DNA of 64,000 bases, taken from the NCBI RefSeq assembly GCF_004117055.1, contig NZ_CP026363.1, positions 1,036,001 to 1,100,000 on the forward strand. The letters run 5' to 3'. Under the pieces are notes generated by a model. That model did not search any database. It worked only from the letters and a program-made list of their open reading frames with translations, and had not been told where the DNA came from. This stretch comes from Brevibacillus agri (GTDB lineage Bacteria; Bacillota; Bacilli; Brevibacillales; Brevibacillaceae). This document shows, in pieces, positions 1 through 64,000 of this stretch. The stretch's first letter is position 1; each line of letters begins with the position of its first letter. The position numbers were made by a program, and so were the translations under genes.

Positions 1-239
1 TGTCCCATCGTGCCACGGTCCTTACGATCTACTCGATCAGCATCTTTTTCGGCACAATGGCGATCCTGCTCACCAAAACGACGAAGTGGACGACCATCAT
101 CGTCATGGTCGTACTCCTGATCGCCATCCACCTGGGCACCGAAATCGTCGGCCTCGTCAGCCGCCGCCACCGCCCGCTGATTAATGCGTATAGACGGTTG
201 AGGATTAAACAAGCCGAGCAAGAGCGGCGGACGAATTAA
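1..239 (+). CDS. tagO: Undecaprenyl-phosphate GlcNAc-1-phosphate transferase, C-terminal part (TagO/WecA family)
   Basis: The reading frame is already open at the window edge, so only the last 78 residues or so are present. They begin with SHRATVLTIYSIS, then a hydrophobic helix (ATG at 57 lies inside it), a second membrane segment (IIVMVVLLIAIHLGTEIVG) and a short basic cytoplasmic tail. The SHRATVL..Y.IS pattern followed by two helices matches the end of the MraY/WecA/TagO phosphotransferases, which load GlcNAc-1-phosphate onto undecaprenyl phosphate to start wall polymer synthesis. A strong terminator follows at once. Family assignment rests on a short segment; WecA-like or TuaA-like members are possible. 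Confidence 0.7.
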   Translation, partial: SHRATVLTIYSISIFFGTMAILLTKTTKWTTIIVMVVLLIAIHLGTEIVGLVSRRHRPLINAYRRLRIKQAEQERRTN

Positions 240-247
240 CGTGGGAA

Positions 248-281
248 GCCACTGCATTTTGAGATGCAGTGGCTTTTTTTT
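248..281 (+). terminator. Rho-independent terminator after tagO-like gene
   Basis: A 10-bp perfect stem (gccactgcat with atgcagtggc) closes a 6-nt loop and is followed by eight T residues. Confidence 0.9.
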
Positions 282-388
282 CGCCAATTTTTAGGGGGAA
301 GCTCTTAACTGTCGAAAGAAATTAGCCGATAAAGAAAAGGAGGAATAGGAGTAATCTGAGTACATTAACATAGGAGAGGTGAGCGGAA

Positions 389-3300
389 TTGTTGCAAGTT
401 GTGAAGGCAAAGCTGAGATCAGTGTTTATTACACTGGTTGTGGTTGCGGTTGTTCTAACAGGAATAATACCAGGCTCCTTACAGTCTAGTGCTGCCAGCG
501 GTAGTGTCGGAGGAGCAGGGATTACACTAATCGGTTTCTCAAAAGGTACGCAAAGTGATCCCTATATTCATTACGAACCAAGATTAACAATCAGTGGTAC
601 GTATGTGGGATTGAAGGATCCAAGGAATTTGCGTCTCAGCAGAAAAAATAACGGATTACTCGAAAAGTTAAGCGATCAACCTACCATTGTTGAAGGGACC
701 TCGACATTTACATTTTTCAACGTGGGTTTAAAACCGGGAATGAATGAAATTGGTTTCTATGAGCTAACCAATGCCGGAGAAGAAGTGAAGTTTACTTTTT
801 ATGTAATTTACAATGACACACCTGTTTTCAGCGACCTCAAAGTAGGGAATGTTCCATTATCAACCGATGTAACAGTTCCGACTATTGTTTATTCTTCCAG
901 ACCTTCAGCTATTACGGGTCGCGCCTTAAATGCGACAAATGTTCGTGTCGACAACCTTACAACGAATAAATCGTATACGACCAGAAGAGTAAATGATGGT
1001 GGTTCATTTGCCATCGACATGGTGTTGGCGAAGGGTTACAACAATTTGCGAATCACAGCATTGGCTGAGAACAAAGAAATTAATTTAGTAGAGCGTCAAG
1101 TGATTTACACGGATGAATACTCGAAACAGGGAGCAAACGATCACTTCTATAATGTCAAAATTGAGAAGACACCTCTTGACTCAGCAGGATTAGAGACCGT
1201 GGTAGATGAGAACATGAATGCTGAATTCATTGTTAGCGGTGATTTGCTGATTCACAAAGATAGTACGATTGAACCGTTTGGGGCGAGTGATCCGAAAACG
1301 ATTACGGATGCAGGTGAGATTCGAATTTACGACAGTAACGGAGATACAAAATTTAATCCTGAAGTGACGAGTCCTTCAATCCAGTACAAAGATACGTTAG
1401 GCGAGTACTTGCGCTATTCATTTTCTGTTAAAGTGCCAGGTACAACGAACTCCTTCGAGGATGGAAAGAAATATAGCCTGGCATTTTGGTATCCGTACAA
1501 CCAAGTCACAGTGGATGAGAGTGGCGTTGTAACGAGGACGCCAAAAAATGTGGAAATTGCCAACCATAAATACCCGATTCAGTACATGGATCAAGATAGC
1601 CCGCGTATTGAGAGCATGGTGCTTTCATCTGAAGGAAACGTGCAGGTCGACTTGAATAACGTCAACATTGTTCGTTCTTCGCCTTATACAATAGAGTTGA
1701 AAACGAAGAACATTTCAGATACGACTAAGTTCAAGATTTCGTACCTCTATGACACTACGAGAACTGATGACGATGACGCATTGGCTGGTCAATATGAAGT
1801 TAAACAAGATGATAAAGATACGAGTATCTTTCGAATAACAATCAAGAAGGCACCTTCCAAAGAAACGGATGTAAGGCTCACTTATGATAACAACAAGATA
1901 GAAAGAACCTTCAAGATTCGCCCGGAAGTCGTGCCGCATGTCCAATTAAGCTATGTCTCTTCGTCAGGAAAGACGGTTTATGTGGAAAAGGGTTTGACTA
2001 TTACTGATCTTAGTGACCCCTTAAATGGACAAGATCTGATTGGGCAAGTCCGTAACTATGCACCAGTTACACAAGGCAATGTGAAGGTGAAAATTGGAAG
2101 CGATCCTGTCACGATAACACCTCATCCTTCCGATGCTACACGTTTTACCATCAAGTCCGACGATTTGGGAAAAGTTTTAGAGAAAGATTCAAGCTCTGGA
2201 ATACGCGTTCTGGAAATTACTCTGGAGAATCAACCCAAATTGACCTTTAAGTACAACATTAGTTATATCAACGAAGTTGTGCCAAAAATCAAAGATGTCA
2301 AGTTTGAAATTGAGCAGAATAGCGAAACAGTTGTACTGTCTAAAAAGTCGACAGAAACTGATTATAACACCAGTGCTTTGTACCTCAGCGGCTTCAGCTT
2401 TGATGTTGAAGCAGCCGATGAAGTAACCGTTAAAAAAGACGGGAAAGTTATTGCTGTATTTAAAGATAAGTCGGGTACATGGGAGTTCCAAAAAATTGAT
2501 CCTGATTATCTCCAAAGCCTGAAAGCTGCGGTTCAAGGAACCGCGGATTCATCGAATACGAAGCTTGATTCGTTGTTTACAAGAAGTAATTTCGAATCGA
2601 CGGGCAACTCCTCAGATGATTCTTTTAAGGCTGAGATGGATGATTTCGATTATGTAAGCTTGCTCAATATTTTCGGAAAAATGGATAAGGAAGAAGCAAC
2701 CAAACGTTTGCCGCTCTTCCCGCTGGTATTACAGGAAGGCGGAAGCACCACATTCGAGATTTCGGCAGCAAAGGGTGACTTGATTACTCGTCAAAAATAT
2801 ACAATCAAACAGACTACACATTCGTGGATTGTATTGGATCCAATGAAGCGTGAAGGCGAGGATTACGTCACTGTTAACGCAAACAGTGCCAAGGTGCGGA
2901 TTTTTGCTGAGAATGCAGAAAAAATCTTGTTCGGTAAAGAAGAGGTTGTAGCCAAAAATACAACTGACCCGGAATTTGAGTTCAACGATAAATTGGGCAG
3001 GCCAATTCCAACCAATGGGTACTACATGTTCGAAAGCACGGTCTCTCTAAAGCCTGGACTGAATACCGTCAAGTATACGGTTGTCGTGAATGGGAACCAG
3101 TTTAAGGATGAGATCAAGATTTACAACGCGGGCTCTTCTGTCAGTGGAGCAGTTTATCGCGATATTTTAGGGAAAAAGGTCAGCTTCAGCGTATTTGAAA
3201 AGGCATTGGAGCTCAAATTTCCAACTGGAACGGTATTGCTTTCGCCGTCAGATGCTCGAGTTGGCGGTGAGGTGAATCACCCGCGTGATGACATCAATAT

Positions 3301-4402
3301 TGATGTGCCGCTTTATTTTGGGATTGCTGATCGTTCTACAGGACAAGTTGACCCTGATATTGAACCGGATAGCGATGACATAGAGGAAATGGAGGATATT
3401 CTTAAACCTGACTCCAATTTCAACTATGCGAGTCCACTTTATTATATTGACGCTGGAGTACAGGGAGCACCAGGGGGAACCGATCCTTATTACCAAGAAG
3501 ATGACGTTCTCATACGAGGAAAAGAAGTAGACCTCAAATTATGGCATAAGCGATATAGGGATAATTTGGTACCAAGCAAACAAGGTACACTATCCATTAA
3601 GTATGATTCTTCCATTGTCAATGCTGCCAACACTACTTTAGCGATTATGTACAATAATGGAGAAGGCTGGGTCAACATAGGTGGTGTTGTAAATACCGGA
3701 AAGAAAACGATAACGGTTCCTTTCCGTGGTTTCGGTTATTACATGGTTCTTAAAATTAAAAACAGCTTCCCCGATGTAGTGAACCACGAGTTTGCCCGTG
3801 ATGCAATTGAGACATTATACTCGAAAGGGATCATGGTAGCATCAGATTACAACTGGTTTGGGGCAGATATGAAAATCACTCGTGGGGAATTTGCTACGAT
3901 GATTGTAAAAGCGTTGGATTTGCCAATAAACGCTGGTCCGTATAGAGACGAAGCTAATTCCCGTCCTTCTTCTCCGACATTCAGCGATGTGGATCGAAAT
4001 GACAACAATCCATGGAACTGGAGCTATGAGTACATTGAGACGGCAGCTCGTGCCGGTATTGTTAGAGGCAAGGATGCGGAACGCTTCTTTCCGGACGACT
4101 CATTGACACGTGAGGAAGCCGCGATTATTATTGCGAGAGCTTTGAACTTGAAAACAGGCAACCCTGATACATCAAAAGTCGCTTTGGGAAAAATGTTTAC
4201 AGATGCTCACTTAACAGGATACTACGCTGTACCATCTGTATTGGCGGTTACAAAAGCAAAAATCATGAATGGAGAACCAAATGATGCTACAGCAAAGAAG
4301 CCGACATACCGATTCAATCCTAGAGGGGATTTGACTAGAGCGGAGATGGCAGTTATTACTTATCGCATCATGGTCCAACTCAAAAAACTGCCTAAACAGT
4401 AA
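389..4402 (+). CDS. Large secreted SLH-domain (S-layer-like) protein
   Basis: 1337 residues. The TTG start is preceded by aggagaggtgag at good spacing. An N-terminal signal peptide (basic start, hydrophobic core near residues 11-30, SSAASG cleavage region) marks it as exported. The body (about 40-1120) looks like a chain of beta-sandwich modules without a recognisable enzyme motif. Three SLH domains sit at the C-terminus (about 1126-1337), with the usual TRGEF, TREEA and TRAEM turns; SLH domains bind pyruvylated secondary cell-wall polymer. This is the reverse of the major S-layer protein at 7123, whose SLH domains are N-terminal. Likely a minor S-layer or surface-associated protein; its specific role is unknown. 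It stands alone between two terminators. Confidence 0.85.
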   Translation: MLQVVKAKLRSVFITLVVVAVVLTGIIPGSLQSSAASGSVGGAGITLIGFSKGTQSDPYIHYEPRLTISGTYVGLKDPRNLRLSRKNNGLLEKLSDQPTIVEGTSTFTFFNVGLKPGMNEIGFYELTNAGEEVKFTFYVIYNDTPVFSDLKVGNVPLSTDVTVPTIVYSSRPSAITGRALNATNVRVDNLTTNKSYTTRRVNDGGSFAIDMVLAKGYNNLRITALAENKEINLVERQVIYTDEYSKQGANDHFYNVKIEKTPLDSAGLETVVDENMNAEFIVSGDLLIHKDSTIEPFGASDPKTITDAGEIRIYDSNGDTKFNPEVTSPSIQYKDTLGEYLRYSFSVKVPGTTNSFEDGKKYSLAFWYPYNQVTVDESGVVTRTPKNVEIANHKYPIQYMDQDSPRIESMVLSSEGNVQVDLNNVNIVRSSPYTIELKTKNISDTTKFKISYLYDTTRTDDDDALAGQYEVKQDDKDTSIFRITIKKAPSKETDVRLTYDNNKIERTFKIRPEVVPHVQLSYVSSSGKTVYVEKGLTITDLSDPLNGQDLIGQVRNYAPVTQGNVKVKIGSDPVTITPHPSDATRFTIKSDDLGKVLEKDSSSGIRVLEITLENQPKLTFKYNISYINEVVPKIKDVKFEIEQNSETVVLSKKSTETDYNTSALYLSGFSFDVEAADEVTVKKDGKVIAVFKDKSGTWEFQKIDPDYLQSLKAAVQGTADSSNTKLDSLFTRSNFESTGNSSDDSFKAEMDDFDYVSLLNIFGKMDKEEATKRLPLFPLVLQEGGSTTFEISAAKGDLITRQKYTIKQTTHSWIVLDPMKREGEDYVTVNANSAKVRIFAENAEKILFGKEEVVAKNTTDPEFEFNDKLGRPIPTNGYYMFESTVSLKPGLNTVKYTVVVNGNQFKDEIKIYNAGSSVSGAVYRDILGKKVSFSVFEKALELKFPTGTVLLSPSDARVGGEVNHPRDDINIDVPLYFGIADRSTGQVDPDIEPDSDDIEEMEDILKPDSNFNYASPLYYIDAGVQGAPGGTDPYYQEDDVLIRGKEVDLKLWHKRYRDNLVPSKQGTLSIKYDSSIVNAANTTLAIMYNNGEGWVNIGGVVNTGKKTITVPFRGFGYYMVLKIKNSFPDVVNHEFARDAIETLYSKGIMVASDYNWFGADMKITRGEFATMIVKALDLPINAGPYRDEANSRPSSPTFSDVDRNDNNPWNWSYEYIETAARAGIVRGKDAERFFPDDSLTREEAAIIIARALNLKTGNPDTSKVALGKMFTDAHLTGYYAVPSVLAVTKAKIMNGEPNDATAKKPTYRFNPRGDLTRAEMAVITYRIMVQLKKLPKQ

Positions 4403-4432
4403 TACAGAATTGCGCTATATATTATAGAAGAA

Positions 4433-4467
4433 AAGCTGAAGAGGCGATTCGCCTCTTCAGCTTTTTT
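4433..4467 (+). terminator. Rho-independent terminator between convergent genes
   Basis: A 14-bp stem (aagctgaagaggcg with its complement) with a 3-nt loop and a T run. An A run precedes the stem, so it may serve both the SLH gene and yvyE, which converge here. Confidence 0.9.
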
Positions 4468-4508
4468 CGTGCACATTTCACAAAAGCCACCCGCTCAAGC
4501 AAGCAACT

Positions 4509-5168
4509 TTACTCCCCCGATTCATCCCCCACCGCTTCCACAGGCACCTCGACATACTCCTTCTCACCCAGGACAATCTGCGCCTGTCCATTCGTCAAAT
4601 CGGTAAACCGCTCCACAAACGCATCCTGCCCCCCCTCGGGAATCAGCACATGCGCGGTAACCTTGTCCGTAAAATCAGTCCCGCTCACCCGATATTCACC
4701 GATACGCAGCTCGTTCTCCACCTTGCCCCACCACGTATAGTCCACTGTCACCGAGATTGCCTGGTGCAGCGTATGCACAACGATTTTCGCGGCTTTCAAG
4801 GCTGCAACCGTTCCCGCTGTATAAGCCCGGACAAGTCCGCCAGCTCCCAGCTTGATTCCCCCGAAGTAACGGGTAACCACTACGACGGTGTCCTTTACGC
4901 CGTTTTTCTTGATGCACTCCAGGATCGGCTTGCCTGCCGTACCACTAGGCTCGCCATCATCACTTGAGCGTTGAATCTGGTCGTTTTCGCCGATGACAAA
5001 AGCGGAGCAATTGTGGGTGGCATCCCAGTGCTTCTTTTTAATCATGGCGATAAAAGCAACCGCTTCTTCTTCCGTCGTAACCCGCTGCGCATAGCCGATG
5101 AAGCGGGAGCGCTCGATGACGATGTAGTCCTCTCCATAGCCAGCGACGGTTTTGTATTCTGTAAGCAT
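4509..5168 (-). CDS. yvyE: YigZ/YvyE family (IMPACT family) protein
   Basis: 219 residues, the normal length for bacterial IMPACT-family proteins. The N-terminal UPF0029 domain shows the family signature: RSRFIGYA, HNCSAF, SSDDGEPSGTAGKPI and VVVTRYFGGIKLGAGGLVRAY. The last 70 residues fit the ferredoxin-like C-terminal domain. ATG at 5168 follows a gaggtgatt ribosome site. The molecular function is unsettled; a translation- or RNA-related role is proposed from the eukaryotic IMPACT protein. In B. subtilis yvyE neighbours degS; here degS is 31 kb away with the S-layer and accessory block between. Confidence 0.93.
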   Translation of the reverse strand: MLTEYKTVAGYGEDYIVIERSRFIGYAQRVTTEEEAVAFIAMIKKKHWDATHNCSAFVIGENDQIQRSSDDGEPSGTAGKPILECIKKNGVKDTVVVVTRYFGGIKLGAGGLVRAYTAGTVAALKAAKIVVHTLHQAISVTVDYTWWGKVENELRIGEYRVSGTDFTDKVTAHVLIPEGGQDAFVERFTDLTNGQAQIVLGEKEYVEVPVEAVGDESGE

Positions 5169-5454
5169 CGAACAATCACCTCAAGAAAAGGATAGCATGC
5201 AAAAATGATGTTGGCGAATCCTGAAATGTTTTTGACACAGAATCGTAGTAATCTATGAGGCAAAGAAGGACTAAATCAGAAAGGGATGATCTATACATGT
5301 TAAAGTGCGTGTAATCCCTTATGAAAATGCTGGTAGGGCACTAATTTTTCGTGTGCGAAACATTACTCTGTGATATAGTGATCTTGGGACAAACTGTAAT
5401 ATTTCAAGTAGTGAAAAGTTTTACAATCAATACAAGCAAAAGGAGTGGAATCAC

Positions 5455-6666
5455 GTGAATTTTCCATATTCGAGCAAAAAGTGGATGAGCATCAGTTTGG
5501 CGGCTGTACTCACAACCGCAATTGGAGCAGGAACCTTGACGGCATCTGCCAATACAGGAACAGAGGCGGCGAAACCGGCGCAGCCAGCACAAACCGTAGC
5601 AGCGGAAACAGGCAATACAACGACATCCGAGACTGCTGCACTGGAAGAGCTGACGCTGGAAAAAGCGATTGAACAAGCGTTGCAAACCAACAATACGCTC
5701 CAGAATGCACGTATTGACGCGAAAAATGCGGATTTGAACGAATCGCTTTCCTATATTACCTCTGCTGACATGTCCAAAGATATGATCGATTCCCTGGAAG
5801 GAACAAAAGAACAATTGAACGCCGCAAAGGCCAAGTACGTAGGGAATGCACAAGCAGAGATCAACAAAAAACTGAATGCACTGATGGTGAAAGCTACAGA
5901 ATCCAAAATCAGATTGGGTGCGCAAAATGTCTACTACAACCTCATTTTTGCGCAGGACGACTATGAATTGAAAAAACAAAGCCTGACGCGTGCAGAAACG
6001 CAACTGAAAGTGGCCAAAGCGGCATTTGATGTGGGAACAAAAGCAAAAACAGACGTCCTGCAGGCAGAAATGGGCGTAGCAGGGGCAAAGGCTGCTTTGA
6101 CATCCGCAGCAAATGCGGTAGAAGTAGCGCGCATGGATTTGAATGATTTTCTTGGCGTTGACCTGAACAAAAAGTGGAAGATCGTCTCCAGCAACAAACA
6201 GGTTGCGCCGATTTCCTTGACTTTGGAGCAGGCACAAGCTCAGGCTCTTTCCAAACGTGTCGAGATGACAAAAGTACAGGAAGAACTGAATTTGGCAGAA
6301 CTGAACGTCAAATTGATCGAGGAGTATTCGGCATTGTCGACCCTCCAAGGCCGCCAAGCCCGCAATAACGTAGATAAGTCGAAAATGGCGATCGAGGAAC
6401 AAAAACGCACCATCTCCAAGGAAGTTGCCCAAGCTTATTTGAATCTGAATGCGGCAAGAGAGGCGATTGAGTTCCAGAAAACAGCGAAAAACTCTGCTGC
6501 CGAGAGCTACCGTCTGACAAATCTGCGCTTTGAAAACGGCCTGGCGACTACACTTGAAGTGATCCAGGCAGAAGAAGAGCTTTCCGACCGCGAGAACCAG
6601 TACCAAAAAGCGATTCTCAACTACAACCTGGCTGTCGTAAACTTTGAAACAGCACTCGGCAACTAG
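5455..6666 (+). CDS. TolC-like (outer membrane efflux family) secreted coiled-coil protein
   Basis: 403 residues from GTG, preceded by aaaggagtgg. A signal peptide (SKKW, hydrophobic 11-28, TASA cleavage near 32) is followed by a low-complexity Ala/Thr/Glu linker (33-65). The rest is almost wholly helical and falls into two related halves. Each half carries the outer-membrane-factor type segment: LEKAIEQALQTNNTLQNARI and later LEQAQAQALSKRVEMTKVQE, plus LRFENGLATTLEVIQAEEEL near the end. In Gram-negatives these helices build the periplasmic TolC barrel. A Gram-positive cell has no outer membrane, so the role here is unknown; location next to the S-layer operon suggests the cell envelope. No membrane-fusion or pump gene is adjacent. 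Confidence 0.85.
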   Translation: MNFPYSSKKWMSISLAAVLTTAIGAGTLTASANTGTEAAKPAQPAQTVAAETGNTTTSETAALEELTLEKAIEQALQTNNTLQNARIDAKNADLNESLSYITSADMSKDMIDSLEGTKEQLNAAKAKYVGNAQAEINKKLNALMVKATESKIRLGAQNVYYNLIFAQDDYELKKQSLTRAETQLKVAKAAFDVGTKAKTDVLQAEMGVAGAKAALTSAANAVEVARMDLNDFLGVDLNKKWKIVSSNKQVAPISLTLEQAQAQALSKRVEMTKVQEELNLAELNVKLIEEYSALSTLQGRQARNNVDKSKMAIEEQKRTISKEVAQAYLNLNAAREAIEFQKTAKNSAAESYRLTNLRFENGLATTLEVIQAEEELSDRENQYQKAILNYNLAVVNFETALGN

Positions 6667-6725
6667 GCTTGTGTGACCAAGAAAGATTTGTAAGGTTTTG
6701 AACAGAACTGGAAAAAGGTTCAATG

Positions 6726-6754
6726 GTGACAGTCCGCCCTGCGTACCCTATAAT
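6726..6754 (+). promoter_or_regulatory. Sigma-A promoter of the S-layer operon (upstream)
   Basis: GTGACA (6726-6731), 17-bp spacer, TATAAT (6749-6754). It lies about 370 bp before the main start codon of the middle wall protein gene. The B. brevis cell-wall-protein operon is known for several tandem promoters in a long leader. Confidence 0.75.
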
Positions 6755-6780
6755 ACGAAGTGTGGCGGATGTCACTTCGT
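6755..6780 (+). promoter_or_regulatory. Inverted repeat at the transcription start of the S-layer promoter
   Basis: acgaagtg and cacttcgt form perfect 8-bp arms around 10 bp, beginning one base after the TATAAT box. Its position at +1 to +20 fits an operator or a 5' stabilising hairpin of the S-layer mRNA. Binding factor unknown. Confidence 0.55.
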
Positions 6781-6909
6781 ACATAATCGACAGGTGAATA
6801 CGAACCCACGAAAAAATCTTTAAATTTTTTTCGAAGGCGCCGCAACTTTTGATTGGCTCAGGCGTTTAATAGGATGTCACACGAAATACGGGGAATTGTG
6901 TAAAAAAGA

Positions 6910-6974
6910 TTCACGAATTCTAGCACTTGTGTTACACTATTGATTGTTGCATTTTACACAATACTGAATATACT
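6910..6974 (+). promoter_or_regulatory. Two further candidate promoters of the S-layer operon
   Basis: TTCACG (6910)-17 bp-TACACT (6933) and TTGCAT (6947)-16 bp-TATACT (6969). They lie 55-120 bp ahead of the first ribosome site of the S-layer gene and would add to the upstream promoter. Confidence 0.5.
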
Positions 6975-7012
6975 AGATATTTTTAACACAAAAAAGCGAA
7001 GCTGGCCTGCGA

Positions 7013-7032
7013 AAGGAGGTGACACGCGCTTG
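7013..7032 (+). promoter_or_regulatory. First of two tandem translation start sites for the S-layer gene
   Basis: A near-perfect Shine-Dalgarno (aaaggaggtg, 7013-7022) stands 7 bases ahead of a TTG codon at 7030. That TTG is in frame with, and exactly 31 codons upstream of, the ATG at 7123, which has its own ribosome site (gaggagga, 7103-7110). Tandem in-frame initiation sites have been described for the B. brevis 47 middle wall protein gene, and this layout matches what I recall of it. Confidence 0.75.
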
Positions 7033-7122
7033 CAGGATTCGGGCTTTAAAAAGAAAGATAGATTAACAACAAATATTCCCCAAGAACAATTTGTTTATAC
7101 TAGAGGAGGAGAACACAAGGTT

Positions 7123-10100
7123 ATGAAAAAGGTCGTTAACAGTGTATTGGCTAGTGCACTCGCACTTTCTGTTGCTCCAATGGCTTTCGCAGCAGAAGAT
7201 GCAACTACAACAGCTCCTAAAATGGACGCTGCAATGGAAAAAACCGTTAAGCGCCTCGAAGCTCTTGGCCTGGTAGCAGGTTATGGCAACGGCGAATACG
7301 GTGTAGACAAAACAATCACTCGTGCAGAGTTCGCTACTCTGATCGTTCGCGCTCGCGGACTGGAGCAAGGTGCGAAACTGGCACAGTTCAACACTACTTA
7401 TACTGACGTTAAATCTACCGATTGGTTTGCTGGTTTCGTAAACGTAGCTTCCGGCGAAGAAATCGTAAAAGGTTTCCCGGACAAATCCTTCAAACCACAA
7501 AACCAAGTTACTTACGCTGAAGCGGTAACTATGATCGTTCGTGCACTGGGTTATGAGCCAGCAGTTCGTGGCGTATGGCCAAACAGCATGATCTCCAAAG
7601 CTTCCGAGCTGAACATTGCTAAGAGCATCACTACTCCTAACAATGCAGCAACTCGTGGCGACATCTTCAAAATGCTGGACAACGCTCTTCGCGTAGACCT
7701 GATGGAGCAAGTTGAGTTCGGAACTGACGTTCGTTACGAAGTTACCAACAAAACTCTCCTGACGAAATACCTGAAAGTAACTGTAGTTGACATGGATTGG
7801 GCTCATGAGAAAGATCATGATTCCGACGATCTGCCACTCGTTACTAACGTACCGGCAATCGGCCTGGGTAAACTGAAAGCGAACGAAATTACCCTGAACG
7901 GTAAAGAAGCTGGTCTGGGCAACACTACTTACAAAGTTGCTGACGGTATCAACCCTAACGACTTCGATGGTCAACGCGTACAAGTGTGGATCAAAGATGA
8001 CAGAGAAAACGTAATCGTTTGGATGGAAGGTTCCGAGGACGAAGAAGTAGTATTGGATCGTCTGAGCGAATTTACCCTCAAAGGTAAAACTACTGACGGT
8101 AAAAACCTGAGCACTTCCGATCTGGCAGATCTGAAAGTGGAACTGGATGCAAGCGGCAAAACTTACCGCTTCAACAAAAACTCCAAAATTACTTACAACT
8201 TCAAACGTTACAGCGATCCAGTTGACGCTCTGAAAGAGATCATCTCTGCTAACGACAGCTTTGGTGTAAAAGTTGTTCTGGACAGCAATAACGAAGTTTC
8301 TTACATGCACGTAATTGACGACACCAAAATGAACCTGAACTCCAAAGCGAAATACGGTTCTGAAGTGATCGGCAAAATCGATGTTGAGAAAAAGAAAATC
8401 ACCAACCTCGACACTGGTAAGTTCAACAAGCTGGAAGACAAAGAAGAAGGCAAAGACTTCCTCGTATTCCTGGATGGCAAACCAGCGAAACTGAGCGACC
8501 TGAAAGAAGGCGACGTATACTCTGTATACTACGCTGATGGCGATGAAGACAAACTGTTGGTATTCGCTAACCGCACAGTAGTAGAAGGTAAAGTTGACAA
8601 AGTAGTTAGCCGCAGCACATCTGACTTCCGTCTGACTGTTGGCGGCAAAACTTACCGTATCTACCCAGGTGCCACTTACTCCGATAACGGAAACAAAGAC
8701 GTTAAAGATCTCGATGACAAAAACTGGGATTTGGTATCCAACCTGGATTCCGAAACAGTGAAACTGGTACTGGATGCTTCCGGCCGCGTTCGTCACATTG
8801 AAACGAAAGATCCAATCGACGATCGTAAACAAAAAGCAATCGTTACCAAAGGTGTTGTTTACAACACTGCGAAAGACACTTACGACTTCACTGTGTTGAC
8901 TCAAAAAGGTAAAAAACTGGCTCTGTCCCTGGAAAAAGAGGACATTTACAACGCTGAAGGCAAACACTACGGCCGCGACAACATGGAAGCTGATGAGCTG
9001 GAAGACATCCTGCAACCAAGCAAAGATGAGTCCATCGCTCTGCTGGAAGTAACTTTGGATTCCAAAGGCGAAGTTGACAAAGTTCAAATTCTGAATTCCA
9101 AACTGCGTAAATCGTCCGGTTCTGCTTGGGATAAACTGGCAGACGAAACCGACGATGTTGTTGGCGACTACGAAGTAACCGACAAAACTGCCATCTTCAA
9201 AATGACTGGCAAATTGGATACGTCTTCCAAACGCGCTGAACTGAAAAACCCAGGCATTGCTAAGTTCAAAGATATCGCTGACGAGGACGATCTGACAGTT
9301 TACTACTCCGTTGATGAAGATAAAGACGAAGTAGAAGCGATCTTCGTAGTAGAAGGCGACGGTCTGACTGGCGACACTTACTACGGTGTAGTTACAGAAT
9401 ACGGTTCTTCCAACAGACAAGACACCATCAAAGTTATTACTAAAGATGGCGACTCTGTAACAACAAAAGAGTACAAATTGGACGATGATCGTGAAGAGTT
9501 GCAAGATCGTGGTATCAAACGCGGCGACTTCATCGCATTCCAATTGAACTCCGATGATGAAGTAGTTGTTGATGACGTTATCGAAGTTGTTAACAACAAA
9601 GCAATCAATCTTAAAAACAACGTACAACTGGTGGATAAATCCGAGTGGAAAAATGCTAGCATCGAGAAACTGACAGTTGCTCGTGTAGATGATGTTAACG
9701 GCAACACCATCACTTACGAAGCTGGCAAAGGCGATACTCGCAAACTGCTGACTAAATCTTCCACTGCTTTCATCGACGTATACGATGATTTCGAAGCTGA
9801 AGATGGCGTAGAAGAAGGCGACTACATCGTTCTGCTGGACAGCAGCGAAATCGACGGCGATCGTTATGACTACGTTCTGATCGTAGGTAGCGTAGACTGG
9901 GTAGAAAAAGAAGGCGTAGATGAAAAAGCTGTTGAAGACTTCCTGAAACAATCTTTCGGCGATGACAACGGTGGCGGCAACGACGACTGGGATGCTGTTC
10001 CTTCTTCTGTAACTGTAGAAAATGGTAAATTCTCTATCGGTGTTGCGACATCCTATCTGTTCACTGTTGATTTGAACAAAGATGTTGACGCTAGCGAAGT

Positions 10101-10263
10101 AAAATCTGCAACAGTTACACTCGACGGTGAAACTTTCAATGGAAAAGTAGAAGGAAACAAAATCAAATTTGCTTTCTCTGCTTCTGTTGATGTAACCTCC
10201 TTGAAAGTTACAGTAACTAGCCAAGAAGGCGAAACAGATACTACAACTGTAAACTTCAAATAA
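7123..10263 (+). CDS. S-layer middle wall protein (MWP-type), N-terminal SLH domains
   Basis: 1046 residues from ATG 7123; a TTG 31 codons upstream is an alternative in-frame start. Signal peptide MKKVVNSVLASALALSVAPM with AFA|AED cleavage after residue 23. Three SLH domains fill about 35-195 (motifs TRAEFATLIVRA, GFPDKSFKPQNQ, TRGDIFKML) and would anchor the protein to wall polymer. The long acidic central region (200-950) carries repeated beta-rich modules, and the last 90 residues look Ig-like. The sequence closely resembles what I remember of the B. brevis middle wall protein. Strongly biased codon use (ctg, aaa, gtt/gta) is typical of a very highly expressed gene. Cotranscribed with the outer wall protein gene downstream. 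Confidence 0.93.
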   Translation: MKKVVNSVLASALALSVAPMAFAAEDATTTAPKMDAAMEKTVKRLEALGLVAGYGNGEYGVDKTITRAEFATLIVRARGLEQGAKLAQFNTTYTDVKSTDWFAGFVNVASGEEIVKGFPDKSFKPQNQVTYAEAVTMIVRALGYEPAVRGVWPNSMISKASELNIAKSITTPNNAATRGDIFKMLDNALRVDLMEQVEFGTDVRYEVTNKTLLTKYLKVTVVDMDWAHEKDHDSDDLPLVTNVPAIGLGKLKANEITLNGKEAGLGNTTYKVADGINPNDFDGQRVQVWIKDDRENVIVWMEGSEDEEVVLDRLSEFTLKGKTTDGKNLSTSDLADLKVELDASGKTYRFNKNSKITYNFKRYSDPVDALKEIISANDSFGVKVVLDSNNEVSYMHVIDDTKMNLNSKAKYGSEVIGKIDVEKKKITNLDTGKFNKLEDKEEGKDFLVFLDGKPAKLSDLKEGDVYSVYYADGDEDKLLVFANRTVVEGKVDKVVSRSTSDFRLTVGGKTYRIYPGATYSDNGNKDVKDLDDKNWDLVSNLDSETVKLVLDASGRVRHIETKDPIDDRKQKAIVTKGVVYNTAKDTYDFTVLTQKGKKLALSLEKEDIYNAEGKHYGRDNMEADELEDILQPSKDESIALLEVTLDSKGEVDKVQILNSKLRKSSGSAWDKLADETDDVVGDYEVTDKTAIFKMTGKLDTSSKRAELKNPGIAKFKDIADEDDLTVYYSVDEDKDEVEAIFVVEGDGLTGDTYYGVVTEYGSSNRQDTIKVITKDGDSVTTKEYKLDDDREELQDRGIKRGDFIAFQLNSDDEVVVDDVIEVVNNKAINLKNNVQLVDKSEWKNASIEKLTVARVDDVNGNTITYEAGKGDTRKLLTKSSTAFIDVYDDFEAEDGVEEGDYIVLLDSSEIDGDRYDYVLIVGSVDWVEKEGVDEKAVEDFLKQSFGDDNGGGNDDWDAVPSSVTVENGKFSIGVATSYLFTVDLNKDVDASEVKSATVTLDGETFNGKVEGNKIKFAFSASVDVTSLKVTVTSQEGETDTTTVNFK

Positions 10264-10309
10264 GTTTTGATAGACAGCGTGTCTGTTCAGCACTAAAGTG
10301 AGATGAACG

Positions 10310-10333
10310 GCGGAGGGAGGGACCTCCTTCCGC
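10310..10333 (+). other. Intercistronic hairpin between the two S-layer genes
   Basis: gcggagggagg and cctccttccgc form an 11-bp stem (one G-U) with a 2-nt gap, followed only by a weak T stretch. It may act as a partial terminator or mRNA-stabilising element setting the ratio of the two S-layer proteins. Confidence 0.55.
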
Positions 10334-10390
10334 TGTTTCTACATACTCACTAAATAAAAATTCCTTATTCAACATACGGAGGGGTAGTAC

Positions 10391-12961
10391 GTGAATAAAA
10401 AAGTAACTCTTTCCCTGCTCTCTGCTACAGTATTCGCTAGCATGGCTGCTTCTGCCTTTGCTGCACCAACACAAGGTGTTTACATGGGCGGTAGCGTAGA
10501 CAAATTCTATAAGCTGGATGATTTGTTCAATCTGAGTGCTGCAGCTAAAAAACAATTTGTTGTCGACTTGAATGCTGCTAATCCAGACCTCGACTTTAAA
10601 AACCTTGTGTTTGTTGACTTTGACGGCAAAGGCGCTAAATTCAGTGAAATCTTGGCTGCAGGCACTCTGCCAAAAGCTAAGAGAGACCTGACCAAAGCTG
10701 ATTTCGAAGGCTCTTACGTGACAGTAAACCTGGATGGCTCTAATGGTGTTTCTTACGATCCTCGTAACGATGCAGTTGATGTGCCTACTGGTGATTTGAA
10801 AGTTGAGTCGGTAAGTGCTATTAACGCTAAACAAATCCAAGTTAAATTTAACAACGCTGTTGATGAAGACACAGCACTTGACGTAACCAATTATTCTATC
10901 AAGCTTGCTGGTGCATCTGCTGTTGCAATGGCTACTTCTGGTAACAACAAAGCAACAGCTGAATTGAGCGAAGATGGTAAAACAGTTACTCTGACACTTA
11001 CCAATGCTCTGACAACAACTTACTGGGGTTCCATCGCTGATGGCGATGTATTCCAAGTGATTGTTGATGGTGTAAAAGATTCTGCTGGACATGAGTTGGC
11101 GGAAACAGTAAAAACAGTTACTTACACCGATAAGGAAGCACCTACCTTCGTTTCTGCTACAGCTACAGCTAAAACGACAACTAATAAAGTAACATTGTCT
11201 TTCAGCGAGCCAATCGATTATTCTCAGGCAACCGTTACTGTTAACGGTGTAGCAGCAAGCCTCAGCGCTGGTACTAAAGCAAACGAAGTAGTAGTTACAT
11301 CTGGTAGCAACTTGAACGCAGGTTCTAGCTACGAGCTGAAACTCTTGAACTTTAAAGATGCTGCTGGTAACTTGTTGACTCCTAACCCTGTAGTGACAAG
11401 TGTTACAGTTCAAGCGGATGTTACTGCTCCAGTAGTAACTGGCGTAAGTGTAGTTCGTGATAGCTTGATCGAAGTGACTTTCGATAAGTCTATGGATCCT
11501 GCAACTGTTAACTCAACTTCAGTAAAATTGTTGAATACTGACTTGGCTACTACTGGAATCACTCAAGGTACCATCCAGCCTAAACCAAATACAAGCAACA
11601 AAACATTCTTGGTACCATTTACTGCAATCCCATTCAATAGCAACGGTACATTCACTGGAGTACTCTCCTTTACAAGTGCTATTAAGGATGCTGCAGGTAA
11701 TGCGTTCACTGCAAAAACTGAGTCTGTAACATTGACTAAAGACACAGTTGCTCCAGAAGTTGTAAGTGCGACCTACACTAACAAAACATCTTACAATGGT
11801 GTTACAACTACTAACGGTGCAATCATCGTTAAGTTCAACGAAAAAATTGCCGCATCTGCTGCTGCAAACACCTACGTTGTTGTAAATGACCAAGGTGCAC
11901 CTGTAAGCACTCCTATCGCTAGCACAGCAGTTAACCCGAATGATGCTACTGAACTCATTTTGGTACTGAATGCAGGCGTCGCTACAGGCACAAAAACTTA
12001 TACTGTTGTAATGCCAGCTTCCGCTGCAACCGACTTGTCTGTATCTCAAAATGCTTCTGCATCAGTACATCTGACTGTAGATGTTTCTGCTGGCGGTCCA
12101 GTTGCTAATGATCCAACTGCTCCGGTTGTAAACACAGTAACACCGACAGCAGCAACCAGCTCTACTTCCGGAACTACGATTGCAGTTGCATTCACTGAAG
12201 CAGGTTCTGGTTTGGATCCAGCTACCATTCAAGATCTTAACAACTATCGTTTGGATGGAGCACCACTGCCGTCTGGATCTTATGTGACCTTGTCTGGTAC
12301 AACAGCTACAATTAATATCCCGGCTGGTAAGTTTGCAGAAGACAAGGCTTATGCATTTAATATCAACGGAATTAAGGATAAAGCTGGCAATGTAATGAAT
12401 CCTTATGTTGGCAGTGTAAACCTTAAAGATGATATCAAGCCTGAGTTGACATCTGCTACACTGAACAGCAACGGAACAGTTTCTCTCGGATTTAGCGAGA
12501 AAGTAAATGCTGCATCTGGTAAAGAAGCAGACTTTGCAGTAACTGTGAATGGTTCCTTGCTCACAGGTACCAATAAAGCTTACACATTGGCTGACGGCGT
12601 TGGTTCCGATGCAGGAAAATATGTGCTGACAGTTAAACTTGCTACTATTGGTAAGGCAGCAACTGCTGGTTCCTACACTGATCCAAACGGTGGTACTTGG
12701 ACGACTGCTGGCGCAACAAATGTTGTTAAATTCACGTTTGTTGACGTTGATGGTAACCAAGACCTCTCCGCTGGCGATATTATCTTGACAGGTACTGATA
12801 CAGGCGCAACGACAGCAATTGCGTTCTCTGATAACGCAGCTTACGACCTGAACAATGCTCTCAGTGTTAAGGTTGGAACAATCGCTAGCCCAAGCCTGGT
12901 GACAGACACCAGCAATCTCACAAACGTTGTTAAGGGCAGCAAAACTATTACTGTAAAGTAA
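10391..12961 (+). CDS. S-layer outer wall protein (OWP-type), Ig-like repeat protein
   Basis: 856 residues from GTG, with ggaggggt 5 bases upstream. Signal peptide MNKKVTLSLLSATVFASMAA, SAFA|APT cleavage after residue 24. After an N-terminal module (25-130) come about six SbsA-type Ig-like domains. Each starts with a pattern such as VESVSAINAKQIQVKF, APTFVSATA, APVVTGVSVV, APEVVSATY, APVVNTVTP or KPELTSATLN and contains a (V/L)xF(S/N/D)(E/K)x(I/V/M) strand. There is no SLH domain, so attachment is probably through the middle wall protein layer, as in B. brevis. It is transcribed with the preceding gene and shows the same high-expression codon bias. Confidence 0.9.
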   Translation: MNKKVTLSLLSATVFASMAASAFAAPTQGVYMGGSVDKFYKLDDLFNLSAAAKKQFVVDLNAANPDLDFKNLVFVDFDGKGAKFSEILAAGTLPKAKRDLTKADFEGSYVTVNLDGSNGVSYDPRNDAVDVPTGDLKVESVSAINAKQIQVKFNNAVDEDTALDVTNYSIKLAGASAVAMATSGNNKATAELSEDGKTVTLTLTNALTTTYWGSIADGDVFQVIVDGVKDSAGHELAETVKTVTYTDKEAPTFVSATATAKTTTNKVTLSFSEPIDYSQATVTVNGVAASLSAGTKANEVVVTSGSNLNAGSSYELKLLNFKDAAGNLLTPNPVVTSVTVQADVTAPVVTGVSVVRDSLIEVTFDKSMDPATVNSTSVKLLNTDLATTGITQGTIQPKPNTSNKTFLVPFTAIPFNSNGTFTGVLSFTSAIKDAAGNAFTAKTESVTLTKDTVAPEVVSATYTNKTSYNGVTTTNGAIIVKFNEKIAASAAANTYVVVNDQGAPVSTPIASTAVNPNDATELILVLNAGVATGTKTYTVVMPASAATDLSVSQNASASVHLTVDVSAGGPVANDPTAPVVNTVTPTAATSSTSGTTIAVAFTEAGSGLDPATIQDLNNYRLDGAPLPSGSYVTLSGTTATINIPAGKFAEDKAYAFNINGIKDKAGNVMNPYVGSVNLKDDIKPELTSATLNSNGTVSLGFSEKVNAASGKEADFAVTVNGSLLTGTNKAYTLADGVGSDAGKYVLTVKLATIGKAATAGSYTDPNGGTWTTAGATNVVKFTFVDVDGNQDLSAGDIILTGTDTGATTAIAFSDNAAYDLNNALSVKVGTIASPSLVTDTSNLTNVVKGSKTITVK

Positions 12962-13004
12962 TAGTTCCTGTCAAATAGGATTGGTGCTTTCCACCAACCG
13001 AAGA

Positions 13005-13049
13005 TTATCGAAAGGGTTTGTCTCGATAGAGGCAGACTCTTTCCCTTTT
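13005..13049 (+). repeat. Direct repeat, copy A (S-layer terminator region)
   Basis: The stretch around tcgaaagggttt recurs at 13362-13404 with about 75% identity over 40 bp, including the ctcga.agag.agactcttt part. Confidence 0.6.
13011..13049 (+). terminator. Probable terminator after the S-layer operon
   Basis: aaagggtttgtct and agactctttcccttt form an imperfect long stem ending in a T run. A smaller hairpin (ttggtg/caccaa, 12981-12997) precedes it. Confidence 0.65.
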
Positions 13050-13221
13050 AAATGTAAACCATGGGTAGTGGACAAGTAGCTTAATGGATGAGTAATAAGG
13101 TAAGGTGCCTGTCACTACCCAAAGAATGTAGAAAATGTTTGTCGTAAAAAGCATTATCCCCTTTCTGGTTTATGTTTAAGCCCATTTTGAAAGTGCACTA
13201 ATAAAAAATTGGAAAAAAATA

Positions 13222-13283
13222 CAAAAAATGCCAGCTATGGAGGTTAGCTGGCAACAATTGAATCCCCAAGATATTTGATTCGG
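13222..13283 (-). repeat. Intergenic hairpin element, copy 1
   Basis: An A-rich run, a perfect 8-bp stem (gccagcta/tagctggc, loop 7), then ccccaagatatttg. Read on the minus strand it is a stem followed by a T-rich tail, like a Rho-independent terminator. A related element lies at 27660-27730 with the same order and spacing. Confidence 0.5.
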
Positions 13284-13361
13284 TATTTTTAATTTTAACT
13301 AAATACTACTCGTACGTAAACTGAAATTTATTAAGAGATCGGTACCAAACAACACCAGAAG

Positions 13362-13404
13362 TTTGTCGAAAGGGTTTACCTCGAAAGAGATAGGCTCTTT
13401 TTGC
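13362..13404 (+). repeat. Direct repeat, copy B
   Basis: Second copy of the 13005-13049 sequence: gtcgaaagggttt then ctcgaaagag and aggctcttttt. It has no gene directly upstream, so it may be a leftover of a duplicated or deleted gene end. Confidence 0.55.
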
Positions 13405-13687
13405 CCGAACTCCCTGCAAAACTTTCTGCAAGATCGCTGCATTTTCTTTCTCCGAACATACCCATCGGCAGCTTTCCAGCCATGACAAGCATACATGACA
13501 ATCTTAGCTCACTGCAAACTATAAAAACTGCAGTCAGAAGCCCTCTTCCCCGCCCACGTTTTCACTTTCCCCTCACTTTTTTCTTCACGCCATCCCAGCC
13601 GTAATGACCGTAAAATCAAACATATATTATTCCCTTGATCTCGGATAGAAAGGAGGTTCCAGCAGGAGTGTCGAACACGCATTCCAG

Positions 13688-13696
13688 TGGTATAAT
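13688..13696 (+). promoter_or_regulatory. Extended -10 promoter of the Rpn-family gene
   Basis: TGGTATAAT fits an extended -10 (TGnTATAAT). The same block, with about 30 bp around it, precedes the second Rpn copy on the minus strand (21199-21204), so the promoter was duplicated with the gene. Confidence 0.6.
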
Positions 13697-13735
13697 GGTA
13701 GTACAGACAACGAACGGAGAAGGGAGCGTGATGAC

Positions 13736-14638
13736 GTGACCAAACTAATGGACTTGAAGATCGACTTCGCGTTCAAGCAGGTGTTTGGCAAAGAGGGAAA
13801 CGAACCGATTCTCCTTGCCTTTCTGAATGCCGCGCTCCAATTGCCGAAGGAAAAGCGGCTCTCTTCGGTGGAAATCCTCAATCCTGAAATCAATCGGGAA
13901 CACATCGAGGATAAGGCATCCGTGCTGGATATCCACGCCAAGACAGAGCAGGGGGAGCATGTCAACATCGAGATTCAGTTCGCGAACAAGTTCGACATGG
14001 AGAAGCGTACCCTGTACTACTGGTCACGCATCTACTCGGCCCAAATGCAAAAAGGAATGCCGTACACGGAACTGGCGAAGACGATCGCGATCAACATCCT
14101 CAATTTTCGCTTTCTGCGGGAAACTGAGCGGTTCCACACCACATTCCACCTGTACGAGGATCAGGAGCAGTTTCCGCTGACAGATGTGATGGAGATTCAC
14201 TTCATGGAGATCCCGAAGCTGATGGACAAGTGGGAACAGCGTGCGGTCAATCCGCATGACAATGAGCTGGAAAGATGGCTGCTGCTTCTGGAGGCGGACG
14301 ATCACGAAGAAATTCGCAAGGAATTGGAGGCGATAGCGATGCAAGATCCGGTCATGAAACGGGCGTTTGACGAATGGGAAGACCTGAGCCGTGACGAGAA
14401 GAAATGGGTCGAGTACGAGTCTCGTCGGAAGGCGATTCTGGACGAGATGGCGGCTGTAAGGGAAGCCGAGATACGTCAACAAAGGGCGAGAGAAGAAGGA
14501 TTGGCAGAAGGCGAGCGGCAAAAGGCACTGGAAGTAGCAAAAAACTTGTTAGCGATGGACATGTCTGTGGAAGTGATTGCAAAAGCAACGGGATTGTCGG
14601 CAGAAGAAATCGAACAACTGAAAAAGCAACTTCACTAA
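13736..14638 (+). CDS. Rpn family recombination-promoting nuclease/putative transposase (PDDEXK_2)
   Basis: 300 residues from GTG with agggag upstream. The N-terminus (MDLKIDFAFKQVFG) and the core SVLDIHAKTEQGEHVNIEIQ hold the PD-(D/E)xK pattern: D of LDIHAKT, then E-x-Q of IEIQ. The C-terminal tail is a charged helix with KAL.VAKNLLAMDMSVEVIA ending in KKQLH, as in RpnA-E type proteins. E. coli relatives cleave DNA and promote RecA-independent recombination. A terminator follows. A frameshifted paralogue with the same upstream sequence sits in opposite orientation at 20321-21159. Confidence 0.88.
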   Translation: MTKLMDLKIDFAFKQVFGKEGNEPILLAFLNAALQLPKEKRLSSVEILNPEINREHIEDKASVLDIHAKTEQGEHVNIEIQFANKFDMEKRTLYYWSRIYSAQMQKGMPYTELAKTIAINILNFRFLRETERFHTTFHLYEDQEQFPLTDVMEIHFMEIPKLMDKWEQRAVNPHDNELERWLLLLEADDHEEIRKELEAIAMQDPVMKRAFDEWEDLSRDEKKWVEYESRRKAILDEMAAVREAEIRQQRAREEGLAEGERQKALEVAKNLLAMDMSVEVIAKATGLSAEEIEQLKKQLH

Positions 14639-14648
14639 ACGTACCTTG

Positions 14649-14684
14649 CCCCTTGTCCTGATCTGACGAGGGGTTTTCTCTTTT
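14649..14684 (+). terminator. Rho-independent terminator after Rpn-family gene
   Basis: ccccttgtc/gacgagggg stem (one G-U), 7-nt loop, then ttttctctttt. Confidence 0.8.
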
Positions 14685-14775
14685 GTATGAAACGAGTCCT
14701 CAGTCCGAAAGGAGGCAGAAAAACCGGCTTCCGTCCGCTCCATTGCTTGCAAAACAATTCCATAAACGTCAACAT

Positions 14776-14801
14776 CAACGCACACGTATACGTAGGCGTT
14801 G
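14776..14801. promoter_or_regulatory. 26-bp palindrome upstream of RHH gene, probable operator
   Basis: caacgc-ac-acgtatacgt-ag-gcgttg: 22 of 26 positions are symmetric about the centre at 14788/14789, with extra gtcaac/gttgac overlap outside. It lies 35 bp before a gene for a ribbon-helix-helix protein, a class that usually binds such palindromes to repress its own transcription. Confidence 0.65.
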
Positions 14802-14835
14802 ACGGAACCAAAACATCAGAGCAGGAGTGGACGAG

Positions 14836-15321
14836 ATGAACGACACGAAATCAATCCTTGCTAGAGTACTTGCCCAGCAGGAAGCGAAAAAAGCCGCACA
14901 AGCAGCCGAAAACCAACAGCAGGGAGCTTCCACAGAGAGAGGAAATGTAGTACCTCTCAAGGCAGCGGAACAAAAAATCCAGGAAAGGGGGAACCATGCA
15001 CCGAAACCGCTGGAAGGTCAACAGGCCAAGCCGTTGAGAGTAAAACCACGGCAAACAAACAAGGCGGAAGGAACAGACAAAGTTGGTAAACCGGACACTG
15101 TACTTCCACCGTCACAGCAGCTAACTTCGATGAAGATTCCGAAGAGACAAGCCCCGTTTGAGAAACGGTACAGAAGGGTCACGACGTACCTGGAGAACGG
15201 CGTGTACGACAAGGTGCAGCAGCTGTACGAGTCGGGAGAGATCGACCGGATCAGCAACCTGGTCAACACGGCAGTCAGGCTGTACCTCATGAAACACTAC
15301 GGGTACGGCTGCAAAGAGTAG
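14836..15321 (+). CDS. Putative ribbon-helix-helix DNA-binding protein with Gln/Lys-rich N-terminus
   Basis: 161 residues from ATG 14836 (aggag 8 bases upstream; a GTG three codons earlier overlaps that site). The first 100 residues are low-complexity and rich in Gln, Ala, Lys and Pro, probably disordered. The last 50 (RVTTYLENGVYDKVQQLYES, then ISNLVNTAVRLYLMKHYG) read as a beta strand and two helices, like CopG/Arc-type ribbon-helix-helix domains. Such proteins regulate plasmid or mobile-element genes. It lies between the Rpn-family gene and the recombinase and is preceded by a strong palindrome. The RHH call is by pattern only. Confidence 0.6.
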   Translation: MNDTKSILARVLAQQEAKKAAQAAENQQQGASTERGNVVPLKAAEQKIQERGNHAPKPLEGQQAKPLRVKPRQTNKAEGTDKVGKPDTVLPPSQQLTSMKIPKRQAPFEKRYRRVTTYLENGVYDKVQQLYESGEIDRISNLVNTAVRLYLMKHYGYGCKE

Positions 15322-15383
15322 CCTGAAATCCCGCGCAGAACGCTTTGTACGCAAGCAAAAACAAAAAAGTGATGTAACCCACA

Positions 15384-15417
15384 GCCCTACGTCCTTGAGC
15401 GGATGTAGGGCCTTTTT
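15384..15417 (+). terminator. Rho-independent terminator before the recombinase gene
   Basis: gccctacgtcc/ggatgtagggc stem (one G-U), 6-nt loop, then ccttttt. It sits only about 16 bp before the recombinase ribosome site; the same arrangement is seen on the minus strand before the recombinase fragment at 19756-19875. Confidence 0.85.
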
Positions 15418-15446
15418 GCGTTTTGTTTGGAAGGGAGGAAAGAAAC

Positions 15447-16322
15447 GTGGATGAAATCACGCAATTTGAGCAGTACCTTCTGGAAAACGGCATTGCGCCA
15501 AAAACGATAGAGTCCTACGTGGGGGACGTGAGAGGATTCTGCGAGTACCTGCGGCAGATGGGCGTGGAAAGCGAGACAGACCTGAAACGATTCTACGTAG
15601 TCAGCTACAAGAACCATCTCGTCGAAAACAAGTACGCCGTTGCGACGATCAACAAGAAGATCAACTCACTTCAGGCGTACAACCTCTACCTAATCGAAAA
15701 AGGCATCCTGACGGAACAGGTCGTCACCCTGCAGCGGGATCGGGTCAAGGTGGCCACTGGCAGTGAAGGGGAAGTGGACGTGTTCACCGAGCAGGAAGTC
15801 AACCAGCTGCTCTTTTTCGTCCAGGACAGGAGCAAGGTCAGCCTGCGTAACCACCTCATCGTTTGGATGCTGCTCTACACGGGAGTACGGGTGAGCGAGC
15901 TGTGCGGAATTCAGTTGGCAGACATCGACTACCTCACCAACACGCTCAGGGTCACAGGCAAGGGAGGGAAGTACCGTGAGATTCCGCTTCGGCCTGACCT
16001 AGCGGAACTCATCCGGGAGTATGTCCGGACAGAACGGCAGGAGAACAAGTACAAGGACAGTCCCTACCTGCTACTCAGCCAGCGTGCGCCCAAACTGCAC
16101 AAGGACGCGGTCAACACCATGCTGGAAGGACTGGAGAAGCAACTGGGCTTCAAGATGTACCCGCATAAGTTCCGGCACACGTTCTGCTCCCGATTGCTAA
16201 AGAAGGGAGTCCCGCTGACAACGGTTTCCAAACTCGCAGGCCATGCCCACATCCAAACAACCGCATCTTTTTACATCAACACCAGCAAGCAGGAAAAAGA
16301 ACTGGCGGTCAACCTCCTCTAA
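15447..16322 (+). CDS. Tyrosine recombinase/integrase (XerC/D-like)
   Basis: 291 residues from GTG 15447 (gggaggaaag upstream). An N-terminal SAM-like core-binding domain (1-90: FEQYLLENGIAPKTIESYVG) is followed by the catalytic domain. The active residues are visible: Arg in TGVRVSELCG, Lys in GKGGKYREIPL, the H-x-x-R of HKFRHTF, His in LAGHAHIQTT and the nucleophilic Tyr of ASFYIN. It therefore looks intact and active. No cognate att site was recognised. An N-terminal fragment of a close paralogue lies inverted at 19756-19875. The gene converges with an XRE regulator 6 bp away. Confidence 0.93.
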   Translation: MDEITQFEQYLLENGIAPKTIESYVGDVRGFCEYLRQMGVESETDLKRFYVVSYKNHLVENKYAVATINKKINSLQAYNLYLIEKGILTEQVVTLQRDRVKVATGSEGEVDVFTEQEVNQLLFFVQDRSKVSLRNHLIVWMLLYTGVRVSELCGIQLADIDYLTNTLRVTGKGGKYREIPLRPDLAELIREYVRTERQENKYKDSPYLLLSQRAPKLHKDAVNTMLEGLEKQLGFKMYPHKFRHTFCSRLLKKGVPLTTVSKLAGHAHIQTTASFYINTSKQEKELAVNLL

Positions 16323-16328
16323 TGTTGG

Positions 16329-16670
16329 CTACTGGTACTTCTCGTGCTCCCACTCGAACACGGCCTTCAAAAGTTTCAAGGCCAAAGCGCGATCGTGCTT
16401 GGAGCGCTCCGTCAGCAGATCAACTAGTTGACGTAGCTCGTCTGGTTGTGGGGAAGGGTCAATGTGACGGAACAGATCTTCCATCGAAACGTTAAGACCT
16501 CGGCAGATCTTCTCCAGGCTCTCCACCGTGACGTTCTTTTCCCCTCGCTCTACTTGCCCCACGTAGTTCGTATGTAAACCGGACAATTCGCCTAATTGCT
16601 CCTGGCTCATCCCCTTCTCTTTTCGGAGAAAGCGGATTCGATTGCCTAATCGCTTGACCAACTCGGTCAT
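16329..16670 (-). CDS. XRE-family transcriptional regulator
   Basis: 113 residues from ATG 16670 (gaggtgg 5 bases upstream). The helix-turn-helix occupies about residues 5-60 (RIRFLRKEKGMSQEQLGELS, then YVGQVERGEKNVTVESLEKI), as in phage-repressor and SinR-type proteins. The remaining 50 residues form a charged helical tail. It is divergent from the operon that starts at 16833, whose promoter lies in the shared 150-bp gap, so that operon and the gene itself are likely targets. Confidence 0.9.
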   Translation of the reverse strand: MTELVKRLGNRIRFLRKEKGMSQEQLGELSGLHTNYVGQVERGEKNVTVESLEKICRGLNVSMEDLFRHIDPSPQPDELRQLVDLLTERSKHDRALALKLLKAVFEWEHEKYQ

Positions 16671-16734
16671 GGAAACCACCTCAAGACAAGCTTACGGGAG
16701 GAAAAGAAAAGGGAACACAAGCTATAAATGTGAA

Positions 16735-16763
16735 TTGACAGAAAGATAACACCAAAAGATAAT
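16735..16763 (+). promoter_or_regulatory. Sigma-A promoter of the 16.8-18.2 kb operon
   Basis: TTGACA (16735-16740), 17 bp, GATAAT (16758-16763). The direct repeat aagataa overlaps the spacer and -10, a possible regulator contact. Confidence 0.75.
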
Positions 16764-16832
16764 AATTAATGAAGTTTTCCAATCAATAGTGTGTAGTGGT
16801 AACCCAATCTAGCAAAAACGGAGGCAAGAAAC

Positions 16833-17090
16833 ATGGACGCAATTCTTTTCTACGGCATCATCATTCTACTGGCACTCGGCTTTCTCTCTTTTGCCTGGCT
16901 CATTGTAAGGGGATGGCTGGAGCTCATCTTTTCCTTCCTGCTCGGGGTGTTCAAACTTCTGTGGAACATCGTCAAAGTGGCGTTCTGGGTCGTCGCCTTG
17001 CCCTTCAAGCTGCTCGGTTTTCTCGTCAGACTGGTGCTGCCGAAAAGAGCCAAACGAAAAGATGCAGAAACGCCAGAAGTGCAAGCCTAA
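16833..17090 (+). CDS. Small hydrophobic membrane protein, unknown
   Basis: 85 residues from ATG, with cggaggc upstream. Three hydrophobic stretches (about 4-26, 30-48, 50-68) are followed by a basic tail (LPKRAKRKD). I recognise no family. It is the first gene of a short operon behind the TTGACA promoter; the next gene is about 100 bp downstream. Confidence 0.6.
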   Translation: MDAILFYGIIILLALGFLSFAWLIVRGWLELIFSFLLGVFKLLWNIVKVAFWVVALPFKLLGFLVRLVLPKRAKRKDAETPEVQA

Positions 17091-17188
17091 TCGACAAAAG
17101 AAAGTATTTTTGAGGCATTCTGCCGCCCGTAACAGGGACGGTGGGATGCCTTTTCTCATTTTGTAGCCAGTAAACGAGGAGGGCACAC

Positions 17189-17449
17189 ATGCAGACACCA
17201 GCGGAACAGTACGAGCAGTTGGTAGGGGAAGAAGACAGAGTCGTGTTCGGCATCCAGACATGCGAACATTGTGTCACGCTGCTGCTGGACAATCTCTACC
17301 GGACTGGAGAGGCACAGAATCAAGACACCTACACCGAGATTCTCAAAATCATTCACGAAGTCGAACAGCGACTGAGGAGAGAATGGCTTGAGCTAAAAAT
17401 CAAAAAGGCAGTTTTGGCTCATCAGATGCAACAGAAAGGGGATGTGTAG
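17189..17449 (+). CDS. Small hypothetical protein
   Basis: 86 residues from ATG with gaggaggg upstream. Soluble, acidic then basic, largely helical; one Cys pair (TCEHC) near residue 25-28. No family recognised. It is one base short of abutting the next gene, suggesting translational coupling within the operon. Confidence 0.55.
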   Translation: MQTPAEQYEQLVGEEDRVVFGIQTCEHCVTLLLDNLYRTGEAQNQDTYTEILKIIHEVEQRLRREWLELKIKKAVLAHQMQQKGDV

Positions 17450-17450
17450 C

Positions 17451-17851
17451 ATGAGAACGATCAAAACCTTGGCAGATGTACACTGCTTGCAGGCAGCGCA
17501 GGTGTTTTCTCCGAGCTTTCTGTCGTACTTGGAGGAAGAGTTTCTGGGACTAAAAGAGGCGTTCGACTTCGACGGTCTGGACGAAGCATTCACGTTGGAC
17601 ACATACGGCTACATGGTTGTGCTGGAGAAGGGAGACAACCTGCGGGATCTGAGCGTGGTCGGCCTAAGCAGAGAGGACGGGGGACTTCTCGGCAGCCTGC
17701 CGGAGTTTGTCGAGAAGGTGGAACGAAACGGCGAGTGCTGGTACAAGGTGGTCGTGATCTACACCAACGAGTACGGGATGGCCTTCTACGTCCCGGCAAA
17801 AGCAATCTCTGACGACAACGAAATCCAAAACTGGTTGGAGGAGCATGTAGA

Positions 17852-17855
<4 letters not shown>
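17451..17855 (+). CDS. Hypothetical protein
   Basis: 134 residues from ATG 17451, aligned with aaagggg as ribosome site; an ATG three codons earlier is less well placed. Acidic soluble protein with alternating strands and helices (MVVLEKGDNLRDLSVVGLS, WYKVVVIYTNEYGMAFYV). The family was not recognised. Its stop overlaps the start of the radC-like gene by 4 bp (17852-17855), so the two are translationally coupled. Confidence 0.6.
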
Positions 17856-19062
<1,207 letters not shown>

Positions 19063-19100
19063 CTATGTGGTTGTTTCAAACCGGAGTTCCCGATATTTGT

Positions 19101-19613
19101 TCAAGCGGGCCGGTTCAAGCCTGAAAACCTCAAACGCAACGGGAAGGACATAATCAGCACTTTGCGCTCCACGAGTTGACCTGGTTGCCCAACATAGGCT
19201 GTACCAAAATCAACCTGTGCCTCTCCGCCGGGGTGTTCGAGTCGTTCATAGCTTTCGGCACGTTCCAGCTTGAGTTCTTTTCGGCGTTTGGCTACATATT
19301 CTTCAACAGTGCGTCGTCCGCCCTCAAACCTGTATTCATCACGCAGACGATCAAAGATTCGCTTCGCGGTATAACGCTGTTTGCGGGGCAACGCCTGCTC
19401 CTCCGTTAACCAAGTATCAATGATGTCAAGATACGGACCGAGAACGGGATATCGTCTCTTGCGCCGACAAACGGGTTCATTCCAATCGTCCTTTGTGGCG
19501 TATTTCTTGGCTGTCCTCCAATTGACTCCCATGGCTCTCGCAATCTCCGAGATTGAATAATCCTCATTCTCGTACAAAAATTTGATATACTGTTGCTGTG
19601 GCACTTTCAACAT
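19101..19613 (-). pseudogene. istA N-terminal fragment (IS21 transposase)
   Basis: From ATG 19613 (gagagga upstream) 170 residues remain. The N-terminal HTH (YSISEIARAMGVNWRTAKKY) and the start of the DDE domain with its first Asp (EAQVDFGTAYV) are present. After KVLIMSFP the frame leaves the family and stops, whereas complete IstA proteins run to about 400-500 residues. Together with the fused remnant downstream this indicates an internal deletion. Not functional as a transposase. Confidence 0.82.
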
Positions 19614-19755
19614 TCCTCTCACATCTCCCTGGTTCTTCTGGACAAAGACCAAGGTAGACTTAATAGAGTGATGTTGGCAAGTGCCTATTTATTTTTCCGC
19701 CTTGTAAAACGCAGGCTAGCTCTGCATTTTTACGCTGCGATTTTCTGTACTTTTA

Positions 19756-19875
19756 TTATGCGATATACACCAGGTACGCTGAGAAGGCTCTTACATCCCC
19801 GACGTAGGATTCAATCGTTTTCGGCGCGATCCCGTTCTCCACAAGATACTCTGTGAATTGCTGAATCACGTCCAT
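19756..19875 (-). pseudogene. Tyrosine recombinase, N-terminal fragment
   Basis: 39 codons from ATG 19875, behind aggaggtg. The sequence reads MDVIQQFTEYLVENGIAPKT followed by IESYVGDVRAFSAYL, nearly identical in pattern to the start of the intact recombinase at 15447. The frame then enters the right end of the IS21-type element (near 19769) and stops. It is the inverted, truncated paralogue of that gene, and the remainder is not in the window. Confidence 0.85.
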
Positions 19876-19898
19876 CTTTTTAGCACCTCCTGACATGC

Positions 19899-19935
19899 AA
19901 AAAGACCCTAGGGCTAATCGTTAGCCTTCGGGTCT
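19899..19935 (-). terminator. Rho-independent terminator (minus strand)
   Basis: agaccc...gggtct outer arms and ggctaa/ttagcc inner arms with a T run on the minus strand. It overlaps the stop of the 68-residue gene and precedes the recombinase fragment. Confidence 0.8.
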
Positions 19936-20140
19936 ACGCGTTTGATCCGGCGAACTTGCGAAACGCACGACACATCTCGCCTTCGTCATCTCCCCACGCC
20001 TGTCTGATGTCCTCCGGGTCGAGAATGCGAAAATGTCCGGTGAGCCTGTTCCGCTGCAGCTTCCACCCGTTTCTCCTGTCCAAGGTGTCCCAGAGCACTT
20101 TGCCGCCCGCCGTTTTGGTTGGCAGGTTTGGAAACAGCAT
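19934..20140 (-). CDS. Small hypothetical protein of the mirror-arm module
   Basis: 68 residues from ATG 20140, behind a good ggaggtg ribosome site. Basic and aromatic-rich: GWKLQRNRLTGHFRILDPED, then IRQAWGDDEGEMCRAFRKFA. No family recognised; the charged C-terminal helix could bind nucleic acid. It occupies the place, between Rpn-type gene and recombinase, that the RHH gene holds in the left arm. It has its own terminator. Confidence 0.6.
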   Translation of the reverse strand: MLFPNLPTKTAGGKVLWDTLDRRNGWKLQRNRLTGHFRILDPEDIRQAWGDDEGEMCRAFRKFAGSNA

Positions 20141-20172
20141 GTGCGAACACCTCCTTTCCCTTTCTTTGAACG

Positions 20173-20207
20173 CAAAAAGACCCTGCATCCTTTGCTTGGA
20201 CACAGGG
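20173..20207 (-). terminator. Terminator-like hairpin (minus strand)
   Basis: ccctgcatcc/ggacacaggg imperfect stem with tttttgcg on the minus strand, between the Rpn remnant and the 68-residue gene. Confidence 0.6.
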
Positions 20208-20320
20208 CCGATCGGTTCTGGAACGTTTTTGAGCCTCGTACAGCGTCAGCGGTGGCAGATGCGGCACCTTCTGCCGCTGCTTTGGATACAGACGCTACTT
20301 GCGGAACATGGAGGGGAAGG

Positions 20321-21159
20321 CTAGTGAAGTTGCTGCTTTAGTTTTTGAATTTCATCTGGAGAAAGTTCCGTGTACCTTGCAATTTTGTCGATTGGTTCCC
20401 CATCTGCTAACATATTCAATGCCATTTTGATTGCCTTTTGCCGCTCGCCTTCCGCTTTTGCTCCCTTAATCATGTTGAGCTCATCCTTCAGCGCCTTCTC
20501 CCGCAACTCGTACAACCTGCGAGCCTCGGCATCCTGGCTCAGAAATTCAAGGACGTTGACCGCCTTGCGAATCGTCGGTTCGCTCATCGCCAATTCCTCC
20601 AGTTTCTTTTTGCTCTCGGCTTTAAAAAACAGCATCCACTTGACCAACATATCGCTGGTTTCCTGGTGCACTCCTGATACCTTGGGCAATTCGAGAAAGT
20701 GGATCTCCAGATCGTCGGTTAACACAAATCCTTTCTCATCCTCCCGCAGCCGAAACACACTGTGGTAGTTCTCTGTCGGAAGGTACTCAAAGTCTATGAT
20801 GCTGATCGTGACCGTTTTTTTGAGGTTCCGGTACGGTTCACCTTCGGCCAGCTGTCCCTCGTACATCTTTGCCCAATAGTACAGGGAGCGCTTCTCCATG
20901 TCGTACTTGTTGTGAAGCTGCACTTCGATGTTGATCTGTTCGCCCGTCTTCGTTTTCGCTCTCACATCGAGGATGGAAGCCTTGTCTCCGACCTGATCGG
21001 CGTTGATGTGCGGATCAACCAGGATGATTCCTTCAGCTCTTTACCTTCCTCCGGTTTCAGCGTGGCATTGAGAAACGATAGCAACAGATCTTTGTTTTCC
21101 TCGGTGCCAAAGATTCGTTTGAACACAAAATCGACGATTGGATTCATCCGCTTGGTCAC
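20321..21159 (-). pseudogene. Rpn family nuclease (PDDEXK_2), frameshifted paralogue
   Basis: Two overlapping frames together make one protein. GTG 21159 gives residues 1-45 (MNPIVDFVFKRIFG, LSFLNATLKPEEGKELKE), then a one-base loss near 21030 moves the frame. Downstream, the other frame reads ILVDPHINADQVGDKASILD, then VRAKTKTGEQINIEVQLHN, and runs to KLKQQLH. The PD-(D/E)xK residues are present but lie after the shift. Start region, promoter and C-terminus match the intact gene at 13736, in opposite orientation. A shorter product starting at ATG 20965 might still be made. Confidence 0.85.
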
Positions 21160-21529
21160 GCCATCACTCTCCCTTCCCCGTCCTTTGTCTGTATTACCAT
21201 TATACCACCGGAGCGCGGTTCAGACACTCCTGCACAAACCTCCTTTCTGTTCTATCTAAGGGAATATTAAATGTCTGAAATTGGGTTTGAATCGGTTTTT
21301 GGTGATGAGGAAAGGGATGGGGGACAGCGAGGGCCGGAAAGTGGGAAACCGACTAGACTGGCTGCAGTTTTTATATTAATCAGCGGGGGTTTCAGGCAAA
21401 AAGGTTCGCACGCTTGTTCGCTCGTATGCAAGCGATACCGCCGATCTTTGAACGACAGGATTTTTCAGTGAGCTTAGGTAGAGTTTTGCAGCGAGTTATG
21501 TTGTGTCCAGCAAAAACGGGAATGAAGAG

Positions 21530-21617
21530 GGAAAGCCGTAGCGAGAATACATGAAAGCTGCTACGAGAGCAAGTGAAAGCCGCAACGAGAACAAGCGAAA
21601 ACAGTATCGAAAACAAA
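21530..21617. repeat. Four tandem 22-bp repeats
   Basis: Units start at 21530, 21552, 21574 and 21596, following the pattern tgaaagcygc.acgagarcaa. The outer units are the most divergent. It lies in the 640-bp gene-free gap between the Rpn remnant and the exopolysaccharide cluster; nothing else was recognised there. Confidence 0.75.
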
Positions 21618-21803
21618 GCACAAGCCCTGTACAAGCCCCACGAAACCCTCCCCCCACCCCCACATACATATTTTTCAAATCAATATAAATAGACGCTAAT
21701 CACCGCTTGTATTATACTTTTTTGTATATAAATGACTTAGTAAATAAATGTAAAATTATCCATCTGATTCTTCGTTTTTCCACTCGACAGGAATGATGCC
21801 CAC

Positions 21804-22904
21804 TTGCAAAGTGATTATCTCAACAAAAAAGCAAAGCTGCTTTTCGCAGGCGTGTCGATGCTGGCTGTGTCTGGCTGCCTTTATTTCTTCATGTTGGAAA
21901 AGCAGGTGCCGTCGCCGACGGAGAAGTTTATTGTCGAGCACATGACCAATCCGAACGGGACGCTGGCTACTTATCTGCTGGACGCTCCTGCGGAGACGGC
22001 GGACATCGTGGCCGGGAGAGAGGCGTTGGCGGAATCGCTTGGCCTCTGGATGCAGTATGCGCTGGCGAGGGACGATCAGAAGCTGTTTGACAGCAGCTAT
22101 CAGGTGTTGCATCGGTACTTTCTCTCGCCGCAAACGTATTTGTACTGGAAGCTGTCAGCAGATGGTCAGTCGCATGTGACGACGAACGCGTTTGGGGATG
22201 ATTTGCGGATCGTGGACGCGCTGTGGCAGGCGGCTGACAAATGGGAAAAAGAAGCGTACAACAAGACAGCAAACGCTGTAACAGAAACCTTGCTTGCCTT
22301 GTCTATACAAAACGGATATCTCGTTGACTTCCATGACTTCGCAAAAAAGGAGTCTCCACACACGCTCAGCCTCGCCTACGTCGACATGTCTGCCCTCAAA
22401 AGGATGGCCGATCACGGGATGATCGACGCGGATATGTACAACCGCTACCGGGACCTTATGCGGAATATGCCAGAGGACGGATTGTTTTATCCTAAAATAT
22501 TCCACGTAGAGAAACAAGTGTACAGCTATGATGACTCGATCAATTTGATCGACCAACTGATCGTCGCGCTGCATCGGGCGGAGATCGGGGAGAGGTCGGA
22601 GGCGCTGGTCGGCTTTTTGAAAAAGGAATTTGCGCAGCGTAAGCAATTGCCTGGGCGCTACGACCGTTTAAGCAGGACGCCTGCCGTCTCCTACGAATCT
22701 CCGGCGGTCTATGGGCTTGCTATTTTGCTTGCTCTGAAGCAGGACGACCCGGACTGGGCCCGCGAGCTGTATGAGCGGATGGTCAAGCTGCGCAGCGAGG
22801 ATGCCCGTTATGTTGGCGGATATGTTTTTAACGACAACACGCACATCTTCGACAATCTGTTTCCGCTTTTGGCAGAGGAGGCGATGCGAAGCTACCTGGA
22901 CTGA
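21804..22904 (+). CDS. GH8-like lipoprotein of an exopolysaccharide cluster (YdaJ-like)
   Basis: 366 residues from TTG, with a weak caggaat site; the start is the least certain part. A lipoprotein signal peptide is clear: KKAKLLFAGVSMLAVSGC with lipobox VSGC at residues 22-25. The rest resembles family-8 glycoside hydrolases. A Glu in REALAESLGLWMQYALARDD stands where GH8 enzymes have the general acid (SEGQGYGM), followed by YLYWKL and a NAFGDDLRIVDALWQAADKW segment like the Asp-rich motif. It probably trims or releases the polymer made by the GT2 synthase downstream. Gene order matches B. subtilis ydaJ-ydaK-ydaM. Confidence 0.72.
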   Translation: MQSDYLNKKAKLLFAGVSMLAVSGCLYFFMLEKQVPSPTEKFIVEHMTNPNGTLATYLLDAPAETADIVAGREALAESLGLWMQYALARDDQKLFDSSYQVLHRYFLSPQTYLYWKLSADGQSHVTTNAFGDDLRIVDALWQAADKWEKEAYNKTANAVTETLLALSIQNGYLVDFHDFAKKESPHTLSLAYVDMSALKRMADHGMIDADMYNRYRDLMRNMPEDGLFYPKIFHVEKQVYSYDDSINLIDQLIVALHRAEIGERSEALVGFLKKEFAQRKQLPGRYDRLSRTPAVSYESPAVYGLAILLALKQDDPDWARELYERMVKLRSEDARYVGGYVFNDNTHIFDNLFPLLAEEAMRSYLD

Positions 22905-22938
22905 TGGGAGCGGAAAAATCTATGAAAGGAGCTGAATC

Positions 22939-23814
22939 ATGAACAACAAATCTCCGACGCGCAAGATGGAGATCGGGTATGCCATCCTGTTCCTGCTCAC
23001 GGCATTCCAGGAAGCGCTGGTTTACGTGCAAGTCTATTGGAAGCAAGCGTACACCTTGACCGAGTTTGTTCTCAGCATGGCGATCCTGCTGGCGCTCTTG
23101 CTTGGCTTTACGGTGCCGATGGGGGTATCGGTTGTTCTCATATTCGTCTATATGGTCAGCTACACGGTCTGGCTGGCTACCTACGCGGAATCCAGTGTCA
23201 TCGTTTACGCCTGGATGCTGGTGATTCCGGCGAATGTGCTGGTTGCGGCATTTATCAGGTCGTATTTGATTCGCAGCAAACGCATTGTGGAACGGCTAGA
23301 GGAGCTGAAGGAGATCAATCCGATTATTGATCTCGACACGACGCTGGGCAACAAAGAGGCTCTGGCGGAGACGGTAGTCAAGCAGTCCAATCTGGCCAAA
23401 CGCTATGAGGATAAATACAGCTTTTGCATGGCGATGTTCAAAATCGAGTTTTTGCCGCTCGTCCAGGAAGCGCTCGGCTCGGAGCGGTATGCGCAGTTGT
23501 TGCTGGAATTGTCGAATACGATTCAAAAGCAGATTCGCTTCGAAGATTACAAGTTTTCGCTCGATGAAGGGCGGTTTGTCATTTTGTTGCCGATGACGAA
23601 CAAAGACTATTTGCAACGGCTGACGGGCCGGATTAAAAACGCGATGATGGACGTGTCGTTTACCGATAAAAAAGGGCGGCCGCTGGAGCTGGTCATTCGC
23701 TCGGGAGCGCTTGTGTTCCAAAAAGACCAGTTTAGCCAGTATGAACAAATCGACAACGTGATCGCGGCGCTCGAACGGAACGCAGAGCTGGATCTGATCG
23801 GTGAATACATTTAA
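22939..23814 (+). CDS. Membrane protein with degenerate GGDEF domain, c-di-GMP receptor (YdaK-like)
   Basis: 291 residues from ATG, behind gaaaggag. Four hydrophobic helices (about 13-32, 40-60, 62-82, 88-108) and a coiled linker lead to a GGDEF-type domain (130-285). The active-site loop reads DEGRF (209-213) instead of GG(D/E)EF, so it should not make c-di-GMP. The RxxD inhibitory site is intact (RFED, 200-203), exactly five residues ahead of the loop. This combination, also found in B. subtilis YdaK, implies a c-di-GMP sensor that controls the adjacent glycosyltransferase. Confidence 0.85.
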   Translation: MNNKSPTRKMEIGYAILFLLTAFQEALVYVQVYWKQAYTLTEFVLSMAILLALLLGFTVPMGVSVVLIFVYMVSYTVWLATYAESSVIVYAWMLVIPANVLVAAFIRSYLIRSKRIVERLEELKEINPIIDLDTTLGNKEALAETVVKQSNLAKRYEDKYSFCMAMFKIEFLPLVQEALGSERYAQLLLELSNTIQKQIRFEDYKFSLDEGRFVILLPMTNKDYLQRLTGRIKNAMMDVSFTDKKGRPLELVIRSGALVFQKDQFSQYEQIDNVIAALERNAELDLIGEYI

Positions 23815-23853
23815 GCATGGCTAGCAAGCTAGGAGGGGAAAGGGGGGCTTCCG

Positions 23854-23997
23854 ATGTCGTACACGAGCTGGTTTATCCCCTTGTGCATAGCGGTCAGCGT
23901 TATTTTTACCGTAGCCATTCTTTTTCTGACGGTCGCTACTTTCGTTTTTCGCGACAGAGTGAGCAAAAAATACGATCGGAGGAAAATCAGTGGCTGA
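23854..23997 (+). CDS. 47-residue single-pass membrane protein
   Basis: ATG 23854 with a purine-rich ggggaaagggggg site. One long hydrophobic segment (SWFIPLCIAVSVIFTVAILF) is followed by a basic tail with RDRVSKKYDRRK. It overlaps the GT2 gene by 8 bp, and the latter's ribosome site (cggaggaaa) lies inside it, so translation is coupled. It may be a small subunit of the polysaccharide synthase. No family recognised. Confidence 0.7.
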   Translation: MSYTSWFIPLCIAVSVIFTVAILFLTVATFVFRDRVSKKYDRRKISG

Positions 23998-25285
23998 ACT
24001 GTTGTTGCTGCTCGCGATTATCAGTATTTGGATCGCGGTGTTTGAGTCGGCTGTCATTATGCTGGGGGCAATCCGCTTTGTTTTTCGGCAAAGTAAAAAG
24101 GAATTGGTGATTCCGGCGAATATGGAATCATATCCTACCGTGACGGTATTGGTGCCGGCGCATAACGAGGAGCTGGTCATTTCCGCGACAGTGGAGCATA
24201 TTTTGCAGTTGAACTATCCGGTCGAGAAGCTGCAGGTGATCGTCATCGCCGACAACTGTACGGACCGCACGGCAGAGATGGTGCGGGCGGTGCACGCCAG
24301 ACCGGAATTTGCGCAACATCATTTGCAGGTGATGGAGCGGACGGGCACCGGGGGGAAATCCGGCGCGTTGAATGACGCGTTGCGGCTGGCTACTGGCGAA
24401 TGGCTTTGCATTTACGATGCCGATGCTGCACCGGAGAAAAACGCGTTGGCTTTTTTAATGCAAAAGGCGATGGAGCAGCCAGAGCGGTACGGAGCGGTGT
24501 TCGGTCGCAACAAGGCGCGCAATCGCGACCAAAATTTTCTCACCCAATGCATTAACTTGGAATTGGTCACTATGCATCGCGTCTACCATACGGGGCTGTG
24601 GGAGCTTTTTCAGCTTGGCTCGATTCCGGGGACGAATTTCATCGTCAAGCGCTCGCTGATCGAGGAGGTTGGCGGCTGGGACGAGGAGTCGCTGACGGAG
24701 GATACGGCGATTTCCTTTGAAATATTGAAGCGGGGGCAACTGATCGCGCTTGCGCCGCGGGCAGAGGCCTACCAGCAGGAGCCGGAGAAGCTCGGCGTCT
24801 ACATCAAGCAGCGCAAGCGGTGGGCGATGGGCAACTATCAGTCCATTTTCGGGAACATCACGCATTTGTTCGACGGGACGAGCTGGCGGATCAAGCTGAA
24901 GCTTTTGTATTACGCAGCCAGCTACTTCTGGTTCATGGTAGCCATTATCGTTTCGGATATTATTTTTGTGACCAATCTCGTCTACAAAATCATTTCCTTG
25001 TTTCATCCCGAAGTGGTTTCGCCGTTCCAGTTTGCCGAAGACATCTACGTCTATCTGGTAGTCGCCTGGGCGCTGATGTATTACTTGTACGTGCTGCAAA
25101 TCAACCTCGCGCTGGCCTCGGACATCGGCCAGAGCACGACGAGAAACTTCGTCTTGTCCTGCCTCTCGTATTTCACGTATGCGCAGTTGTTTATTATCAT
25201 CTCTGTCCAAGCGTTTTTCGGGTTGTTGATGGACAAGGTGACGAGAAGAAAAAGAAAGTGGTACAAGACGCAGCGCTTCACATGA
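23990..25285 (+). CDS. Membrane glycosyltransferase family 2, polysaccharide synthase (YdaM-like)
   Basis: 431 residues from GTG. An N-terminal membrane helix (2-28) precedes a GT-A domain with VTVLVPAHNEE (52-61), IADNCTDRT (86-93), GGKSGALNDA, the metal-binding DAD at 143-145, TEDTA (236-240) and the acceptor motif QRKRW (274-278). Several C-terminal helices (about 300-410) should form the polymer channel. This is the arrangement of processive synthases such as IcaA/PgaC and YdaM. With the GH8-like lipoprotein and the c-di-GMP receptor it forms a regulated exopolysaccharide system. Equivalents of ydaL and ydaN are not present here. Confidence 0.9.
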   Translation: MAELLLLLAIISIWIAVFESAVIMLGAIRFVFRQSKKELVIPANMESYPTVTVLVPAHNEELVISATVEHILQLNYPVEKLQVIVIADNCTDRTAEMVRAVHARPEFAQHHLQVMERTGTGGKSGALNDALRLATGEWLCIYDADAAPEKNALAFLMQKAMEQPERYGAVFGRNKARNRDQNFLTQCINLELVTMHRVYHTGLWELFQLGSIPGTNFIVKRSLIEEVGGWDEESLTEDTAISFEILKRGQLIALAPRAEAYQQEPEKLGVYIKQRKRWAMGNYQSIFGNITHLFDGTSWRIKLKLLYYAASYFWFMVAIIVSDIIFVTNLVYKIISLFHPEVVSPFQFAEDIYVYLVVAWALMYYLYVLQINLALASDIGQSTTRNFVLSCLSYFTYAQLFIIISVQAFFGLLMDKVTRRKRKWYKTQRFT

Positions 25286-25309
25286 GTGAGCGCGCTCGCT
25301 TGTTTGCAC

Positions 25310-25346
25310 AGAGTCTGTCGGCGGAGGGCAGGCTCTTTCTTGTTTC
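25310..25346 (+). terminator. Probable terminator after the exopolysaccharide cluster
   Basis: agagtctgtc/ggcaggctct stem with two wobble pairs, 9-nt loop, then ttcttgtttctt. Confidence 0.6.
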
Positions 25347-25387
25347 TTCCGATCTTTCCAGTCGATGGGCTGACCGTTATGTGAATC

Positions 25388-25396
25388 TGTTATAAT
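25388..25396 (+). promoter_or_regulatory. Extended -10 promoter
   Basis: TGTTATAAT, an extended -10 with a consensus hexamer, 68 bp before the HAD gene start. The -35 is poor. Confidence 0.6.
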
Positions 25397-25463
25397 ACGA
25401 GTACAGATTGTTTGAGGAAAAAATAAACGGGCTCGCTGGAGACGGAAACGGGTGGAGAGAGCA

Positions 25464-26174
25464 GTGAAATACGACGTGATTTTCTTTGATGTGGACGATA
25501 CGCTGATGGATTTTGACTTATCGGAAAAAAATGCGTTGGACAAAGCTTTTCGCGAGTTTGGGTGGCCAGAAGGCATGACCGATTACGAAGCGGCCTACCG
25601 CGAGATTAACAAAGGCTTGTGGCGCGAGCTGGAGCAGGGCGGCATTACGCTCGCGGAGCTTGGGGTGGAGCGATTCAAGCGGCTGTTTGCGGCTCATGAG
25701 CTTTCCGGGGATGCGGAAGCGTTTAACCGGCTTTACCTTGCGAATCTGGGGCAGGAAGTGCATCTGCTGCCAGGAGCGGTAGACGTATGCAGCCGTCTCG
25801 CCGACTGTAGGCTGGCGATCATCACAAACGGGTTTGCCGAGGTGCAGACGTCGCGAATCCGATTGTCTCCGCTGCAAGACGCATTCGAACAGATCATCAT
25901 TTCCCAGGAGGCCGGGTTCCAGAAGCCCGACCAAAGAATTTTCGATTATGCGTTTTCCCGGCTGGCGCTAACGGATAAGAAAAAAGTCCTGATGGTAGGC
26001 GATTCGTTAACGTCCGATATTCAAGGAGGACACAACTACGGGATTGATACATGCTGGTACAATCCGCACGGCAAGGAAAACCATCTGGGGATCACGCCGA
26101 CGTATGAAATCCGCGACCTGACAAATTTGCTGGGAGTTGTCGGCAGCAGCGTCGAGAAAATCATTCACATATAA
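25464..26174 (+). CDS. YjjG-family HAD phosphatase (noncanonical pyrimidine nucleotidase)
   Basis: 236 residues from GTG 25464, with ggtggagag as ribosome site. HAD motifs: I FFDVDDTLMDF (nucleophile Asp9, Asp11), II AIITNGF, III Lys in QKPDQRIFDYAF, IV MVGDSLTSDIQGG. A helical cap lies between I and II (15-90). The layout and the DVDDTL/GDSLTSDI pattern fit the YjjG/YfnB group, which removes phosphate from nucleoside monophosphates, including damaged pyrimidines. Monocistronic, with its own promoter. Confidence 0.88.
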   Translation: MKYDVIFFDVDDTLMDFDLSEKNALDKAFREFGWPEGMTDYEAAYREINKGLWRELEQGGITLAELGVERFKRLFAAHELSGDAEAFNRLYLANLGQEVHLLPGAVDVCSRLADCRLAIITNGFAEVQTSRIRLSPLQDAFEQIIISQEAGFQKPDQRIFDYAFSRLALTDKKKVLMVGDSLTSDIQGGHNYGIDTCWYNPHGKENHLGITPTYEIRDLTNLLGVVGSSVEKIIHI

Positions 26175-26262
26175 GTTCATTCTTTTTTTCTTATATATAC
26201 GAATGTTCGCGCGGTATAATAATCCTATTACTTATGATCTAATTGTTTCTGGAGGAATTACC

Positions 26263-26430
26263 ATGGATCATACAACAGATCTTCTGCAGCGTATCGAGAC
26301 CATGCGTAAAGAGTTGTCTGAGTTGGTCTTGGAAAAAGGTAGTTTTCTGCATCCGACTGTGATCGATATGTCGCAACAATTGGACGAGTACATTGTGAAA
26401 TATCAAAAATGCCTCCAGTTACACACATAA
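26263..26430 (+). CDS. Spo0E-family aspartyl-phosphate phosphatase
   Basis: 55 residues from ATG 26263 behind a consensus ggagga site. It has the two-helix hairpin of the family and its signature SQQLD (residues 37-41). Such proteins dephosphorylate Spo0A~P and delay sporulation. A TATAAT (26215-26220) upstream supports a separate promoter. Size and motif agree with the family; no downstream gene is cotranscribed. Confidence 0.9.
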   Translation: MDHTTDLLQRIETMRKELSELVLEKGSFLHPTVIDMSQQLDEYIVKYQKCLQLHT

Positions 26431-26442
26431 AGCAGGAAGAAG

Positions 26443-26463
26443 TTATCCACACTCTGTGGATAA
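26443..26463. promoter_or_regulatory. Inverted pair of DnaA boxes
   Basis: TTATCCACA (26443-26451) and its exact complement TGTGGATAA (26455-26463), 3 bp apart, 12 bp after the Spo0E-family stop codon. Both match the DnaA consensus. It could equally act as a hairpin, though no T run follows. Confidence 0.6.
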
Positions 26464-26538
26464 ACTTGTTACTAATTGTCTGAATAGTTCTATTTTATTA
26501 GGTCTGCCCCAGTTTTGAGCCAGCTTTTTTAGCGTTGC

Positions 26539-26667
26539 TCAAAAGCTAGGCAGCTTCATTCGCACTCGCTCCTTTTTTCGCGTGGCCGCAATCAGCAGCA
26601 GCAGGAGCGGCAGCACGACTTGCATCAAGAAGCCGTAGTAGGGGAGCGAAGTCATGTCGAAACGCAG
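26539..26667 (-). pseudogene. Spore germination permease (GerAB-like), C-terminal remnant
   Basis: About 42 codons ending at 26539: FDMTSLPYYGFLMQVVLPLL, then a Leu-rich helix and IAATRKKERVR. The pattern (YG..QV.LPLLLLLIA...RKK) is that of the last membrane helix and tail of GerAB-type permeases. Nothing upstream in this frame belongs to the family, so it is a leftover of a deleted gene. Confidence 0.55.
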
Positions 26668-26725
26668 ATATTTTTCCTTTTTCAAGCATGAATGCTCACC
26701 TCTGGCTAAACGTAGTACCCGTCGA

Positions 26726-26947
26726 TTATTTTTCCATCCATTTTTCCAAAGGCTTGAACAGTGTATTCAGCCATGTAATCGGTCCTGCCATATTGGGCAA
26801 ATCGAATTGAGCCAGCGCCCATCCGCACAACAAGAGCGAGAAAAAAGCGATTTTGTCTCTCAGCGGTTTCTGTCTCAGGGCAGGCAGTTCAAAGAGGACA
26901 ATCAAAATCACAAGCACCGTAACGCCTATTGTGACGCCCCATCTCAC
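26726..26947 (-). CDS. Small membrane protein in a decayed germination operon
   Basis: 73 residues from GTG 26947, with gaggtgag upstream. Two hydrophobic segments (3-22 and 33-52) are joined by a basic loop, and the C-terminus is amphipathic (NTLFKPLEKWMEK). It lies between GerA and GerB remnants on the same strand, so it is probably a small accessory protein of a former ger operon. Whether it is still expressed is unclear, as the operon is broken on both sides. Confidence 0.55.
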   Translation of the reverse strand: MRWGVTIGVTVLVILIVLFELPALRQKPLRDKIAFFSLLLCGWALAQFDLPNMAGPITWLNTLFKPLEKWMEK

Positions 26948-26954
26948 TTTTGTC

Positions 26955-27585
26955 TCACCTCATCTTCCGGTATGCCGCCTGGAACCGTGACCAAACCGGG
27001 ACGGCGGATAAACGCCTCGATCCACGAGTTTGACCAGCTCGGGACTGCTCATGTTCAGATTGGAGCGAAATCCCGAGAAACAGGTAGCGCAGCCAGCGAA
27101 TCGCCGAACCGATGACGAAGCGCTGGTAATAATCCTCCGCCGCTTGAAACAGGGCGAAAAAGGTGATCGGCGCAATGAGGACAAACGGTGTCCCGTCGAT
27201 CAAAATGACAACTCTGCCCTCCAGCAAGGCCGAACAGGCTGTGTCTGGCCGTTCGGTATCTTTTAATTGCGGAAAGGGCGAGGCGGGGTTGTCCTCAATC
27301 ATTTCTTCTATATATCCGCTCTCCAAAACTCCGTCGATCTTGATCCGTTTTAGCCGGGCGGTCACTTCTTCGACAAGAGTGTAGTCGACAAGTCCCTCCA
27401 TATAGGCACTTGCTCGGCCATCCTTCCGAGATCGGGAAAATCGCTTTCTGTCACGTGCATGAGCGGCATCAGCACCTGCTGGTCGACGTCCTGGGCGGTG
27501 CAGAGGCCGCTGATGAACACGAGATACGCCTTGGTCGTCTTGCCGATAAAAAAAGGGCGGAACACGACGTCAGAGCATTTGTGTA
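26955..27585 (-). pseudogene. GerA-family spore germination protein, deleted and frameshifted
   Basis: One frame (from about 27585) reads VVFRPFFIGKTTKAYLVFIS, then GL, DVDQQVLMPLM: the N-terminal GerA domain. After the EQVP segment the family continues only in a second frame: YMEGLVDYTLVEEVTARLKR, DGVLESGYIEEMIEDNPASP, FPQLKDTERPD, LLEGRVVILIDGTPFVLIAP and EDYYQRF. More than 100 residues between these parts are missing. The C-terminal membrane domain breaks off after RYLFLGIS. The gene cannot encode a working germinant receptor subunit. Confidence 0.85.
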
Positions 27586-27659
27586 TAGTTGTTACTCCAC
27601 AGTTTGCCCAATTATGAATTTTTTAATCTGTTGTCAGTGGAATTGTCAGTATTTTTCAA

Positions 27660-27730
27660 CGCTTTTGCAAAAAAGAACCAACTGAAACGGTCAGTTGGCT
27701 CAAAAGATATTCCCCAAGTTATTTGTTTAG
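27660..27730 (-). repeat. Intergenic hairpin element, copy 2
   Basis: A run of A, an 8-bp stem (ccaactga/tcagttgg, loop aacgg), then tccccaagttatttg. Same order and spacing as 13222-13283. On the minus strand it is a stem followed by a T run. The rest of the 435-bp gap to the SLAP genes holds only the promoter at 27957. Confidence 0.5.
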
Positions 27731-27956
27731 ACACTTCTATTTTATCAACAACGAATTATAATGTAAACTTTCTCACCAAATGGAAGTTTAATCGGGGAGA
27801 AGAGGCACCCTTCCATTCCTTGACATCCCTAATGCCTACAGGTATCCTTACAAATATTACCCGTCTCTGACGCAGACAGGTCAGCCGGCTGGCTGCCACA
27901 CCGTGCATTCTCGATCAAAAGGCCGTAACAGGCGGGAGAATGCCAAGTTTTCTATG

Positions 27957-27985
27957 TTGCAAAAGGATGTCACTATGCTATAGTG
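27957..27985 (+). promoter_or_regulatory. Promoter of the SLAP gene cluster with overlapping palindrome
   Basis: TTGCAA (27957-27962), 16 bp, TATAGT (27979-27984). The palindrome cactat-gct-atagtg (27971-27985) covers the -10, so a repressor binding there would block transcription. Confidence 0.6.
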
Positions 27986-28037
27986 AATGACGAACGCAAA
28001 CTCTATATAGATGTAGAGAAAAGTTGGGAGCGGTGCT

Positions 28038-28985
28038 ATGTTATCCTTCTTGAAGAATTTAATGGGGAAGACACCTACCACCAAAGAGGTGCGAGAGCAG
28101 GTTCAGGAGGAATCCATTTTGTCCGCTTCTGATACCGAACAGTCTCATCAGGAAGCACAAAAGCAAAAAGAGGCATCTGCCGGCGTCGTAACAACGCTGT
28201 CCTTGCATGAATCGTGGGAAGCGAAGCTGAGTACGCAGGAGAAATACGCGCTTTCCTTTATGGCTCAGGAGCTGGAACCGCTGCCGGAAGGGAATATCTC
28301 CCTCGCAGGAACAGCGCTTGTTCCGCATGATGATGGAATCGAAGTGACGGCGTTTATCCGCAACAGCTCGGACCGTCCGATCCGCCTGAAGGAAATGACG
28401 CTGGTGGTATTGTTCGGGGATCAGCAGTTGTTTACCCGCCAAGCGTTTGACTTGAGCGAGATAGGGGAAATTCCGCCGCGATCAGCCAGACCGTGGTCGT
28501 TTGTATTTTCACGCGAGCACTTCCTGGAGGTAAACGTGCTTTTGGCTAACTGGAAGGTCGCATTCGAGATGGCGCAGAAAAAAATGGTGCTGCCGCAACA
28601 GTTGGAGCTGGAAGAGTCGTGGATCAAGGCGCTGTCGGATGCGCAGAAAAACTCCTTGATCGAACTGGCGAAAAATCTCCCTGCCTTAAAAGAGGGAGAA
28701 GTGAATATCCAGAGTGTGCAAATTCGTCGCTCCCCGGAAGGAGCCCTTCACGTCATGCTGTTGATCCGCAACGGCTCTACGCAGTCGCTCTCCTTTGAAA
28801 AGCTGCCGCTCGCTCTCTACGATGCGACAGGGGCAAAGGTGGCAGAAGGAATGTTTGAGCTTGGCAGTTTGACCGTGAATGCCAATACGAGCAAGCCGTG
28901 GCTGTTTATTTACCCTCCGGAAAGTATTTTGGTGGAGCAGCCGGACCTGTCGCGCTGGAAAGTGAGTGTTCCGCAGCAAGCGTAG
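28038..28985 (+). CDS. SLAP-domain protein 1 (S-layer assembly type)
   Basis: 315 residues from ATG. No signal peptide: a short N-terminal helix (MLSFLKNLMGK) and an acidic linker lead to two copies of the SLAP domain (about 57-165 and 190-312). Each copy has an L.ESW....L...QK....F/LA.ELP..PEG sequence, a GIEVTAFIRNSS strand (compare HVMLLIRNGS) and a final PPRSARPWSFVF or NANTSKPWLFIYP motif. Relatives are annotated as accessory Sec system S-layer assembly proteins, and B. anthracis SlaP supports SecA2-dependent S-layer secretion. First of three tandem paralogues. Confidence 0.82.
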   Translation: MLSFLKNLMGKTPTTKEVREQVQEESILSASDTEQSHQEAQKQKEASAGVVTTLSLHESWEAKLSTQEKYALSFMAQELEPLPEGNISLAGTALVPHDDGIEVTAFIRNSSDRPIRLKEMTLVVLFGDQQLFTRQAFDLSEIGEIPPRSARPWSFVFSREHFLEVNVLLANWKVAFEMAQKKMVLPQQLELEESWIKALSDAQKNSLIELAKNLPALKEGEVNIQSVQIRRSPEGALHVMLLIRNGSTQSLSFEKLPLALYDATGAKVAEGMFELGSLTVNANTSKPWLFIYPPESILVEQPDLSRWKVSVPQQA

Positions 28986-29073
28986 AGAGTCTGGTTTGCA
29001 TGGGCGATGGGGAAATGTATATCATGAGGAGAGAGAAACTTCGTTCGGGCCCGGACGTGTGAGGAGGTAACAC

Positions 29074-30033
29074 ATGTTTTCTTTTGTGAAAAATTTGTTT
29101 GGAAAACAGCAGGGTGACAAGGCCCTAGAGGATTTGAAAAAAGAGATTCAGGAAGAGTCTGCGATTGACATTGCGGAGTTGAAAGATACGGAAGTAGAAG
29201 TGGAAAACCAGCCCGCAGCGAGCACTTCCGGCAAGCCTGACAGAGTGCGCACAGAGCTGTCCCTGCATCCGATGTGGGAGCAGGAGCTGGATGCGGAGAA
29301 AAAATATACGCTGCGATTCTTGCAAGCAGAACTGCCTGAGATGGCACGAGGCTTGATTAGCGTAACGGGCTTCAGCATGATTCCCCAGCCGAACGGCATG
29401 ACCGTGACGATGTTTTTCCGCAATGCGACAGATAAGCCTGTGCGCTTCAAAAACATCGGCCTGGCTATTTACTTGGACGACAAGCCGTTCGCGCGGATGA
29501 GAGTCGACCTGTCTGATATGGGCGCTATTCCTCCGCATACAAGCCGTCCGTGGGAAGTGCTGTTCCCGGAAGAGAGCTACCTGCACGACAACTTCATGTT
29601 CAGCCGCTGGAAAGTCGTGATGAAAGCAGGAAAAAGATCGCACATCTGGCCAAGTACGCTGGAGCTGGACCCGGAAATGGAAAGACGCATGACACAGCGT
29701 CAAAAAGACCGTCTGGAGTCGCTCGCGTACTCTTTGCCGCCGATTCCGGTCAACTCGGTGCAAATTACCGGGTTTGATATCGGGAAAACGAAAGAAGGGC
29801 AACTGGTTGCCGCATTGCTGTTCCGCAACGGCCTGTCTACGGATTATCGTCCTGACAAGCTGAAAATCACGATTTCCGATACGGACGGCGATGTCGTGGC
29901 GCGAGGCGTTGTGGATGCCAGCAAGATTCGCGTGAAGCCGGGAAACAGCCGTCCGTGGCTGATCGTGTTCCCGCCGGAATTCGTGAAAAAACCGGATGCC
30001 AATCTGCGCAGATGGGTTCTTGACGTAGAATAG
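29074..30033 (+). CDS. SLAP-domain protein 2 (S-layer assembly type)
   Basis: 319 residues from ATG with a strong tgaggaggta site. Same plan as its neighbour: MFSFVKNLFGKQQG start, acidic linker, two SLAP domains (about 65-170 and 195-318). Signature segments are LSLHPMWEQELDAEKKYTLR, VTMFFRNATDKPVRFKN, PPHTSRPWEVLFPEESYL and KPGNSRPWLIVFPPEFVKK. Cytoplasmic by sequence. It lies 88 bp after paralogue 1 and 43 bp before paralogue 3, so the three form one operon. Confidence 0.82.
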   Translation: MFSFVKNLFGKQQGDKALEDLKKEIQEESAIDIAELKDTEVEVENQPAASTSGKPDRVRTELSLHPMWEQELDAEKKYTLRFLQAELPEMARGLISVTGFSMIPQPNGMTVTMFFRNATDKPVRFKNIGLAIYLDDKPFARMRVDLSDMGAIPPHTSRPWEVLFPEESYLHDNFMFSRWKVVMKAGKRSHIWPSTLELDPEMERRMTQRQKDRLESLAYSLPPIPVNSVQITGFDIGKTKEGQLVAALLFRNGLSTDYRPDKLKITISDTDGDVVARGVVDASKIRVKPGNSRPWLIVFPPEFVKKPDANLRRWVLDVE

Positions 30034-30076
30034 GCGCAAGAGCTCTCGATCGCAGAAATCAGGAGGAGGTTGACAT

Positions 30077-31072
30077 ATGAGTTGGTTATTGGAGAACTGG
30101 TTTGGCTCCAAGGAAAGCCTGGAGCAAGTACGTGAAGATATTCATGAGCATTTGCATAAAGAGTTTTACCTGGGGGTGTCGGGGATCGACAACCCGCAGC
30201 AATCGGCGAACCGGGTTGAGGCCAAAGAGCTGTTTCTGACGATGAACGGTCCTTGGGACAATCAACTGGAGGAGGCGGAGCAGGAGCTGCTGCAGTACGT
30301 CCACGATGAGCTGCCTCCGGTCGTTCGCGACGAGGTCGGCATTATTCCGTTCTACACACAGGTGACAGATGAAGGCTACCTGGTGCTGACGTACATTCGC
30401 AACGCGACAAACCGCAACGTGCTGTTGCAAAAGCTGCCGCTGACCCTCGTGACTGCTGACGGCGAAGAGGTGGCGAGAAAGACGTTTGACTTGATGGCAA
30501 ACGGTCCTGTGGGCCACATGGCCAGCCGTCCGATGGAATTTATGTTCCGCTGGGAAGAGTTCGACCGCATTCCTGAGAAGGAAGTGCCGCTGACTCTGAC
30601 CTATAAAAAGCCGGAAAAACGCCGCATCGAGGAGACCCAGGAGCTGAATATGGGCCTGAGTGCGGACGAACAAAGCCACTATACGCAAAAAGCGGCGGAG
30701 GAAGCTCCGGTGGAAAAAGGAAAGGTAGATTTGCAGGTCCTCGATATCAAGCCTACCGATGATAACGGCCTGAAGGTTGTCGTCGTATTCCGCAACGGAC
30801 TGGAGAAGCGCCTGGAGTTTACCGAGGTGCCGATCATCGTTCACGACAAGGAAGGCGATGCGGTTGCCCGCGTCAGCTACACGCTCGAAAACATGAAGGT
30901 GGAAGCAAACAGTCAGCGCATCTGGGCGTTTGATATCCCGTCTTCTTCGATTAAAAAAGCAGAAGTAAACCCGGACGAACTGAGTGCCTACATTCCGCAG
31001 GCGCGTCAACGCAAAAAAGAAAAAGCATATGTAGAGCCTGCTACCGAAGACAACAAAGGCCTGCTGCAGTAA
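30077..31072 (+). CDS. SLAP-domain protein 3 (S-layer assembly type)
   Basis: 331 residues from ATG with aggaggaggt. The most divergent of the three: it starts MSWLLENWFGSKESLEQV, and its first SLAP domain (about 55-175) has MNGPWDNQLEEAEQELLQYV, LVLTYIRNATNRNV and GHMASRPMEFMFRWEEF. The second (205-310) has LKVVVVFRNGLEKRLEFTE and SQRIWAFDIP. The C-terminus is a Lys/Gln-rich tail (QARQRKKEKAYVEP). A terminator follows, closing the operon. Function inferred only from the family and the S-layer context. Confidence 0.8.
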   Translation: MSWLLENWFGSKESLEQVREDIHEHLHKEFYLGVSGIDNPQQSANRVEAKELFLTMNGPWDNQLEEAEQELLQYVHDELPPVVRDEVGIIPFYTQVTDEGYLVLTYIRNATNRNVLLQKLPLTLVTADGEEVARKTFDLMANGPVGHMASRPMEFMFRWEEFDRIPEKEVPLTLTYKKPEKRRIEETQELNMGLSADEQSHYTQKAAEEAPVEKGKVDLQVLDIKPTDDNGLKVVVVFRNGLEKRLEFTEVPIIVHDKEGDAVARVSYTLENMKVEANSQRIWAFDIPSSSIKKAEVNPDELSAYIPQARQRKKEKAYVEPATEDNKGLLQ

Positions 31073-31078
31073 TGGATG

Positions 31079-31111
31079 AACCCTTTTTGCCAATGGTGAA
31101 AAGGGTTTTTC
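31079..31111 (+). terminator. Rho-independent terminator after SLAP operon
   Basis: aaccctttt/aaaagggtt stem, 11-nt loop, T run. Confidence 0.85.
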
Positions 31112-31259
31112 TCCTGCCATAACGTTCCAAATCTTGGGGAAACAGGGTTGCTTTTCGCCCTTTTTATCCGCTATGCTAGGACGAGAAGCATAATACTTGA
31201 ATACCTTTTTGAACGTACTGAAATGGATAAGCGCGAACATTTATTCATTTCGATACGTT

Positions 31260-31322
31260 AAGAAAACCTTCCACGACAGCGCATGCCCCTTTGTTTGAGC
31301 GGGCGGCGATAGAGGTTTTCTT
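31260..31322 (+). other. Large stem-loop in the leader of the subtilase gene
   Basis: Perfect 10-bp outer arms (aagaaaacct and aggttttctt) enclose 43 nt containing a possible inner gccc/gggc stem. It ends 41 bp before the protease start. Could be a leader attenuator or mRNA-protecting hairpin. Confidence 0.45.
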
Positions 31323-31363
31323 GCTGCGCTAGTTGCAGGGGAAAGTAAGGAAGGACTGTGTTT

Positions 31364-33931
31364 ATGAAAAAATCGATTCAAATAGCCGTGTCAGTTGCGA
31401 TGCTGCTCACGCTTGTACCGCTGGGCGTGCGGCCTGCACTCGCTGCCGCGCCTGCTTCCAATGACAGCTATCTGAGCAATCAGTTGCACATCAGCCAGAT
31501 CAAGGCCGACAAGGCGTGGCCTGTAGTCAACAGCAACCAGGCGATTACGATTGCCGTGCTCGATTCCGGAGCGGACTACAATCACCCTGACTTGAAAGGG
31601 AATCTGCTGCCGGGTGTCAATCTGGTCAACCCGGGGAAATCGGCGCAGGATGACAACGGGCACGGGACAGAAGTCATCGGGGTTCTCGCTGCAAAAGGCA
31701 ACAACGGGATCGGGGTATCAGGGGTAGTCTGGAACGCCCGGATTTTGCCGATCAAAATTTTGAACAAAGATGCAGTGACGAATGTGGACATGATTGCGAA
31801 GGGGATCAATACAGCGCTCGACAGGGGAGCCAAAGTTATCCTGATGTCGTTCAGCAGCCTGTCCTATTCCCGCTCCTTGAAAGAGGCCATTGACCGTGCG
31901 GAGAGAAGCGGAGCCGTCCTCGTCGCTGCCAGCGGAAACGAAGCAAGCCGCGTCGCCTATCCGGCTGCCTACCCGACAGTCGTTGCGGTTGGGGCCGTGA
32001 ATGGGAAAAACCAGGCGATTTATCAATCGAACACGGGGCCTGAGTTAAACATTGTGGCGCCGGGGCTTAACGTATATACGACGAAGCTGGGCGGAAAGTA
32101 CGGATCGTTTTCCGGTACGTCAGCGGCAGCGCCTCAAGTGGCGGGAGCGGCGGCCCTGATTTTGGCCCGCTATCCAAAGCTGACGGCGCTGGATGTGAGG
32201 CAAATGCTTTACCAGACGGCTACAGACCTCGGCGAGAGCGGCTGGGACCGGCAAACAGGCTACGGATTGCTGGACGTGAACAAGGCAGTGCGCAGCGCGC
32301 TCTCCGGCGACTTTTTGGAGCCGAACAACTCTTTGCAGCGAGCCAAAGCATTCCCTATCGAACAGCAAATACGCGGCAACCTGGGGCCAAACGACACGGT
32401 AGACTGGTTTAAAATGGATGTGCCGTATGACGGAAAAGTCAGCTTTACGGCGACGATTAACTCCGGGGTATCCTCCGCCATGGCGGCTACCTTTTACCCG
32501 GAAAACCGAACGCCGATTACGCAGTATTTTGGAAACGGGGATACCGTTACCGTCCCGGCAAAAGCGGGCAGGATGAACATCAAGCTGATGCGAAACGGCG
32601 GCGTCAACTCGTTTGCCTACGTGCTGACGAGCAAGTTCACGATCAACCCGGACCGCAATGAGCCAAACGATACGATGGCGACGGCAAGGCCGCTGGTAGG
32701 CAACCAGATCAGCGTCACGGGCAACTTCCACCAGGAGGGCGACCAGGACTGGTTCTCCTACTACGTCCGCGAATACGGGCATATGGATGTGACGGTGACT
32801 CCCGACAACAAGCGGGTGGACCTGGTGCTTGCCATAGGAAAGCAGGAAACCGGAAAAAATACGGTTTGGGACCCGCTCTACGACAACGTCGATCGCGATA
32901 ATCCGTCCGAGCGTGCGAGCAAGGAAGTCTCCCCGGGAAAATACTACATTCGGGTCAGCGAGTATCAGCAAAATGCGGTGAACGGCGAATATCGTCTGGA
33001 TCTCGGGTTCACCCCGCTGAAAAAAGATTTGAACGAGCCGAATGATACGTACAGCAGGGCGTCGCCGCTAGCCGCCGGAGGGGTCATGACCGGAACGATT
33101 CCGACGGCTTCGGATGCAGACTGGTTTCAATTTACGCTCAATACAGACTCGTACGTCACGATTCGAGCCCCGTTTATTCCGGTATCCAGCGGTTTTCGCA
33201 TCGCTCTTTACAGCGAGAAAAACATGAACTACGCGCTCGCTTCGACAAACGAAGTGGCTGAGCTGTCCGATCGGGGCAGCGAGATTTTCAGCCTGCGGTT
33301 GCCAAAAGGCAAGTATTACGTGCGCCTGAACAGCGGCATTCCGTTCAAGTACGATGCGTACAAATTGACAGTCACGCAGCAGCCCCTCGTTTCGGGGTAT
33401 CGGGATATTTCCGACCATTGGGCGCGCACAGAGATCGCCAGGCTGAGCTCCAAAAGAATTGTCCAAGGCTTCGGCGATGCGACGTTCAAGCCTAACGAGG
33501 CAGTAACTCGTGCGCAGTTTGCCACAATGCTGCTGCAGGCGATGCGCGCAACCGGCTCGAAGGTAGCCAGCGCGTATTCCGGACGGGAAGTGTTTTCTGA
33601 TTTGCCAAAAAAGCACTGGGCGTACAACACCCTTGGAGTGGCTTATCAGCTCGGAGTCTTGAAGGGGTATCCAAACAGTCAGATCAAGCCTGACCAAGCT
33701 GTTTCGCGGGCGGAAATGGCCGCGATGATCGCCAGGGCGAAGGGCGTGGCTCTGAACAGCAGCAGCGCACCGAGCTATCGCGATGTTCCGGCCGGCCATT
33801 GGGCAGCACCGGCGATCGGCGCTTTGACGGCAAGAAACTGGCTAAACGGATACGGTTCGCTCTTCAAGCCACAGGGCAGCGCTACGCGGGCCGAGGTTGT
33901 TGTATTAATCGCCAAATCGTATCAAGTGTAA
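31364..33931 (+). CDS. Subtilisin-like (S8) serine protease with PPC-type and SLH domains
   Basis: 855 residues from ATG 31364 (aaggaagga upstream; GTG two codons earlier is too close to it). Signal peptide with ALA|AA cleavage near 27. Catalytic triad visible: Asp67 (AVLDSGADYNHPD), His100 (NGHGTEV, with Glu for the usual second His), Ser253 (SFSGTSAAAPQVAGAAAL); oxyanion Asn192 (AASGNE). Three pre-peptidase-like beta modules follow, each opening with EPN(D/N) (about 321-660), then three SLH domains (680-855; TRAQF, SRAEM, TRAEV) for wall anchoring. A surface-tethered protease, possibly for S-layer turnover or nutrition. Little or no propeptide is evident. Confidence 0.92.
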   Translation: MKKSIQIAVSVAMLLTLVPLGVRPALAAAPASNDSYLSNQLHISQIKADKAWPVVNSNQAITIAVLDSGADYNHPDLKGNLLPGVNLVNPGKSAQDDNGHGTEVIGVLAAKGNNGIGVSGVVWNARILPIKILNKDAVTNVDMIAKGINTALDRGAKVILMSFSSLSYSRSLKEAIDRAERSGAVLVAASGNEASRVAYPAAYPTVVAVGAVNGKNQAIYQSNTGPELNIVAPGLNVYTTKLGGKYGSFSGTSAAAPQVAGAAALILARYPKLTALDVRQMLYQTATDLGESGWDRQTGYGLLDVNKAVRSALSGDFLEPNNSLQRAKAFPIEQQIRGNLGPNDTVDWFKMDVPYDGKVSFTATINSGVSSAMAATFYPENRTPITQYFGNGDTVTVPAKAGRMNIKLMRNGGVNSFAYVLTSKFTINPDRNEPNDTMATARPLVGNQISVTGNFHQEGDQDWFSYYVREYGHMDVTVTPDNKRVDLVLAIGKQETGKNTVWDPLYDNVDRDNPSERASKEVSPGKYYIRVSEYQQNAVNGEYRLDLGFTPLKKDLNEPNDTYSRASPLAAGGVMTGTIPTASDADWFQFTLNTDSYVTIRAPFIPVSSGFRIALYSEKNMNYALASTNEVAELSDRGSEIFSLRLPKGKYYVRLNSGIPFKYDAYKLTVTQQPLVSGYRDISDHWARTEIARLSSKRIVQGFGDATFKPNEAVTRAQFATMLLQAMRATGSKVASAYSGREVFSDLPKKHWAYNTLGVAYQLGVLKGYPNSQIKPDQAVSRAEMAAMIARAKGVALNSSSAPSYRDVPAGHWAAPAIGALTARNWLNGYGSLFKPQGSATRAEVVVLIAKSYQV

Positions 33932-34089
33932 GAAAAAATTTTCCGCTTTGCGTTCGACAGACGCATGGCATGGCTATATCGTCCTTGTGAAAACGCGGCT
34001 TCGATCACCTCAGACGCTTCCCGCAGGCGATTCCAACAGCGTTTTGTACAGGGCGATTTCGGCCAAAGAGGTGCTCTGGCAAAAGTCTA

Positions 34090-34118
34090 TTGACACCACC
34101 TCAAAAAACAATTATTCT
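34090..34118 (+). promoter_or_regulatory. Sigma-A promoter of metK
   Basis: TTGACA (34090-34095), 17 bp, TATTCT (34113-34118). A consensus TATAAT at 34118-34123 is also present but would give a 22-bp spacer. Confidence 0.75.
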
Positions 34119-34135
34119 ATAATCCGTAATGGATA

Positions 34136-34236
34136 CTCTTATCCAGAGCAGGCGGAGGGACTGGCCCTATGAAGCCCGGCAACCGTCTGGAGCGGTGCTA
34201 ACCAGCAGGACGGAAATCTGTTCTGGCCGATAAGAG
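34136..34236 (+). promoter_or_regulatory. SAM-I riboswitch (S-box) aptamer
   Basis: The P1 stem is ctcttatc (34136-34143) with gataagag (34229-34236). The conserved core is present: ccagagcaggcggagggact, then ggccctatgaagcccggcaa. Binding of S-adenosylmethionine should favour the terminator at 34261 and shut off metK, which makes SAM. Confidence 0.97.
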
Positions 34237-34260
34237 GATGAAGGAAGCTAAAAGCGCTCA

Positions 34261-34297
34261 AACCTTTTCCTCCAAAAGATGGAAAAGGTTTTTTATT
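34261..34297 (+). terminator. Expression-platform terminator of the SAM riboswitch
   Basis: Perfect 10-bp stem aaccttttcc/ggaaaaggtt, 10-nt loop, T-rich tail. Confidence 0.93.
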
Positions 34298-34368
34298 TGC
34301 GTTTACGTCGATAAAATCCTGACTCGGCTACCAAACTATTTGTATGAGGTCAAAGGAGGTATTTTCTC

Positions 34369-35580
34369 ATGGCTTTGCAAAAAGGTCGTCGTCTGTTCAC
34401 ATCTGAGTCTGTAACCGAAGGACATCCGGATAAAATTTGTGACCAAATTTCCGACTCCATCCTGGACGCCATTTTGGCCAAGGATCCAAACGCTCGCGTA
34501 GCTTGCGAAACTTCCGTAACTACCGGGCTGGTTCTCGTAGCCGGTGAAATCACCACCAACACGTATGTGGACATCCAAAAGCTGGTGCGCGAAACGATCC
34601 GTGAGATCGGTTATGATCGTGCGAAGTTCGGCTTTGACGCTGACACTTGCGGCGTAATCACTGCGATCGGCGAGCAATCCGCTGACATCGCTCTCGGCGT
34701 AGACCAGGCTTTGGAAGCGCGCGAAGGCAAAATGACCGACGCTGAGATCGAAGCGATCGGTGCAGGTGACCAAGGTCTGATGTTCGGCTTTGCTTGCAAC
34801 GAAACACCTGAGCTGATGCCGCTGCCGATCAGCATGTCTCACAAGCTGGCTCGCCGCTTGACTGAAGTTCGCAAAAACGGCACACTCGCCTACCTGCGTC
34901 CTGACGGCAAAACGCAAGTAACGGTTGAGTACGATGGAGACAAGCCAGTTCGCATCGACACCATCGTGATTTCGACTCAACACGCTCCTGAGACTACCTT
35001 GGAGCAAATCAAGCAAGACCTCATCGAACAAGTTATCAAACCAGTTGTTCCGGCTGAGCTGCTGGACGCTGACACCAAATACTTCATCAACCCGACTGGC
35101 CGCTTCGTAATCGGCGGACCTCAAGGGGACGCTGGTCTGACTGGCCGCAAAATCATCGTAGACACTTACGGTGGCTACGCTCGTCACGGCGGCGGCGCGT
35201 TCTCCGGTAAAGATCCGACAAAAGTAGACCGCTCCGGCGCTTACGCTGCTCGTTACGTAGCGAAAAACATTGTGGCTGCTGGCCTGGCTGACAAATGCGA
35301 AGTGCAAGTGGCTTACGCAATCGGTGTAGCGCAGCCTGTATCCATCGCTGTTGATACTTTTGGTACAGGAACCGTTTCCGAAGAAGATCTGGTGAAACTG
35401 GTGCGCAAACACTTCGACCTGCGTCCGGCTGGCATCATCAAGCAGCTCGACCTGCGTCGCCCTATCTACAAACAAACAGCGGCTTATGGCCACTTTGGAC
35501 GCAATGACCTGAATGTTCCTTGGGAGCAAACAGACAAAGCAGAAGTTCTGAAGCAAGAAGCTGCGCAACTGGCAAAATAA
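34369..35580 (+). CDS. metK: S-adenosylmethionine synthetase
   Basis: 403 residues from ATG with aaaggaggta. Makes SAM from methionine and ATP in the cytoplasm. Diagnostic motifs: [18 protein letters not shown], the hexapeptide GAGDQG ([10 protein letters not shown]) and [20 protein letters not shown]. Length is standard for bacterial MetK. Codon use is strongly biased, as for a highly expressed gene. Controlled by the SAM-I riboswitch just upstream; single-gene unit with its own terminator. Confidence 0.98.
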
Positions 35581-35593
35581 GAACGACAAAGAA

Positions 35594-35626
35594 AGAGCCT
35601 GGTAAAGCTACTGGGCTCTTTTTTTA
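35594..35626 (+). terminator. Rho-independent terminator after metK
   Basis: agagcctggt/actgggctct stem with two wobbles, aaagct loop, seven T. Confidence 0.85.
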
Positions 35627-35725
35627 TTACGGGGAAAAATTTTCCAGTTATTGGTGGGCTTTAAGCGAAGGGAAAATGTAGGACTGTGTCGAATCTCCTA
35701 GTGAGGAAGTAGAGGAGGGGTTTCT

Positions 35726-36742
35726 TTGCCGAACAAAAGGCTCTTCCTGACCGTATTTGTTATTTCTTTATTGCTGGTTATGTCTGCATTGGGGATTGGT
35801 GAATTTTACCAATCAAAAAAGAATGCCCAAAAAGTGCAACCTTTTCCCCAAGTAGATACGTCTATAAGCATAAGCGAGGCGGAAATTGCTGAGCCAAACG
35901 TCACGCAGAACGAAAAAGCAACGGTAAAGCCGAAAAAGTGGTATAACAATCAGGTAGTCGTCCTGACGTATCACCATGTCACGGATGCATCAGGCCAGCG
36001 CTACGTCATTTCGCCTGAGCAATTTGCAAAACATATGTCGTTTTTGCACGAAAACGACTTGCAGCCGATCTCGTTGGATGAGTTTTTGCATTTTGTGGAT
36101 ACAGGGAGCTTGCCGACCGAAAATGCTGTCCTGATTACCTTTGACGACGGCTATGAGAGTTATTACACGAAGGCTTTTCCCACCTTACGTACATACGGCT
36201 ACCCGTCAGTGAACTTCGTGATCGCAGGGCGCTTGCGAGATGTAGCCGATCGAAAACGGGAGAACATGACGACGCCACTTACGCGTCAACAAGTCATGGA
36301 AATGCTTCACTCTGGGCTGGCTGATATCGGTTCGCATACGTACAGCCTGCACGAAGAGGAAGCGCGGAATGAATGGGGAGAGATGGGGCCAGAGACGGCT
36401 CCCGTCTATTTGCAGGATTTACAACGACTAGAAAATGAGAAAGAATACAGGGATCGGCTCTACGTTGATTTCAGTATGTCTCGTGCAGGCTTGAACAAAT
36501 GGATGGGCCGGGAGATAAAAACGATTTCATTGCCTTTTGGCTACACGAATCCCATCGTACTGGAGACAGCGCGACAGGCAGGCTACGGATATGTCTTTAC
36601 TTCTACACCCGGTTTTGTCAAAAGGGGAGTAGATCCGTTCGCCATTCCACGAAATGATGTGGGCCTGCGAGATGTAGATGAGGTCAAACTCCATCAGTTG
36701 TTCACGAAAGCGAAAAAAGAGTTCGAAGGAGAGCAATCATGA
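35726..36742 (+). CDS. Polysaccharide deacetylase family protein (membrane anchored)
   Basis: 338 residues from TTG with gaggagggg upstream. An N-terminal signal anchor (residues 5-25) is followed by a Lys-rich linker and a NodB domain (75-330): VVVLTYHHVTD, VLITFDDGYESYY with the metal-binding DD, and DIGSHTYSLHE, where the family has H-(S/T)-x(3-4)-H; here the second metal His is spaced HTYSLH. Such enzymes remove acetyl groups from peptidoglycan, chitin-type or poly-GlcNAc polymers. The stop overlaps the degS start (ATGA), so it is translationally coupled to the DegSU system, an unusual partner. Confidence 0.88.
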   Translation: MPNKRLFLTVFVISLLLVMSALGIGEFYQSKKNAQKVQPFPQVDTSISISEAEIAEPNVTQNEKATVKPKKWYNNQVVVLTYHHVTDASGQRYVISPEQFAKHMSFLHENDLQPISLDEFLHFVDTGSLPTENAVLITFDDGYESYYTKAFPTLRTYGYPSVNFVIAGRLRDVADRKRENMTTPLTRQQVMEMLHSGLADIGSHTYSLHEEEARNEWGEMGPETAPVYLQDLQRLENEKEYRDRLYVDFSMSRAGLNKWMGREIKTISLPFGYTNPIVLETARQAGYGYVFTSTPGFVKRGVDPFAIPRNDVGLRDVDEVKLHQLFTKAKKEFEGEQS

Positions 36743-37881
36743 ACAAAGTGATCGACATCAGCGTGCTGGATGGGGTGATTAAGAGAACCATTGAAACTGT
36801 GGAAACGAGTAAAACCCAAATTTTTGATATAGCCGAAAGTGCCAGACAGCAAGGCAACTCGTTGAAGTTTGACTTGCACGAGCTTCGGCAGGAAATCTCG
36901 AAGGTCATCCAAAAGGTCGATGCGCTGGAGCTGGCCTATCGAAAGTCGCGCAACAGGCTCGTTCAGGTAAGCCGCAACTTCCACATGTACACGGAAGACG
37001 ACATTCGCATCGCCTACGAGGAAGCGAGCCGGATACAGGTGGAGCTGTCCATCTACCGCGAGCGGGAAAACAACCTGAAGCGCCGTCGCAACGACCTGGA
37101 GCGACAGTTGCGAACGCTGGAGGAAACGATCGACCGCGCCGAGAAGCTCGTTTCCCAGATGAGTGTCGTGCTCGGCTACTTGACTGGCGACCTGAGCAAG
37201 ATCGGAGAAGCGCTGGAATCGGCCAAACAGACTCAATTGATGGGGCTGAAGATCATCCAGGCCCAGGAAGAGGAGCGCAAGCGTGTCGCACGCGAGATTC
37301 ACGACGGACCGGCCCAATCGATGGCAAACGTCGTGCTGCGCTCTGAAATCGTGGAGCGGATGCTGAAAAACGAGCGCATTCTGGAAGCGCAAATGGAGCT
37401 TCACGAGCTGAAGGAAATGGTTCGCCTGAGCCTGGCTGACGTAAGACGGATTATTTTTGACCTTCGCCCAATGGCTCTTGATGACCTCGGACTGGTGCCC
37501 ACTCTGCAAAAATATATCCAGACGTGCGAAGAACGTATCCGTGCTTCCATTGATCTGGTAGTATTTGGTGTGGAGCCACCGCTGCGCAGCTCTGTCAAAG
37601 CTGCGATTTTCCGCCTCGTTCAAGAATGCTTGAACAACGTGGAAAAGCACGCTGGAGCTTCTTCGGTACAAGTGAAGCTGGAGTTTCTGCAGGAGTCGCT
37701 AAGTCTCGTCGTCAAAGACGATGGAGTCGGATTCGATCTGGAAAAGCGCATGGCAAACGGCAACTCCTTTGGGCTTTTGGGAATGCGTGAGCGCGTGCAA
37801 CTGCTGGAAGGCAGTGTGGATCTGCAATCAACTCCTGGCGAAGGAACAAAGGTAATTTTCCAAATACCGTTAAAAATATGA
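36739..37881 (+). CDS. degS: Sensor histidine kinase DegS
   Basis: 380 residues, cytoplasmic, no membrane helix. A long coiled-coil sensor (25-175) precedes the HisKA_3 motif EEERKRVAREIHDGPAQSMA with phospho-acceptor His188, then the ATPase domain: N-box VQECLNNVEKHAG, G1 DDGVGFD, G2 GLLGMRERV. Length and organisation match B. subtilis DegS, which phosphorylates DegU and links exoenzymes, competence and motility. It overlaps the upstream deacetylase by 4 bp; degU follows after 34 bp. Confidence 0.97.
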   Translation: MNKVIDISVLDGVIKRTIETVETSKTQIFDIAESARQQGNSLKFDLHELRQEISKVIQKVDALELAYRKSRNRLVQVSRNFHMYTEDDIRIAYEEASRIQVELSIYRERENNLKRRRNDLERQLRTLEETIDRAEKLVSQMSVVLGYLTGDLSKIGEALESAKQTQLMGLKIIQAQEEERKRVAREIHDGPAQSMANVVLRSEIVERMLKNERILEAQMELHELKEMVRLSLADVRRIIFDLRPMALDDLGLVPTLQKYIQTCEERIRASIDLVVFGVEPPLRSSVKAAIFRLVQECLNNVEKHAGASSVQVKLEFLQESLSLVVKDDGVGFDLEKRMANGNSFGLLGMRERVQLLEGSVDLQSTPGEGTKVIFQIPLKI

Positions 37882-37915
37882 ACCGATACAGATTATGTAC
37901 ACAGGGGGATGAAAC

Positions 37916-38623
37916 ATGGATAAAAGACAGCAAGAGCTCCGCATCGTGATTGTGGACGACCACCAATTGTTCCGCGAGGGCGTTAAGCGTATTTTGGAAA
38001 TGGAAGAGGACTTCAAGGTCGTCGGCGAAGGGGCGGACGGCGGAGAGGCTGCTCTGCTTGCGGAGGAGCACAAACCAGACGTTCTGCTGATGGATATCAA
38101 CATGCCGAACATCAATGGCGTCTCTGCTGCGGAAAATGTCATTTCCGTGAGTCCCTCCACGCGAGTTATCATGCTCTCGATCCACGACGACGAGGGCTAT
38201 GTATATCGCACGCTGCGTTCCGGCGCGTCCGGCTACCTGCTGAAAGAGATGGGCACCAGCGATCTGGTGGATGCCGTACGCGTGGTAGCCAGCGGCGGCG
38301 CTTACATACACCCGAAGGTGACGGGCAAGCTGATCGAGGAATTCCGTCGCCTGAGCGAAAATGAGGGTACGGCAGAGCGCAGCTTCTCTGTTGATGAATC
38401 GCAAACGATCGATCCAAAAGTGATCGAATCGCTGACCCGCCGCGAGCGGGAAGTGCTGCAGTTGATGGCGGAAGGAAAAAGCAACCGGGCTATCGGAGAA
38501 TTTTTGTTCATCAGCGAAAAGACAGTGAAAAACCACGTCAGCAGCATTTTGCAAAAGCTGAATGTCCAGGACCGCACACAGGCGGTTGTCATTTCGATTA
38601 AAAACGGCTGGGTGAAGCTGTAA
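37916..38623 (+). CDS. degU: Response regulator DegU
   Basis: 235 residues. Receiver domain 8-125 with acidic pair VDDH, phospho-acceptor Asp60 ([13 protein letters not shown]) and Lys in LLKEMG. LuxR/GerE-type HTH at 170-235 ([33 protein letters not shown]). An acidic linker joins them. It lies directly upstream of comF genes and the flagellar cluster, all known DegU-regulated functions in B. subtilis. Confidence 0.97.
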
Positions 38624-38690
38624 GGCGAGGCTGCGCGTCCGGTTGGCACCCTGTTCAAGCCATTCGGCATACCTTTGTATAGGAGGGGGT

Positions 38691-39071
38691 ATGACCGTGA
38701 TGGAAGAACTGGTTGTATGGCTATTGGCGGCTTTTGGCTGCTCCTCACTGCTGGTGATGGTAGCTGAGCGATGGACCAGTCGGATGAACAGCATGACCGA
38801 ACTCCCGCAAGAGCACTACCGTTTGTTGGTACACAATTCGGAGCAGGTGCTGGAGCGTGCCGTAAGAAAGCTTTTGTTTCGCTCATACTGGAGTGGCAAG
38901 CCTATCCGGATTACCTTGATAGAAGAAGGGTCTACGGACGATACGCCCCGGATGCTGGCGATTTTGGCGCGAGAGCCGTACGGCTGCGGCTTTGGCGCGG
39001 CAGACGGCCAGCCTGAGCTGGCGACGGGAGCGATCGTGATTGACTTGCGGGAGAAGCGGGAAGGAGCCTGA
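38691..39071 (+). CDS. Conserved hypothetical membrane-anchored protein between degU and comFA
   Basis: 126 residues if started at ATG 38691; GTG 38697 or ATG 38700 fit the aggagggggt site better and remove 2-3 residues. One N-terminal hydrophobic helix (VVWLLAAFGCSSLLVMVAE) leads to a small soluble domain with RITLIEEGSTDDTPRMLAIL, faintly like the nucleotide-binding start of a GT2 domain but too short to be an enzyme. B. subtilis has yviA here, a DegV-family protein; this is not that. Function unknown. Confidence 0.75.
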   Translation: MTVMEELVVWLLAAFGCSSLLVMVAERWTSRMNSMTELPQEHYRLLVHNSEQVLERAVRKLLFRSYWSGKPIRITLIEEGSTDDTPRMLAILAREPYGCGFGAADGQPELATGAIVIDLREKREGA

Positions 39072-39215
39072 TTTTTTCGGGCAATTGAATAAACGTACAG
39101 GGCTGTCGAGCAAATCGGCGGCCTTTTTGTGTTCGCTGCAAAAAAAAATTTGCCGGCCTGCCTTGTCTTTTTGCACAATGGTGGCAGAAAACACAAGCGG
39201 AAATGGGGGAGGCAA

Positions 39216-41396
39216 ATGCGCGAGTACTTGCTGTATATCAAATGCGGCACAGAAGCAGTGGCGCCAGTCCAAACGTATGTGACGCCGAGCTTTTCTGTCG
39301 ATCGGGCTTTTTGGCAGGAGAGGGAGGGCTGTGTGCTGCATGTGATCGGCAAGACGTCGTCGCTTGCCTTGGCCTTTTCCTTGCGTGAAAAAATAAACGA
39401 ACGGTTGCGCAAGCGCGTGGGAGAGCGGAGCAAGCTGACAGATGCGCTGGTCGCGGAGCTGCGGGGGCTGGCTGTGGCGAAGGTCAGGGAGGCGAGCGCG
39501 CTATACGGGCGGGAAGTGGAGAGAAGGCAGGCAGGGCACAGGAGCCGGGAGCATCAGCCACACCCGCGCCAATCCGTGCAGCATGAAGCGTGGTTTGCGT
39601 GGGAGGCGATAGCGTGCAGCGTGGAAGTGAGGCAAGCGGGCGAGCGGGATGAACAGCTTTTCAGTCGCGAGTCTGCTCATTGTGTGAGCGAGAGGGTGGA
39701 TGTTTCTGGAAGAACTGCCTCTCCGTTTTTGCAACATCGGCTCGCGGATACGTCTGTCCATTGCAGCAGGAGAAGTTCTCGATCTCCATCTCAGGCTCAT
39801 GAGGCAAGGCAGCCATTCCTATCTCGGGATAATGGGCTGCAAGCTATACCCTATCCCGCTACGCCAGCAGACAGAAACGACATTGCCTTGAGAGAACTGC
39901 TGGATGGCCGCGCTCTTTTCTGGGATGAAGTCGAGACGCTTTTGCAGAAACGCGGAGTGGAAGTGGACGATCTTGCTGCTGTATTGCACAGGTACGTGCT
40001 GACTGGCAGAGCGCGGTGGCTTCCCGGAGTGCGAATGGACATGTGCAGCAACTGGCGGCAGAGTCGCTTTGTACTGACGTGTGAGCGATGCGGAAGCGCG
40101 GGGCGCGAGGTTGAGCTGACCTACTGCCATACGTGCGGGCAAGGCTGCGCATACTGTACGACGTGCCTTGGGATGGGCAGGAGCAAGTGCTGCACGCCGT
40201 ATATTTTGCTTGCGGCAAGCGGTTCTCTGCCTGTCGGGAGCAACAAGGGCACAGGCCAGGAGCCTTCGCGGCTGGAGTGGACAGGCAGCTACTCGGACGA
40301 CCAGGCGAGGGCTGCTGAGCGCGCTCGGCGTTTTGTAGCGAATCCGCGCCCCGGTCTTTCCGAGTTTTTGATTTGGGCCGTGTGCGGAGCAGGCAAAACC
40401 GAGCTGCTGTTTCCTTCCGTAGCAGAGGGACTTGCGGCGGGAGGCCGCGTGCTGATAGCTACCCCGCGCAAAGACGTAGTGCTGGAACTGGCTCCTCGCA
40501 TTCAACGGGTGTTCCCCCACGCGCGGGTGATTGCTGTCCACGGCGCCAGCGCTGAAAAATGGGAGGAGAGCGACATCACGATCGCGACGACCCATCAGGT
40601 TTTGCGCTATTATCGCCGCTTTTTGCTGGTCGTACTCGACGAGGCCGATGCGTTTCCGTACCACAATAATCCCGTCCTCTACCGGGCGCTGGCCAGAGCT
40701 GTACATCAAGCGGGGAAGCTGCTTTATTTAAGCGCGACCCCACCCCGCTATTTGCAAAAACGACTCGTTTCAAACGCTCGTTCAACTCGGCATGGCACGG
40801 CGGCCAACCCGCTTTTTTCTGCCACCCACGTCCTTTTGCCGGGTCGCTATCACGGCTTTCCCCTGCCCGTTCCCGAGGTTCTAACGGTCCGCGGACTGCA
40901 CAAGCGCGTTCGGGCGAATCGAGCAGTGCCTGCATTGACAGATGCGGTGCAGCGTTCGCTGGAGGCAGGACGGCAAGTTTTTGTCTTCGTTCCGCGCATA
41001 GATGACGTGGAGGTAGTGCTCGCCTATTTGCAAAAGTGGCTGCCGTCTCGTGCCGAGCAGATGGCAGGTGTCCATGCTGCGGACCTGATGCGCGAGGAAA
41101 AGGTGCTCGGCTTTCGGCAAAAGCGCTACACCCTCATGGTGACGACGACGATTTTGGAGCGGGGGGTAACGATTCCACAGAGCGATGTCGTTGTCGTCGG
41201 CGCGGAGGCCGCTGTCTTTGACGAAGCTTCTCTGGTGCAGATTGCTGGCCGCGTGGGCCGAGCGTTCGACGATCCGGCAGGCGCCGTGTTGTTTTTGCAG
41301 ACAGAACGCGCTCTGGCACCCAAGCTGGCGGTCAGGCAAATTACGCGGATGAATCAACTGGCGAGCAGGCTTGCAAAAAGAAGGGGGCACTCATGA
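39216..41396 (+). CDS. comFA: Competence protein ComFA, DNA uptake helicase
   Basis: 726 residues from ATG 39216 (gggggaggc upstream). A long N-terminal region (1-285) without clear motifs is followed by a four-Cys-pair zinc module near 288-327 (CERCG, CHTCGQGCAYC, CC). Then a DEAD-type superfamily 2 helicase: Walker A CGAGKTELL (near 389), LDEADAF (near 473), YLSATPPR and the C-terminal motif VQIAGRVGRAFDDP. Powers entry of transforming DNA. Its N-terminal region makes it clearly longer than the B. subtilis protein (about 460). The 3' end overlaps comFC by 4 bp. Confidence 0.93.
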   Translation: MREYLLYIKCGTEAVAPVQTYVTPSFSVDRAFWQEREGCVLHVIGKTSSLALAFSLREKINERLRKRVGERSKLTDALVAELRGLAVAKVREASALYGREVERRQAGHRSREHQPHPRQSVQHEAWFAWEAIACSVEVRQAGERDEQLFSRESAHCVSERVDVSGRTASPFLQHRLADTSVHCSRRSSRSPSQAHEARQPFLSRDNGLQAIPYPATPADRNDIALRELLDGRALFWDEVETLLQKRGVEVDDLAAVLHRYVLTGRARWLPGVRMDMCSNWRQSRFVLTCERCGSAGREVELTYCHTCGQGCAYCTTCLGMGRSKCCTPYILLAASGSLPVGSNKGTGQEPSRLEWTGSYSDDQARAAERARRFVANPRPGLSEFLIWAVCGAGKTELLFPSVAEGLAAGGRVLIATPRKDVVLELAPRIQRVFPHARVIAVHGASAEKWEESDITIATTHQVLRYYRRFLLVVLDEADAFPYHNNPVLYRALARAVHQAGKLLYLSATPPRYLQKRLVSNARSTRHGTAANPLFSATHVLLPGRYHGFPLPVPEVLTVRGLHKRVRANRAVPALTDAVQRSLEAGRQVFVFVPRIDDVEVVLAYLQKWLPSRAEQMAGVHAADLMREEKVLGFRQKRYTLMVTTTILERGVTIPQSDVVVVGAEAAVFDEASLVQIAGRVGRAFDDPAGAVLFLQTERALAPKLAVRQITRMNQLASRLAKRRGHS

Positions 41397-42511
41397 GGGG
41401 GAGTACATGTGTCAGTTGCGGCGGGCGTGTAAATACGCCCAAAAGAGAAGGCGTTGTCCGCGCGCGTGCAAGCTGGCTATCCCGTCCCGTCAGCTATCCG
41501 GCGATCTATCGCTTGCTGCACGACCTCCCGGCCTGCGCAAGCTGTATTGAAGCGTTGCCGTTCATCGGGGAGCAGTTTTGCCGACAGTGCGGGCGGGACA
41601 TGCGAGCGGAGCCGTACAGCAGCGAGGGCCGCTGCCGCGACTGTGTCAGGGAAGTGGACGAGCCCCTGAAGGAAAATCGCAGCCTGCTCCGGTACGAGCA
41701 AGACGGCAAAAGTCTGCTCAGCCTGTTCAAATACCGCGGAGATGAGCGCCTGGCTGGCTATTACGGAACGCTTTTGGCAATCGCGGCCTTTCGCTTTTAC
41801 ACTCCGTCCCGTTTTGCCTGCATCACCACTGTCCCGCTTCATGCCAGGCGGCTGCAGGAGCGCGGATTCAACCAGGTGGACTTGCTGGCAGCCTATTTGG
41901 GGAGTGCAACCGGGATTCCGGTGAGGCCCCTGCTCACACGCATAAAAGAGACGGAGAAGCTGAGCAAGCAGGGGGGACGCGCATCCCGGCAGGAAAGCAT
42001 GCGAGAGGCTTTTGCGTGGAATGAGGGGGCGGTGCTTCCTGGGTTTGCCCGTGGCCGTTCTGATAGCCGGGGCGCCGATCATAGGAATCTGACCAGCATA
42101 CTTGCAGCCGGGATTCATTTCTTGTTTGGCAATTGGTTCAGCCTGCGTTCTTCCATCTCGCATACTTCTCATGAAGCCAAAAGTGGCGAGAGAGATTCGC
42201 AAGCCAATCCCGTTCCGAAACTGGACAACCGCAACAGAGCTGCGCACGCCAATACCGCCCCGAACTCGAATAGCGGCGACAGAGCAGCCTATGCCAATTT
42301 CAATCCGAACCCGAACAGCCACGACAGAGCTACACAACCCAATACCGCTCCGCCCCCAAATAACCGCATCCCCCTACCCGCCACTCCCCCCAAAATCCTT
42401 CTCATCGACGATATTTACACAACCGGATCGACTCTCCGCTCCTGCGCAAGAACATTGCGAGCACATTTGGGGACAGTTTGTGAAATTTATTCCTTGACAA
42501 TATACAGATAG
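41393..42511 (+). CDS. comFC: Competence protein ComFC with a repeat insertion
   Basis: 372 residues, against about 230-250 for usual ComFC. The normal parts are present: a zinc-ribbon N-terminus (CVSCG, FCRQCGRDM, CRDCV), the middle LFKYRGDERLAGYYG, TTVPLHARRLQERGFNQVDL, RIKETEKLSKQGGRASRQES, and the PRPP loop ILLIDDIYTTGSTLRSCART near 333-352. Between REAFAWNEG (about 215) and PPKILLIDD lies an insertion of some 115 residues rich in Asn, Pro, Ala and Arg, ending in four 15-residue repeats. Whether the protein still folds is uncertain, but the frame is open throughout. Confidence 0.92.
   Translation: MRGSTCVSCGGRVNTPKREGVVRARASWLSRPVSYPAIYRLLHDLPACASCIEALPFIGEQFCRQCGRDMRAEPYSSEGRCRDCVREVDEPLKENRSLLRYEQDGKSLLSLFKYRGDERLAGYYGTLLAIAAFRFYTPSRFACITTVPLHARRLQERGFNQVDLLAAYLGSATGIPVRPLLTRIKETEKLSKQGGRASRQESMREAFAWNEGAVLPGFARGRSDSRGADHRNLTSILAAGIHFLFGNWFSLRSSISHTSHEAKSGERDSQANPVPKLDNRNRAAHANTAPNSNSGDRAAYANFNPNPNSHDRATQPNTAPPPNNRIPLPATPPKILLIDDIYTTGSTLRSCARTLRAHLGTVCEIYSLTIYR
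42191..42370 (+). repeat. Four 45-bp in-frame repeats inside comFC
   Basis: Units start at 42191, 42236, 42281 and 42326 and encode 15-residue blocks such as RAAHANTAPNSNSGD, RAAYANFNPNPNSHD and RATQPNTAPPPNNRI. The first unit is the most diverged. Confidence 0.75.
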
Positions 42512-42596
42512 CCAGTTTGGAAAAATTACGATATCATGGAAGTATACAGCAGTCGGGAACTGAATGAACTTTCTGGATGTTGAAGGGGTTGTTTTT

Positions 42597-43028
42597 ATGT
42601 CTCTGGGCAAGCTGGCAAACTGCTCGCGGTGTGATGCTTTATTTGTACAAACAGTTCGTGACATTTGCCCCAAATGCTATCAAGAGGTGGAGCAGGAATA
42701 TGAAAAATGCGCCCGGTTTTTGCGCAAGCGCGAAAATCGCGGAGCCAATATTCACCAGGTGAGCGAAGCCACAGGGGTGAGCGTGAAGCAAATTACGAGG
42801 TTTATCAAGGAAGGGCGCATTTCTGTAGATGGTAACCCGAACCTTGGTTACCCATGCGAGATTTGCGGGATTTTAATCCGCACTGGCAACATGTGTGACG
42901 CCTGCATGAAGGGCTTGAAGCACGAGATATCGCAGCAGCTTGAAGTGGATCAGCGCTTGGAGCAGGAGGCGCGTGCACGTCAGGCGGAAGCGGCCGTCTA
43001 TCGAAGAAAGCAGAATCGTGACGAATAG
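42597..43028 (+). CDS. yvyF: YvyF-type flagellar operon protein
   Basis: 143 residues from ATG 42597. Two zinc-ribbon-like Cys pairs (CSRCDALF, CPKCYQEV) are followed by an HTH-like stretch (HQVSEATGVSVKQITRFIKE) and a second Cys set (CEICGILI, CDAC), then a basic coiled tail. This is the plan of the TIGR03826-type protein encoded upstream of flgM in Bacillus. Role unknown; possibly regulatory. A terminator after it separates it from flgM. Confidence 0.9.
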   Translation: MSLGKLANCSRCDALFVQTVRDICPKCYQEVEQEYEKCARFLRKRENRGANIHQVSEATGVSVKQITRFIKEGRISVDGNPNLGYPCEICGILIRTGNMCDACMKGLKHEISQQLEVDQRLEQEARARQAEAAVYRRKQNRDE

Positions 43029-43065
43029 TTTTGCGCAAAAAAACTAATCGTCAAACAGGAAATTG

Positions 43066-43104
43066 CCGATGATACTACTAAGAGGTATCATCGGTTTTTC
43101 TTTT
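43066..43104 (+). terminator. Rho-independent terminator after yvyF
   Basis: Perfect 10-bp stem ccgatgatac/gtatcatcgg, 9-nt loop, tttttcttttt. Confidence 0.93.
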
Positions 43105-43160
43105 TATTAGGGGACCCGTTCCCGCGAAAATGTCCGGTGGTTTGAGAGGATGGTAATCAG

Positions 43161-43436
43161 ATGCGGATTAATGAACCAAACCGTGTCGGGATGATTAATG
43201 CTTACAACAAGACGGCCAACAACCAGGTAAGCAAAAGCGGAAAAATCCCGATGGGCAAGGATGAGGTCAACATTTCCACGGAAGCGCTGGAAATGCAGCG
43301 CCAGATCGAAGACGCGAACGCGCCACAGCGCCGCGAAAAAGTGGAGCAGTTGAAAAAGCAAGTCGAGGAAGGCACGTATCGCGTCCCAAGCGAGCGGATT
43401 GCCGATAAACTACTGTCTTTTTGGAAAAAGCAATAA
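43161..43436 (+). CDS. flgM: Anti-sigma factor FlgM (anti-sigma-D)
   Basis: 91 residues. MRINEPNRVGMINAYNK start, the VNISTEALEMQRQI helix and the C-terminal RIADKLLSFWK match FlgM. It holds sigma-D inactive until the hook-basal body is complete. First gene of the flgM-flgN-flgK-flgL-yviE-fliW-csrA run; flgN follows after 37 bp. Confidence 0.95.
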   Translation: MRINEPNRVGMINAYNKTANNQVSKSGKIPMGKDEVNISTEALEMQRQIEDANAPQRREKVEQLKKQVEEGTYRVPSERIADKLLSFWKKQ

Positions 43437-43473
43437 ACCAGTTCTCTAGGGGAAGACGAGGAGAAACGCGAAC

Positions 43474-43965
43474 ATGGATAGACTCTACGATCTGCTCGAC
43501 AACTTGATCCAGTTGCACAAAGCCTTGTACACCTTGGCCACACAGAAAAAAGATGTGCTGGTGAAAGGAAATGTGGATGAGCTGGTGGTGATTACCCGCC
43601 AGGAACAAAAGCTAATCAAGGGCGTCACAGCAGCAGAAGCAGCCCGCCAAAGTCTGGTACAGGAATTGACCGTCCAAAAAGGCCTGGCGCTCCAGGAAGG
43701 CACACTGGCTGAATTGATCAAGTTGACGACCAGTGCGGAAGAGAAGACGCGGCTTGCGTCCTATCGCGACGAGCTTGTGCGGATTGTCACCGAACTGCGT
43801 GAGGCAAACGAGCTGAATCAGCAGTTGCTGGAGCAATCCCTTTCTTTTGTAAACATGACGCTCGACCTGATTACGGACACGCCGGAGGACGACTTCATCT
43901 ACGGCCACCCGAGCACGGACACATACCGCCAGGCGAGCCGAACATTTTTCAACAAAAAAGCGTAA
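43474..43965 (+). CDS. flgN: Flagellar chaperone FlgN
   Basis: 163 residues, all helical, with the FlgN pattern DLLDNLIQLHKALYTLATQK and VDELVVITRQEQKLIK. Chaperones the hook-filament junction proteins FlgK and FlgL, whose genes follow. 12 bp before flgK. Confidence 0.92.
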   Translation: MDRLYDLLDNLIQLHKALYTLATQKKDVLVKGNVDELVVITRQEQKLIKGVTAAEAARQSLVQELTVQKGLALQEGTLAELIKLTTSAEEKTRLASYRDELVRIVTELREANELNQQLLEQSLSFVNMTLDLITDTPEDDFIYGHPSTDTYRQASRTFFNKKA

Positions 43966-43977
43966 AGAGGTGCTGAC

Positions 43978-45513
43978 ATGCGCTCGACTTTTCATGGAAT
44001 CGAAGTAAGCAAACGCGGCCTGTTCGCCCAGCAGTCCGCCTTGAATACGACCGGACACAACATCGCGAACGCGAATACGGAAGGGTACACGCGGCAGCGG
44101 GCGAACATGCAGGCGACCCCGGGCATTCCGTATCCGGGACTCAGCAACAGCACAGAGCCGGGCTTGCTCGGAACAGGTGTCAACGTTGTCAGCTTGCAGC
44201 GGATTCGCGAAGAATTTCTCGATGTGCAACTGCGCACGGAGAACAAGCACTACGGATATTGGGAAGCGAAAAGAGACGTTTTGCAAAAGGTCGAGGGCAT
44301 TATGAACGAGCCTTCCGATACCGGGATGCAAAAAGTGATGGATGAGCTGTGGAAATCGTGGCAAGACCTGTCGCAAAATCCCGAAAGCCTGTCCGCTCGT
44401 GCAGTCGTTCGTCAACGGGCCATTGCCGTGACAGAGACGTTTGCCGCCCTGAATACATCACTGACCGAATTGCAGCGTGATTTGGACAATGTCGTGGCGA
44501 CCAAGGTCATTGACATCAACTCCATTGCGCAGCAACTGGCGAACCTGAACAGACAGATCGGGGATGTGGTGCCGCACGGCTATCAGCCAAATGATTTGTA
44601 CGACCAGCGCGATGTGCTGCTGGACAAGCTCGCGAAGCTGACCGATGTCAAGGTGACCAATCTGAACAGCGGCATGATTCAGGTAACGATTGACGGACAG
44701 GAACTGGTGAACGGCCGGACAGCGGTGACGATGGCGGTGGAGAAGGATGCCACGACCGGTTTCAATAACATTACGCTGGGCGGAGCACCGTTTATACCGC
44801 AGTCGGGCGGTTTGCTCGGAACGTTTGAGGCGCGCGGCATCCCTGGTACGGATGCGAATGGCCAGCCAACCATGCAAGGCCCGGTGCCTGACATGATCCG
44901 AAAGCTGAACCTGCTTGCAGAAAATATCGCGACAGAAGTAAACAAGTTGCATTCCACGGGAATGAACTTGACTGACATTGAAAACAGAAAGACTAACCCG
45001 ACGGCAGATTTGGAGAAGCTGGACTTTTTTGTGAAAAAGAATGACGCCTTGCCGCTTACTGCAGCGAATATACAGGTCAACCCGAAAATTTTGGCCAGCC
45101 TGAATTCTATCGCGGCGGCGCAGGTAGAAGACCCAAATACGGGATCGGGAACTTCCTTTTACGGCGACGGACGCAATGCGCTCGCAATCGCCAGCATCAA
45201 GTTCAAGCCGTTGCAACTGTTGACAGGCTCATCCGGACAAATCGAGTCCACGACCTTGGACGACTTTTATCGTTACACGATTGCCCAGCTTGGGGTAGAC
45301 AGCCAGGAAGCGACTCGTATGGAAAAGAACTCGGAACTTCTGGTCGGGCAAGTCGATACGAACCGCCAATCCGTTTCGGGCGTCTCTATCGACGAAGAAA
45401 TGTCCGAAATGGTGAAATACCAGCATGCTTACAACGCTTCTGCCAGGGTCATGACCAGCATGGATGAGATTTTGGACAAAGTGATTAACGGGATGGGACG
45501 TGTGGGCCTCTAG
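43978..45513 (+). CDS. flgK: Flagellar hook-associated protein 1 FlgK
   Basis: 511 residues. The N-terminal rod/hook signature FHGIEVSKRGLFAQQSALNT with GHNIANANTEGYTRQ and the C-terminal SIDEEMSEMVKYQHAYNASA with RVMTSMDEILDKVIN are both intact. Forms the first junction ring between hook and filament. Confidence 0.97.
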   Translation: MRSTFHGIEVSKRGLFAQQSALNTTGHNIANANTEGYTRQRANMQATPGIPYPGLSNSTEPGLLGTGVNVVSLQRIREEFLDVQLRTENKHYGYWEAKRDVLQKVEGIMNEPSDTGMQKVMDELWKSWQDLSQNPESLSARAVVRQRAIAVTETFAALNTSLTELQRDLDNVVATKVIDINSIAQQLANLNRQIGDVVPHGYQPNDLYDQRDVLLDKLAKLTDVKVTNLNSGMIQVTIDGQELVNGRTAVTMAVEKDATTGFNNITLGGAPFIPQSGGLLGTFEARGIPGTDANGQPTMQGPVPDMIRKLNLLAENIATEVNKLHSTGMNLTDIENRKTNPTADLEKLDFFVKKNDALPLTAANIQVNPKILASLNSIAAAQVEDPNTGSGTSFYGDGRNALAIASIKFKPLQLLTGSSGQIESTTLDDFYRYTIAQLGVDSQEATRMEKNSELLVGQVDTNRQSVSGVSIDEEMSEMVKYQHAYNASARVMTSMDEILDKVINGMGRVGL

Positions 45514-45550
45514 TCTAGCCTGCGCGTGAACATCTGAAAGGAGCATTTTC

Positions 45551-46444
45551 ATGGCCGTTCGAGTAACCCAGACCATGTTAAACAATAATATGATGAGAAA
45601 CTTGTCCAACTCCATGGGCAGAATGGACAAGCTCCAGGAACAGCTCTCTTCGGGAATGAAATTTTCCCGCCCTTCTGATGATCCGGTGGCGGCGAGCCGG
45701 GCGATGTTTTACCGCTCTTCCTTGATTGAGAATGAGCAGTTCCAGCGCAACGTGAACGAAGCGCAGTCTTGGATGGAGTTGTCTGACAAGTCGTTGGAAG
45801 AGGCCGGGACGATTTTGCAGCGCGTGCGTGAGTTGGCCGTAGCATCAGGCAACGGTGGGCTTGGGGCAGATTCCTTGCAAGCGATGGGAAAAGAAATCGC
45901 AGAAATTCGAGATCATTTAGGTAACATTGTCAACCAGACGGTGGGGGGACGTTACATTTTTGCAGGAACGGATACGCTAACCCCACCATATGACAAGGCC
46001 AGTGATACTTTAACGTTTACAAACAGAAATGAAATTCTGCTGGAGGTAAACAAAGGAATCCATTTGCCCATTAATGTCATCGGAGCCGATGTGTTCGATT
46101 TCAAAGGAACAGACGGCAATAACGTCTTTGATCTCTTGAAAAAGATTGTAACGGATTTGAACGACGGCAAGCCTGTTAACACAGAGCTTGGAAACATTGA
46201 CCAACAAATCGACAAGCTGCTTGCGGAGCGAGCCACGCTTGGTGCGCGGACCAACCGGATCGAACTGATAAAAGGCAGATTGGAAAATGAAGAAATTAGC
46301 GTGACCTCGCTCATGTCGCAAAACGAAGATGCCGATGTGGCGCAGGTCATTACCAACCTGAAGATGCAGGAAAACGTCCACCGCGCGGCGTTGGGGGCAG
46401 GCTCGCGAATCATTCAGCCAACATTGCTCGATTTCCTGCGCTAA
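45551..46444 (+). CDS. flgL: Flagellar hook-associated protein 3 FlgL
   Basis: 297 residues. Flagellin-like N-terminus MAVRVTQTMLNNNMMRNLSN and GMKFSRPSDDPVAASRAMFY, C-terminal coiled coil ending IIQPTLLDFLR. Second junction protein, between FlgK and the flagellin filament. 37 bp after flgK with an aaaggagc site. Confidence 0.97.
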   Translation: MAVRVTQTMLNNNMMRNLSNSMGRMDKLQEQLSSGMKFSRPSDDPVAASRAMFYRSSLIENEQFQRNVNEAQSWMELSDKSLEEAGTILQRVRELAVASGNGGLGADSLQAMGKEIAEIRDHLGNIVNQTVGGRYIFAGTDTLTPPYDKASDTLTFTNRNEILLEVNKGIHLPINVIGADVFDFKGTDGNNVFDLLKKIVTDLNDGKPVNTELGNIDQQIDKLLAERATLGARTNRIELIKGRLENEEISVTSLMSQNEDADVAQVITNLKMQENVHRAALGAGSRIIQPTLLDFLR

Positions 46445-46468
46445 TAAAATAGGGGAGACGATCAAAAA

Positions 46469-47050
46469 ATGAGACTCCCGCAAATCCAGATTCGCCAAAC
46501 TTACGCGCAACTAGGGCTGAAAATTACAAAGCCCGTTCAGGAAATTCGCCAGCCGCAGGCCGAACTGAATTTGCGTCAGGAGCCTGCCATTTTGGATATC
46601 AAGCAGGCGAAAGGACAGCTATCCATTGATACCAGTGAGGCGCGGGAGAACCTGGACCTGCGCAGCTCGGCACAGCGAACGAGAAACAATGCAGACTACG
46701 GACGCCAGAAAGTGCTGGAGGCGATTGCCCAGATCAGTATGGAAGGCGACCGTTTGGCCGCCATCGAGAACAAAGGGGCAAACCCGATCGTCGATATTTC
46801 CTTTGAAGAAAGCATTATTTATCAGAGCAGGGAGATCATTGCGGAAGGCTCGATTATCGGAGACGGTATTGAGATCAGGTACGACCTCCAGCCGGCCCAG
46901 ATCAACGTACAGGTGCGCGGCAAGAAAATGGACCCGGTTATTCATCGGCCTGTTCACAATTATACGCCGGGAAAAGTGGAAGGCTACATGAGACAATGGA
47001 ATCGTGTCGAGTTTGATGTGGTAGGATTGTATGTAGATCAAAAGATGTGA
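46469..47050 (+). CDS. yviE: YviE-type (DUF6470) flagellar-locus protein
   Basis: 193 residues. Begins MRLPQIQIRQTYAQLGLKIT, with QPQAELNLRQEPAILDIKQA and later YDLQPAQINVQVRGKKM and PGKVEGYMRQWN, the known pattern of YviE between flgL and fliW. Function not established. ggggaga upstream. Confidence 0.9.
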   Translation: MRLPQIQIRQTYAQLGLKITKPVQEIRQPQAELNLRQEPAILDIKQAKGQLSIDTSEARENLDLRSSAQRTRNNADYGRQKVLEAIAQISMEGDRLAAIENKGANPIVDISFEESIIYQSREIIAEGSIIGDGIEIRYDLQPAQINVQVRGKKMDPVIHRPVHNYTPGKVEGYMRQWNRVEFDVVGLYVDQKM

Positions 47051-47066
47051 GGCAGGAGAGAAGATC

Positions 47067-47486
47067 ATGACACAATCCCAGGCGATACAGAGCATGGAGC
47101 TGTCTTTTCCGGATGGAGTTCCCGGTTTTCCGCAGCTTTCGCGCTTTCAGATGACGCAGGAAGAAGCGGGACAGCCGTTCTTTAGCTTGAAATCTTTGGA
47201 AGACGAGCAGGTAGGCTTCTGGATGATAGACCCGTTTCCGTTTTTTCCTCAGTATGAGTTTACTTTGGCTGAAGCCGTGAAAAAACAACTGCAAATCGAG
47301 GAAGGAACGCCACTGTCCGTCCGCACCGTCATCACTGTCCGCAATGAAGGCGATGTCACCGTGAATTTGAAGGCGCCGATCATCATCAACGAGGAAAAGG
47401 CTTTGGCCAAGCAAGTGATCTTGAACGACGAAAACTACGGAATCCGCCAGCCGCTCTTTCAGCGGCCCAAAGCGGCCAGTGAGTAG
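47067..47486 (+). CDS. fliW: Flagellar assembly factor FliW
   Basis: 139 residues; FPDGVPGFPQLSRF, MIDPFPFFPQYEF and NLKAPIIINEEKALAKQVIL are FliW motifs. FliW binds free flagellin and, when not so occupied, CsrA; through this switch flagellin regulates its own translation. All three partners (fliW, csrA, hag) are in this window. csrA starts 8 bp after. Confidence 0.95.
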   Translation: MTQSQAIQSMELSFPDGVPGFPQLSRFQMTQEEAGQPFFSLKSLEDEQVGFWMIDPFPFFPQYEFTLAEAVKKQLQIEEGTPLSVRTVITVRNEGDVTVNLKAPIIINEEKALAKQVILNDENYGIRQPLFQRPKAASE

Positions 47487-47493
47487 GTGAACT

Positions 47494-47733
47494 ATGCTTG
47501 TCTTGTCGAGAAAAAAGAACGAGTCGGTGATGATTGGCGACCAGATTGAAATCAAGATCATTGCGATCGAGGGCGACGTGGTGAAAATCGGCATCGAAGC
47601 GCCGAGGGAAATAGACGTATATCGCCAGGAAATCTATCTGGCGATTAAAGAAGAAAACCGTCTGGCTTCGCAGACGAAGATCGATCTGTCGAGCCTGACG
47701 AAAATGTTTGGAACCAAATCTGATGCGCTATAG
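47494..47733 (+). CDS. csrA: Carbon storage regulator CsrA
   Basis: 79 residues. [20 protein letters not shown] start, [20 protein letters not shown] core with the RNA-binding EAPREI residues. Binds GGA motifs in the hag leader and blocks its translation. Its stop codon lies within a terminator stem. Confidence 0.97.
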
Positions 47734-47749
47734 CGTGTCAGATTTTTTT
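47717..47749 (+). terminator. Rho-independent terminator overlapping the csrA stop
   Basis: aatctga/tcagatt outer stem with inner cgct/agcg pairing, then seven T. Ends the flgM-csrA unit. Confidence 0.88.
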
Positions 47750-47836
47750 GTGCAGGTATTCGGTATTTTATTTGGATGCGAAAATAAAAGAAAGGCCTGG
47801 TGAATATGTTGTTGACCGTTGTGATTATTGATTTTT

Positions 47837-47888
47837 GTATCCAAATCAGATACTTACATTGGTTTTTTCTAGAATCCTTGCATATAAT
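47837..47888 (+). promoter_or_regulatory. Promoter and likely operator of the XRE/ImmA/PIN-like module
   Basis: TTGGTT (47859), 18 bp, TATAAT (47883-47888). An inverted repeat gtatc-n7-gatac (47837-47853) lies 5 bp upstream of the -35, a plausible binding site for the XRE protein encoded next. Confidence 0.6.
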
Positions 47889-47913
47889 AACAGTATAGGG
47901 AGGTGTTATAACC

Positions 47914-48300
47914 TTGAATGCGAAAGAAATTGCTGGAACCAACATCAAAAAGTATTTGGATGCGAAAGGAGTCAAGCATAGCTGGGTAATGGAGCGAACG
48001 GGCATCAGTAAAAAAGCCTTTTACGATTTATTGCGAGGGGAAGGCAATGTAGACAAACACATTGAGAAAATCAGTGATCTTTTTCGGATTAAAGACCCTT
48101 TATTTTTCTACTCGCATTTTAAAGAGCCAACCCCGCCGCAAGAAATCGAAGATCGCTACAGCTTTACGAAATCTGTTGCTATGTCATTTCATGGAGAACA
48201 AACCAGAGATTTTGCAGAGTCAATGGAAGTCTTGGCCGATTTGATAAATATGCTCGATGTTCTTCACTCCATAAACGAAGAGACAGGGAATCGTAACTAA
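47914..48300 (+). CDS. XRE-family regulator of a three-gene module
   Basis: 128 residues from TTG with agggaggtg upstream. HTH in residues 8-60: NIKKYLDAKGVKHSWVMERT and GISKKAFYDLLRGEG. The C-terminal half is helical and acidic (ESMEVLADLINMLDVLHSIN), likely for dimerisation or as the cleavage target of the peptidase encoded downstream. In ImmR/ImmA-type pairs the peptidase inactivates the XRE repressor. 20 bp before the peptidase gene. Confidence 0.88.
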   Translation: MNAKEIAGTNIKKYLDAKGVKHSWVMERTGISKKAFYDLLRGEGNVDKHIEKISDLFRIKDPLFFYSHFKEPTPPQEIEDRYSFTKSVAMSFHGEQTRDFAESMEVLADLINMLDVLHSINEETGNRN

Positions 48301-48320
48301 TAGGCACGGAGGTTGCCACC

Positions 48321-49112
48321 GTGATTACTCAAAAAAACTTGGAAAGCTTGTTAAAGCTGAACGAAAGCTTGCTGCCGGAAATTCGTGAAAAACTAATGGC
48401 GATTCGCATGAACCCGGACCCGTTGCTGGCCCAAAAGCCATTAGAGTACGTAAAGACCGTTTTAAGAGAAGAAGCGAATGTCATAGAATTTCCTGTTCCT
48501 CATGACAGCTATGGCGGACTGGTCTATTATTTGAACGGCAGATTTTATATTCATATCAATACAGGTCAGCCTAAAGTATATGAGAACTTTATGTGGGCTC
48601 ATGAATATTACCATTTTCTGTTCGATCGTGATAAACTGCGTGATCGAAACCACCACTATATGTTCACGGATGGAATACTTGATCCAGACGAGCGACTTCC
48701 TCATTTGTTTGCCTCTGAATTTTTAATCGACAATCATATTCTGCGAAGGAAGTTTGCCTATAGTCAAAAAGCATTTGCAAACGAATCCCTTGCCCTGCAA
48801 ATTATTCGATTGATCCCGACTTTTGAAGTTCCTTACAAGGCGCTCGTTGTCAAGCTGGCTCAGGAGCAGCTTATTTCAATCGAACAAGCAAAGGAAGTTG
48901 TTGATTTTTCTTATCGAGACTTTCTTCCGGATGATGTGAGTTCATCCTTGTTAGAGCCTACGAGGACGATACTGATTGACAGTTTTGAACAATTGTTGGA
49001 CGCTGCAAAGGAAGGCCTTCATGACGATGACCTGCGTGCCATCCAGGCCCAGTTCGCGAGCCACCTAAAAAAGATCAAGAAATGGAAAGAGGTATGCAGG
49101 GAGGGTATCTGA
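48321..49112 (+). CDS. ImmA/IrrE-family metallopeptidase
   Basis: 263 residues from GTG with cggaggt upstream. The zinc motif is HEYYH (residues 94-98, in FMWAHEYYHFLF); a third ligand is probably a Glu in DERLPHLFASEFLID (133). Flanking helices match the ImmA/IrrE fold, whose members cleave XRE-type repressors or antitoxins, for example on DNA damage. The C-terminal 100 residues are an all-helical extension. The stop codon overlaps the next start (TGATG), so production of the PIN-like protein is coupled. Confidence 0.88.
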   Translation: MITQKNLESLLKLNESLLPEIREKLMAIRMNPDPLLAQKPLEYVKTVLREEANVIEFPVPHDSYGGLVYYLNGRFYIHINTGQPKVYENFMWAHEYYHFLFDRDKLRDRNHHYMFTDGILDPDERLPHLFASEFLIDNHILRRKFAYSQKAFANESLALQIIRLIPTFEVPYKALVVKLAQEQLISIEQAKEVVDFSYRDFLPDDVSSSLLEPTRTILIDSFEQLLDAAKEGLHDDDLRAIQAQFASHLKKIKKWKEVCREGI

Positions 49113-50002
49113 TGTCTGCCGCCAGTGATCCAAAATGGGAATCGATTCGCCCATTCCTGAATCTGGATACGAAAAAGCTATACGGATCATTAACGCAAGA
49201 AAAAGCTTGCTATATACTGGATAACCAGTTCATGACCTCCCTGAAAAAAAGCATTCCCGATCTGCCGAGATTGCTCCAAGGGATGAGTGAATCTGCGATC
49301 ATCCTGATACCTGAGGAAGTGTTGCTGGAAGCCGGAAAAAACCTGCCGGGCAAAGAAAGAGTCGAGGAGCTATACTACGATTTTTTTCGGGAACTGTCTC
49401 GACACAAAACAATCTATGTGACTGCTTTGACCGGAATTTGCGAGATCGTCTGCGAATCGACGGCAGTTGCTGCGGCCTTGCACAAAATCCGCAGTATAGC
49501 TATCGAATCCGTGCCGACCAATCCGGTGATCCAGGCTGAGATCCAAAGCTTGGCTCTGCACGCCAAAGAAGATGTGGGCAAGCTCAGTGCCTGCATGCAG
49601 GCGACCGGTCGGGATGGCGGCGAGAGAATCGTCAATTTGATGGCGCTCCTGTTGATAGGCGAGTATTTCGGTCCGATTTTTGTATGCAGCGACGATAGAA
49701 AGGGGATTTACACCCCCTATAAAGCCTATCAAAAGAACGAGAAGTTGCGAGAGTGGATCGGTGTTGGGGGAATAGACGAATTTCGGGAGATGTTCCAGCT
49801 TATGTCGTTTGACCGGTTGTTGCAAAAGGCGGTATACGAGGTGGAATGTACGCAGCAAGAAACGATGGAACTGCTCAGGCGTTGTCGACCTTCCGAAAAA
49901 AATGTTCTCTATTCCATAGACGGCTTGGCGGAAAACGACGAGCTTTCGCACGAACGCTTTGCGGAGCTTTTGGCTCAGAAACGAATACAGATAACATTTT
50001 GA
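49112..50002 (+). CDS. PIN-like domain protein, putative nuclease of the XRE/ImmA module
   Basis: 296 residues from ATG 49112 (gggaggg upstream). The centre has PIN-type features: a strand ending in Asp37 ([10 protein letters not shown]), conserved-looking Glu73 ([12 protein letters not shown]), Glu171 in [20 protein letters not shown] and a strand ending in Asp194-Asp195 ([20 protein letters not shown]). The acid spacing and the final CSDD-strand are typical of PIN RNases, but no close subfamily is recognised. The C-terminal 80 residues are helical. Cotranslated with the metallopeptidase, followed by a terminator. Could be a toxin, a defence effector or a regulatory nuclease. Confidence 0.68.
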
Positions 50003-50006
50003 GGAG

Positions 50007-50032
50007 GAGCCAGGCGAGAATGGCTCTTTTTT
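50007..50032 (+). terminator. Rho-independent terminator after the module
   Basis: gagcca/tggctc stem, 8-nt loop, six T. Confidence 0.8.
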
Positions 50033-50094
50033 GTTGGATCTTCATTGGCAAAATCGTCGCACAGTTTTTTTGCAAAAAAAAGTAGAAAAAAGAC

Positions 50095-50122
50095 TAAACA
50101 AGGATGAATCTCCCACCGATAA
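50095..50122 (+). promoter_or_regulatory. Sigma-D (flagellar) promoter of hag
   Basis: TAAA (50095-50098), 16 bp, ACCGATAA (50115-50122); seven of eight -10 bases match the GCCGATAA consensus. About 110 bp of leader follows. Confidence 0.82.
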
Positions 50123-50196
50123 TAAAACTGTAGGGGAAAAACGGCCTAAGCGCGCGATTGGGTTCGGCTTTTCCGAAACATTACCCAAACCTTCCG

Positions 50197-50226
50197 CAGG
50201 GACGTGGAGGGCACACTCAAGGAGGA
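50197..50226 (+). promoter_or_regulatory. Candidate CsrA-binding sites in the hag leader
   Basis: Three GGA motifs (cagggac, gtggaggg, caaggagga), the last being the Shine-Dalgarno itself. This resembles the B. subtilis hag leader, where CsrA occludes ribosome binding. Confidence 0.65.
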
Positions 50227-50234
50227 AAATATTC

Positions 50235-51929
50235 ATGCGTATTAACCACAATATCGCATCTTTGAACACTTATCGTCAGTTGACTGGTAACCAAGCTGCA
50301 ACAAACAAAAACATCGAGAAACTGTCTTCCGGTCTCCGCATCAACCGTGCTGGTGATGACGCGGCTGGTCTGGCAATCTCTGAAAAAATGCGCTCCCAAG
50401 TTCGCGGTTTGGACATGGCTTCCAAAAACGCGCAAGATGGTATCTCTCTGATCCAAACGGCTGAGGGTGCCCTGAACGAAACGCACAGCATCCTGCAACG
50501 TATGCGCGAACTGGCTAACCAATCTGCAAACGGAACGAACACAGACGCTGACCGCGCCGCTCTGCAAGATGAAATGAACCAATTGACTTCCGAGATCAAC
50601 CGTATCGGTAACACTACTGAGTTCAACACTCAGAAGTTGCTGAATGGTGGAATTGGTAGCAACGATGGAGCGAAAATTACAAAAGCAACTAGTGCTGTTA
50701 TTGATGGCGGTACGGCTTGGGTGGCAGCTGATACAAGTGGACAGACTGGTTCAATCAAGGTAGATGGTCAAACTTTTGATATTACTTCCGTCTTGAATCA
50801 AAACTGGACAGATTATAAAGGATCTGGTTCAGATGGTACAATAGACGACTTTATCAATGAGTTGAAAAATGTTACTTCTGGTGGAACCAAGCTTTCTGAT
50901 CTTGTAAACATTGAAAAGAATGCTGCGGGTAATGGCCTGAAATTTACTGCGAAATCTGAAGGTGCTGCTAGCACACTTGAGGTTAAAGTAGGTACTGGTA
51001 ATGATGACGCAGCGATAATGCTCGGTTATGCTGACGAAACAACCTTGACAGGTATTGGAGAAGTAAAAGGAACCCCAACTACCATTGAGCGTGCAGGTCT
51101 GCAAGGAACAGCAGTAACAGCAGCTATTTCTGTTTCAGCTAATAGTGGATTTAAGTTGACAGTGGGTGGCGGAAACGAAGTTGAAGTTAAATTCGATGAT
51201 GCTAAAACATATACAAATGACGATGCAGGCCGCGCAGATTTTGTAAAAGATTTGAATGCAGCACTTCAAAAGGCTGGTCTGGATGGTCAGGTAACAGCTA
51301 GTTTGTCTGCGAATAATGAAATTCAATTGATATCTGAGACCGGTAAAGATCTGGATATTGTAACTGGATCGGTAACTGGTTTAACTAATACTGGAATTAC
51401 TGATGCTCTTACCCCACAAAACGTTGAACAAGTTGTAGGGCCTGGGGTTCAAGGTTCCGGCTTTACTACGAAGTTCCAAATCGGCGCTAACAAAGGTCAA
51501 TCCATGTCCTTGGATATTAGCGACATGCGTTCCGCTGCACTGGGTATCACTGGTAATGCTGGTCAAAAAGGCTTCACAAAAACAAATTCCGTGACTAACG
51601 GTACTAATGACATCAAATCCGAAGCAGCTCTGAATATCTCCACCAAAGAAGATGCTTCCAATGCAATCGAAGTTCTCGATAAAGCAATCAACAAAGTTTC
51701 TAGCGAACGCGCGAAACTGGGTGCTGTTCAAAACCGTCTGGAGCACACCATCAACAACCTGGGTACTGCTTCCGAGAACCTGACAGCCGCTGAATCCCGT
51801 ATCCGCGACGTAGATATGGCGAAAGAAATGATGGAACAAACCAAGAACAACATCTTGGCTCAAGCCGCCCAAGCTATGTTGGCTCAAGCTAACCAACAGC
51901 CACAAGGCGTTCTGCAACTGCTCCGCTAA
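50235..51929 (+). CDS. hag: Flagellin
   Basis: 564 residues from ATG 50235 (caaggagg upstream). Conserved ends: [40 protein letters not shown] and [20 protein letters not shown] at the start; [20 protein letters not shown] and [16 protein letters not shown] at the end. Between about 145 and 445 lies a variable surface domain rich in Thr, Asp and Gly, so the protein is nearly twice the size of B. subtilis Hag. Codon bias is strong in the ends and weaker in the central part, suggesting that the middle was exchanged. Confidence 0.97.
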
Positions 51930-51943
51930 TCGAAATACCCCTG

Positions 51944-51974
51944 GAGACCTTAGATATTCTAAGGTCTCTTTTTT
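51944..51974 (+). terminator. Rho-independent terminator after hag
   Basis: Perfect 11-bp stem gagaccttaga/tctaaggtctc, 3-nt loop, six T. Confidence 0.95.
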
Positions 51975-52019
51975 GTCATTCCTACCGAAAGAAATCTCTC
52001 ATTCGAGGTATATCCTCCT

Positions 52020-52046
52020 TAAATCCTCCTCCATTTTTTCCGATAC
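52020..52046 (+). promoter_or_regulatory. Sigma-D promoter of flaG-fliD-fliS-fliT
   Basis: TAAA (52020-52023), 15 bp, TCCGATAC (52039-52046); six of eight -10 bases match the consensus. Confidence 0.72.
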
Positions 52047-52081
52047 ATACAATAAGGAGAAACCGGAATGGAGGTTAATAC

Positions 52082-52441
52082 ATGGACGTATCTATCAATA
52101 GTCAATCAGGATTAGGGACGAAGGCAGCGGGAGTGCCTGTACAGGCAGCGTCTGCAGGTGTACCAGCGGCAAAGGAAAGCAAACCGGAGGCAGAGACAGC
52201 CACTCAGCAGTACTCTGAAAAAGAACTCGGAAAAGCGGTAGACGACCTGAACAAATGGATGCAGCAAACGCAAAGCACGCATCTGCAGTTTCGTCTGCAC
52301 GAGCAACTCAAAGAATATTATGTGGAAATCGTCAACGACTCGACTAAAGAAGTCATTCGCCAGGTTCCTTCCAAAAAAATTATGGACATAGCGGCCAAAA
52401 TGCAAGAAATGATCGGGTTGTTGGTTGACGAGAAACGATAG
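52082..52441 (+). CDS. flaG: FlaG-family flagellar protein
   Basis: 119 residues. A disordered Gln/Ala/Lys-rich start precedes the FlaG domain: LGKAVDDLNKWMQQTQSTHL, FRLHEQLKEYYVEIVND, EVIRQVPSKKIMDIAAKMQE. Influences filament length in other species. It leads the fliD operon behind a sigma-D promoter. Confidence 0.92.
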   Translation: MDVSINSQSGLGTKAAGVPVQAASAGVPAAKESKPEAETATQQYSEKELGKAVDDLNKWMQQTQSTHLQFRLHEQLKEYYVEIVNDSTKEVIRQVPSKKIMDIAAKMQEMIGLLVDEKR

Positions 52442-52457
52442 AGAAGGAGGGATTGAC

Positions 52458-54011
52458 ATGGTTAGTCCGATTCGTTTTTCTGGTCTCGTTTCCGGACTGG
52501 ATACGGACAGCATGGTCAAGGAATTGATGAAAGCCCAGCGCGCACCTTTAAACAAGATGCTGCAGAAAAAGCAATTGGAAACATGGAAGCGCGACGCTTA
52601 CCGCGAAATGAACGCACTGCTGTTGGATTTCCGCCTGAACACAGTAAGCGACATGCGTTTGCAAGGTCCATACCTGAAAAAAAAGCTCGTATCAGATAAT
52701 GAAGGTGCGGCTTCGATCAAGCAAGTAGGAATGCCTAATTTGCCTACCTACAAAGTGACGGTAAACACCCTGGCTACAGAAGCCGAGCCAGCTAGAATGG
52801 ATACGACTACGACAGTGGCAGCAGCCGATTCTGCGAAAAATCTATCTACTGCGGGTTTGAGCGGATCTTTCGAACTGACGGTGAATGGTACGAAAATTAC
52901 GATCAACGATACCGATTCCATGGAGAGCGCTGTTAAAAAAATCAATGAACAGACCTCCAAGACAGGGGTAGCAGCAACTTTCTTTAACGGTAAATTGATT
53001 TTTTCTTCCACTTCCGCTGGGGAAAATGCAAAAATCAAGCTCGAGTACACAAACGATGACAACGCGAAAGTTTTTGGCCTGTTTGATAGCGGCGTTACAG
53101 CAGGAGATCCGGCAACCAAAGAAGCTCAGGGTCAAAAAAGTATAGATGGATCTGTTACCATTAATGGCGTGACTACTGCGATCAGCAGCAACAAGTTTAC
53201 CTTTGACGGCATCGAGTTCGAACTGAAAAAAGCAGAATCGTTTACCGTAAACTCTATGCAGGACGACGAGGCCATCTTCAAGTCCATTAAAGGCTTCATT
53301 GATAAGTACAACGAAGTCATCGACAAGATTAATAAAAAAATTAGCGAGCCTCGCTATAAAGACTACCAACCTCTGCTCGAGGAAGAGAAAAGCGCTTTGG
53401 ATGAGAAGCAAATTGAGAAGTGGGAAGAAAAAGCAAAAAGCGGTGTCCTCCTTCGCGATTCTGTCCTGTCATCCGCGCTGACGGAGATGCGCCAAATCTT
53501 CTCTACGGTTGTAGCAGGCATGGGCGATGAAAATTTTGACACTCTCTCTGATATCGGGATCAGCACAGCAAAAGCGGATGCCAAGTTCAGCTATGCCAAC
53601 TACATGGAAAAAGGGAAGCTGTACATCGACGAAGAGAAGCTGCGCAAAGCCATTCGTGAAAACGGCACACAGGTAATGGATTTGTTTACCAAAAATCCGG
53701 CGGAGACAACGACAGACAAAGACCAGATGCTACGAGAAACGGGAATCGCCAAAAGACTGTATAACAGTCTGACTGGCATGATGTCTAAAATTACAGACAT
53801 TGCCGGTTCTTCTTCCATGGGCGATATCTCCGACAGCTACTCCATGGGCCGACAAATGAAAACTCTCACGAAAAACATCAGCACTCTGGAGCTGCGCATG
53901 AAGAACATGGAGGAGCGCTACTACCGCCAATTCACCGCTATGGAACAAGCGATGAGCAAGGCAAATTCGCAGAGTAGTTGGCTCGCCCAGCAATTCAGCA
54001 GCGGCAGGTAG
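52458..54011 (+). CDS. fliD: Flagellar filament cap protein FliD (HAP2)
   Basis: 517 residues from ATG 52458 with gaaggagg. N-terminal IRFSGLVSGLDTDSMVKELM and C-terminal coiled coil (SWLAQQFSS) match FliD; the middle carries the NGTKITINDTDSMESAVKKI type motif. Caps the growing filament and folds flagellin. 16 bp after flaG, 18 bp before fliS. Confidence 0.96.
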   Translation: MVSPIRFSGLVSGLDTDSMVKELMKAQRAPLNKMLQKKQLETWKRDAYREMNALLLDFRLNTVSDMRLQGPYLKKKLVSDNEGAASIKQVGMPNLPTYKVTVNTLATEAEPARMDTTTTVAAADSAKNLSTAGLSGSFELTVNGTKITINDTDSMESAVKKINEQTSKTGVAATFFNGKLIFSSTSAGENAKIKLEYTNDDNAKVFGLFDSGVTAGDPATKEAQGQKSIDGSVTINGVTTAISSNKFTFDGIEFELKKAESFTVNSMQDDEAIFKSIKGFIDKYNEVIDKINKKISEPRYKDYQPLLEEEKSALDEKQIEKWEEKAKSGVLLRDSVLSSALTEMRQIFSTVVAGMGDENFDTLSDIGISTAKADAKFSYANYMEKGKLYIDEEKLRKAIRENGTQVMDLFTKNPAETTTDKDQMLRETGIAKRLYNSLTGMMSKITDIAGSSSMGDISDSYSMGRQMKTLTKNISTLELRMKNMEERYYRQFTAMEQAMSKANSQSSWLAQQFSSGR

Positions 54012-54029
54012 GATCGAAAGGAGCCGGAT

Positions 54030-54413
54030 ATGATGGCCTATCAACAATCGTTACAAGCTTACCAAACGAACTCGGTAAACACAGCCAATCCAGGGGAATT
54101 GACGTTGATGCTCTACAACGGAGCGCTGAAATTTCTGAAGCAGTCAAAAGCAGCGATTGCCGAAAAAAAATTCGACAAAGCCAACGAGTACAACAAACGC
54201 GTGCAAGATATCGTAGGCGAGCTGATGGTTACGCTGGACCAAAAATACCCGATCGCCCAGCAAATGATGTCGTTGTACGAATATATGCAAACAAGACTGA
54301 TCGAAGCCAACCTCAAAAAGGAAACCTCCATTCTGGATGAGGTAGAAGGACTTCTCACCCAATTCCGCGACACATGGAAGCAAGCCATGGTCTTGGCAAA
54401 AACGCAAGGGTAG
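54030..54413 (+). CDS. fliS: Flagellar export chaperone FliS
   Basis: 127 residues (ATG 54030 or 54033). AYQQSLQAYQTNSVNTANPG, ELTLMLYNGALKFLKQSK and the four-helix layout are diagnostic. Prevents early flagellin polymerisation in the cytoplasm. Overlap-free, 3 bp before the FliT-like gene. Confidence 0.96.
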   Translation: MMAYQQSLQAYQTNSVNTANPGELTLMLYNGALKFLKQSKAAIAEKKFDKANEYNKRVQDIVGELMVTLDQKYPIAQQMMSLYEYMQTRLIEANLKKETSILDEVEGLLTQFRDTWKQAMVLAKTQG

Positions 54414-54416
54414 CGG

Positions 54417-54803
54417 ATGGAGATGTCATTTCAACTAACGAGAGAGACAGTCGAGCCGCTATTTCAACAGCTATTGCTTCATTCTCATGATTTGGAGAAA
54501 GCCGTCTTGAAGGAAGAAGCAGAGCCGGAGGAATGGCTCGAGCTGTTGGACAAACGCGAAGAGGTACTGGGGCAAATTGCTGATGCAATCGATCGGGGAT
54601 TTGTTCTGCCGCCAGAATGGAATCTGCAGTACGCCACGCCATTTTTGGAGATTGACCAGCGCTTGCTTCCGGTTATGCAGGAGAAGCAGGACGAACTGTC
54701 CGAGAAAATCAACCAGATCCAACGCGGTCGAACGGCTAACAAACAGTACGGAGGCTATAGCGGATCTCCGGCATATGGCGCTTTTTTTGACACCAAGAAA
54801 TAA
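54417..54803 (+). CDS. fliT: FliT-like flagellar chaperone
   Basis: 128 residues, helical, in the standard fliT position after fliS. Sequence is weakly conserved: WLELLDKREEVLGQIADAID, LEIDQRLLPVMQEKQDELSE, then a Gly/Tyr/Ser tail ending GAFFDTKK. In other species FliT chaperones FliD. Assigned mostly by position and size. Confidence 0.75.
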   Translation: MEMSFQLTRETVEPLFQQLLLHSHDLEKAVLKEEAEPEEWLELLDKREEVLGQIADAIDRGFVLPPEWNLQYATPFLEIDQRLLPVMQEKQDELSEKINQIQRGRTANKQYGGYSGSPAYGAFFDTKK

Positions 54804-54892
54804 CGGTCATGATACATTTGGATAAGCTCCCTCTTGACTGAATAGGTGCGTGCGTCAATTAGCCGTACTTGTTCGATTCAGGAGGGATTTTT

Positions 54893-55138
54893 ATGCCTGT
54901 AAAAGGCCAGAAATTTACGAGTTACACAACCGAATTCAAGCTGAAAGCGGTAAACATGTACTTGGAAGAAGGAATGGGCTACAACCGGGTGACGAAAGAG
55001 CTGAATTTAATCAGTAGCTCTTATATCAGAAGATGGGTCAAAAATTACCGGGAGCATGGGATCGAGGGGCTCACAGAGCGCAGAGGAAAAGCAGCAAGGC
55101 TCTCCAATGAAAAACCTCACCCCGAAAGAAAGGGATGA
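54893..55138 (+). pseudogene. IS3-family transposase OrfA, truncated
   Basis: 81 residues from ATG 54893 with aggaggg. KFTSYTTEFKLKAVNMYLEE, GMGYNRVTKELNLISSSYIR, RWVKNYREHGIEGLTERRGK is the HTH of IS3/IS150-type OrfA proteins. The frame ends soon after, within cctcaccccgaaagaaaggg; no orfB or second IS end was seen. It sits between fliT and a YjfB-type gene, a remnant in the flagellar cluster. Confidence 0.75.
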
Positions 55139-55192
55139 GGTCTGGTTAAAGCCGATGGCGAAGAAGGGATTCTTCGCTTTTTTCTTGCCTAA

Positions 55193-55384
55193 TTACACGC
55201 TGATATCAATCTGTTTCCCAAGTGTAGGGTGGGGAGCCTGTGTCGTTGCTTGGGCATTGGTAAAATCCTGGAGCATTACCATCGCGCCTGCTGCCTGGGT
55301 AGCTTGCGCCATTTTCAGCATGCTCAGGCCTACGGTTTGCTGGAGCTGGCTTACTTGCGCGCCCATAATGGAACTGATATCCAT
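55193..55384 (-). CDS. YjfB-family putative motility protein
   Basis: 63 residues from ATG 55384 behind gaggagg. MDISSIMGAQVSQLQQTVGL, SMLKMAQATQAAGAMVMLQD matches the short YjfB motility family (PF14070-like). Function unknown; position in the flagellar region supports the link. Minus strand, convergent with the orfA remnant and divergent from the stator genes. Confidence 0.82.
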   Translation of the reverse strand: MDISSIMGAQVSQLQQTVGLSMLKMAQATQAAGAMVMLQDFTNAQATTQAPHPTLGKQIDISV

Positions 55385-55447
55385 ATCGAATTTCCTCCTC
55401 TCCTGCCATGTCCATTCTTTACATTTATCGGCAGAGCGAACCTCTGC

Positions 55448-55479
55448 TATAATAATGGAATTCAAATCAACCGATACAC
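55448..55479 (+). promoter_or_regulatory. Candidate promoter(s) of the stator operon
   Basis: TATAAT at 55448-55453 and, overlapping, a sigma-D-like TAAT-16 bp-ACCGATAC. Either could drive the MotA/MotB-like pair; neither is a full match. Confidence 0.4.
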
Positions 55480-55534
55480 CAATAGAAAACCTCAACCTGC
55501 TTTACCAGGAAAGAACGTTAGGAAGGTGACACCA

Positions 55535-56344
55535 TTGTCCACAAAACGTCGCTCACTCGTCTTGATCGGAGCCGTCGTCCTCATTTTCATACACGCCGTT
55601 TACATGAACGGCAACCTCGCCGATCTGCTGAACGTGACCGCCATCGAGCTGGTCGCGCTCGCTGTAGTGGTTTCCTACGCGATCAAGCGCAAGCACCTCG
55701 ACCTGAAAAAAATGATCCGCCTGCTGATTCACGGGCGGGACAGCAACGTCGAGGAGACGATCAAGCGCTTCTACTACTACGCGCTCGTCCAGAAAGAACA
55801 GGGATATATCGCGCTCGAGCGCGAGTTGCAGCAGGAGCGGGACTCGTTCGTGCAGCGCGGCAGCTTGCTGGCGATCGAGGGTGTGCCTGAGGAAGAACTG
55901 CGAATGATCCTGGAGAACGAGCTGAAAGGCGAGCAGTATCGCTACCAACAGGCAGCAGGCTTCTTTCGGCTTATCAGCTTGCTTGCGCCAGGGATGGGGC
56001 TGGTCGGGACGCTGCTCGGGATGACAGGGGTGCTCAAATCGCTGGAAGACATGGCACTCACAGGGCACAGCCTGAGCGCAGCCGTTGTCGCCACGCTCTA
56101 CGGTGCGCTCCTTGCCAACTTGTTCGCGCTGCCGTGCTACTACCGGATGATGGATTTGTATGACCGGGAAATGTTTGAAAAACGGCTGTATATCGAGGGC
56201 TGCGTCGGTTTGCAGCGGATGGAGACGCCGCGCCTGTTGTTTGAAAAGCTCAACTCGTTTTTGCCAGGCGACCAGAAGCTGGTGCTCGTCAAAGAGCCTG
56301 GTAGCATGAAGGGCACGATTGAAAGGCAGGATCGCTATGCATGA
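55535..56344 (+). CDS. MotA-like stator protein (MotA/TolQ/ExbB family)
   Basis: 269 residues from TTG 55535 with aggaaggtg. Two N-terminal helices (RSLVLIGAVVLIFIHAVY; VTAIELVALAVVVSYAI), a cytoplasmic domain (60-180), then helices 3-4 with the channel prolines: LISLLAPGMGLVGTLLGMTG and AAVVATLYGALLANLFALPC. This is the MotA plan and size. Overlaps the OmpA-domain gene by 8 bp, so the pair forms one stator. The ion (H+ or Na+) cannot be told from the sequence alone. Confidence 0.88.
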   Translation: MSTKRRSLVLIGAVVLIFIHAVYMNGNLADLLNVTAIELVALAVVVSYAIKRKHLDLKKMIRLLIHGRDSNVEETIKRFYYYALVQKEQGYIALERELQQERDSFVQRGSLLAIEGVPEEELRMILENELKGEQYRYQQAAGFFRLISLLAPGMGLVGTLLGMTGVLKSLEDMALTGHSLSAAVVATLYGALLANLFALPCYYRMMDLYDREMFEKRLYIEGCVGLQRMETPRLLFEKLNSFLPGDQKLVLVKEPGSMKGTIERQDRYA

Positions 56345-57146
56345 CGATCGGTTGTACGATGAGAAAGAGCTGGAGAAAAGCTGGCTCATCAGCTACAGCG
56401 ACTTGATTACGCTACTGTTCGTCATCGTCATTATCATCGCGGCGACGCAAATGACGAAGATTCAGACCCAGCGCGAAGCCGCCAAAAAGGAGCAAGCTGA
56501 ACAGCAGGCCAATCTGAAGCAGGTGCATGAGAGCCTCGATCTGTTGAATTTGCAAAAGCTGGAGCTAGAACGCGAGATTCATCAACTGGAGGGGCAAAAA
56601 AAGGCGCTCACAGGCACCGTGGATGAAAAAGGCACACAGGAGCAAGAGCAGGCGCAAAAGAGCGTGCCAAAGCCGCCTGTCGGCATGCCGGACACGGGTG
56701 AGCGCGATATGGAGACGGTGCACAACCAGCTCTCGTCCGCTTTGGCCGAGCTGAATCTGGACTACGAGGAGACCGAAGAGGGATTGCGCATCCGCCTTCC
56801 GGAGAAAATTTTGTTCGCCAGTGGCTCTGCTGATCTCCAGGAGCAGGGGAAAGAGGTCGTAGGCACTGTAGCACGTGTGTTGCAGCGCTACGAGTACAAA
56901 GTGAGGATCGAAGGCTACACAGACGACGTGCCGATCTCGCGCAGCGCATACAAGTCCAACTGGGAGCTGTCCTCTGCCCGCGCTATTGCGGTGATGCGGG
57001 AAATGGTTGATGCATATTCCTTGCCGGCGTCGCGCTTTACGGTGGCAGGATTGGGAGAATACAGGCCACTCGTGGACAATTCGAACGAAGAGAACCGCGC
57101 GCGCAACCGCCGGGTAGAGGTTATTATTTTGGCGGAAAAAGAATAA
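56337..57146 (+). CDS. MotB-like stator protein with OmpA domain
   Basis: 269 residues from ATG 56337. A single membrane helix (22-42) carries the plug/ion-binding region SYSDLITLLFVIVIII, with the essential Asp in SYSD. A long coiled coil (45-115) leads to the OmpA-like peptidoglycan-binding domain (150-265): RIRLPEKILFASGSADLQEQ, RIEGYTDDVPI, WELSSARAIAVMREM, RNRRVEVIIL. Couples ion flow to flagellar rotation with its MotA-like partner. A terminator follows. Confidence 0.92.
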   Translation: MHDDRLYDEKELEKSWLISYSDLITLLFVIVIIIAATQMTKIQTQREAAKKEQAEQQANLKQVHESLDLLNLQKLELEREIHQLEGQKKALTGTVDEKGTQEQEQAQKSVPKPPVGMPDTGERDMETVHNQLSSALAELNLDYEETEEGLRIRLPEKILFASGSADLQEQGKEVVGTVARVLQRYEYKVRIEGYTDDVPISRSAYKSNWELSSARAIAVMREMVDAYSLPASRFTVAGLGEYRPLVDNSNEENRARNRRVEVIILAEKE

Positions 57147-57177
57147 TTCGTATTTTTCAGATAAATAGATCGTTTTC

Positions 57178-57237
57178 AGGCAGGATTTTTATATACAGGA
57201 TAGAAGTATATCCGGTGTATACGAATCCTGCCTTTTT
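57178..57237 (+). terminator. Terminator after the stator genes
   Basis: aggcaggatt/aatcctgcct 10-bp stem around a 36-nt partly paired loop, then tttt. Confidence 0.75.
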
Positions 57238-57314
57238 GCTGCTAATTCCAGTTCTATACCAAAACTCGACTCCGTAACCATAGTACCAGAGCCGCAGAAC
57301 GCGCAGGAAAATAG

Positions 57315-57358
57315 TTATACACAGCTTGTGCACAACGTCATGTGGATAATGTGGATAA
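57315..57358. promoter_or_regulatory. DnaA-box cluster
   Basis: Three consensus boxes in 44 bp: TTATACACA (57315-57323) and, on the other strand, two directly abutting TGTGGATAA (57341-57349, 57350-57358). The palindrome ttgtgcacaa (57326-57335) and a partial box (tttgtggag) lie close by. The sequence lies about 90 bp before the ABC binding-protein start, so DnaA may regulate it or be titrated here. Confidence 0.72.
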
Positions 57359-57449
57359 CTTTGTGGAGAACGCAAAAAACACATGATTTCCATGTGGACA
57401 GTGCTGGGGAAAAGTAAGCATACACAGAGAGAAACAAGGGGGATTTTTA

Positions 57450-58271
57450 ATGCGTATCGGGAAAAAGTGGTTCAAGTCTCTTGTGCTGGTCGTAGGCGTG
57501 GGGCTTTTGGTCTCAGCCTGTGGATCGGGTGGCCAGCAAAGCTCGGGAAGCGGAACTGGCGCGAGCGGCTCAGGGTCAGGCTCCGGCTCGGGTGAAAAAG
57601 TGTACGTGGTAGGAACAGATGCAGCTTATCCGCCGTTCCAGATGCTGGAGGCCGACAAAATCAGCGGCCATGACATTGACGTGATGAATGCGATCGCAGA
57701 AGCGGGAGGATTCAAGATCGAGTGGAAAAACACAGGCTGGGACCCGCTGTTCGACGGATTGGACAAAGGGACGGTGGACATCGGGATTTCGTCGATCACG
57801 ATCACGGACAAGCGCAAGGAAAAATACGATTTCTCGGATTCGTACTTCGAAGCGAATCAGCTCATTCTCGTAGCGGAAGACTCTCAGGTGACCAAGCTGG
57901 CCGATCTGAAAGGCAAAAAGATCGGGGTACAGGCCGCGACTACAGGGGAAGAAGTGGTCAAAAAGGCGTTTGGCGATACGTATCAAGGCTTGATGGGCTA
58001 TGACGACATGCCTTCGTCCGTGGACGATTTCTTCAATGGCCGTGTCGATGCAGTTGTCGGGGATAATGGCGTGCTGCAATATTACGTAAATAAAATCAAA
58101 GACAAGAAGTTCAAGCTGATAAAAGACGACTCGTTTGAAAAAGAATACTACGGAATCATGGTGAAAAAGGGCAACACGGACGCGCTGAACAAAATCAACG
58201 ACGGCTTGAAGAAAATCAAGGAAAACGGCAAGCTCCAGGAAATCTACAACCAGTACTTTGGCAGCAATTAG
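57450..58271 (+). CDS. Amino acid ABC transporter substrate-binding lipoprotein
   Basis: 273 residues. Lipoprotein signal peptide with lipobox LVSAC (Cys24), then a Gly/Ser linker (25-48). The SBP_bac_3 domain starts at VYVVGTDAAYPPFQMLE and has GHDIDVMNAIAEAGGFKIEW, DIGISSITITDKRKEKYDFS, LADLKGKKIGVQAATTGEE and VDAVVGDNGVLQYYV, the pattern of polar amino acid binders such as the glutamine or arginine type. Exposed outside the membrane, it delivers ligand to the permease encoded next. Confidence 0.93.
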   Translation: MRIGKKWFKSLVLVVGVGLLVSACGSGGQQSSGSGTGASGSGSGSGSGEKVYVVGTDAAYPPFQMLEADKISGHDIDVMNAIAEAGGFKIEWKNTGWDPLFDGLDKGTVDIGISSITITDKRKEKYDFSDSYFEANQLILVAEDSQVTKLADLKGKKIGVQAATTGEEVVKKAFGDTYQGLMGYDDMPSSVDDFFNGRVDAVVGDNGVLQYYVNKIKDKKFKLIKDDSFEKEYYGIMVKKGNTDALNKINDGLKKIKENGKLQEIYNQYFGSN

Positions 58272-58281
58272 TCATCAGTAG

Positions 58282-58307
58282 CCGGGTGCGTCGCGGGACG
58301 TGCCCGG
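58282..58307 (+). other. Intercistronic hairpin
   Basis: ccgggtgcgtc/gacgtgcccgg stem with wobbles and no T run, between binding-protein and permease genes. Typical of elements that protect the upstream part of an ABC operon mRNA and lower downstream expression. Confidence 0.6.
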
Positions 58308-58352
58308 TGTTTGTGACTCCAGTGCTGACATACACGAAGGGAGGACTTGCCA

Positions 58353-59027
58353 TTGGACTGGAGCGTCATCTATGAATATCGCGAGCTGTTTATCCGAGGC
58401 ATTATCAATACCATTTTACTAACGGCGGTTGCTACCGTTTGCGGGACCTTTTTGGGGTTGTTTATCAGTTTGGGCAAAATGTCGTCGAACCGCTTTTGGC
58501 GGTGGACATGCTCGATCTACGTGGAGCTTTTTCGGGGGACGCCGATGCTGGTGCAAATTTTGCTGATTCACTTCGCCGTCATCCCGTCTATCTGGGGACT
58601 GTTTTTTTCGGGAGAGAGCAGTCCGGAAGCGATCTACTCCGGATTCGTGGCGCTGTCGCTCAACGCAGCGGCCTACATCGCCGAGATTTTTCGCGCAGGG
58701 ATTCAATCGATCGATCCGGGACAGATGGAAGCGGCACGCTCGCTCGGGATGACGAAGGGGCTGGCGATGCGGCTGATTATTTTGCCGCAGGCGTTTACCC
58801 GGATGCTTCCTGCCATCGGGAACGAATTTATCGCCCTTTTAAAAGACTCCTCCCTCTGCGCCGTTATTGCGACACCGGAGTTGAATTACGCCGCCATGAA
58901 CGTGGCGAAGAGCACGTTTGAGCGCTACCCGCCGTATTTGACAGAGGCGGCTGTGTACCTGGTGCTCACGTTGTTCCTGTCGCGGGTAGTCGTAAGAGGA
59001 TTGGAGAAAAAATATTCAACGAGATAG
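58353..59027 (+). CDS. Amino acid ABC transporter permease (HisM/GlnP family)
   Basis: 224 residues from TTG 58353 (gggagga 7 bases upstream; TTG 58347 is too close). Five or so membrane helices; FRGTPMLVQILLIHF and the EAA loop EAARSLGMTKGLAMRLIILP with ALLKDSSL are family signatures. It probably forms a homodimer. No ATPase gene follows, so the importer must use an ATPase encoded elsewhere. Confidence 0.93.
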   Translation: MDWSVIYEYRELFIRGIINTILLTAVATVCGTFLGLFISLGKMSSNRFWRWTCSIYVELFRGTPMLVQILLIHFAVIPSIWGLFFSGESSPEAIYSGFVALSLNAAAYIAEIFRAGIQSIDPGQMEAARSLGMTKGLAMRLIILPQAFTRMLPAIGNEFIALLKDSSLCAVIATPELNYAAMNVAKSTFERYPPYLTEAAVYLVLTLFLSRVVVRGLEKKYSTR

Positions 59028-59119
59028 AAGAATGCAGCTTCTGATTTTGGAGAAACTAGAGGTGTACACACAAAGATTTGTAATCCAAATTTTTACAAGA
59101 GAAAGGGTTGTGCTGTTTC

Positions 59120-59317
59120 ATGCAAGGCAAAGTAAAATGGTTTAACGCAGAAAAAGGTTTTGGTTTTATCGAGCGAGAAGGTGGCGACGACGTATTTGTC
59201 CACTTTTCCGCGATTCAGTCGGATGGTTTTCGGACATTGGAAGAAGGACAAGCTGTAGAATTTGATATTGTGGAAGGCGACCGCGGGCCGCAAGCAGCCA
59301 ATGTCGTCAAACTGTAA
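59120..59317 (+). CDS. Cold-shock protein (Csp family)
   Basis: 65 residues from ATG 59120. RNP1 KGFGFIE and RNP2 VFVHFSAI are intact in the single OB fold, [20 protein letters not shown]. Binds single-stranded RNA as a chaperone. A long leader (about 90 nt) may carry cold regulation. A possible ATG four codons upstream is ignored because CspA/B/D proteins begin M(Q/E)xGxVKWFN. Confidence 0.97.
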
Positions 59318-59335
59318 ATCATATCGCTGACAGCA

Positions 59336-59373
59336 AATCCCCCTGGCCAACATCAGGCTCGGGGGGATTTTTA
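59336..59373. terminator. Terminator between convergent csp and HD-GYP genes
   Basis: aatccccc/gggggatt stem followed by a T run on the plus strand. Confidence 0.85.
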
Positions 59374-59376
59374 CGT

Positions 59377-60429
59377 CTAGCTAATCATTCGGGTGATGGT
59401 AAGCGCGCGATGCTCGCGCAAATCCAAAAACTCGTCTCCTCGGCGAACGAGTGGACGCATCGGTTCATCGGTATGAATCATAATGATTTCGACGTGGTCT
59501 CCATTGCTGAGCAACGCCTGAGAGCCGACGTAGAGCAAAATAATGTACTGGATAAAACGCGAAACGATCAAAGGGTTCAGTTGGCCTTGGCATGCCAGCT
59601 CCCACAATACGTTGGCAGCGTGAAAGGGAGAGGTGCCGCGGCGGTAGACGCGGTCTGTGCAGATAGCGTCGAACACGTCAGCAACGCTGATGATCTGGCA
59701 CTCCAGAGGGATGTCTTCCTTTTGGCAGCCATGAGGATAGCCGCTGCCATCCAGGCGCTCGTGATGCATGAGAGCGCACCTGGCGATCCACTCGTCAGCG
59801 TCCTCCATCGACAGGAGCAGCTCGCTGCCGTAGAGGGTGTGCAGCTTCATGATCTCGTACTCTTCATCGCTCAAGCGATCGGGTTTGGACAAAATCTCGT
59901 CGGGAATCATCATCTTCCCTACGTCATGCAAGAGACCGGCTTGTCCCAAGCGGTAGATTTCGTCCTGGGGTCTTCCTGCGATTTTACCGATCAGGGCAGC
60001 TACGATTCCGACATTGAGAGAATGGCGATAGGTGTAATTTTCCGTGCCTTCCTTGATGTAGAGGAACCGGAGGAAGCCCATTCGCTGGAGCACTTGGTCC
60101 AGCAGAGGATAAAATGTGCTGTTGAACTGATGCAGGGGAGGAACAGAACCTGTAGCGATCTGTTTGAAAAGGTGCTCGGTTTCTTTGACTGCTGCAATGT
60201 ACTCGCGGGCAGCTTCTGCCTCGTTCCAATGCAGAATGGGCAAAGGCTGCTCGGGAGCTTCCGACGCAGAAGTGACGTGCACAGCTTGAATGTGGTGTGC
60301 CTCCAAAAGTCGAATGTCACTCAGGTGAAGGACTGCCCCGGCGGGCAAAAGAAGCAGGCCGTACTCATTGTAGACGTCTTGCGCGAGCGTAGTACCAATA
60401 ATGGAATGAGAAGGTTTCACCTCTGCCAT
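59377..60429 (-). CDS. HD-GYP domain protein, probable c-di-GMP phosphodiesterase
   Basis: 350 residues from ATG 60429 with ggaggaa. An N-terminal helper domain (1-65) of the type often fused to HD-GYP is followed by the HD-GYP domain (115-285): TYRHSLNVGIVAALIG, AGLLHDVGKMMIPDEIL with HD at 168-169, and HHERLDGSGYPHG (222-234), where the GYP triad is complete. The C-terminus (300-350) is beta-rich. It should degrade c-di-GMP and so oppose signalling through the degenerate GGDEF receptor at 22939. Confidence 0.93.
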   Translation of the reverse strand: MAEVKPSHSIIGTTLAQDVYNEYGLLLLPAGAVLHLSDIRLLEAHHIQAVHVTSASEAPEQPLPILHWNEAEAAREYIAAVKETEHLFKQIATGSVPPLHQFNSTFYPLLDQVLQRMGFLRFLYIKEGTENYTYRHSLNVGIVAALIGKIAGRPQDEIYRLGQAGLLHDVGKMMIPDEILSKPDRLSDEEYEIMKLHTLYGSELLLSMEDADEWIARCALMHHERLDGSGYPHGCQKEDIPLECQIISVADVFDAICTDRVYRRGTSPFHAANVLWELACQGQLNPLIVSRFIQYIILLYVGSQALLSNGDHVEIIMIHTDEPMRPLVRRGDEFLDLREHRALTITRMIS

Positions 60430-60578
60430 GAGGATTCCTCCAGTGCGATGACGACCGCGATATAGGATTGAGTGACTACCCTCTCTATTATAACATAGGG
60501 AAACTAGCGAGTATTGGTAAAATTCTGTCGATTATTGCCGGATTGTAAAAATTTCACTAAGATTTTTTTTAGCTTGGA

Positions 60579-60605
60579 GCAGGATTAATTACAGGGGTGC
60601 CGAAT
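60579..60605 (+). promoter_or_regulatory. Sigma-H-type promoter of hpf
   Basis: GCAGGATTA (60579-60587), 11 bp, GCCGAAT (60599-60605). It fits the sigma-H consensus RNAGGAWWW-n11-12-RNNGAAT at every position listed. The B. subtilis orthologue is transcribed by sigma-H and sigma-B. Confidence 0.78.
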
Positions 60606-60636
60606 ACCTATATATAGACGGAAGGAGGTTGGAACC

Positions 60637-61191
60637 ATGAAATTTAATATTCGTGGAGAAAACATTCAAGTCACCGCAGCACTGAAAGAGTATGTGGAAA
60701 AGAAAGTCGGCCGTCTCGAAAAATATTTCGAAACTACGCCTGCAGATGTACAAGTTACCATGCATGTACATCGTGGAGAAGGCACAATCGAGGTAACAAT
60801 CCCGCTTGCCGGGGTGATTATCCGAGCAGAAGAAACACACGAGGATATGTATGCCGCTATTGACCTGGTGGCAGAAAAGCTGGAGCGTCAAGTTCGCAAG
60901 CATAAAACGAAACTGATGCGCAAGCTGCGGGTTGATTCCGCTGCGAAAGTCGGACAGCGCGATAGTCAGCCAGTAGCTGTGATGATACCAGATGTCGATG
61001 AGGAAGATGTTGACATTGATATTGTCAGAACGAAGCGTTTTGACCTGAAACCGATGGATGCGCAGGAAGCCGTCATGCAGATGGATATGCTGGGACACAG
61101 CTTCTTCGTTTTCCAAAACAGCGATACCAACGACGTCAGCGTGGTGTACCGCCGCAACGACGGACGCTATGGTTTGATTGAACCGAAATAA
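60637..61191 (+). CDS. hpf: Ribosome hibernation promoting factor, long form
   Basis: 184 residues from ATG with ggaggttgg. N-terminal ribosome-binding domain (MKFNIRGENIQVTAALKEYV, then KVGRLEKYF) and the C-terminal dimerisation domain of long HPF (IVRTKRFDLKPMDAQEAVMQ, MDMLGHSFFVFQN). Joins 70S ribosomes into inactive 100S dimers in stationary phase. In B. subtilis this gene (yvyD) precedes secA as here. Confidence 0.96.
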   Translation: MKFNIRGENIQVTAALKEYVEKKVGRLEKYFETTPADVQVTMHVHRGEGTIEVTIPLAGVIIRAEETHEDMYAAIDLVAEKLERQVRKHKTKLMRKLRVDSAAKVGQRDSQPVAVMIPDVDEEDVDIDIVRTKRFDLKPMDAQEAVMQMDMLGHSFFVFQNSDTNDVSVVYRRNDGRYGLIEPK

Positions 61192-61224
61192 CGAAACTTT
61201 ACATTTCTTTACTCGTATAAGACT

Positions 61225-61252
61225 AGGGAGTTGCTTTTGGCAACTCCCTTTA
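61225..61252 (+). terminator. Terminator after hpf
   Basis: agggagttgc/gcaactccct perfect 10-bp stem, 5-nt loop, short T tail. Confidence 0.75.
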
Positions 61253-61385
61253 CTTGTGTATATGAGCTTCTATTTGTTAAAATAGCTTTTTAGAAAGTAT
61301 TATTTTCGTAGAATCGGTATCCTTTTTTCTGGCGCGCCAGGTGGTGCGATATTTTTGTCCGGAAGCATATGGAAGGGGTGTCCTC

Positions 61386-63905
61386 ATGTTAGGACTCGTT
61401 AAAAAGATATTTGGCGACAGCAATGAACGTGAAGTGAAAAAGATGTTTAAGCGCGTGGAAGCGATCAACGCGCTCGAACCAAGCATAGCAGCGCTTTCCG
61501 ACGAGCAACTGCGGGAGAAGACCGCAGAGTTCAAAGCCCGGCTGGCCCAGGGGGAGCAGTTGGACAAAATTTTGAACGAAGCATTTGCCGTTGTGCGCGA
61601 AGCATCGAAGCGGGTTTTGGGCATGCGCCACTTCGATGTCCAGTTGATTGGCGGTATGGTGTTGCAGGAAGGCCGCATTGCCGAGATGAAAACCGGTGAG
61701 GGGAAAACCTTGGTGGCTACCTTGGCGACCTACCTCAACGCTCTACTTGGCAAAGGCGTTCACGTCGTAACAGTGAACGAATACTTGGCAGAGCGCGACT
61801 CGCGGATCATGGGCCAACTGTACAACTTCCTCGGTCTGACAGTCGGCCTGAACAAAAACGGACTGAGCCCGGAAGAAAAGCGGGCCGCTTATGCTTGTGA
61901 CATTACGTATGGTACGAACAACGAGTTCGGCTTTGACTATTTGCGCGACAACATGGTTCTGTACAAGGAACAGATGGTGCAGCGCCCGCTCTTTTTCGCC
62001 ATCATCGACGAGGTGGACAGCATCCTGATCGACGAGGCGCGGACGCCGCTGATTATTTCCGGATCGGCAAACAAATCGACAGAGCTCTACTACATCTGCT
62101 CGCACTTTGTGAAGCGGCTGGAGCCGGAAAAAGACTTTACGATTGACGAAAAGCTGAAGATCGTCAACCTGACAGACGAAGGTGTGGGCAAGGTCGAGAA
62201 AGCTTTCAACATCGACAACCTGTACGATACGGCACACATCACCTTGAACCACCACATTACAGCGGCATTGAAAGCCCAGGTCCTGTTCAAGCGCGACGTA
62301 GACTACGTGGTGCAAGAGGGCGAGGTTGTGATCGTCGACGAGTTCACGGGCCGTCTGATGGTGGGACGCCGGTACAGCGACGGTTTGCATCAGGCGATTG
62401 AAGCCAAGGAAGGTCTGCGCGTGCAGAGCGAGAGCATGACGCTCGCTACGATCACCTTGCAAAACTACTTCCGTATGTATGAAAAGCTTGCCGGTATGAC
62501 CGGGACGGCGAAAACAGAGGAAGAAGAGTTCAAAAAGATTTACGGTCTGGACGTTGTCGTCATTCCAACGAACAAGCCGGTCATTCGCCAAGACTTGCCG
62601 GACCTGGTTTTCAAAACCGAAGCTGCCAAGTACCGTGCGGTTGTGAACGACATCGTCGAACGTCATAAAAAAGGCCAGCCGATTCTCGTCGGTACGATTT
62701 CCATTGAAAACTCGGAGCGGCTGTCGCACATGCTGAAGCAAAAAGGCGTTCCGCACAGCGTGTTGAATGCGAAGCATCACGAGCGCGAGGCGGAAATCGT
62801 CGCGCGCGCAGGTCAATACGGTGCGGTGACGATTGCTACCAACATGGCCGGTCGCGGTACGGACATCCAGTTGGGCGAAGGCGTAGCGGAATTGGGCGGC
62901 CTGCACATTATCGGTACAGAGCGTCACGAGAGCCGCCGGATCGACAACCAGTTGCGCGGTCGTGCCGGGCGTCAAGGGGACCCGGGTTCCTCCCAGTTCT
63001 TCCTGTCGATGCAGGATGAGCTGATGCGCCGCTTTGGTGCCGACAATATCATGAACATGATGGATCGTCTGGGCATGGAAGAAGACATGCCGATCGAGAG
63101 CCGTCTGGTTACCCGTGCGGTAGAATCTGCGCAAAAACGTGTCGAAGGAGCCAACTTCGATGCACGGAAAGGCGTACTCCAGTACGACGACGTGATGAAC
63201 CAGCAGCGCCTCGTCGTTTACAAACAGCGCAAAGACATCCTGGAGCAAGAAAACCTCAGCGATGTTGCGCTCAACATGATTTACAGCGTGCTGGAGCGTG
63301 CTGTCGAGCAGCATTGCCCAAAAGAAGAGGTACCGGAGGATTGGGACCTGCAAGCATTGGCCGATGCGGCGAACAACGGCTTCCTGCACGATGAAACCAT
63401 TACCGTCTCCATGCTGAAAGGCAAGGAAGCAGAGGAAATCGTCGAGTTGCTGAAAGCCGAAGTCGTCAAACAGTACAAAGAGCGCGAAGCTCAAATCGGC
63501 GAGATGATGCGCGAGTTCGAAAAAGTGGTCATTCTGCGCGCTGTCGACAGCAAATGGATGGATCACATCGACGCGATGGATCAACTGCGCCAAGGGATTC
63601 ACCTGCGTGCTTACGCGCAAAACGATCCGCTGCGCGAGTACCAGTTCGAAGGCTACGAGATGTATCAAGCGATGCTGGCTTCCGTACAGGAAGAGGTGGC
63701 CATGTACATCATGAAGGCCGAAGTGAGCCAAAACCTGGAGCGCCAGGATGTCATCCGCGGCCAGGGCATCGACCCGAACCAACTGCAGACGTCAGGCCCA
63801 TCCGACCGTCCGGACCCTGAGACGTCTGGCGATGCCGACCCGAAAAACCGCGCGCAGCGCCGTGCCCAGGAGCAGGAGCGCCGTCGCCAAAACAAAAAAC
63901 AGTAA
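61386..63905 (+). CDS. secA: Preprotein translocase ATPase SecA
   Basis: 839 residues from ATG 61386 (ggaagggg upstream). NBD1 Walker [12 protein letters not shown] (101-111), [19 protein letters not shown], the cross-linking domain, NBD2 with [13 protein letters not shown] and [17 protein letters not shown], and the helical scaffold [20 protein letters not shown]. Position after hpf marks it as the housekeeping SecA1. The usual C-terminal zinc motif (CxCGSGKKYKxCC) is absent; the protein ends in a basic Arg/Gln tail ([20 protein letters not shown]). A terminator follows. Confidence 0.97.
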
Positions 63906-63933
63906 GGCATAGCCTACATTAGCCAGCAATCAA

Positions 63934-63984
63934 AGCATTCCTCTGCACAGCGGCCATTTCGCTGCGGGAGGGATGCTTTTTCTT
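63934..63984 (+). terminator. Rho-independent terminator after secA
   Basis: aagcattcc/gggatgctt outer stem with a partly paired interior (agcg/cgct), then ttttcttttc. Confidence 0.85.
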
Positions 63985-64000
63985 TTCCAATCGACAGCAG

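Follow-up and report, generated by a model that had tools for sequence, protein, structure and literature searches.

The gene at positions 5455..6666 of the window (the whole stretch of 64,000 nucleotides that was analysed; features lie on the + strand unless stated otherwise) encodes an exported, internally duplicated protein of the TolC/OMF family. It has lost its β-barrel and it lies inside an S-layer locus. We put at about 0.6 the probability that it serves tripartite pumps as an exit duct through the wall, an orphan shared among several of them that opens in the S-layer or beneath it. The host, a Brevibacillus, has a genome of 5.37 Mb on a single contig. The ORF (403 amino acids) begins with GTG, immediately preceded by the ribosome binding site AAAAGGAGTGG. 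By sequence reading, residues 1–32 (5455..5550) are a probable Sec signal peptide, with KK, a hydrophobic core and cleavage between ASA and NT; this signal is kept in the orthologues. These occur in about 17 Brevibacillus records, with B. gelatini the nearest at 92%. An Ala/Thr-rich linker follows (5551..5643), disordered in the structural model (pLDDT <50), with an entropy of 1.76 and a length that differs from one orthologue to another. Pfam OEP (PF02321) matches the protein in two stretches at 8.3e-29, scoring 101 bits where the cut-off is 22, and NCBIfam TIGR01844 matches at 2e-26, under the cut-off of that family. The original prediction of an exported protein with the two-half pattern of the family is thus borne out.

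If the protein belongs to the TolC family, does its β-barrel persist? This was checked with an AlphaFold monomer model, built with 29 sequences, which has a mean pLDDT of 79 and a pTM of 0.72. The model is all-helical. A short helix, a helix, a helix of 75 residues and a further helix succeed one another, and the series is repeated once; together with the Pfam match it delimits the helices of a first TolC half (mature residues 36–201; 5656..6153) and of a second (mature residues 225–368; 6223..6654). Foldseek returned 44 significant matches in the PDB, all of them TolC/OMF proteins, the next entry standing at an E of 0.2. The duplicated α-barrel half-repeat fold is present, with a TM score (query) of about 0.7 to TolC, and an hhalign profile comparison with E. 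coli TolC gave a probability of 95.8 and an E of 8e-9. Family, profile and fold searches return TolC/OMF proteins only, which rules out a chance coiled-coil match. Nor is the model that of an unrelated coiled coil lacking the TolC repeat: it is duplicated, and only TolC/OMF structures match it.

On the other hand, of the four β-strands per protomer expected of an outer-membrane barrel the model contains none. The first former barrel site (mature residues 70–85; 5758..5805) is now a poorly conserved loop and short helix. At the second (6325..6348; about 10 residues), in the C-terminal half, the inter-helix stretch that holds the strands of TolC measures 10 residues, against 59 in E. coli TolC. 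A pump-linked homologue from another family (locus L055) has the same all-helix fold at a pLDDT of 87; the strands are missing from both models, and a hidden β-barrel is ruled out. The predicted likeness to TolC therefore holds for the α part, the duplicated helical fold, and fails for the barrel, whose strands have been deleted. With E. coli TolC and OprM the protein shares the duplicated α-barrel half-repeats, the tip turns and an orphan gene probably common to several pumps. It differs from them in having short variable loops in place of β-barrel strands, and in belonging to a host that has no outer membrane.

The absence of an outer membrane, part of the original prediction, was examined through Omp85/BamA. 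No match was found in any of the 40 TolC-bearing Bacilli genomes searched, this genome and 39 others, whereas 7 of 14 control genomes gave one. A diderm host is ruled out because Omp85 is absent. The protein thus has the marks of a monoderm TolC-like protein: OEP duplication, an export signal (by reading), a host with SLH proteins and no BamA.

The gene was said to lie directly upstream of the S-layer operon, and so it does. The ATG of SLP1 is at 7123, 456 nt past the TolC stop codon, and no terminator was found between the two. SLP1 (7123..10263; Pfam SLH 1e-23), a conserved neighbour, is an SLH-domain S-layer protein, presumably of the MWP/HWP type. Next in the operon comes another exported surface protein, SLP2 (10391..12961), which contains Big_5 repeats and is found nearby at most loci of the family. 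Between TolC and the operon lies a promoter-like GTGACA-17-TATAAT (6726..6754), a consensus match only, at 11 of 12 positions. Upstream of TolC is a conserved divergent neighbour, a YigZ/IMPACT-family gene (4509..5168, − strand; TIGR00257), on the far side of which the gene of a large SLH-domain protein (389..4402; Pfam SLH 6e-22) is likewise conserved. Elsewhere in the window, reading by eye picks out a subtilisin-like protease with SLH-like repeats at its C-terminus (31358–33931). It also picks out two Rpn-family nuclease/transposase-like genes, at 13736–14638 (+) and 20321–20965 (−), that bracket a stretch with IS21-like istA/istB remnants (18205–19652).

Is this arrangement a local accident? 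All 25 Brevibacillus genomes have the genes in one order, SLH protein, YigZ (opposite strand), TolC and SLH S-layer protein, and in most of them a further surface protein comes after the S-layer gene. Five other genera of the family have the same order, with TolC identities of about 40–58%, the distal SLH gene being undetected at some loci. No pump gene adjoins TolC in the Brevibacillaceae S-layer loci examined (Brevibacillus and the five other genera). In other families these neighbours come up again. At L055 the genes run SLH, SLP1-like, TolC, adaptor, RND; at L110 a TolC–adaptor–RND set is flanked by an SLP1-like gene and an SLH gene; L106 and L124 retain SLH, YigZ and SLP1, and TolC follows at a distance of one to a few genes, adjoined at L124 by an adaptor. 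Outside the family, 10 of 26 TolC loci include an SLH gene at a distance of 5 kb or less, against 3.9 expected (p 0.003); the expectation uses an SLH density derived from search counts, which is an upper bound. As a separate matter, at L106 (4853–7162) and L124 (10723–12999) a large, apparently polytopic membrane protein, possibly related to surface glycans, is encoded directly after the S-layer gene, at L124 ahead of TolC. The record titled Anoxybacillus sediminis (L089, NZ_CP064048.1) has a Brevibacillus-type locus and its genome groups with Brevibacillus, so that the title is probably a misnomer.

The window also contains metK (at 34369) and degS/degU (from 36739). TolC lies near metK at L111, L123 and L124, and near degS/degU at L124 and L139. 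Since these genes recur beside it in several families, the gene order suggests that TolC was inherited vertically from a common ancestor. Family-wide synteny and the proximity of TolC to metK or degSU elsewhere rule out that the gene is a contaminant or a recent acquisition from a Gram-negative. The recurrence of TolC-like genes near metK and/or degSU in several Bacilli families suggests, in its own right, an old envelope locus. Linkage to the S-layer genes may nevertheless reflect shared regulation or chromosomal inertia instead of contact between the proteins.

How far does the association with SLH proteins extend? Among 399 Bacilli genomes, OEP matches occur in 82 and SLH matches in 193, and all 82 OEP-positive genomes are also SLH-positive, although some of the weak OEP matches are adaptor coiled coils and SLH proteins are not all S-layer proteins. 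At the level of genera, SLH is found in 35 of 35 that are TolC-positive, against 76 of 145 overall (p ~1e-12), where such p-values overstate independence because the genomes are related. The relatedness of the genomes and the adaptors among the weak matches make the co-occurrence strong but inexact. Far from being scattered outside any envelope context, the homologues show S-layer-locus synteny and are nested among SLH-bearing genomes. This bears on the idea that the protein is a relic of a diderm ancestor, a cap that stabilises the adaptor and ends inside the wall, short of the surface. A distal end without a barrel and the vertical descent suggested by metK and degSU would agree with it, and an ancestral outer membrane in the Firmicutes has been argued for (PMC5007114). 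We think it unlikely, for the strict co-occurrence with SLH suggests that a surface layer matters for retention of the protein.

Which parts of the protein are best conserved? Adaptors dock on TolC at its tip turns. Among 24 Brevibacillus orthologues, these two turns are the most conserved parts of the protein. Tip 1 (AFDVGTKAKTDVL; 6022..6060), which aligns with the VGLVAITDV tip of TolC, has an entropy of 0.27 with 9 of 13 positions invariant; tip 2 (RFENGLATTLEVI; 6526..6564) has an entropy of 0.14 with 10 of 13 invariant. Elsewhere the values are 0.5–0.9 in the helices, about 1.3 at the former barrel sites and 1.8 in the linker. The tip glycines are invariant across families. Both turns are candidate adaptor-docking sites.

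The adaptor side was compared in the same way. The motif RxxxLxxxxxxS (RLS) of adaptors binds the TolC tip, as shown by mutation (PMC3391258). An AcrA-like adaptor is present in 40 of 40 TolC-positive genomes and in 10 of 42 that are TolC-negative, and some Bacilli without TolC still have RND and adaptor genes. The RLS motif occurs in 24 of 30 adaptors from TolC-positive genomes against 1 of 11 from TolC-negative ones (p 6e-5), a count biased by the search query, which itself carries RLS.

These results bear on the two roles that had been suggested, that of a conduit or spacer spanning the wall/S-layer zone and that of a structural coiled coil. A coiled-coil spacer of that zone with no role as a channel would suit the lost barrel, the Ala/Thr-rich linker, the position inside the S-layer locus and the Brevibacillaceae S-layer loci that have no adjacent pump gene. 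The only other clear TolC-like protein of the genome (L051:6273–7463; C1, about 4738272–4739462) has its first tip deleted, so that relatives of the α-TolC type can evidently lose the docking end. But a spacer needs no docking tips, and yet conservation is highest in precisely those two turns; the RLS motif that matches them is retained by adaptors of these genomes, and relatives share an operon with an adaptor and an RND pump. We regard it as very unlikely, and conservation that peaks at the docking tips speaks against a plain coiled coil as well. The conduit, on the other hand, gains from the conserved tips, the RLS adaptors, the TolC–adaptor–RND sets in S-layer loci and the SLH nesting. Further TolC-like paralogues with a deleted first tip, like that of L051, are found at L063 and L065.

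If the protein is a duct, which pumps might it serve? At least eight loci in the genome encode adaptors. RND transporters adjoin four of them (L052, L187, L188, L189) and MFS transporters two (L054, L191); the full RLS motif is present in five of the adaptors, while others have only its L and S part. Since none of these loci has a TolC gene alongside, the S-layer-locus TolC is the best candidate for a shared duct. As the gene is an orphan, with no pump beside it in Brevibacillus, its product is probably shared by several pumps, like TolC in E. coli.

Might it instead be a channel or chaperone that helps to export or assemble its neighbours, the S-layer and surface proteins of the locus? The deep linkage to S-layer genes favours such a role. 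Type I systems that contain TolC export S-layer proteins in some Gram-negatives, a precedent in its favour. For the Gram-positive Desulfotomaculum reducens, whose surface proteome includes a TolC-family protein and two HlyD proteins, type I/TolC export of S-layer proteins has been suggested (PMC4137172). We judge it quite improbable here. The S-layer protein has an apparent Sec signal peptide at its N-terminus and would therefore need no dedicated channel, and where TolC is linked to a pump, that pump is an exporter of the RND type (ACR_tran) and not a type I ABC exporter.

We therefore favour the shared exit duct as the most economical reading; none of the others explains equally well the conservation of tips and RLS together with the S-layer linkage. 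How would it work? Exported by Sec, the protein would trimerise into an α-barrel, for which the continuous 75-residue helix would provide some 11 nm. The RND and MFS pumps of the cytoplasmic membrane have hexameric AcrA/HlyD-type adaptors, and the tips of the duct would dock on these end-to-end, which would lead cargo out through the peptidoglycan and not into the wall. With the outer-membrane barrel lost, we infer that the distal end opens inside the S-layer whose genes are its neighbours, or immediately beneath it. More tentatively, and as a possibility that we hold to be somewhat less than even, the S-layer might act as a protein 'outer membrane', its lattice holding a barrel-less TolC in or under it as the common exit of several RND and MFS pumps. 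This would be true trans-envelope efflux in a Gram-positive cell, S-layer and duct having stayed together from an ancestor common to several families of Bacilli.

Tripartite efflux counts as a Gram-negative trait. As in AcrAB–TolC and MacAB–TolC, an RND pump, an adaptor with an RLS hairpin tip and a TolC-type duct are combined in one operon in some related Bacilli (L055, L110); in the two known pumps the exit is an outer membrane, while here it would be the wall/S-layer zone. If S-layered Bacilli do run this architecture through the wall, then trans-envelope efflux, S-layer function and the diderm-to-monoderm transition would be connected, and all three questions would be testable in Brevibacillus, which is harmless and genetically tractable. 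The retention of long-hairpin adaptors with TolC-binding tips would also be explained.

The general idea of TolC-like proteins in S-layered monoderms is not new, having been published in 2022. Stubenrauch et al. (PMC8809574) described 12 examples from monoderm Firmicutes, in five families and only in S-layer bearers, and proposed that the S-layer houses them; they noted that the C. difficile protein has part of its barrel omitted, and cited its shedding with S-layer proteins. Like those proteins, ours is an exported OEP-family member that lacks part of the barrel, in an S-layer host with no BamA. Many of theirs, though not all, are in pump operons, whereas ours is an orphan inside the S-layer locus. 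What is new is the invariant placement in that locus, the lack of a pump gene alongside, the comparison of RLS motifs and the measured loss of the barrel, none of which was found in the literature searched, together with the genome-wide test of SLH nesting. A search of the literature on the Brevibacillus wall protein and TolC found nothing relevant. Among the homologues of other Bacilli genera, three (L107:8068–9630, L125:9022–10542 and L137:8254–9711) carry a Cu_amine_oxidN1 domain (PF07833) N-terminal to the OEP part.

Follow-up and report, generated by a model that had tools for sequence, protein, structure and literature searches.

The window analysed here (64,000 nucleotides of Brevibacillus agri, positions 1036001-1100000 of a chromosome of 5,374,818 bases, 5.37 Mb) carries an ordered array of DnaA boxes, and the conserved entity is its address: flagellar or comFC genes, the array, an optional importer, csp, hpf and secA, with the importer being incidental. 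Because distant relatives have this ordered cluster at the corresponding chromosomal address whichever gene adjoins it, replication control is favoured over regulation of the importer, and the array more likely helps to control replication than the neighbouring importer. Judging from sequence, we consider it probable, without great assurance, that the array is a non-oriC DnaA-box cluster at a fixed address, forming an origin-proximal platform for DnaA oligomers that would restrain initiation.

The box array in B. agri and its conservation within the genus

Motif matching in the sequence places three perfect DnaA boxes within 44 bp of the window (Table 1). The coordinates and the abutting pair given in the initial annotation were borne out, and the palindrome TTGTGCACAA that it had seen nearby is present at 57326-57335. 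The group is rounded off by a near-box, TTCTCCACA, on the minus strand at 57362-57370. Read along the plus strand, the resulting triple consists of TGTGGATAA, an abutting TGTGGATAA, three unspecified nucleotides and TGTGGAGAA (TGTGnATAA).

Exact TTATNCACA occurs five times in the 64-kb window, as compared to a mean of 1.5 in shuffled sequences (five or more in 1 of 100 shuffles), and the whole B. agri genome contains 65 exact copies of TTATMCACA versus 30 of the reversed motif. The array is the tightest box group in the genome: nowhere else in a whole-genome scan do three boxes fall within 44 bp, and by our own Poisson estimate 65 random sites would be expected to produce three in 44 bp about 1e-5 times. 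The array occupies chromosome positions 1093315-1093370 and dnaA positions 545358-546680; the distance of 546 kb (10.2% of the chromosome) places the array outside the dnaA-dnaN origin. Past the array, the gene order is SBP_bac_3, permease, cold-shock protein, an antisense HD-GYP-like gene (by eye), hpf and secA.

Table 1. Features of the box array and its surroundings, in window coordinates; genus counts refer to an alignment of 26 genus genomes.
Feature	Position	Strand	Remark
Terminator-like inverted repeat and T-run after MotB-like gene, separating that gene from the array	57178-57237	+	by eye
Whole conserved array block	57314-57374	.	mean column identity 0.94
DnaA box TTATACACA	57315-57323	+	perfect in this genome alone; relatives mostly TTATnCCCA
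Palindrome TTGTGCACAA, a weak DnaA box TGTGCACAA, 14 bp before the triple	57326-57335	.	26/26 genus genomes
Conserved core, ordered DnaA-box triple	57341-57370	-	starts 0/+9/+21
DnaA box TTATCCACA, perfect	57341-57349	-	perfect in 23/26 genus genomes
DnaA box TTATCCACA, perfect, abutting the 57341-57349 box	57350-57358	-	perfect in 21/26; TGTGGACAA in 4 more
Third box of the triple, TTCTCCACA, 1 mismatch	57362-57370	-	TGTGGAGAA in 23/26 genus genomes
Box-like TGTGGACAG, inside the downstream conserved stretch 57392-57412	57393-57401	-	TGTGGACAN in 24/26
SBP_bac_3 amino-acid-type solute-binding protein, downstream neighbour	57450-58271	+	Pfam/TIGR name
ABC permease (BPD_transp_1)	58347-59027	+	Pfam/TIGR name
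Cold-shock protein, in the conserved neighbourhood	59108-59317	+	Pfam/TIGR name
hpf (S30AE), anchor of the conserved address	60637-61191	+	Pfam/TIGR name
secA, anchor of the conserved address	61386-63905	+	Pfam/TIGR name

Across the 26 aligned genus genomes, mean column identity reaches 0.94 at 57314-57374, compared with 0.65 for the upstream segment 57150-57300; it is 0.90 at 57392-57412, a stretch that holds a further box-like TGTGGACA. As to a loss of boxes in close relatives, a possibility raised in the initial annotation, the boxes at 57341 and 57350 are kept (TGTGGATAA in 23 and 21 of the 26 genomes, respectively, the latter with TGTGGACAA in four others), and the box at 57315 is not. 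What is conserved thus differs somewhat from the three boxes first listed, since TTATACACA at 57315 is perfect in only 1 of 26 genomes, that of B. agri itself. In a B. reuszeri strain (L008, around position 5870), a transposase-end-like sequence replaces the stretch just upstream, and by eye the array is intact from CCCAGC onward.

Elsewhere in the window, a second pair of perfect boxes, convergent in orientation (TTATCCACActcTGTGGATAA), lies at 26443-26463, just after a small Spo0E-like open frame (by eye). Conservation of this pair as a DnaA site is improbable, since a hairpin resembling it was found in only one other of the 26 genus genomes (G016); it may represent a repeat of the terminator type. 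The sole Rfam match in the window is a SAM riboswitch (RF00162, 34136-34236, 69.4 bits), and the search for plasmid matches returned none.

A fixed address and a fixed box grammar

The surroundings of the array in other Bacilli were assessed in two ways. (i) A pattern derived from the array (up to 3 mismatches) was found in 45 of 398 class genomes, with none for the reversed control. Among 20 non-genus loci picked because they matched this pattern (L091-L110), 17 show the same flagellar-(importer)-csp-hpf-secA neighbourhood; in 8 of these 17 (L093-L095, L101-L104, L107) the importer is missing and the array stays. In L108-L110 the pattern lies elsewhere than hpf; in L108 and L109, a triple-like array is flanked by thrC and by what is, by eye, an HD-domain hydrolase gene, an address that differs from both hpf and tsaD. 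L106, with no hpf in its stretch, was dropped from box-cluster scoring. (ii) Sixty regions upstream of hpf were sampled by genus, disregarding boxes, among the hpf matches listed; families with weaker hpf similarity fall outside this survey. A box cluster (score of at least 7) is present in 19 of these 60 unselected regions, a denominator that includes three regions shortened by contig ends (L114, L134, L154) and a second hpf copy (L164); the reversed motif gave 0 of 60. The remaining 41 regions fall under the cut-off, so the element is absent or degenerate in many Bacilli families.

In these 19 regions the cluster is located between the binding-protein and permease genes (10 regions), before the binding protein (6), before csp with no importer (2) or directly before hpf (1). 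The importer is also absent beside the array in L147-L149. The next gene is thus a binding protein, permease, csp or hpf according to family, with no single conserved target gene among them. The initial annotation had linked the array to an amino-acid importer; the importer is not supported as the target, as the array persists without the importer and sits beyond the binding-protein gene in 10 of the 60 regions. Importer regulation as the conserved function was rejected because the neighbour changes between families.

Alignment of the clusters by eye yielded the triple TGTGGATAA-TGTGGATAA-nnn-TGTGnATAA. With up to 3 mismatches it occurs in all 19 unselected clusters, always on the hpf strand, and with the pattern-selected loci added it lies on the hpf strand in 33 of 33, the reversed triple being found in none of the regions. 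In the class as a whole, the triple pattern is present in 149 of 299 genomes, compared to 1 of 299 for the reversed pattern. Of the matches away from hpf, twenty were read: 11 at tsaD (gcp), 3 at ydiF with no adjoining tsaD, 1 in dnaA-dnaN and 5 elsewhere. In the single dnaA-dnaN case (L178, G222:C1:1-4500, family f17), a GC run and DnaA-trio-like repeats come directly after the triple, and therefore the same grammar serves inside an origin. The TsaD genes of these Bacilli loci and of the non-Bacilli loci, as well as MnmE, YwlC, YdiF, ComFC, MTHFS and DnaN, are named by eye or from general knowledge.

As a positive control, the 3' side of tsaD was scored, and a box cluster was found in 48 of 60 genomes (control, 0 of 60). 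The tsaD cluster of B. agri itself contains no close triple, the best having 6 mismatches. Mutual exclusion of the hpf and tsaD clusters was considered and found no support at the level of clusters (both, 24; tsaD only, 24; hpf only, 8; none, 4; Fisher p 0.35). For the strict triple the counts are hpf only 29, tsaD only 12, both 3 and none 16 (p 0.006, a value that ignores kinship). In this exclusivity count, 15 of the 60 genomes had entered via the array-pattern search or by genus membership.

The triple extends beyond the Bacilli. With up to 2 mismatches it occurs in 96 of 199 genomes of the phylum, among which a few are Bacilli (control, 0), and exactly two copies are present in 33 of the 199. 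The 47 non-Bacilli loci inspected, one per genome and only with triples of up to 2 mismatches, comprise 17 obtained by search and 30 hand-picked from the list; tsaD was recognised in them by sequence motif. Of these loci, 21 are of the hpf/importer type and 17 of the tsaD type (together 38 of 47). The others have only comFC or fliS neighbours (2), share a neighbour with the tsaD type (1) or lie elsewhere (6), one of the latter (L312) being one gene beyond a tsaD-like gene. At tsaD the non-Bacilli triple is on the tsaD strand in 17 of 17 loci. At hpf (within L277-L323) it is opposite to hpf or the binding protein in 21 of 21, as opposed to the same strand in 33 of 33 Bacilli loci.

The boxes are thus packed beyond chance in a short non-coding stretch, outside dnaA-dnaN, and kept at an orthologous position, as expected of a DnaA-box cluster. 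The original proposal of such a cluster away from oriC is supported by the strong constraint and by the one grammar that recurs here and at tsaD, a place where binding of B. subtilis DnaA is known.

Ten Bacilli genomes carry dnaA, the array and tsaD on a single contig. In these, the distance from dnaA amounts to 4.7-10.6% of the chromosome for the array and to 7.7-15.1% for tsaD, and the two occupy opposite arms in all but one of the ten. The two triples are likewise on opposite arms in all five non-Bacilli genomes that have both on the dnaA contig, 8-19% away by rounded genome sizes, where the genes were read beside one copy per pair. Distance alone is a weak argument, because other causes may keep hpf and tsaD close to the origin; the geometry is compatible with a sink that doubles early but falls short of proof.

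Proposed replication control and the competing explanations

DnaA on same-orientation tandem boxes can nucleate an oligomer. At the array, the tandem boxes would load DnaA head to tail, giving a small oligomer on double-stranded DNA that has no unwinding element. Since 5-11% of the chromosome separates it from dnaA in the Bacilli genomes measured, the site would be copied soon after initiation; bound, and perhaps inactivated, DnaA would thereby double early, free ATP-DnaA would fall and re-initiation would be restrained. The array would most likely serve to retain ATP-DnaA, perhaps also inactivating it, shortly after the fork has passed. We infer DnaA binding, oligomer formation and an effect on initiation at the array; a transcriptional side effect on the neighbouring gene is possible.

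A precedent comes from B. subtilis, in which deletion of six non-oriC clusters led to early initiation (Okumura 2012, as cited in the parts of PMC5295017 and PMC13220808 consulted here). Simple titration is argued against, because roughly 10-fold over-production of DnaA did not cause over-initiation in B. subtilis, according to the same portion of PMC13220808. The class-level inversion of strand at hpf also counts against a plain sink, which would have no need of such a difference. The array at hpf is dispensable, because the address is empty or degenerate in many of the Bacilli sampled and is not named among the 20 strongest B. subtilis regions.

Among the competing explanations, we judge it rather unlikely that the main role of DnaA at this site is to regulate transcription of the downstream gene (the importer; elsewhere the permease, csp or hpf), which would couple nutrient uptake, a cold-shock protein or ribosome hibernation to the state of replication. 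Such a role would suit the position of the array, which is usually 33-327 bp before the next callable open frame (29 of 33 loci; 636-762 bp in the other 4), the activation of sda and repression of several operons by B. subtilis DnaA described in excerpts of PMC4447404, and the recurrence of importer genes beside the array even outside the Bacilli, where a binding-protein gene adjoins it in 5 of 47 loci (L289, L294, L295, L302, L305). However, the gene that follows varies, the triple is oriented differently towards it in different classes, and no consensus promoter was found at 57100-57500, where 0.9 would be expected by chance.

An equal mix, in which a replication-control cluster would also tune by its occupancy whichever promoter adjoins it, is less probable still. 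It would accord with the mapped B. subtilis clusters, which in the consulted part of PMC4447404 include promoter regions (sda, ywlC) as well as a site between two gene ends (gcp-ydiF), but the neighbour changes between families.

It is very improbable that some other protein binds the block, with TTGTGCACAA at the centre of its site, and that the DnaA boxes are coincidental. The palindrome, which is no consensus DnaA box, is indeed the only named element that is fully invariant in the genus (26 of 26 genomes); outside the genus, however, the triple is kept and a palindrome-like box is frequently lacking (16 of 33 hpf-locus triples have a TGTGNACAA box, with up to 2 mismatches, at -14), and tsaD, where DnaA is known to bind, carries this triple too. 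Finally, a dormant or secondary replication origin, suggested by the resemblance of the abutting tandem pair to the pair beside the oriC unwinding element, was dismissed as the remotest of the readings, because DnaA-trios do not follow the boxes: at least 3 TAN trios within 40 bp were found after 0 of 33 hpf-locus triples, as opposed to 19 of 21 dnaA-dnaN regions with a tandem pair followed by at least 3, the oriC scan being the more generous in that it took the best pair per region.

Replication control, the preferred reading, bears on the question of how Gram-positive bacteria without Hda, SeqA, datA and DARS limit initiation. A fixed grammar at two addresses across the phylum would offer small deletable targets in many species, and the order, spacing and strand of the boxes provide a rule for finding such loci by sequence. 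The array also serves as a warning that inferring function from the neighbouring gene would mislead.

Comparison with known DnaA-box loci

The B. subtilis clusters at trmE, ywlC, ywcI/vpr, sda/yqeG and yydA are, like the array, groups of boxes outside the dnaA-dnaN origin. On the B. agri chromosome, boxes at mnmE (trmE; 550843-551158) and a box at the start of ywlC (987979-987987), both genes being named by eye, are placed as in the mapped B. subtilis clusters. The oriC basal unwinding system (DnaA-boxes 6/7 and DnaA-trios) shares with the array its tandem, same-orientation and (nearly) abutting boxes, whereas the array is without trios; the rule of a tandem box pair plus DnaA-trios for oriC unwinding is taken from part of PMC8287927.

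The closest B. subtilis likeness is at the gcp (tsaD)-ydiF junction, a non-oriC, origin-proximal cluster like the array but at a different address. The grammar of 0/+9/+21 is shared with the array by the 11 Bacilli tsaD loci, which were picked by the triple pattern, the B. subtilis cluster itself being known here from the literature. In the consulted excerpt of PMC4447404 the junction is among the eight strongest B. subtilis DnaA regions and, at low DnaA, shows a 16-fold preference for ATP-DnaA over ADP-DnaA; in the same excerpt, neither hpf (yvyD) nor secA gives its name to any of the 20 strongest in vitro regions. By title or abstract opening, the literature searched holds nothing on a DnaA cluster at hpf or secA, which is no proof of absence.

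The datA and DARS loci of E. coli hydrolyse or exchange the nucleotide of DnaA with the help of IHF or Fis. These loci (datA, DARS1 and DARS2), stated in a passage of PMC13220808 to be absent from B. subtilis, are non-coding DnaA-box loci like the array, and the likeness is one of kind only; they have a conserved structure and a conserved relative distance from oriC, as reported in the section of PMC4585315 drawn on here. As a tentative extension, which we hold to be possible but unlikely, the Firmicutes may possess a phylum-wide pair of DnaA-handling loci (hpf-secA and tsaD), one per chromosome arm at a similar distance from oriC and both built on the fixed-strand 0/+9/+21 triple. Such a pair would be a datA/DARS counterpart spread over both arms, acting on the nucleotide or oligomer state of DnaA instead of being a mere sink, and of which B. 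subtilis would have kept the tsaD member and apparently not the hpf one.
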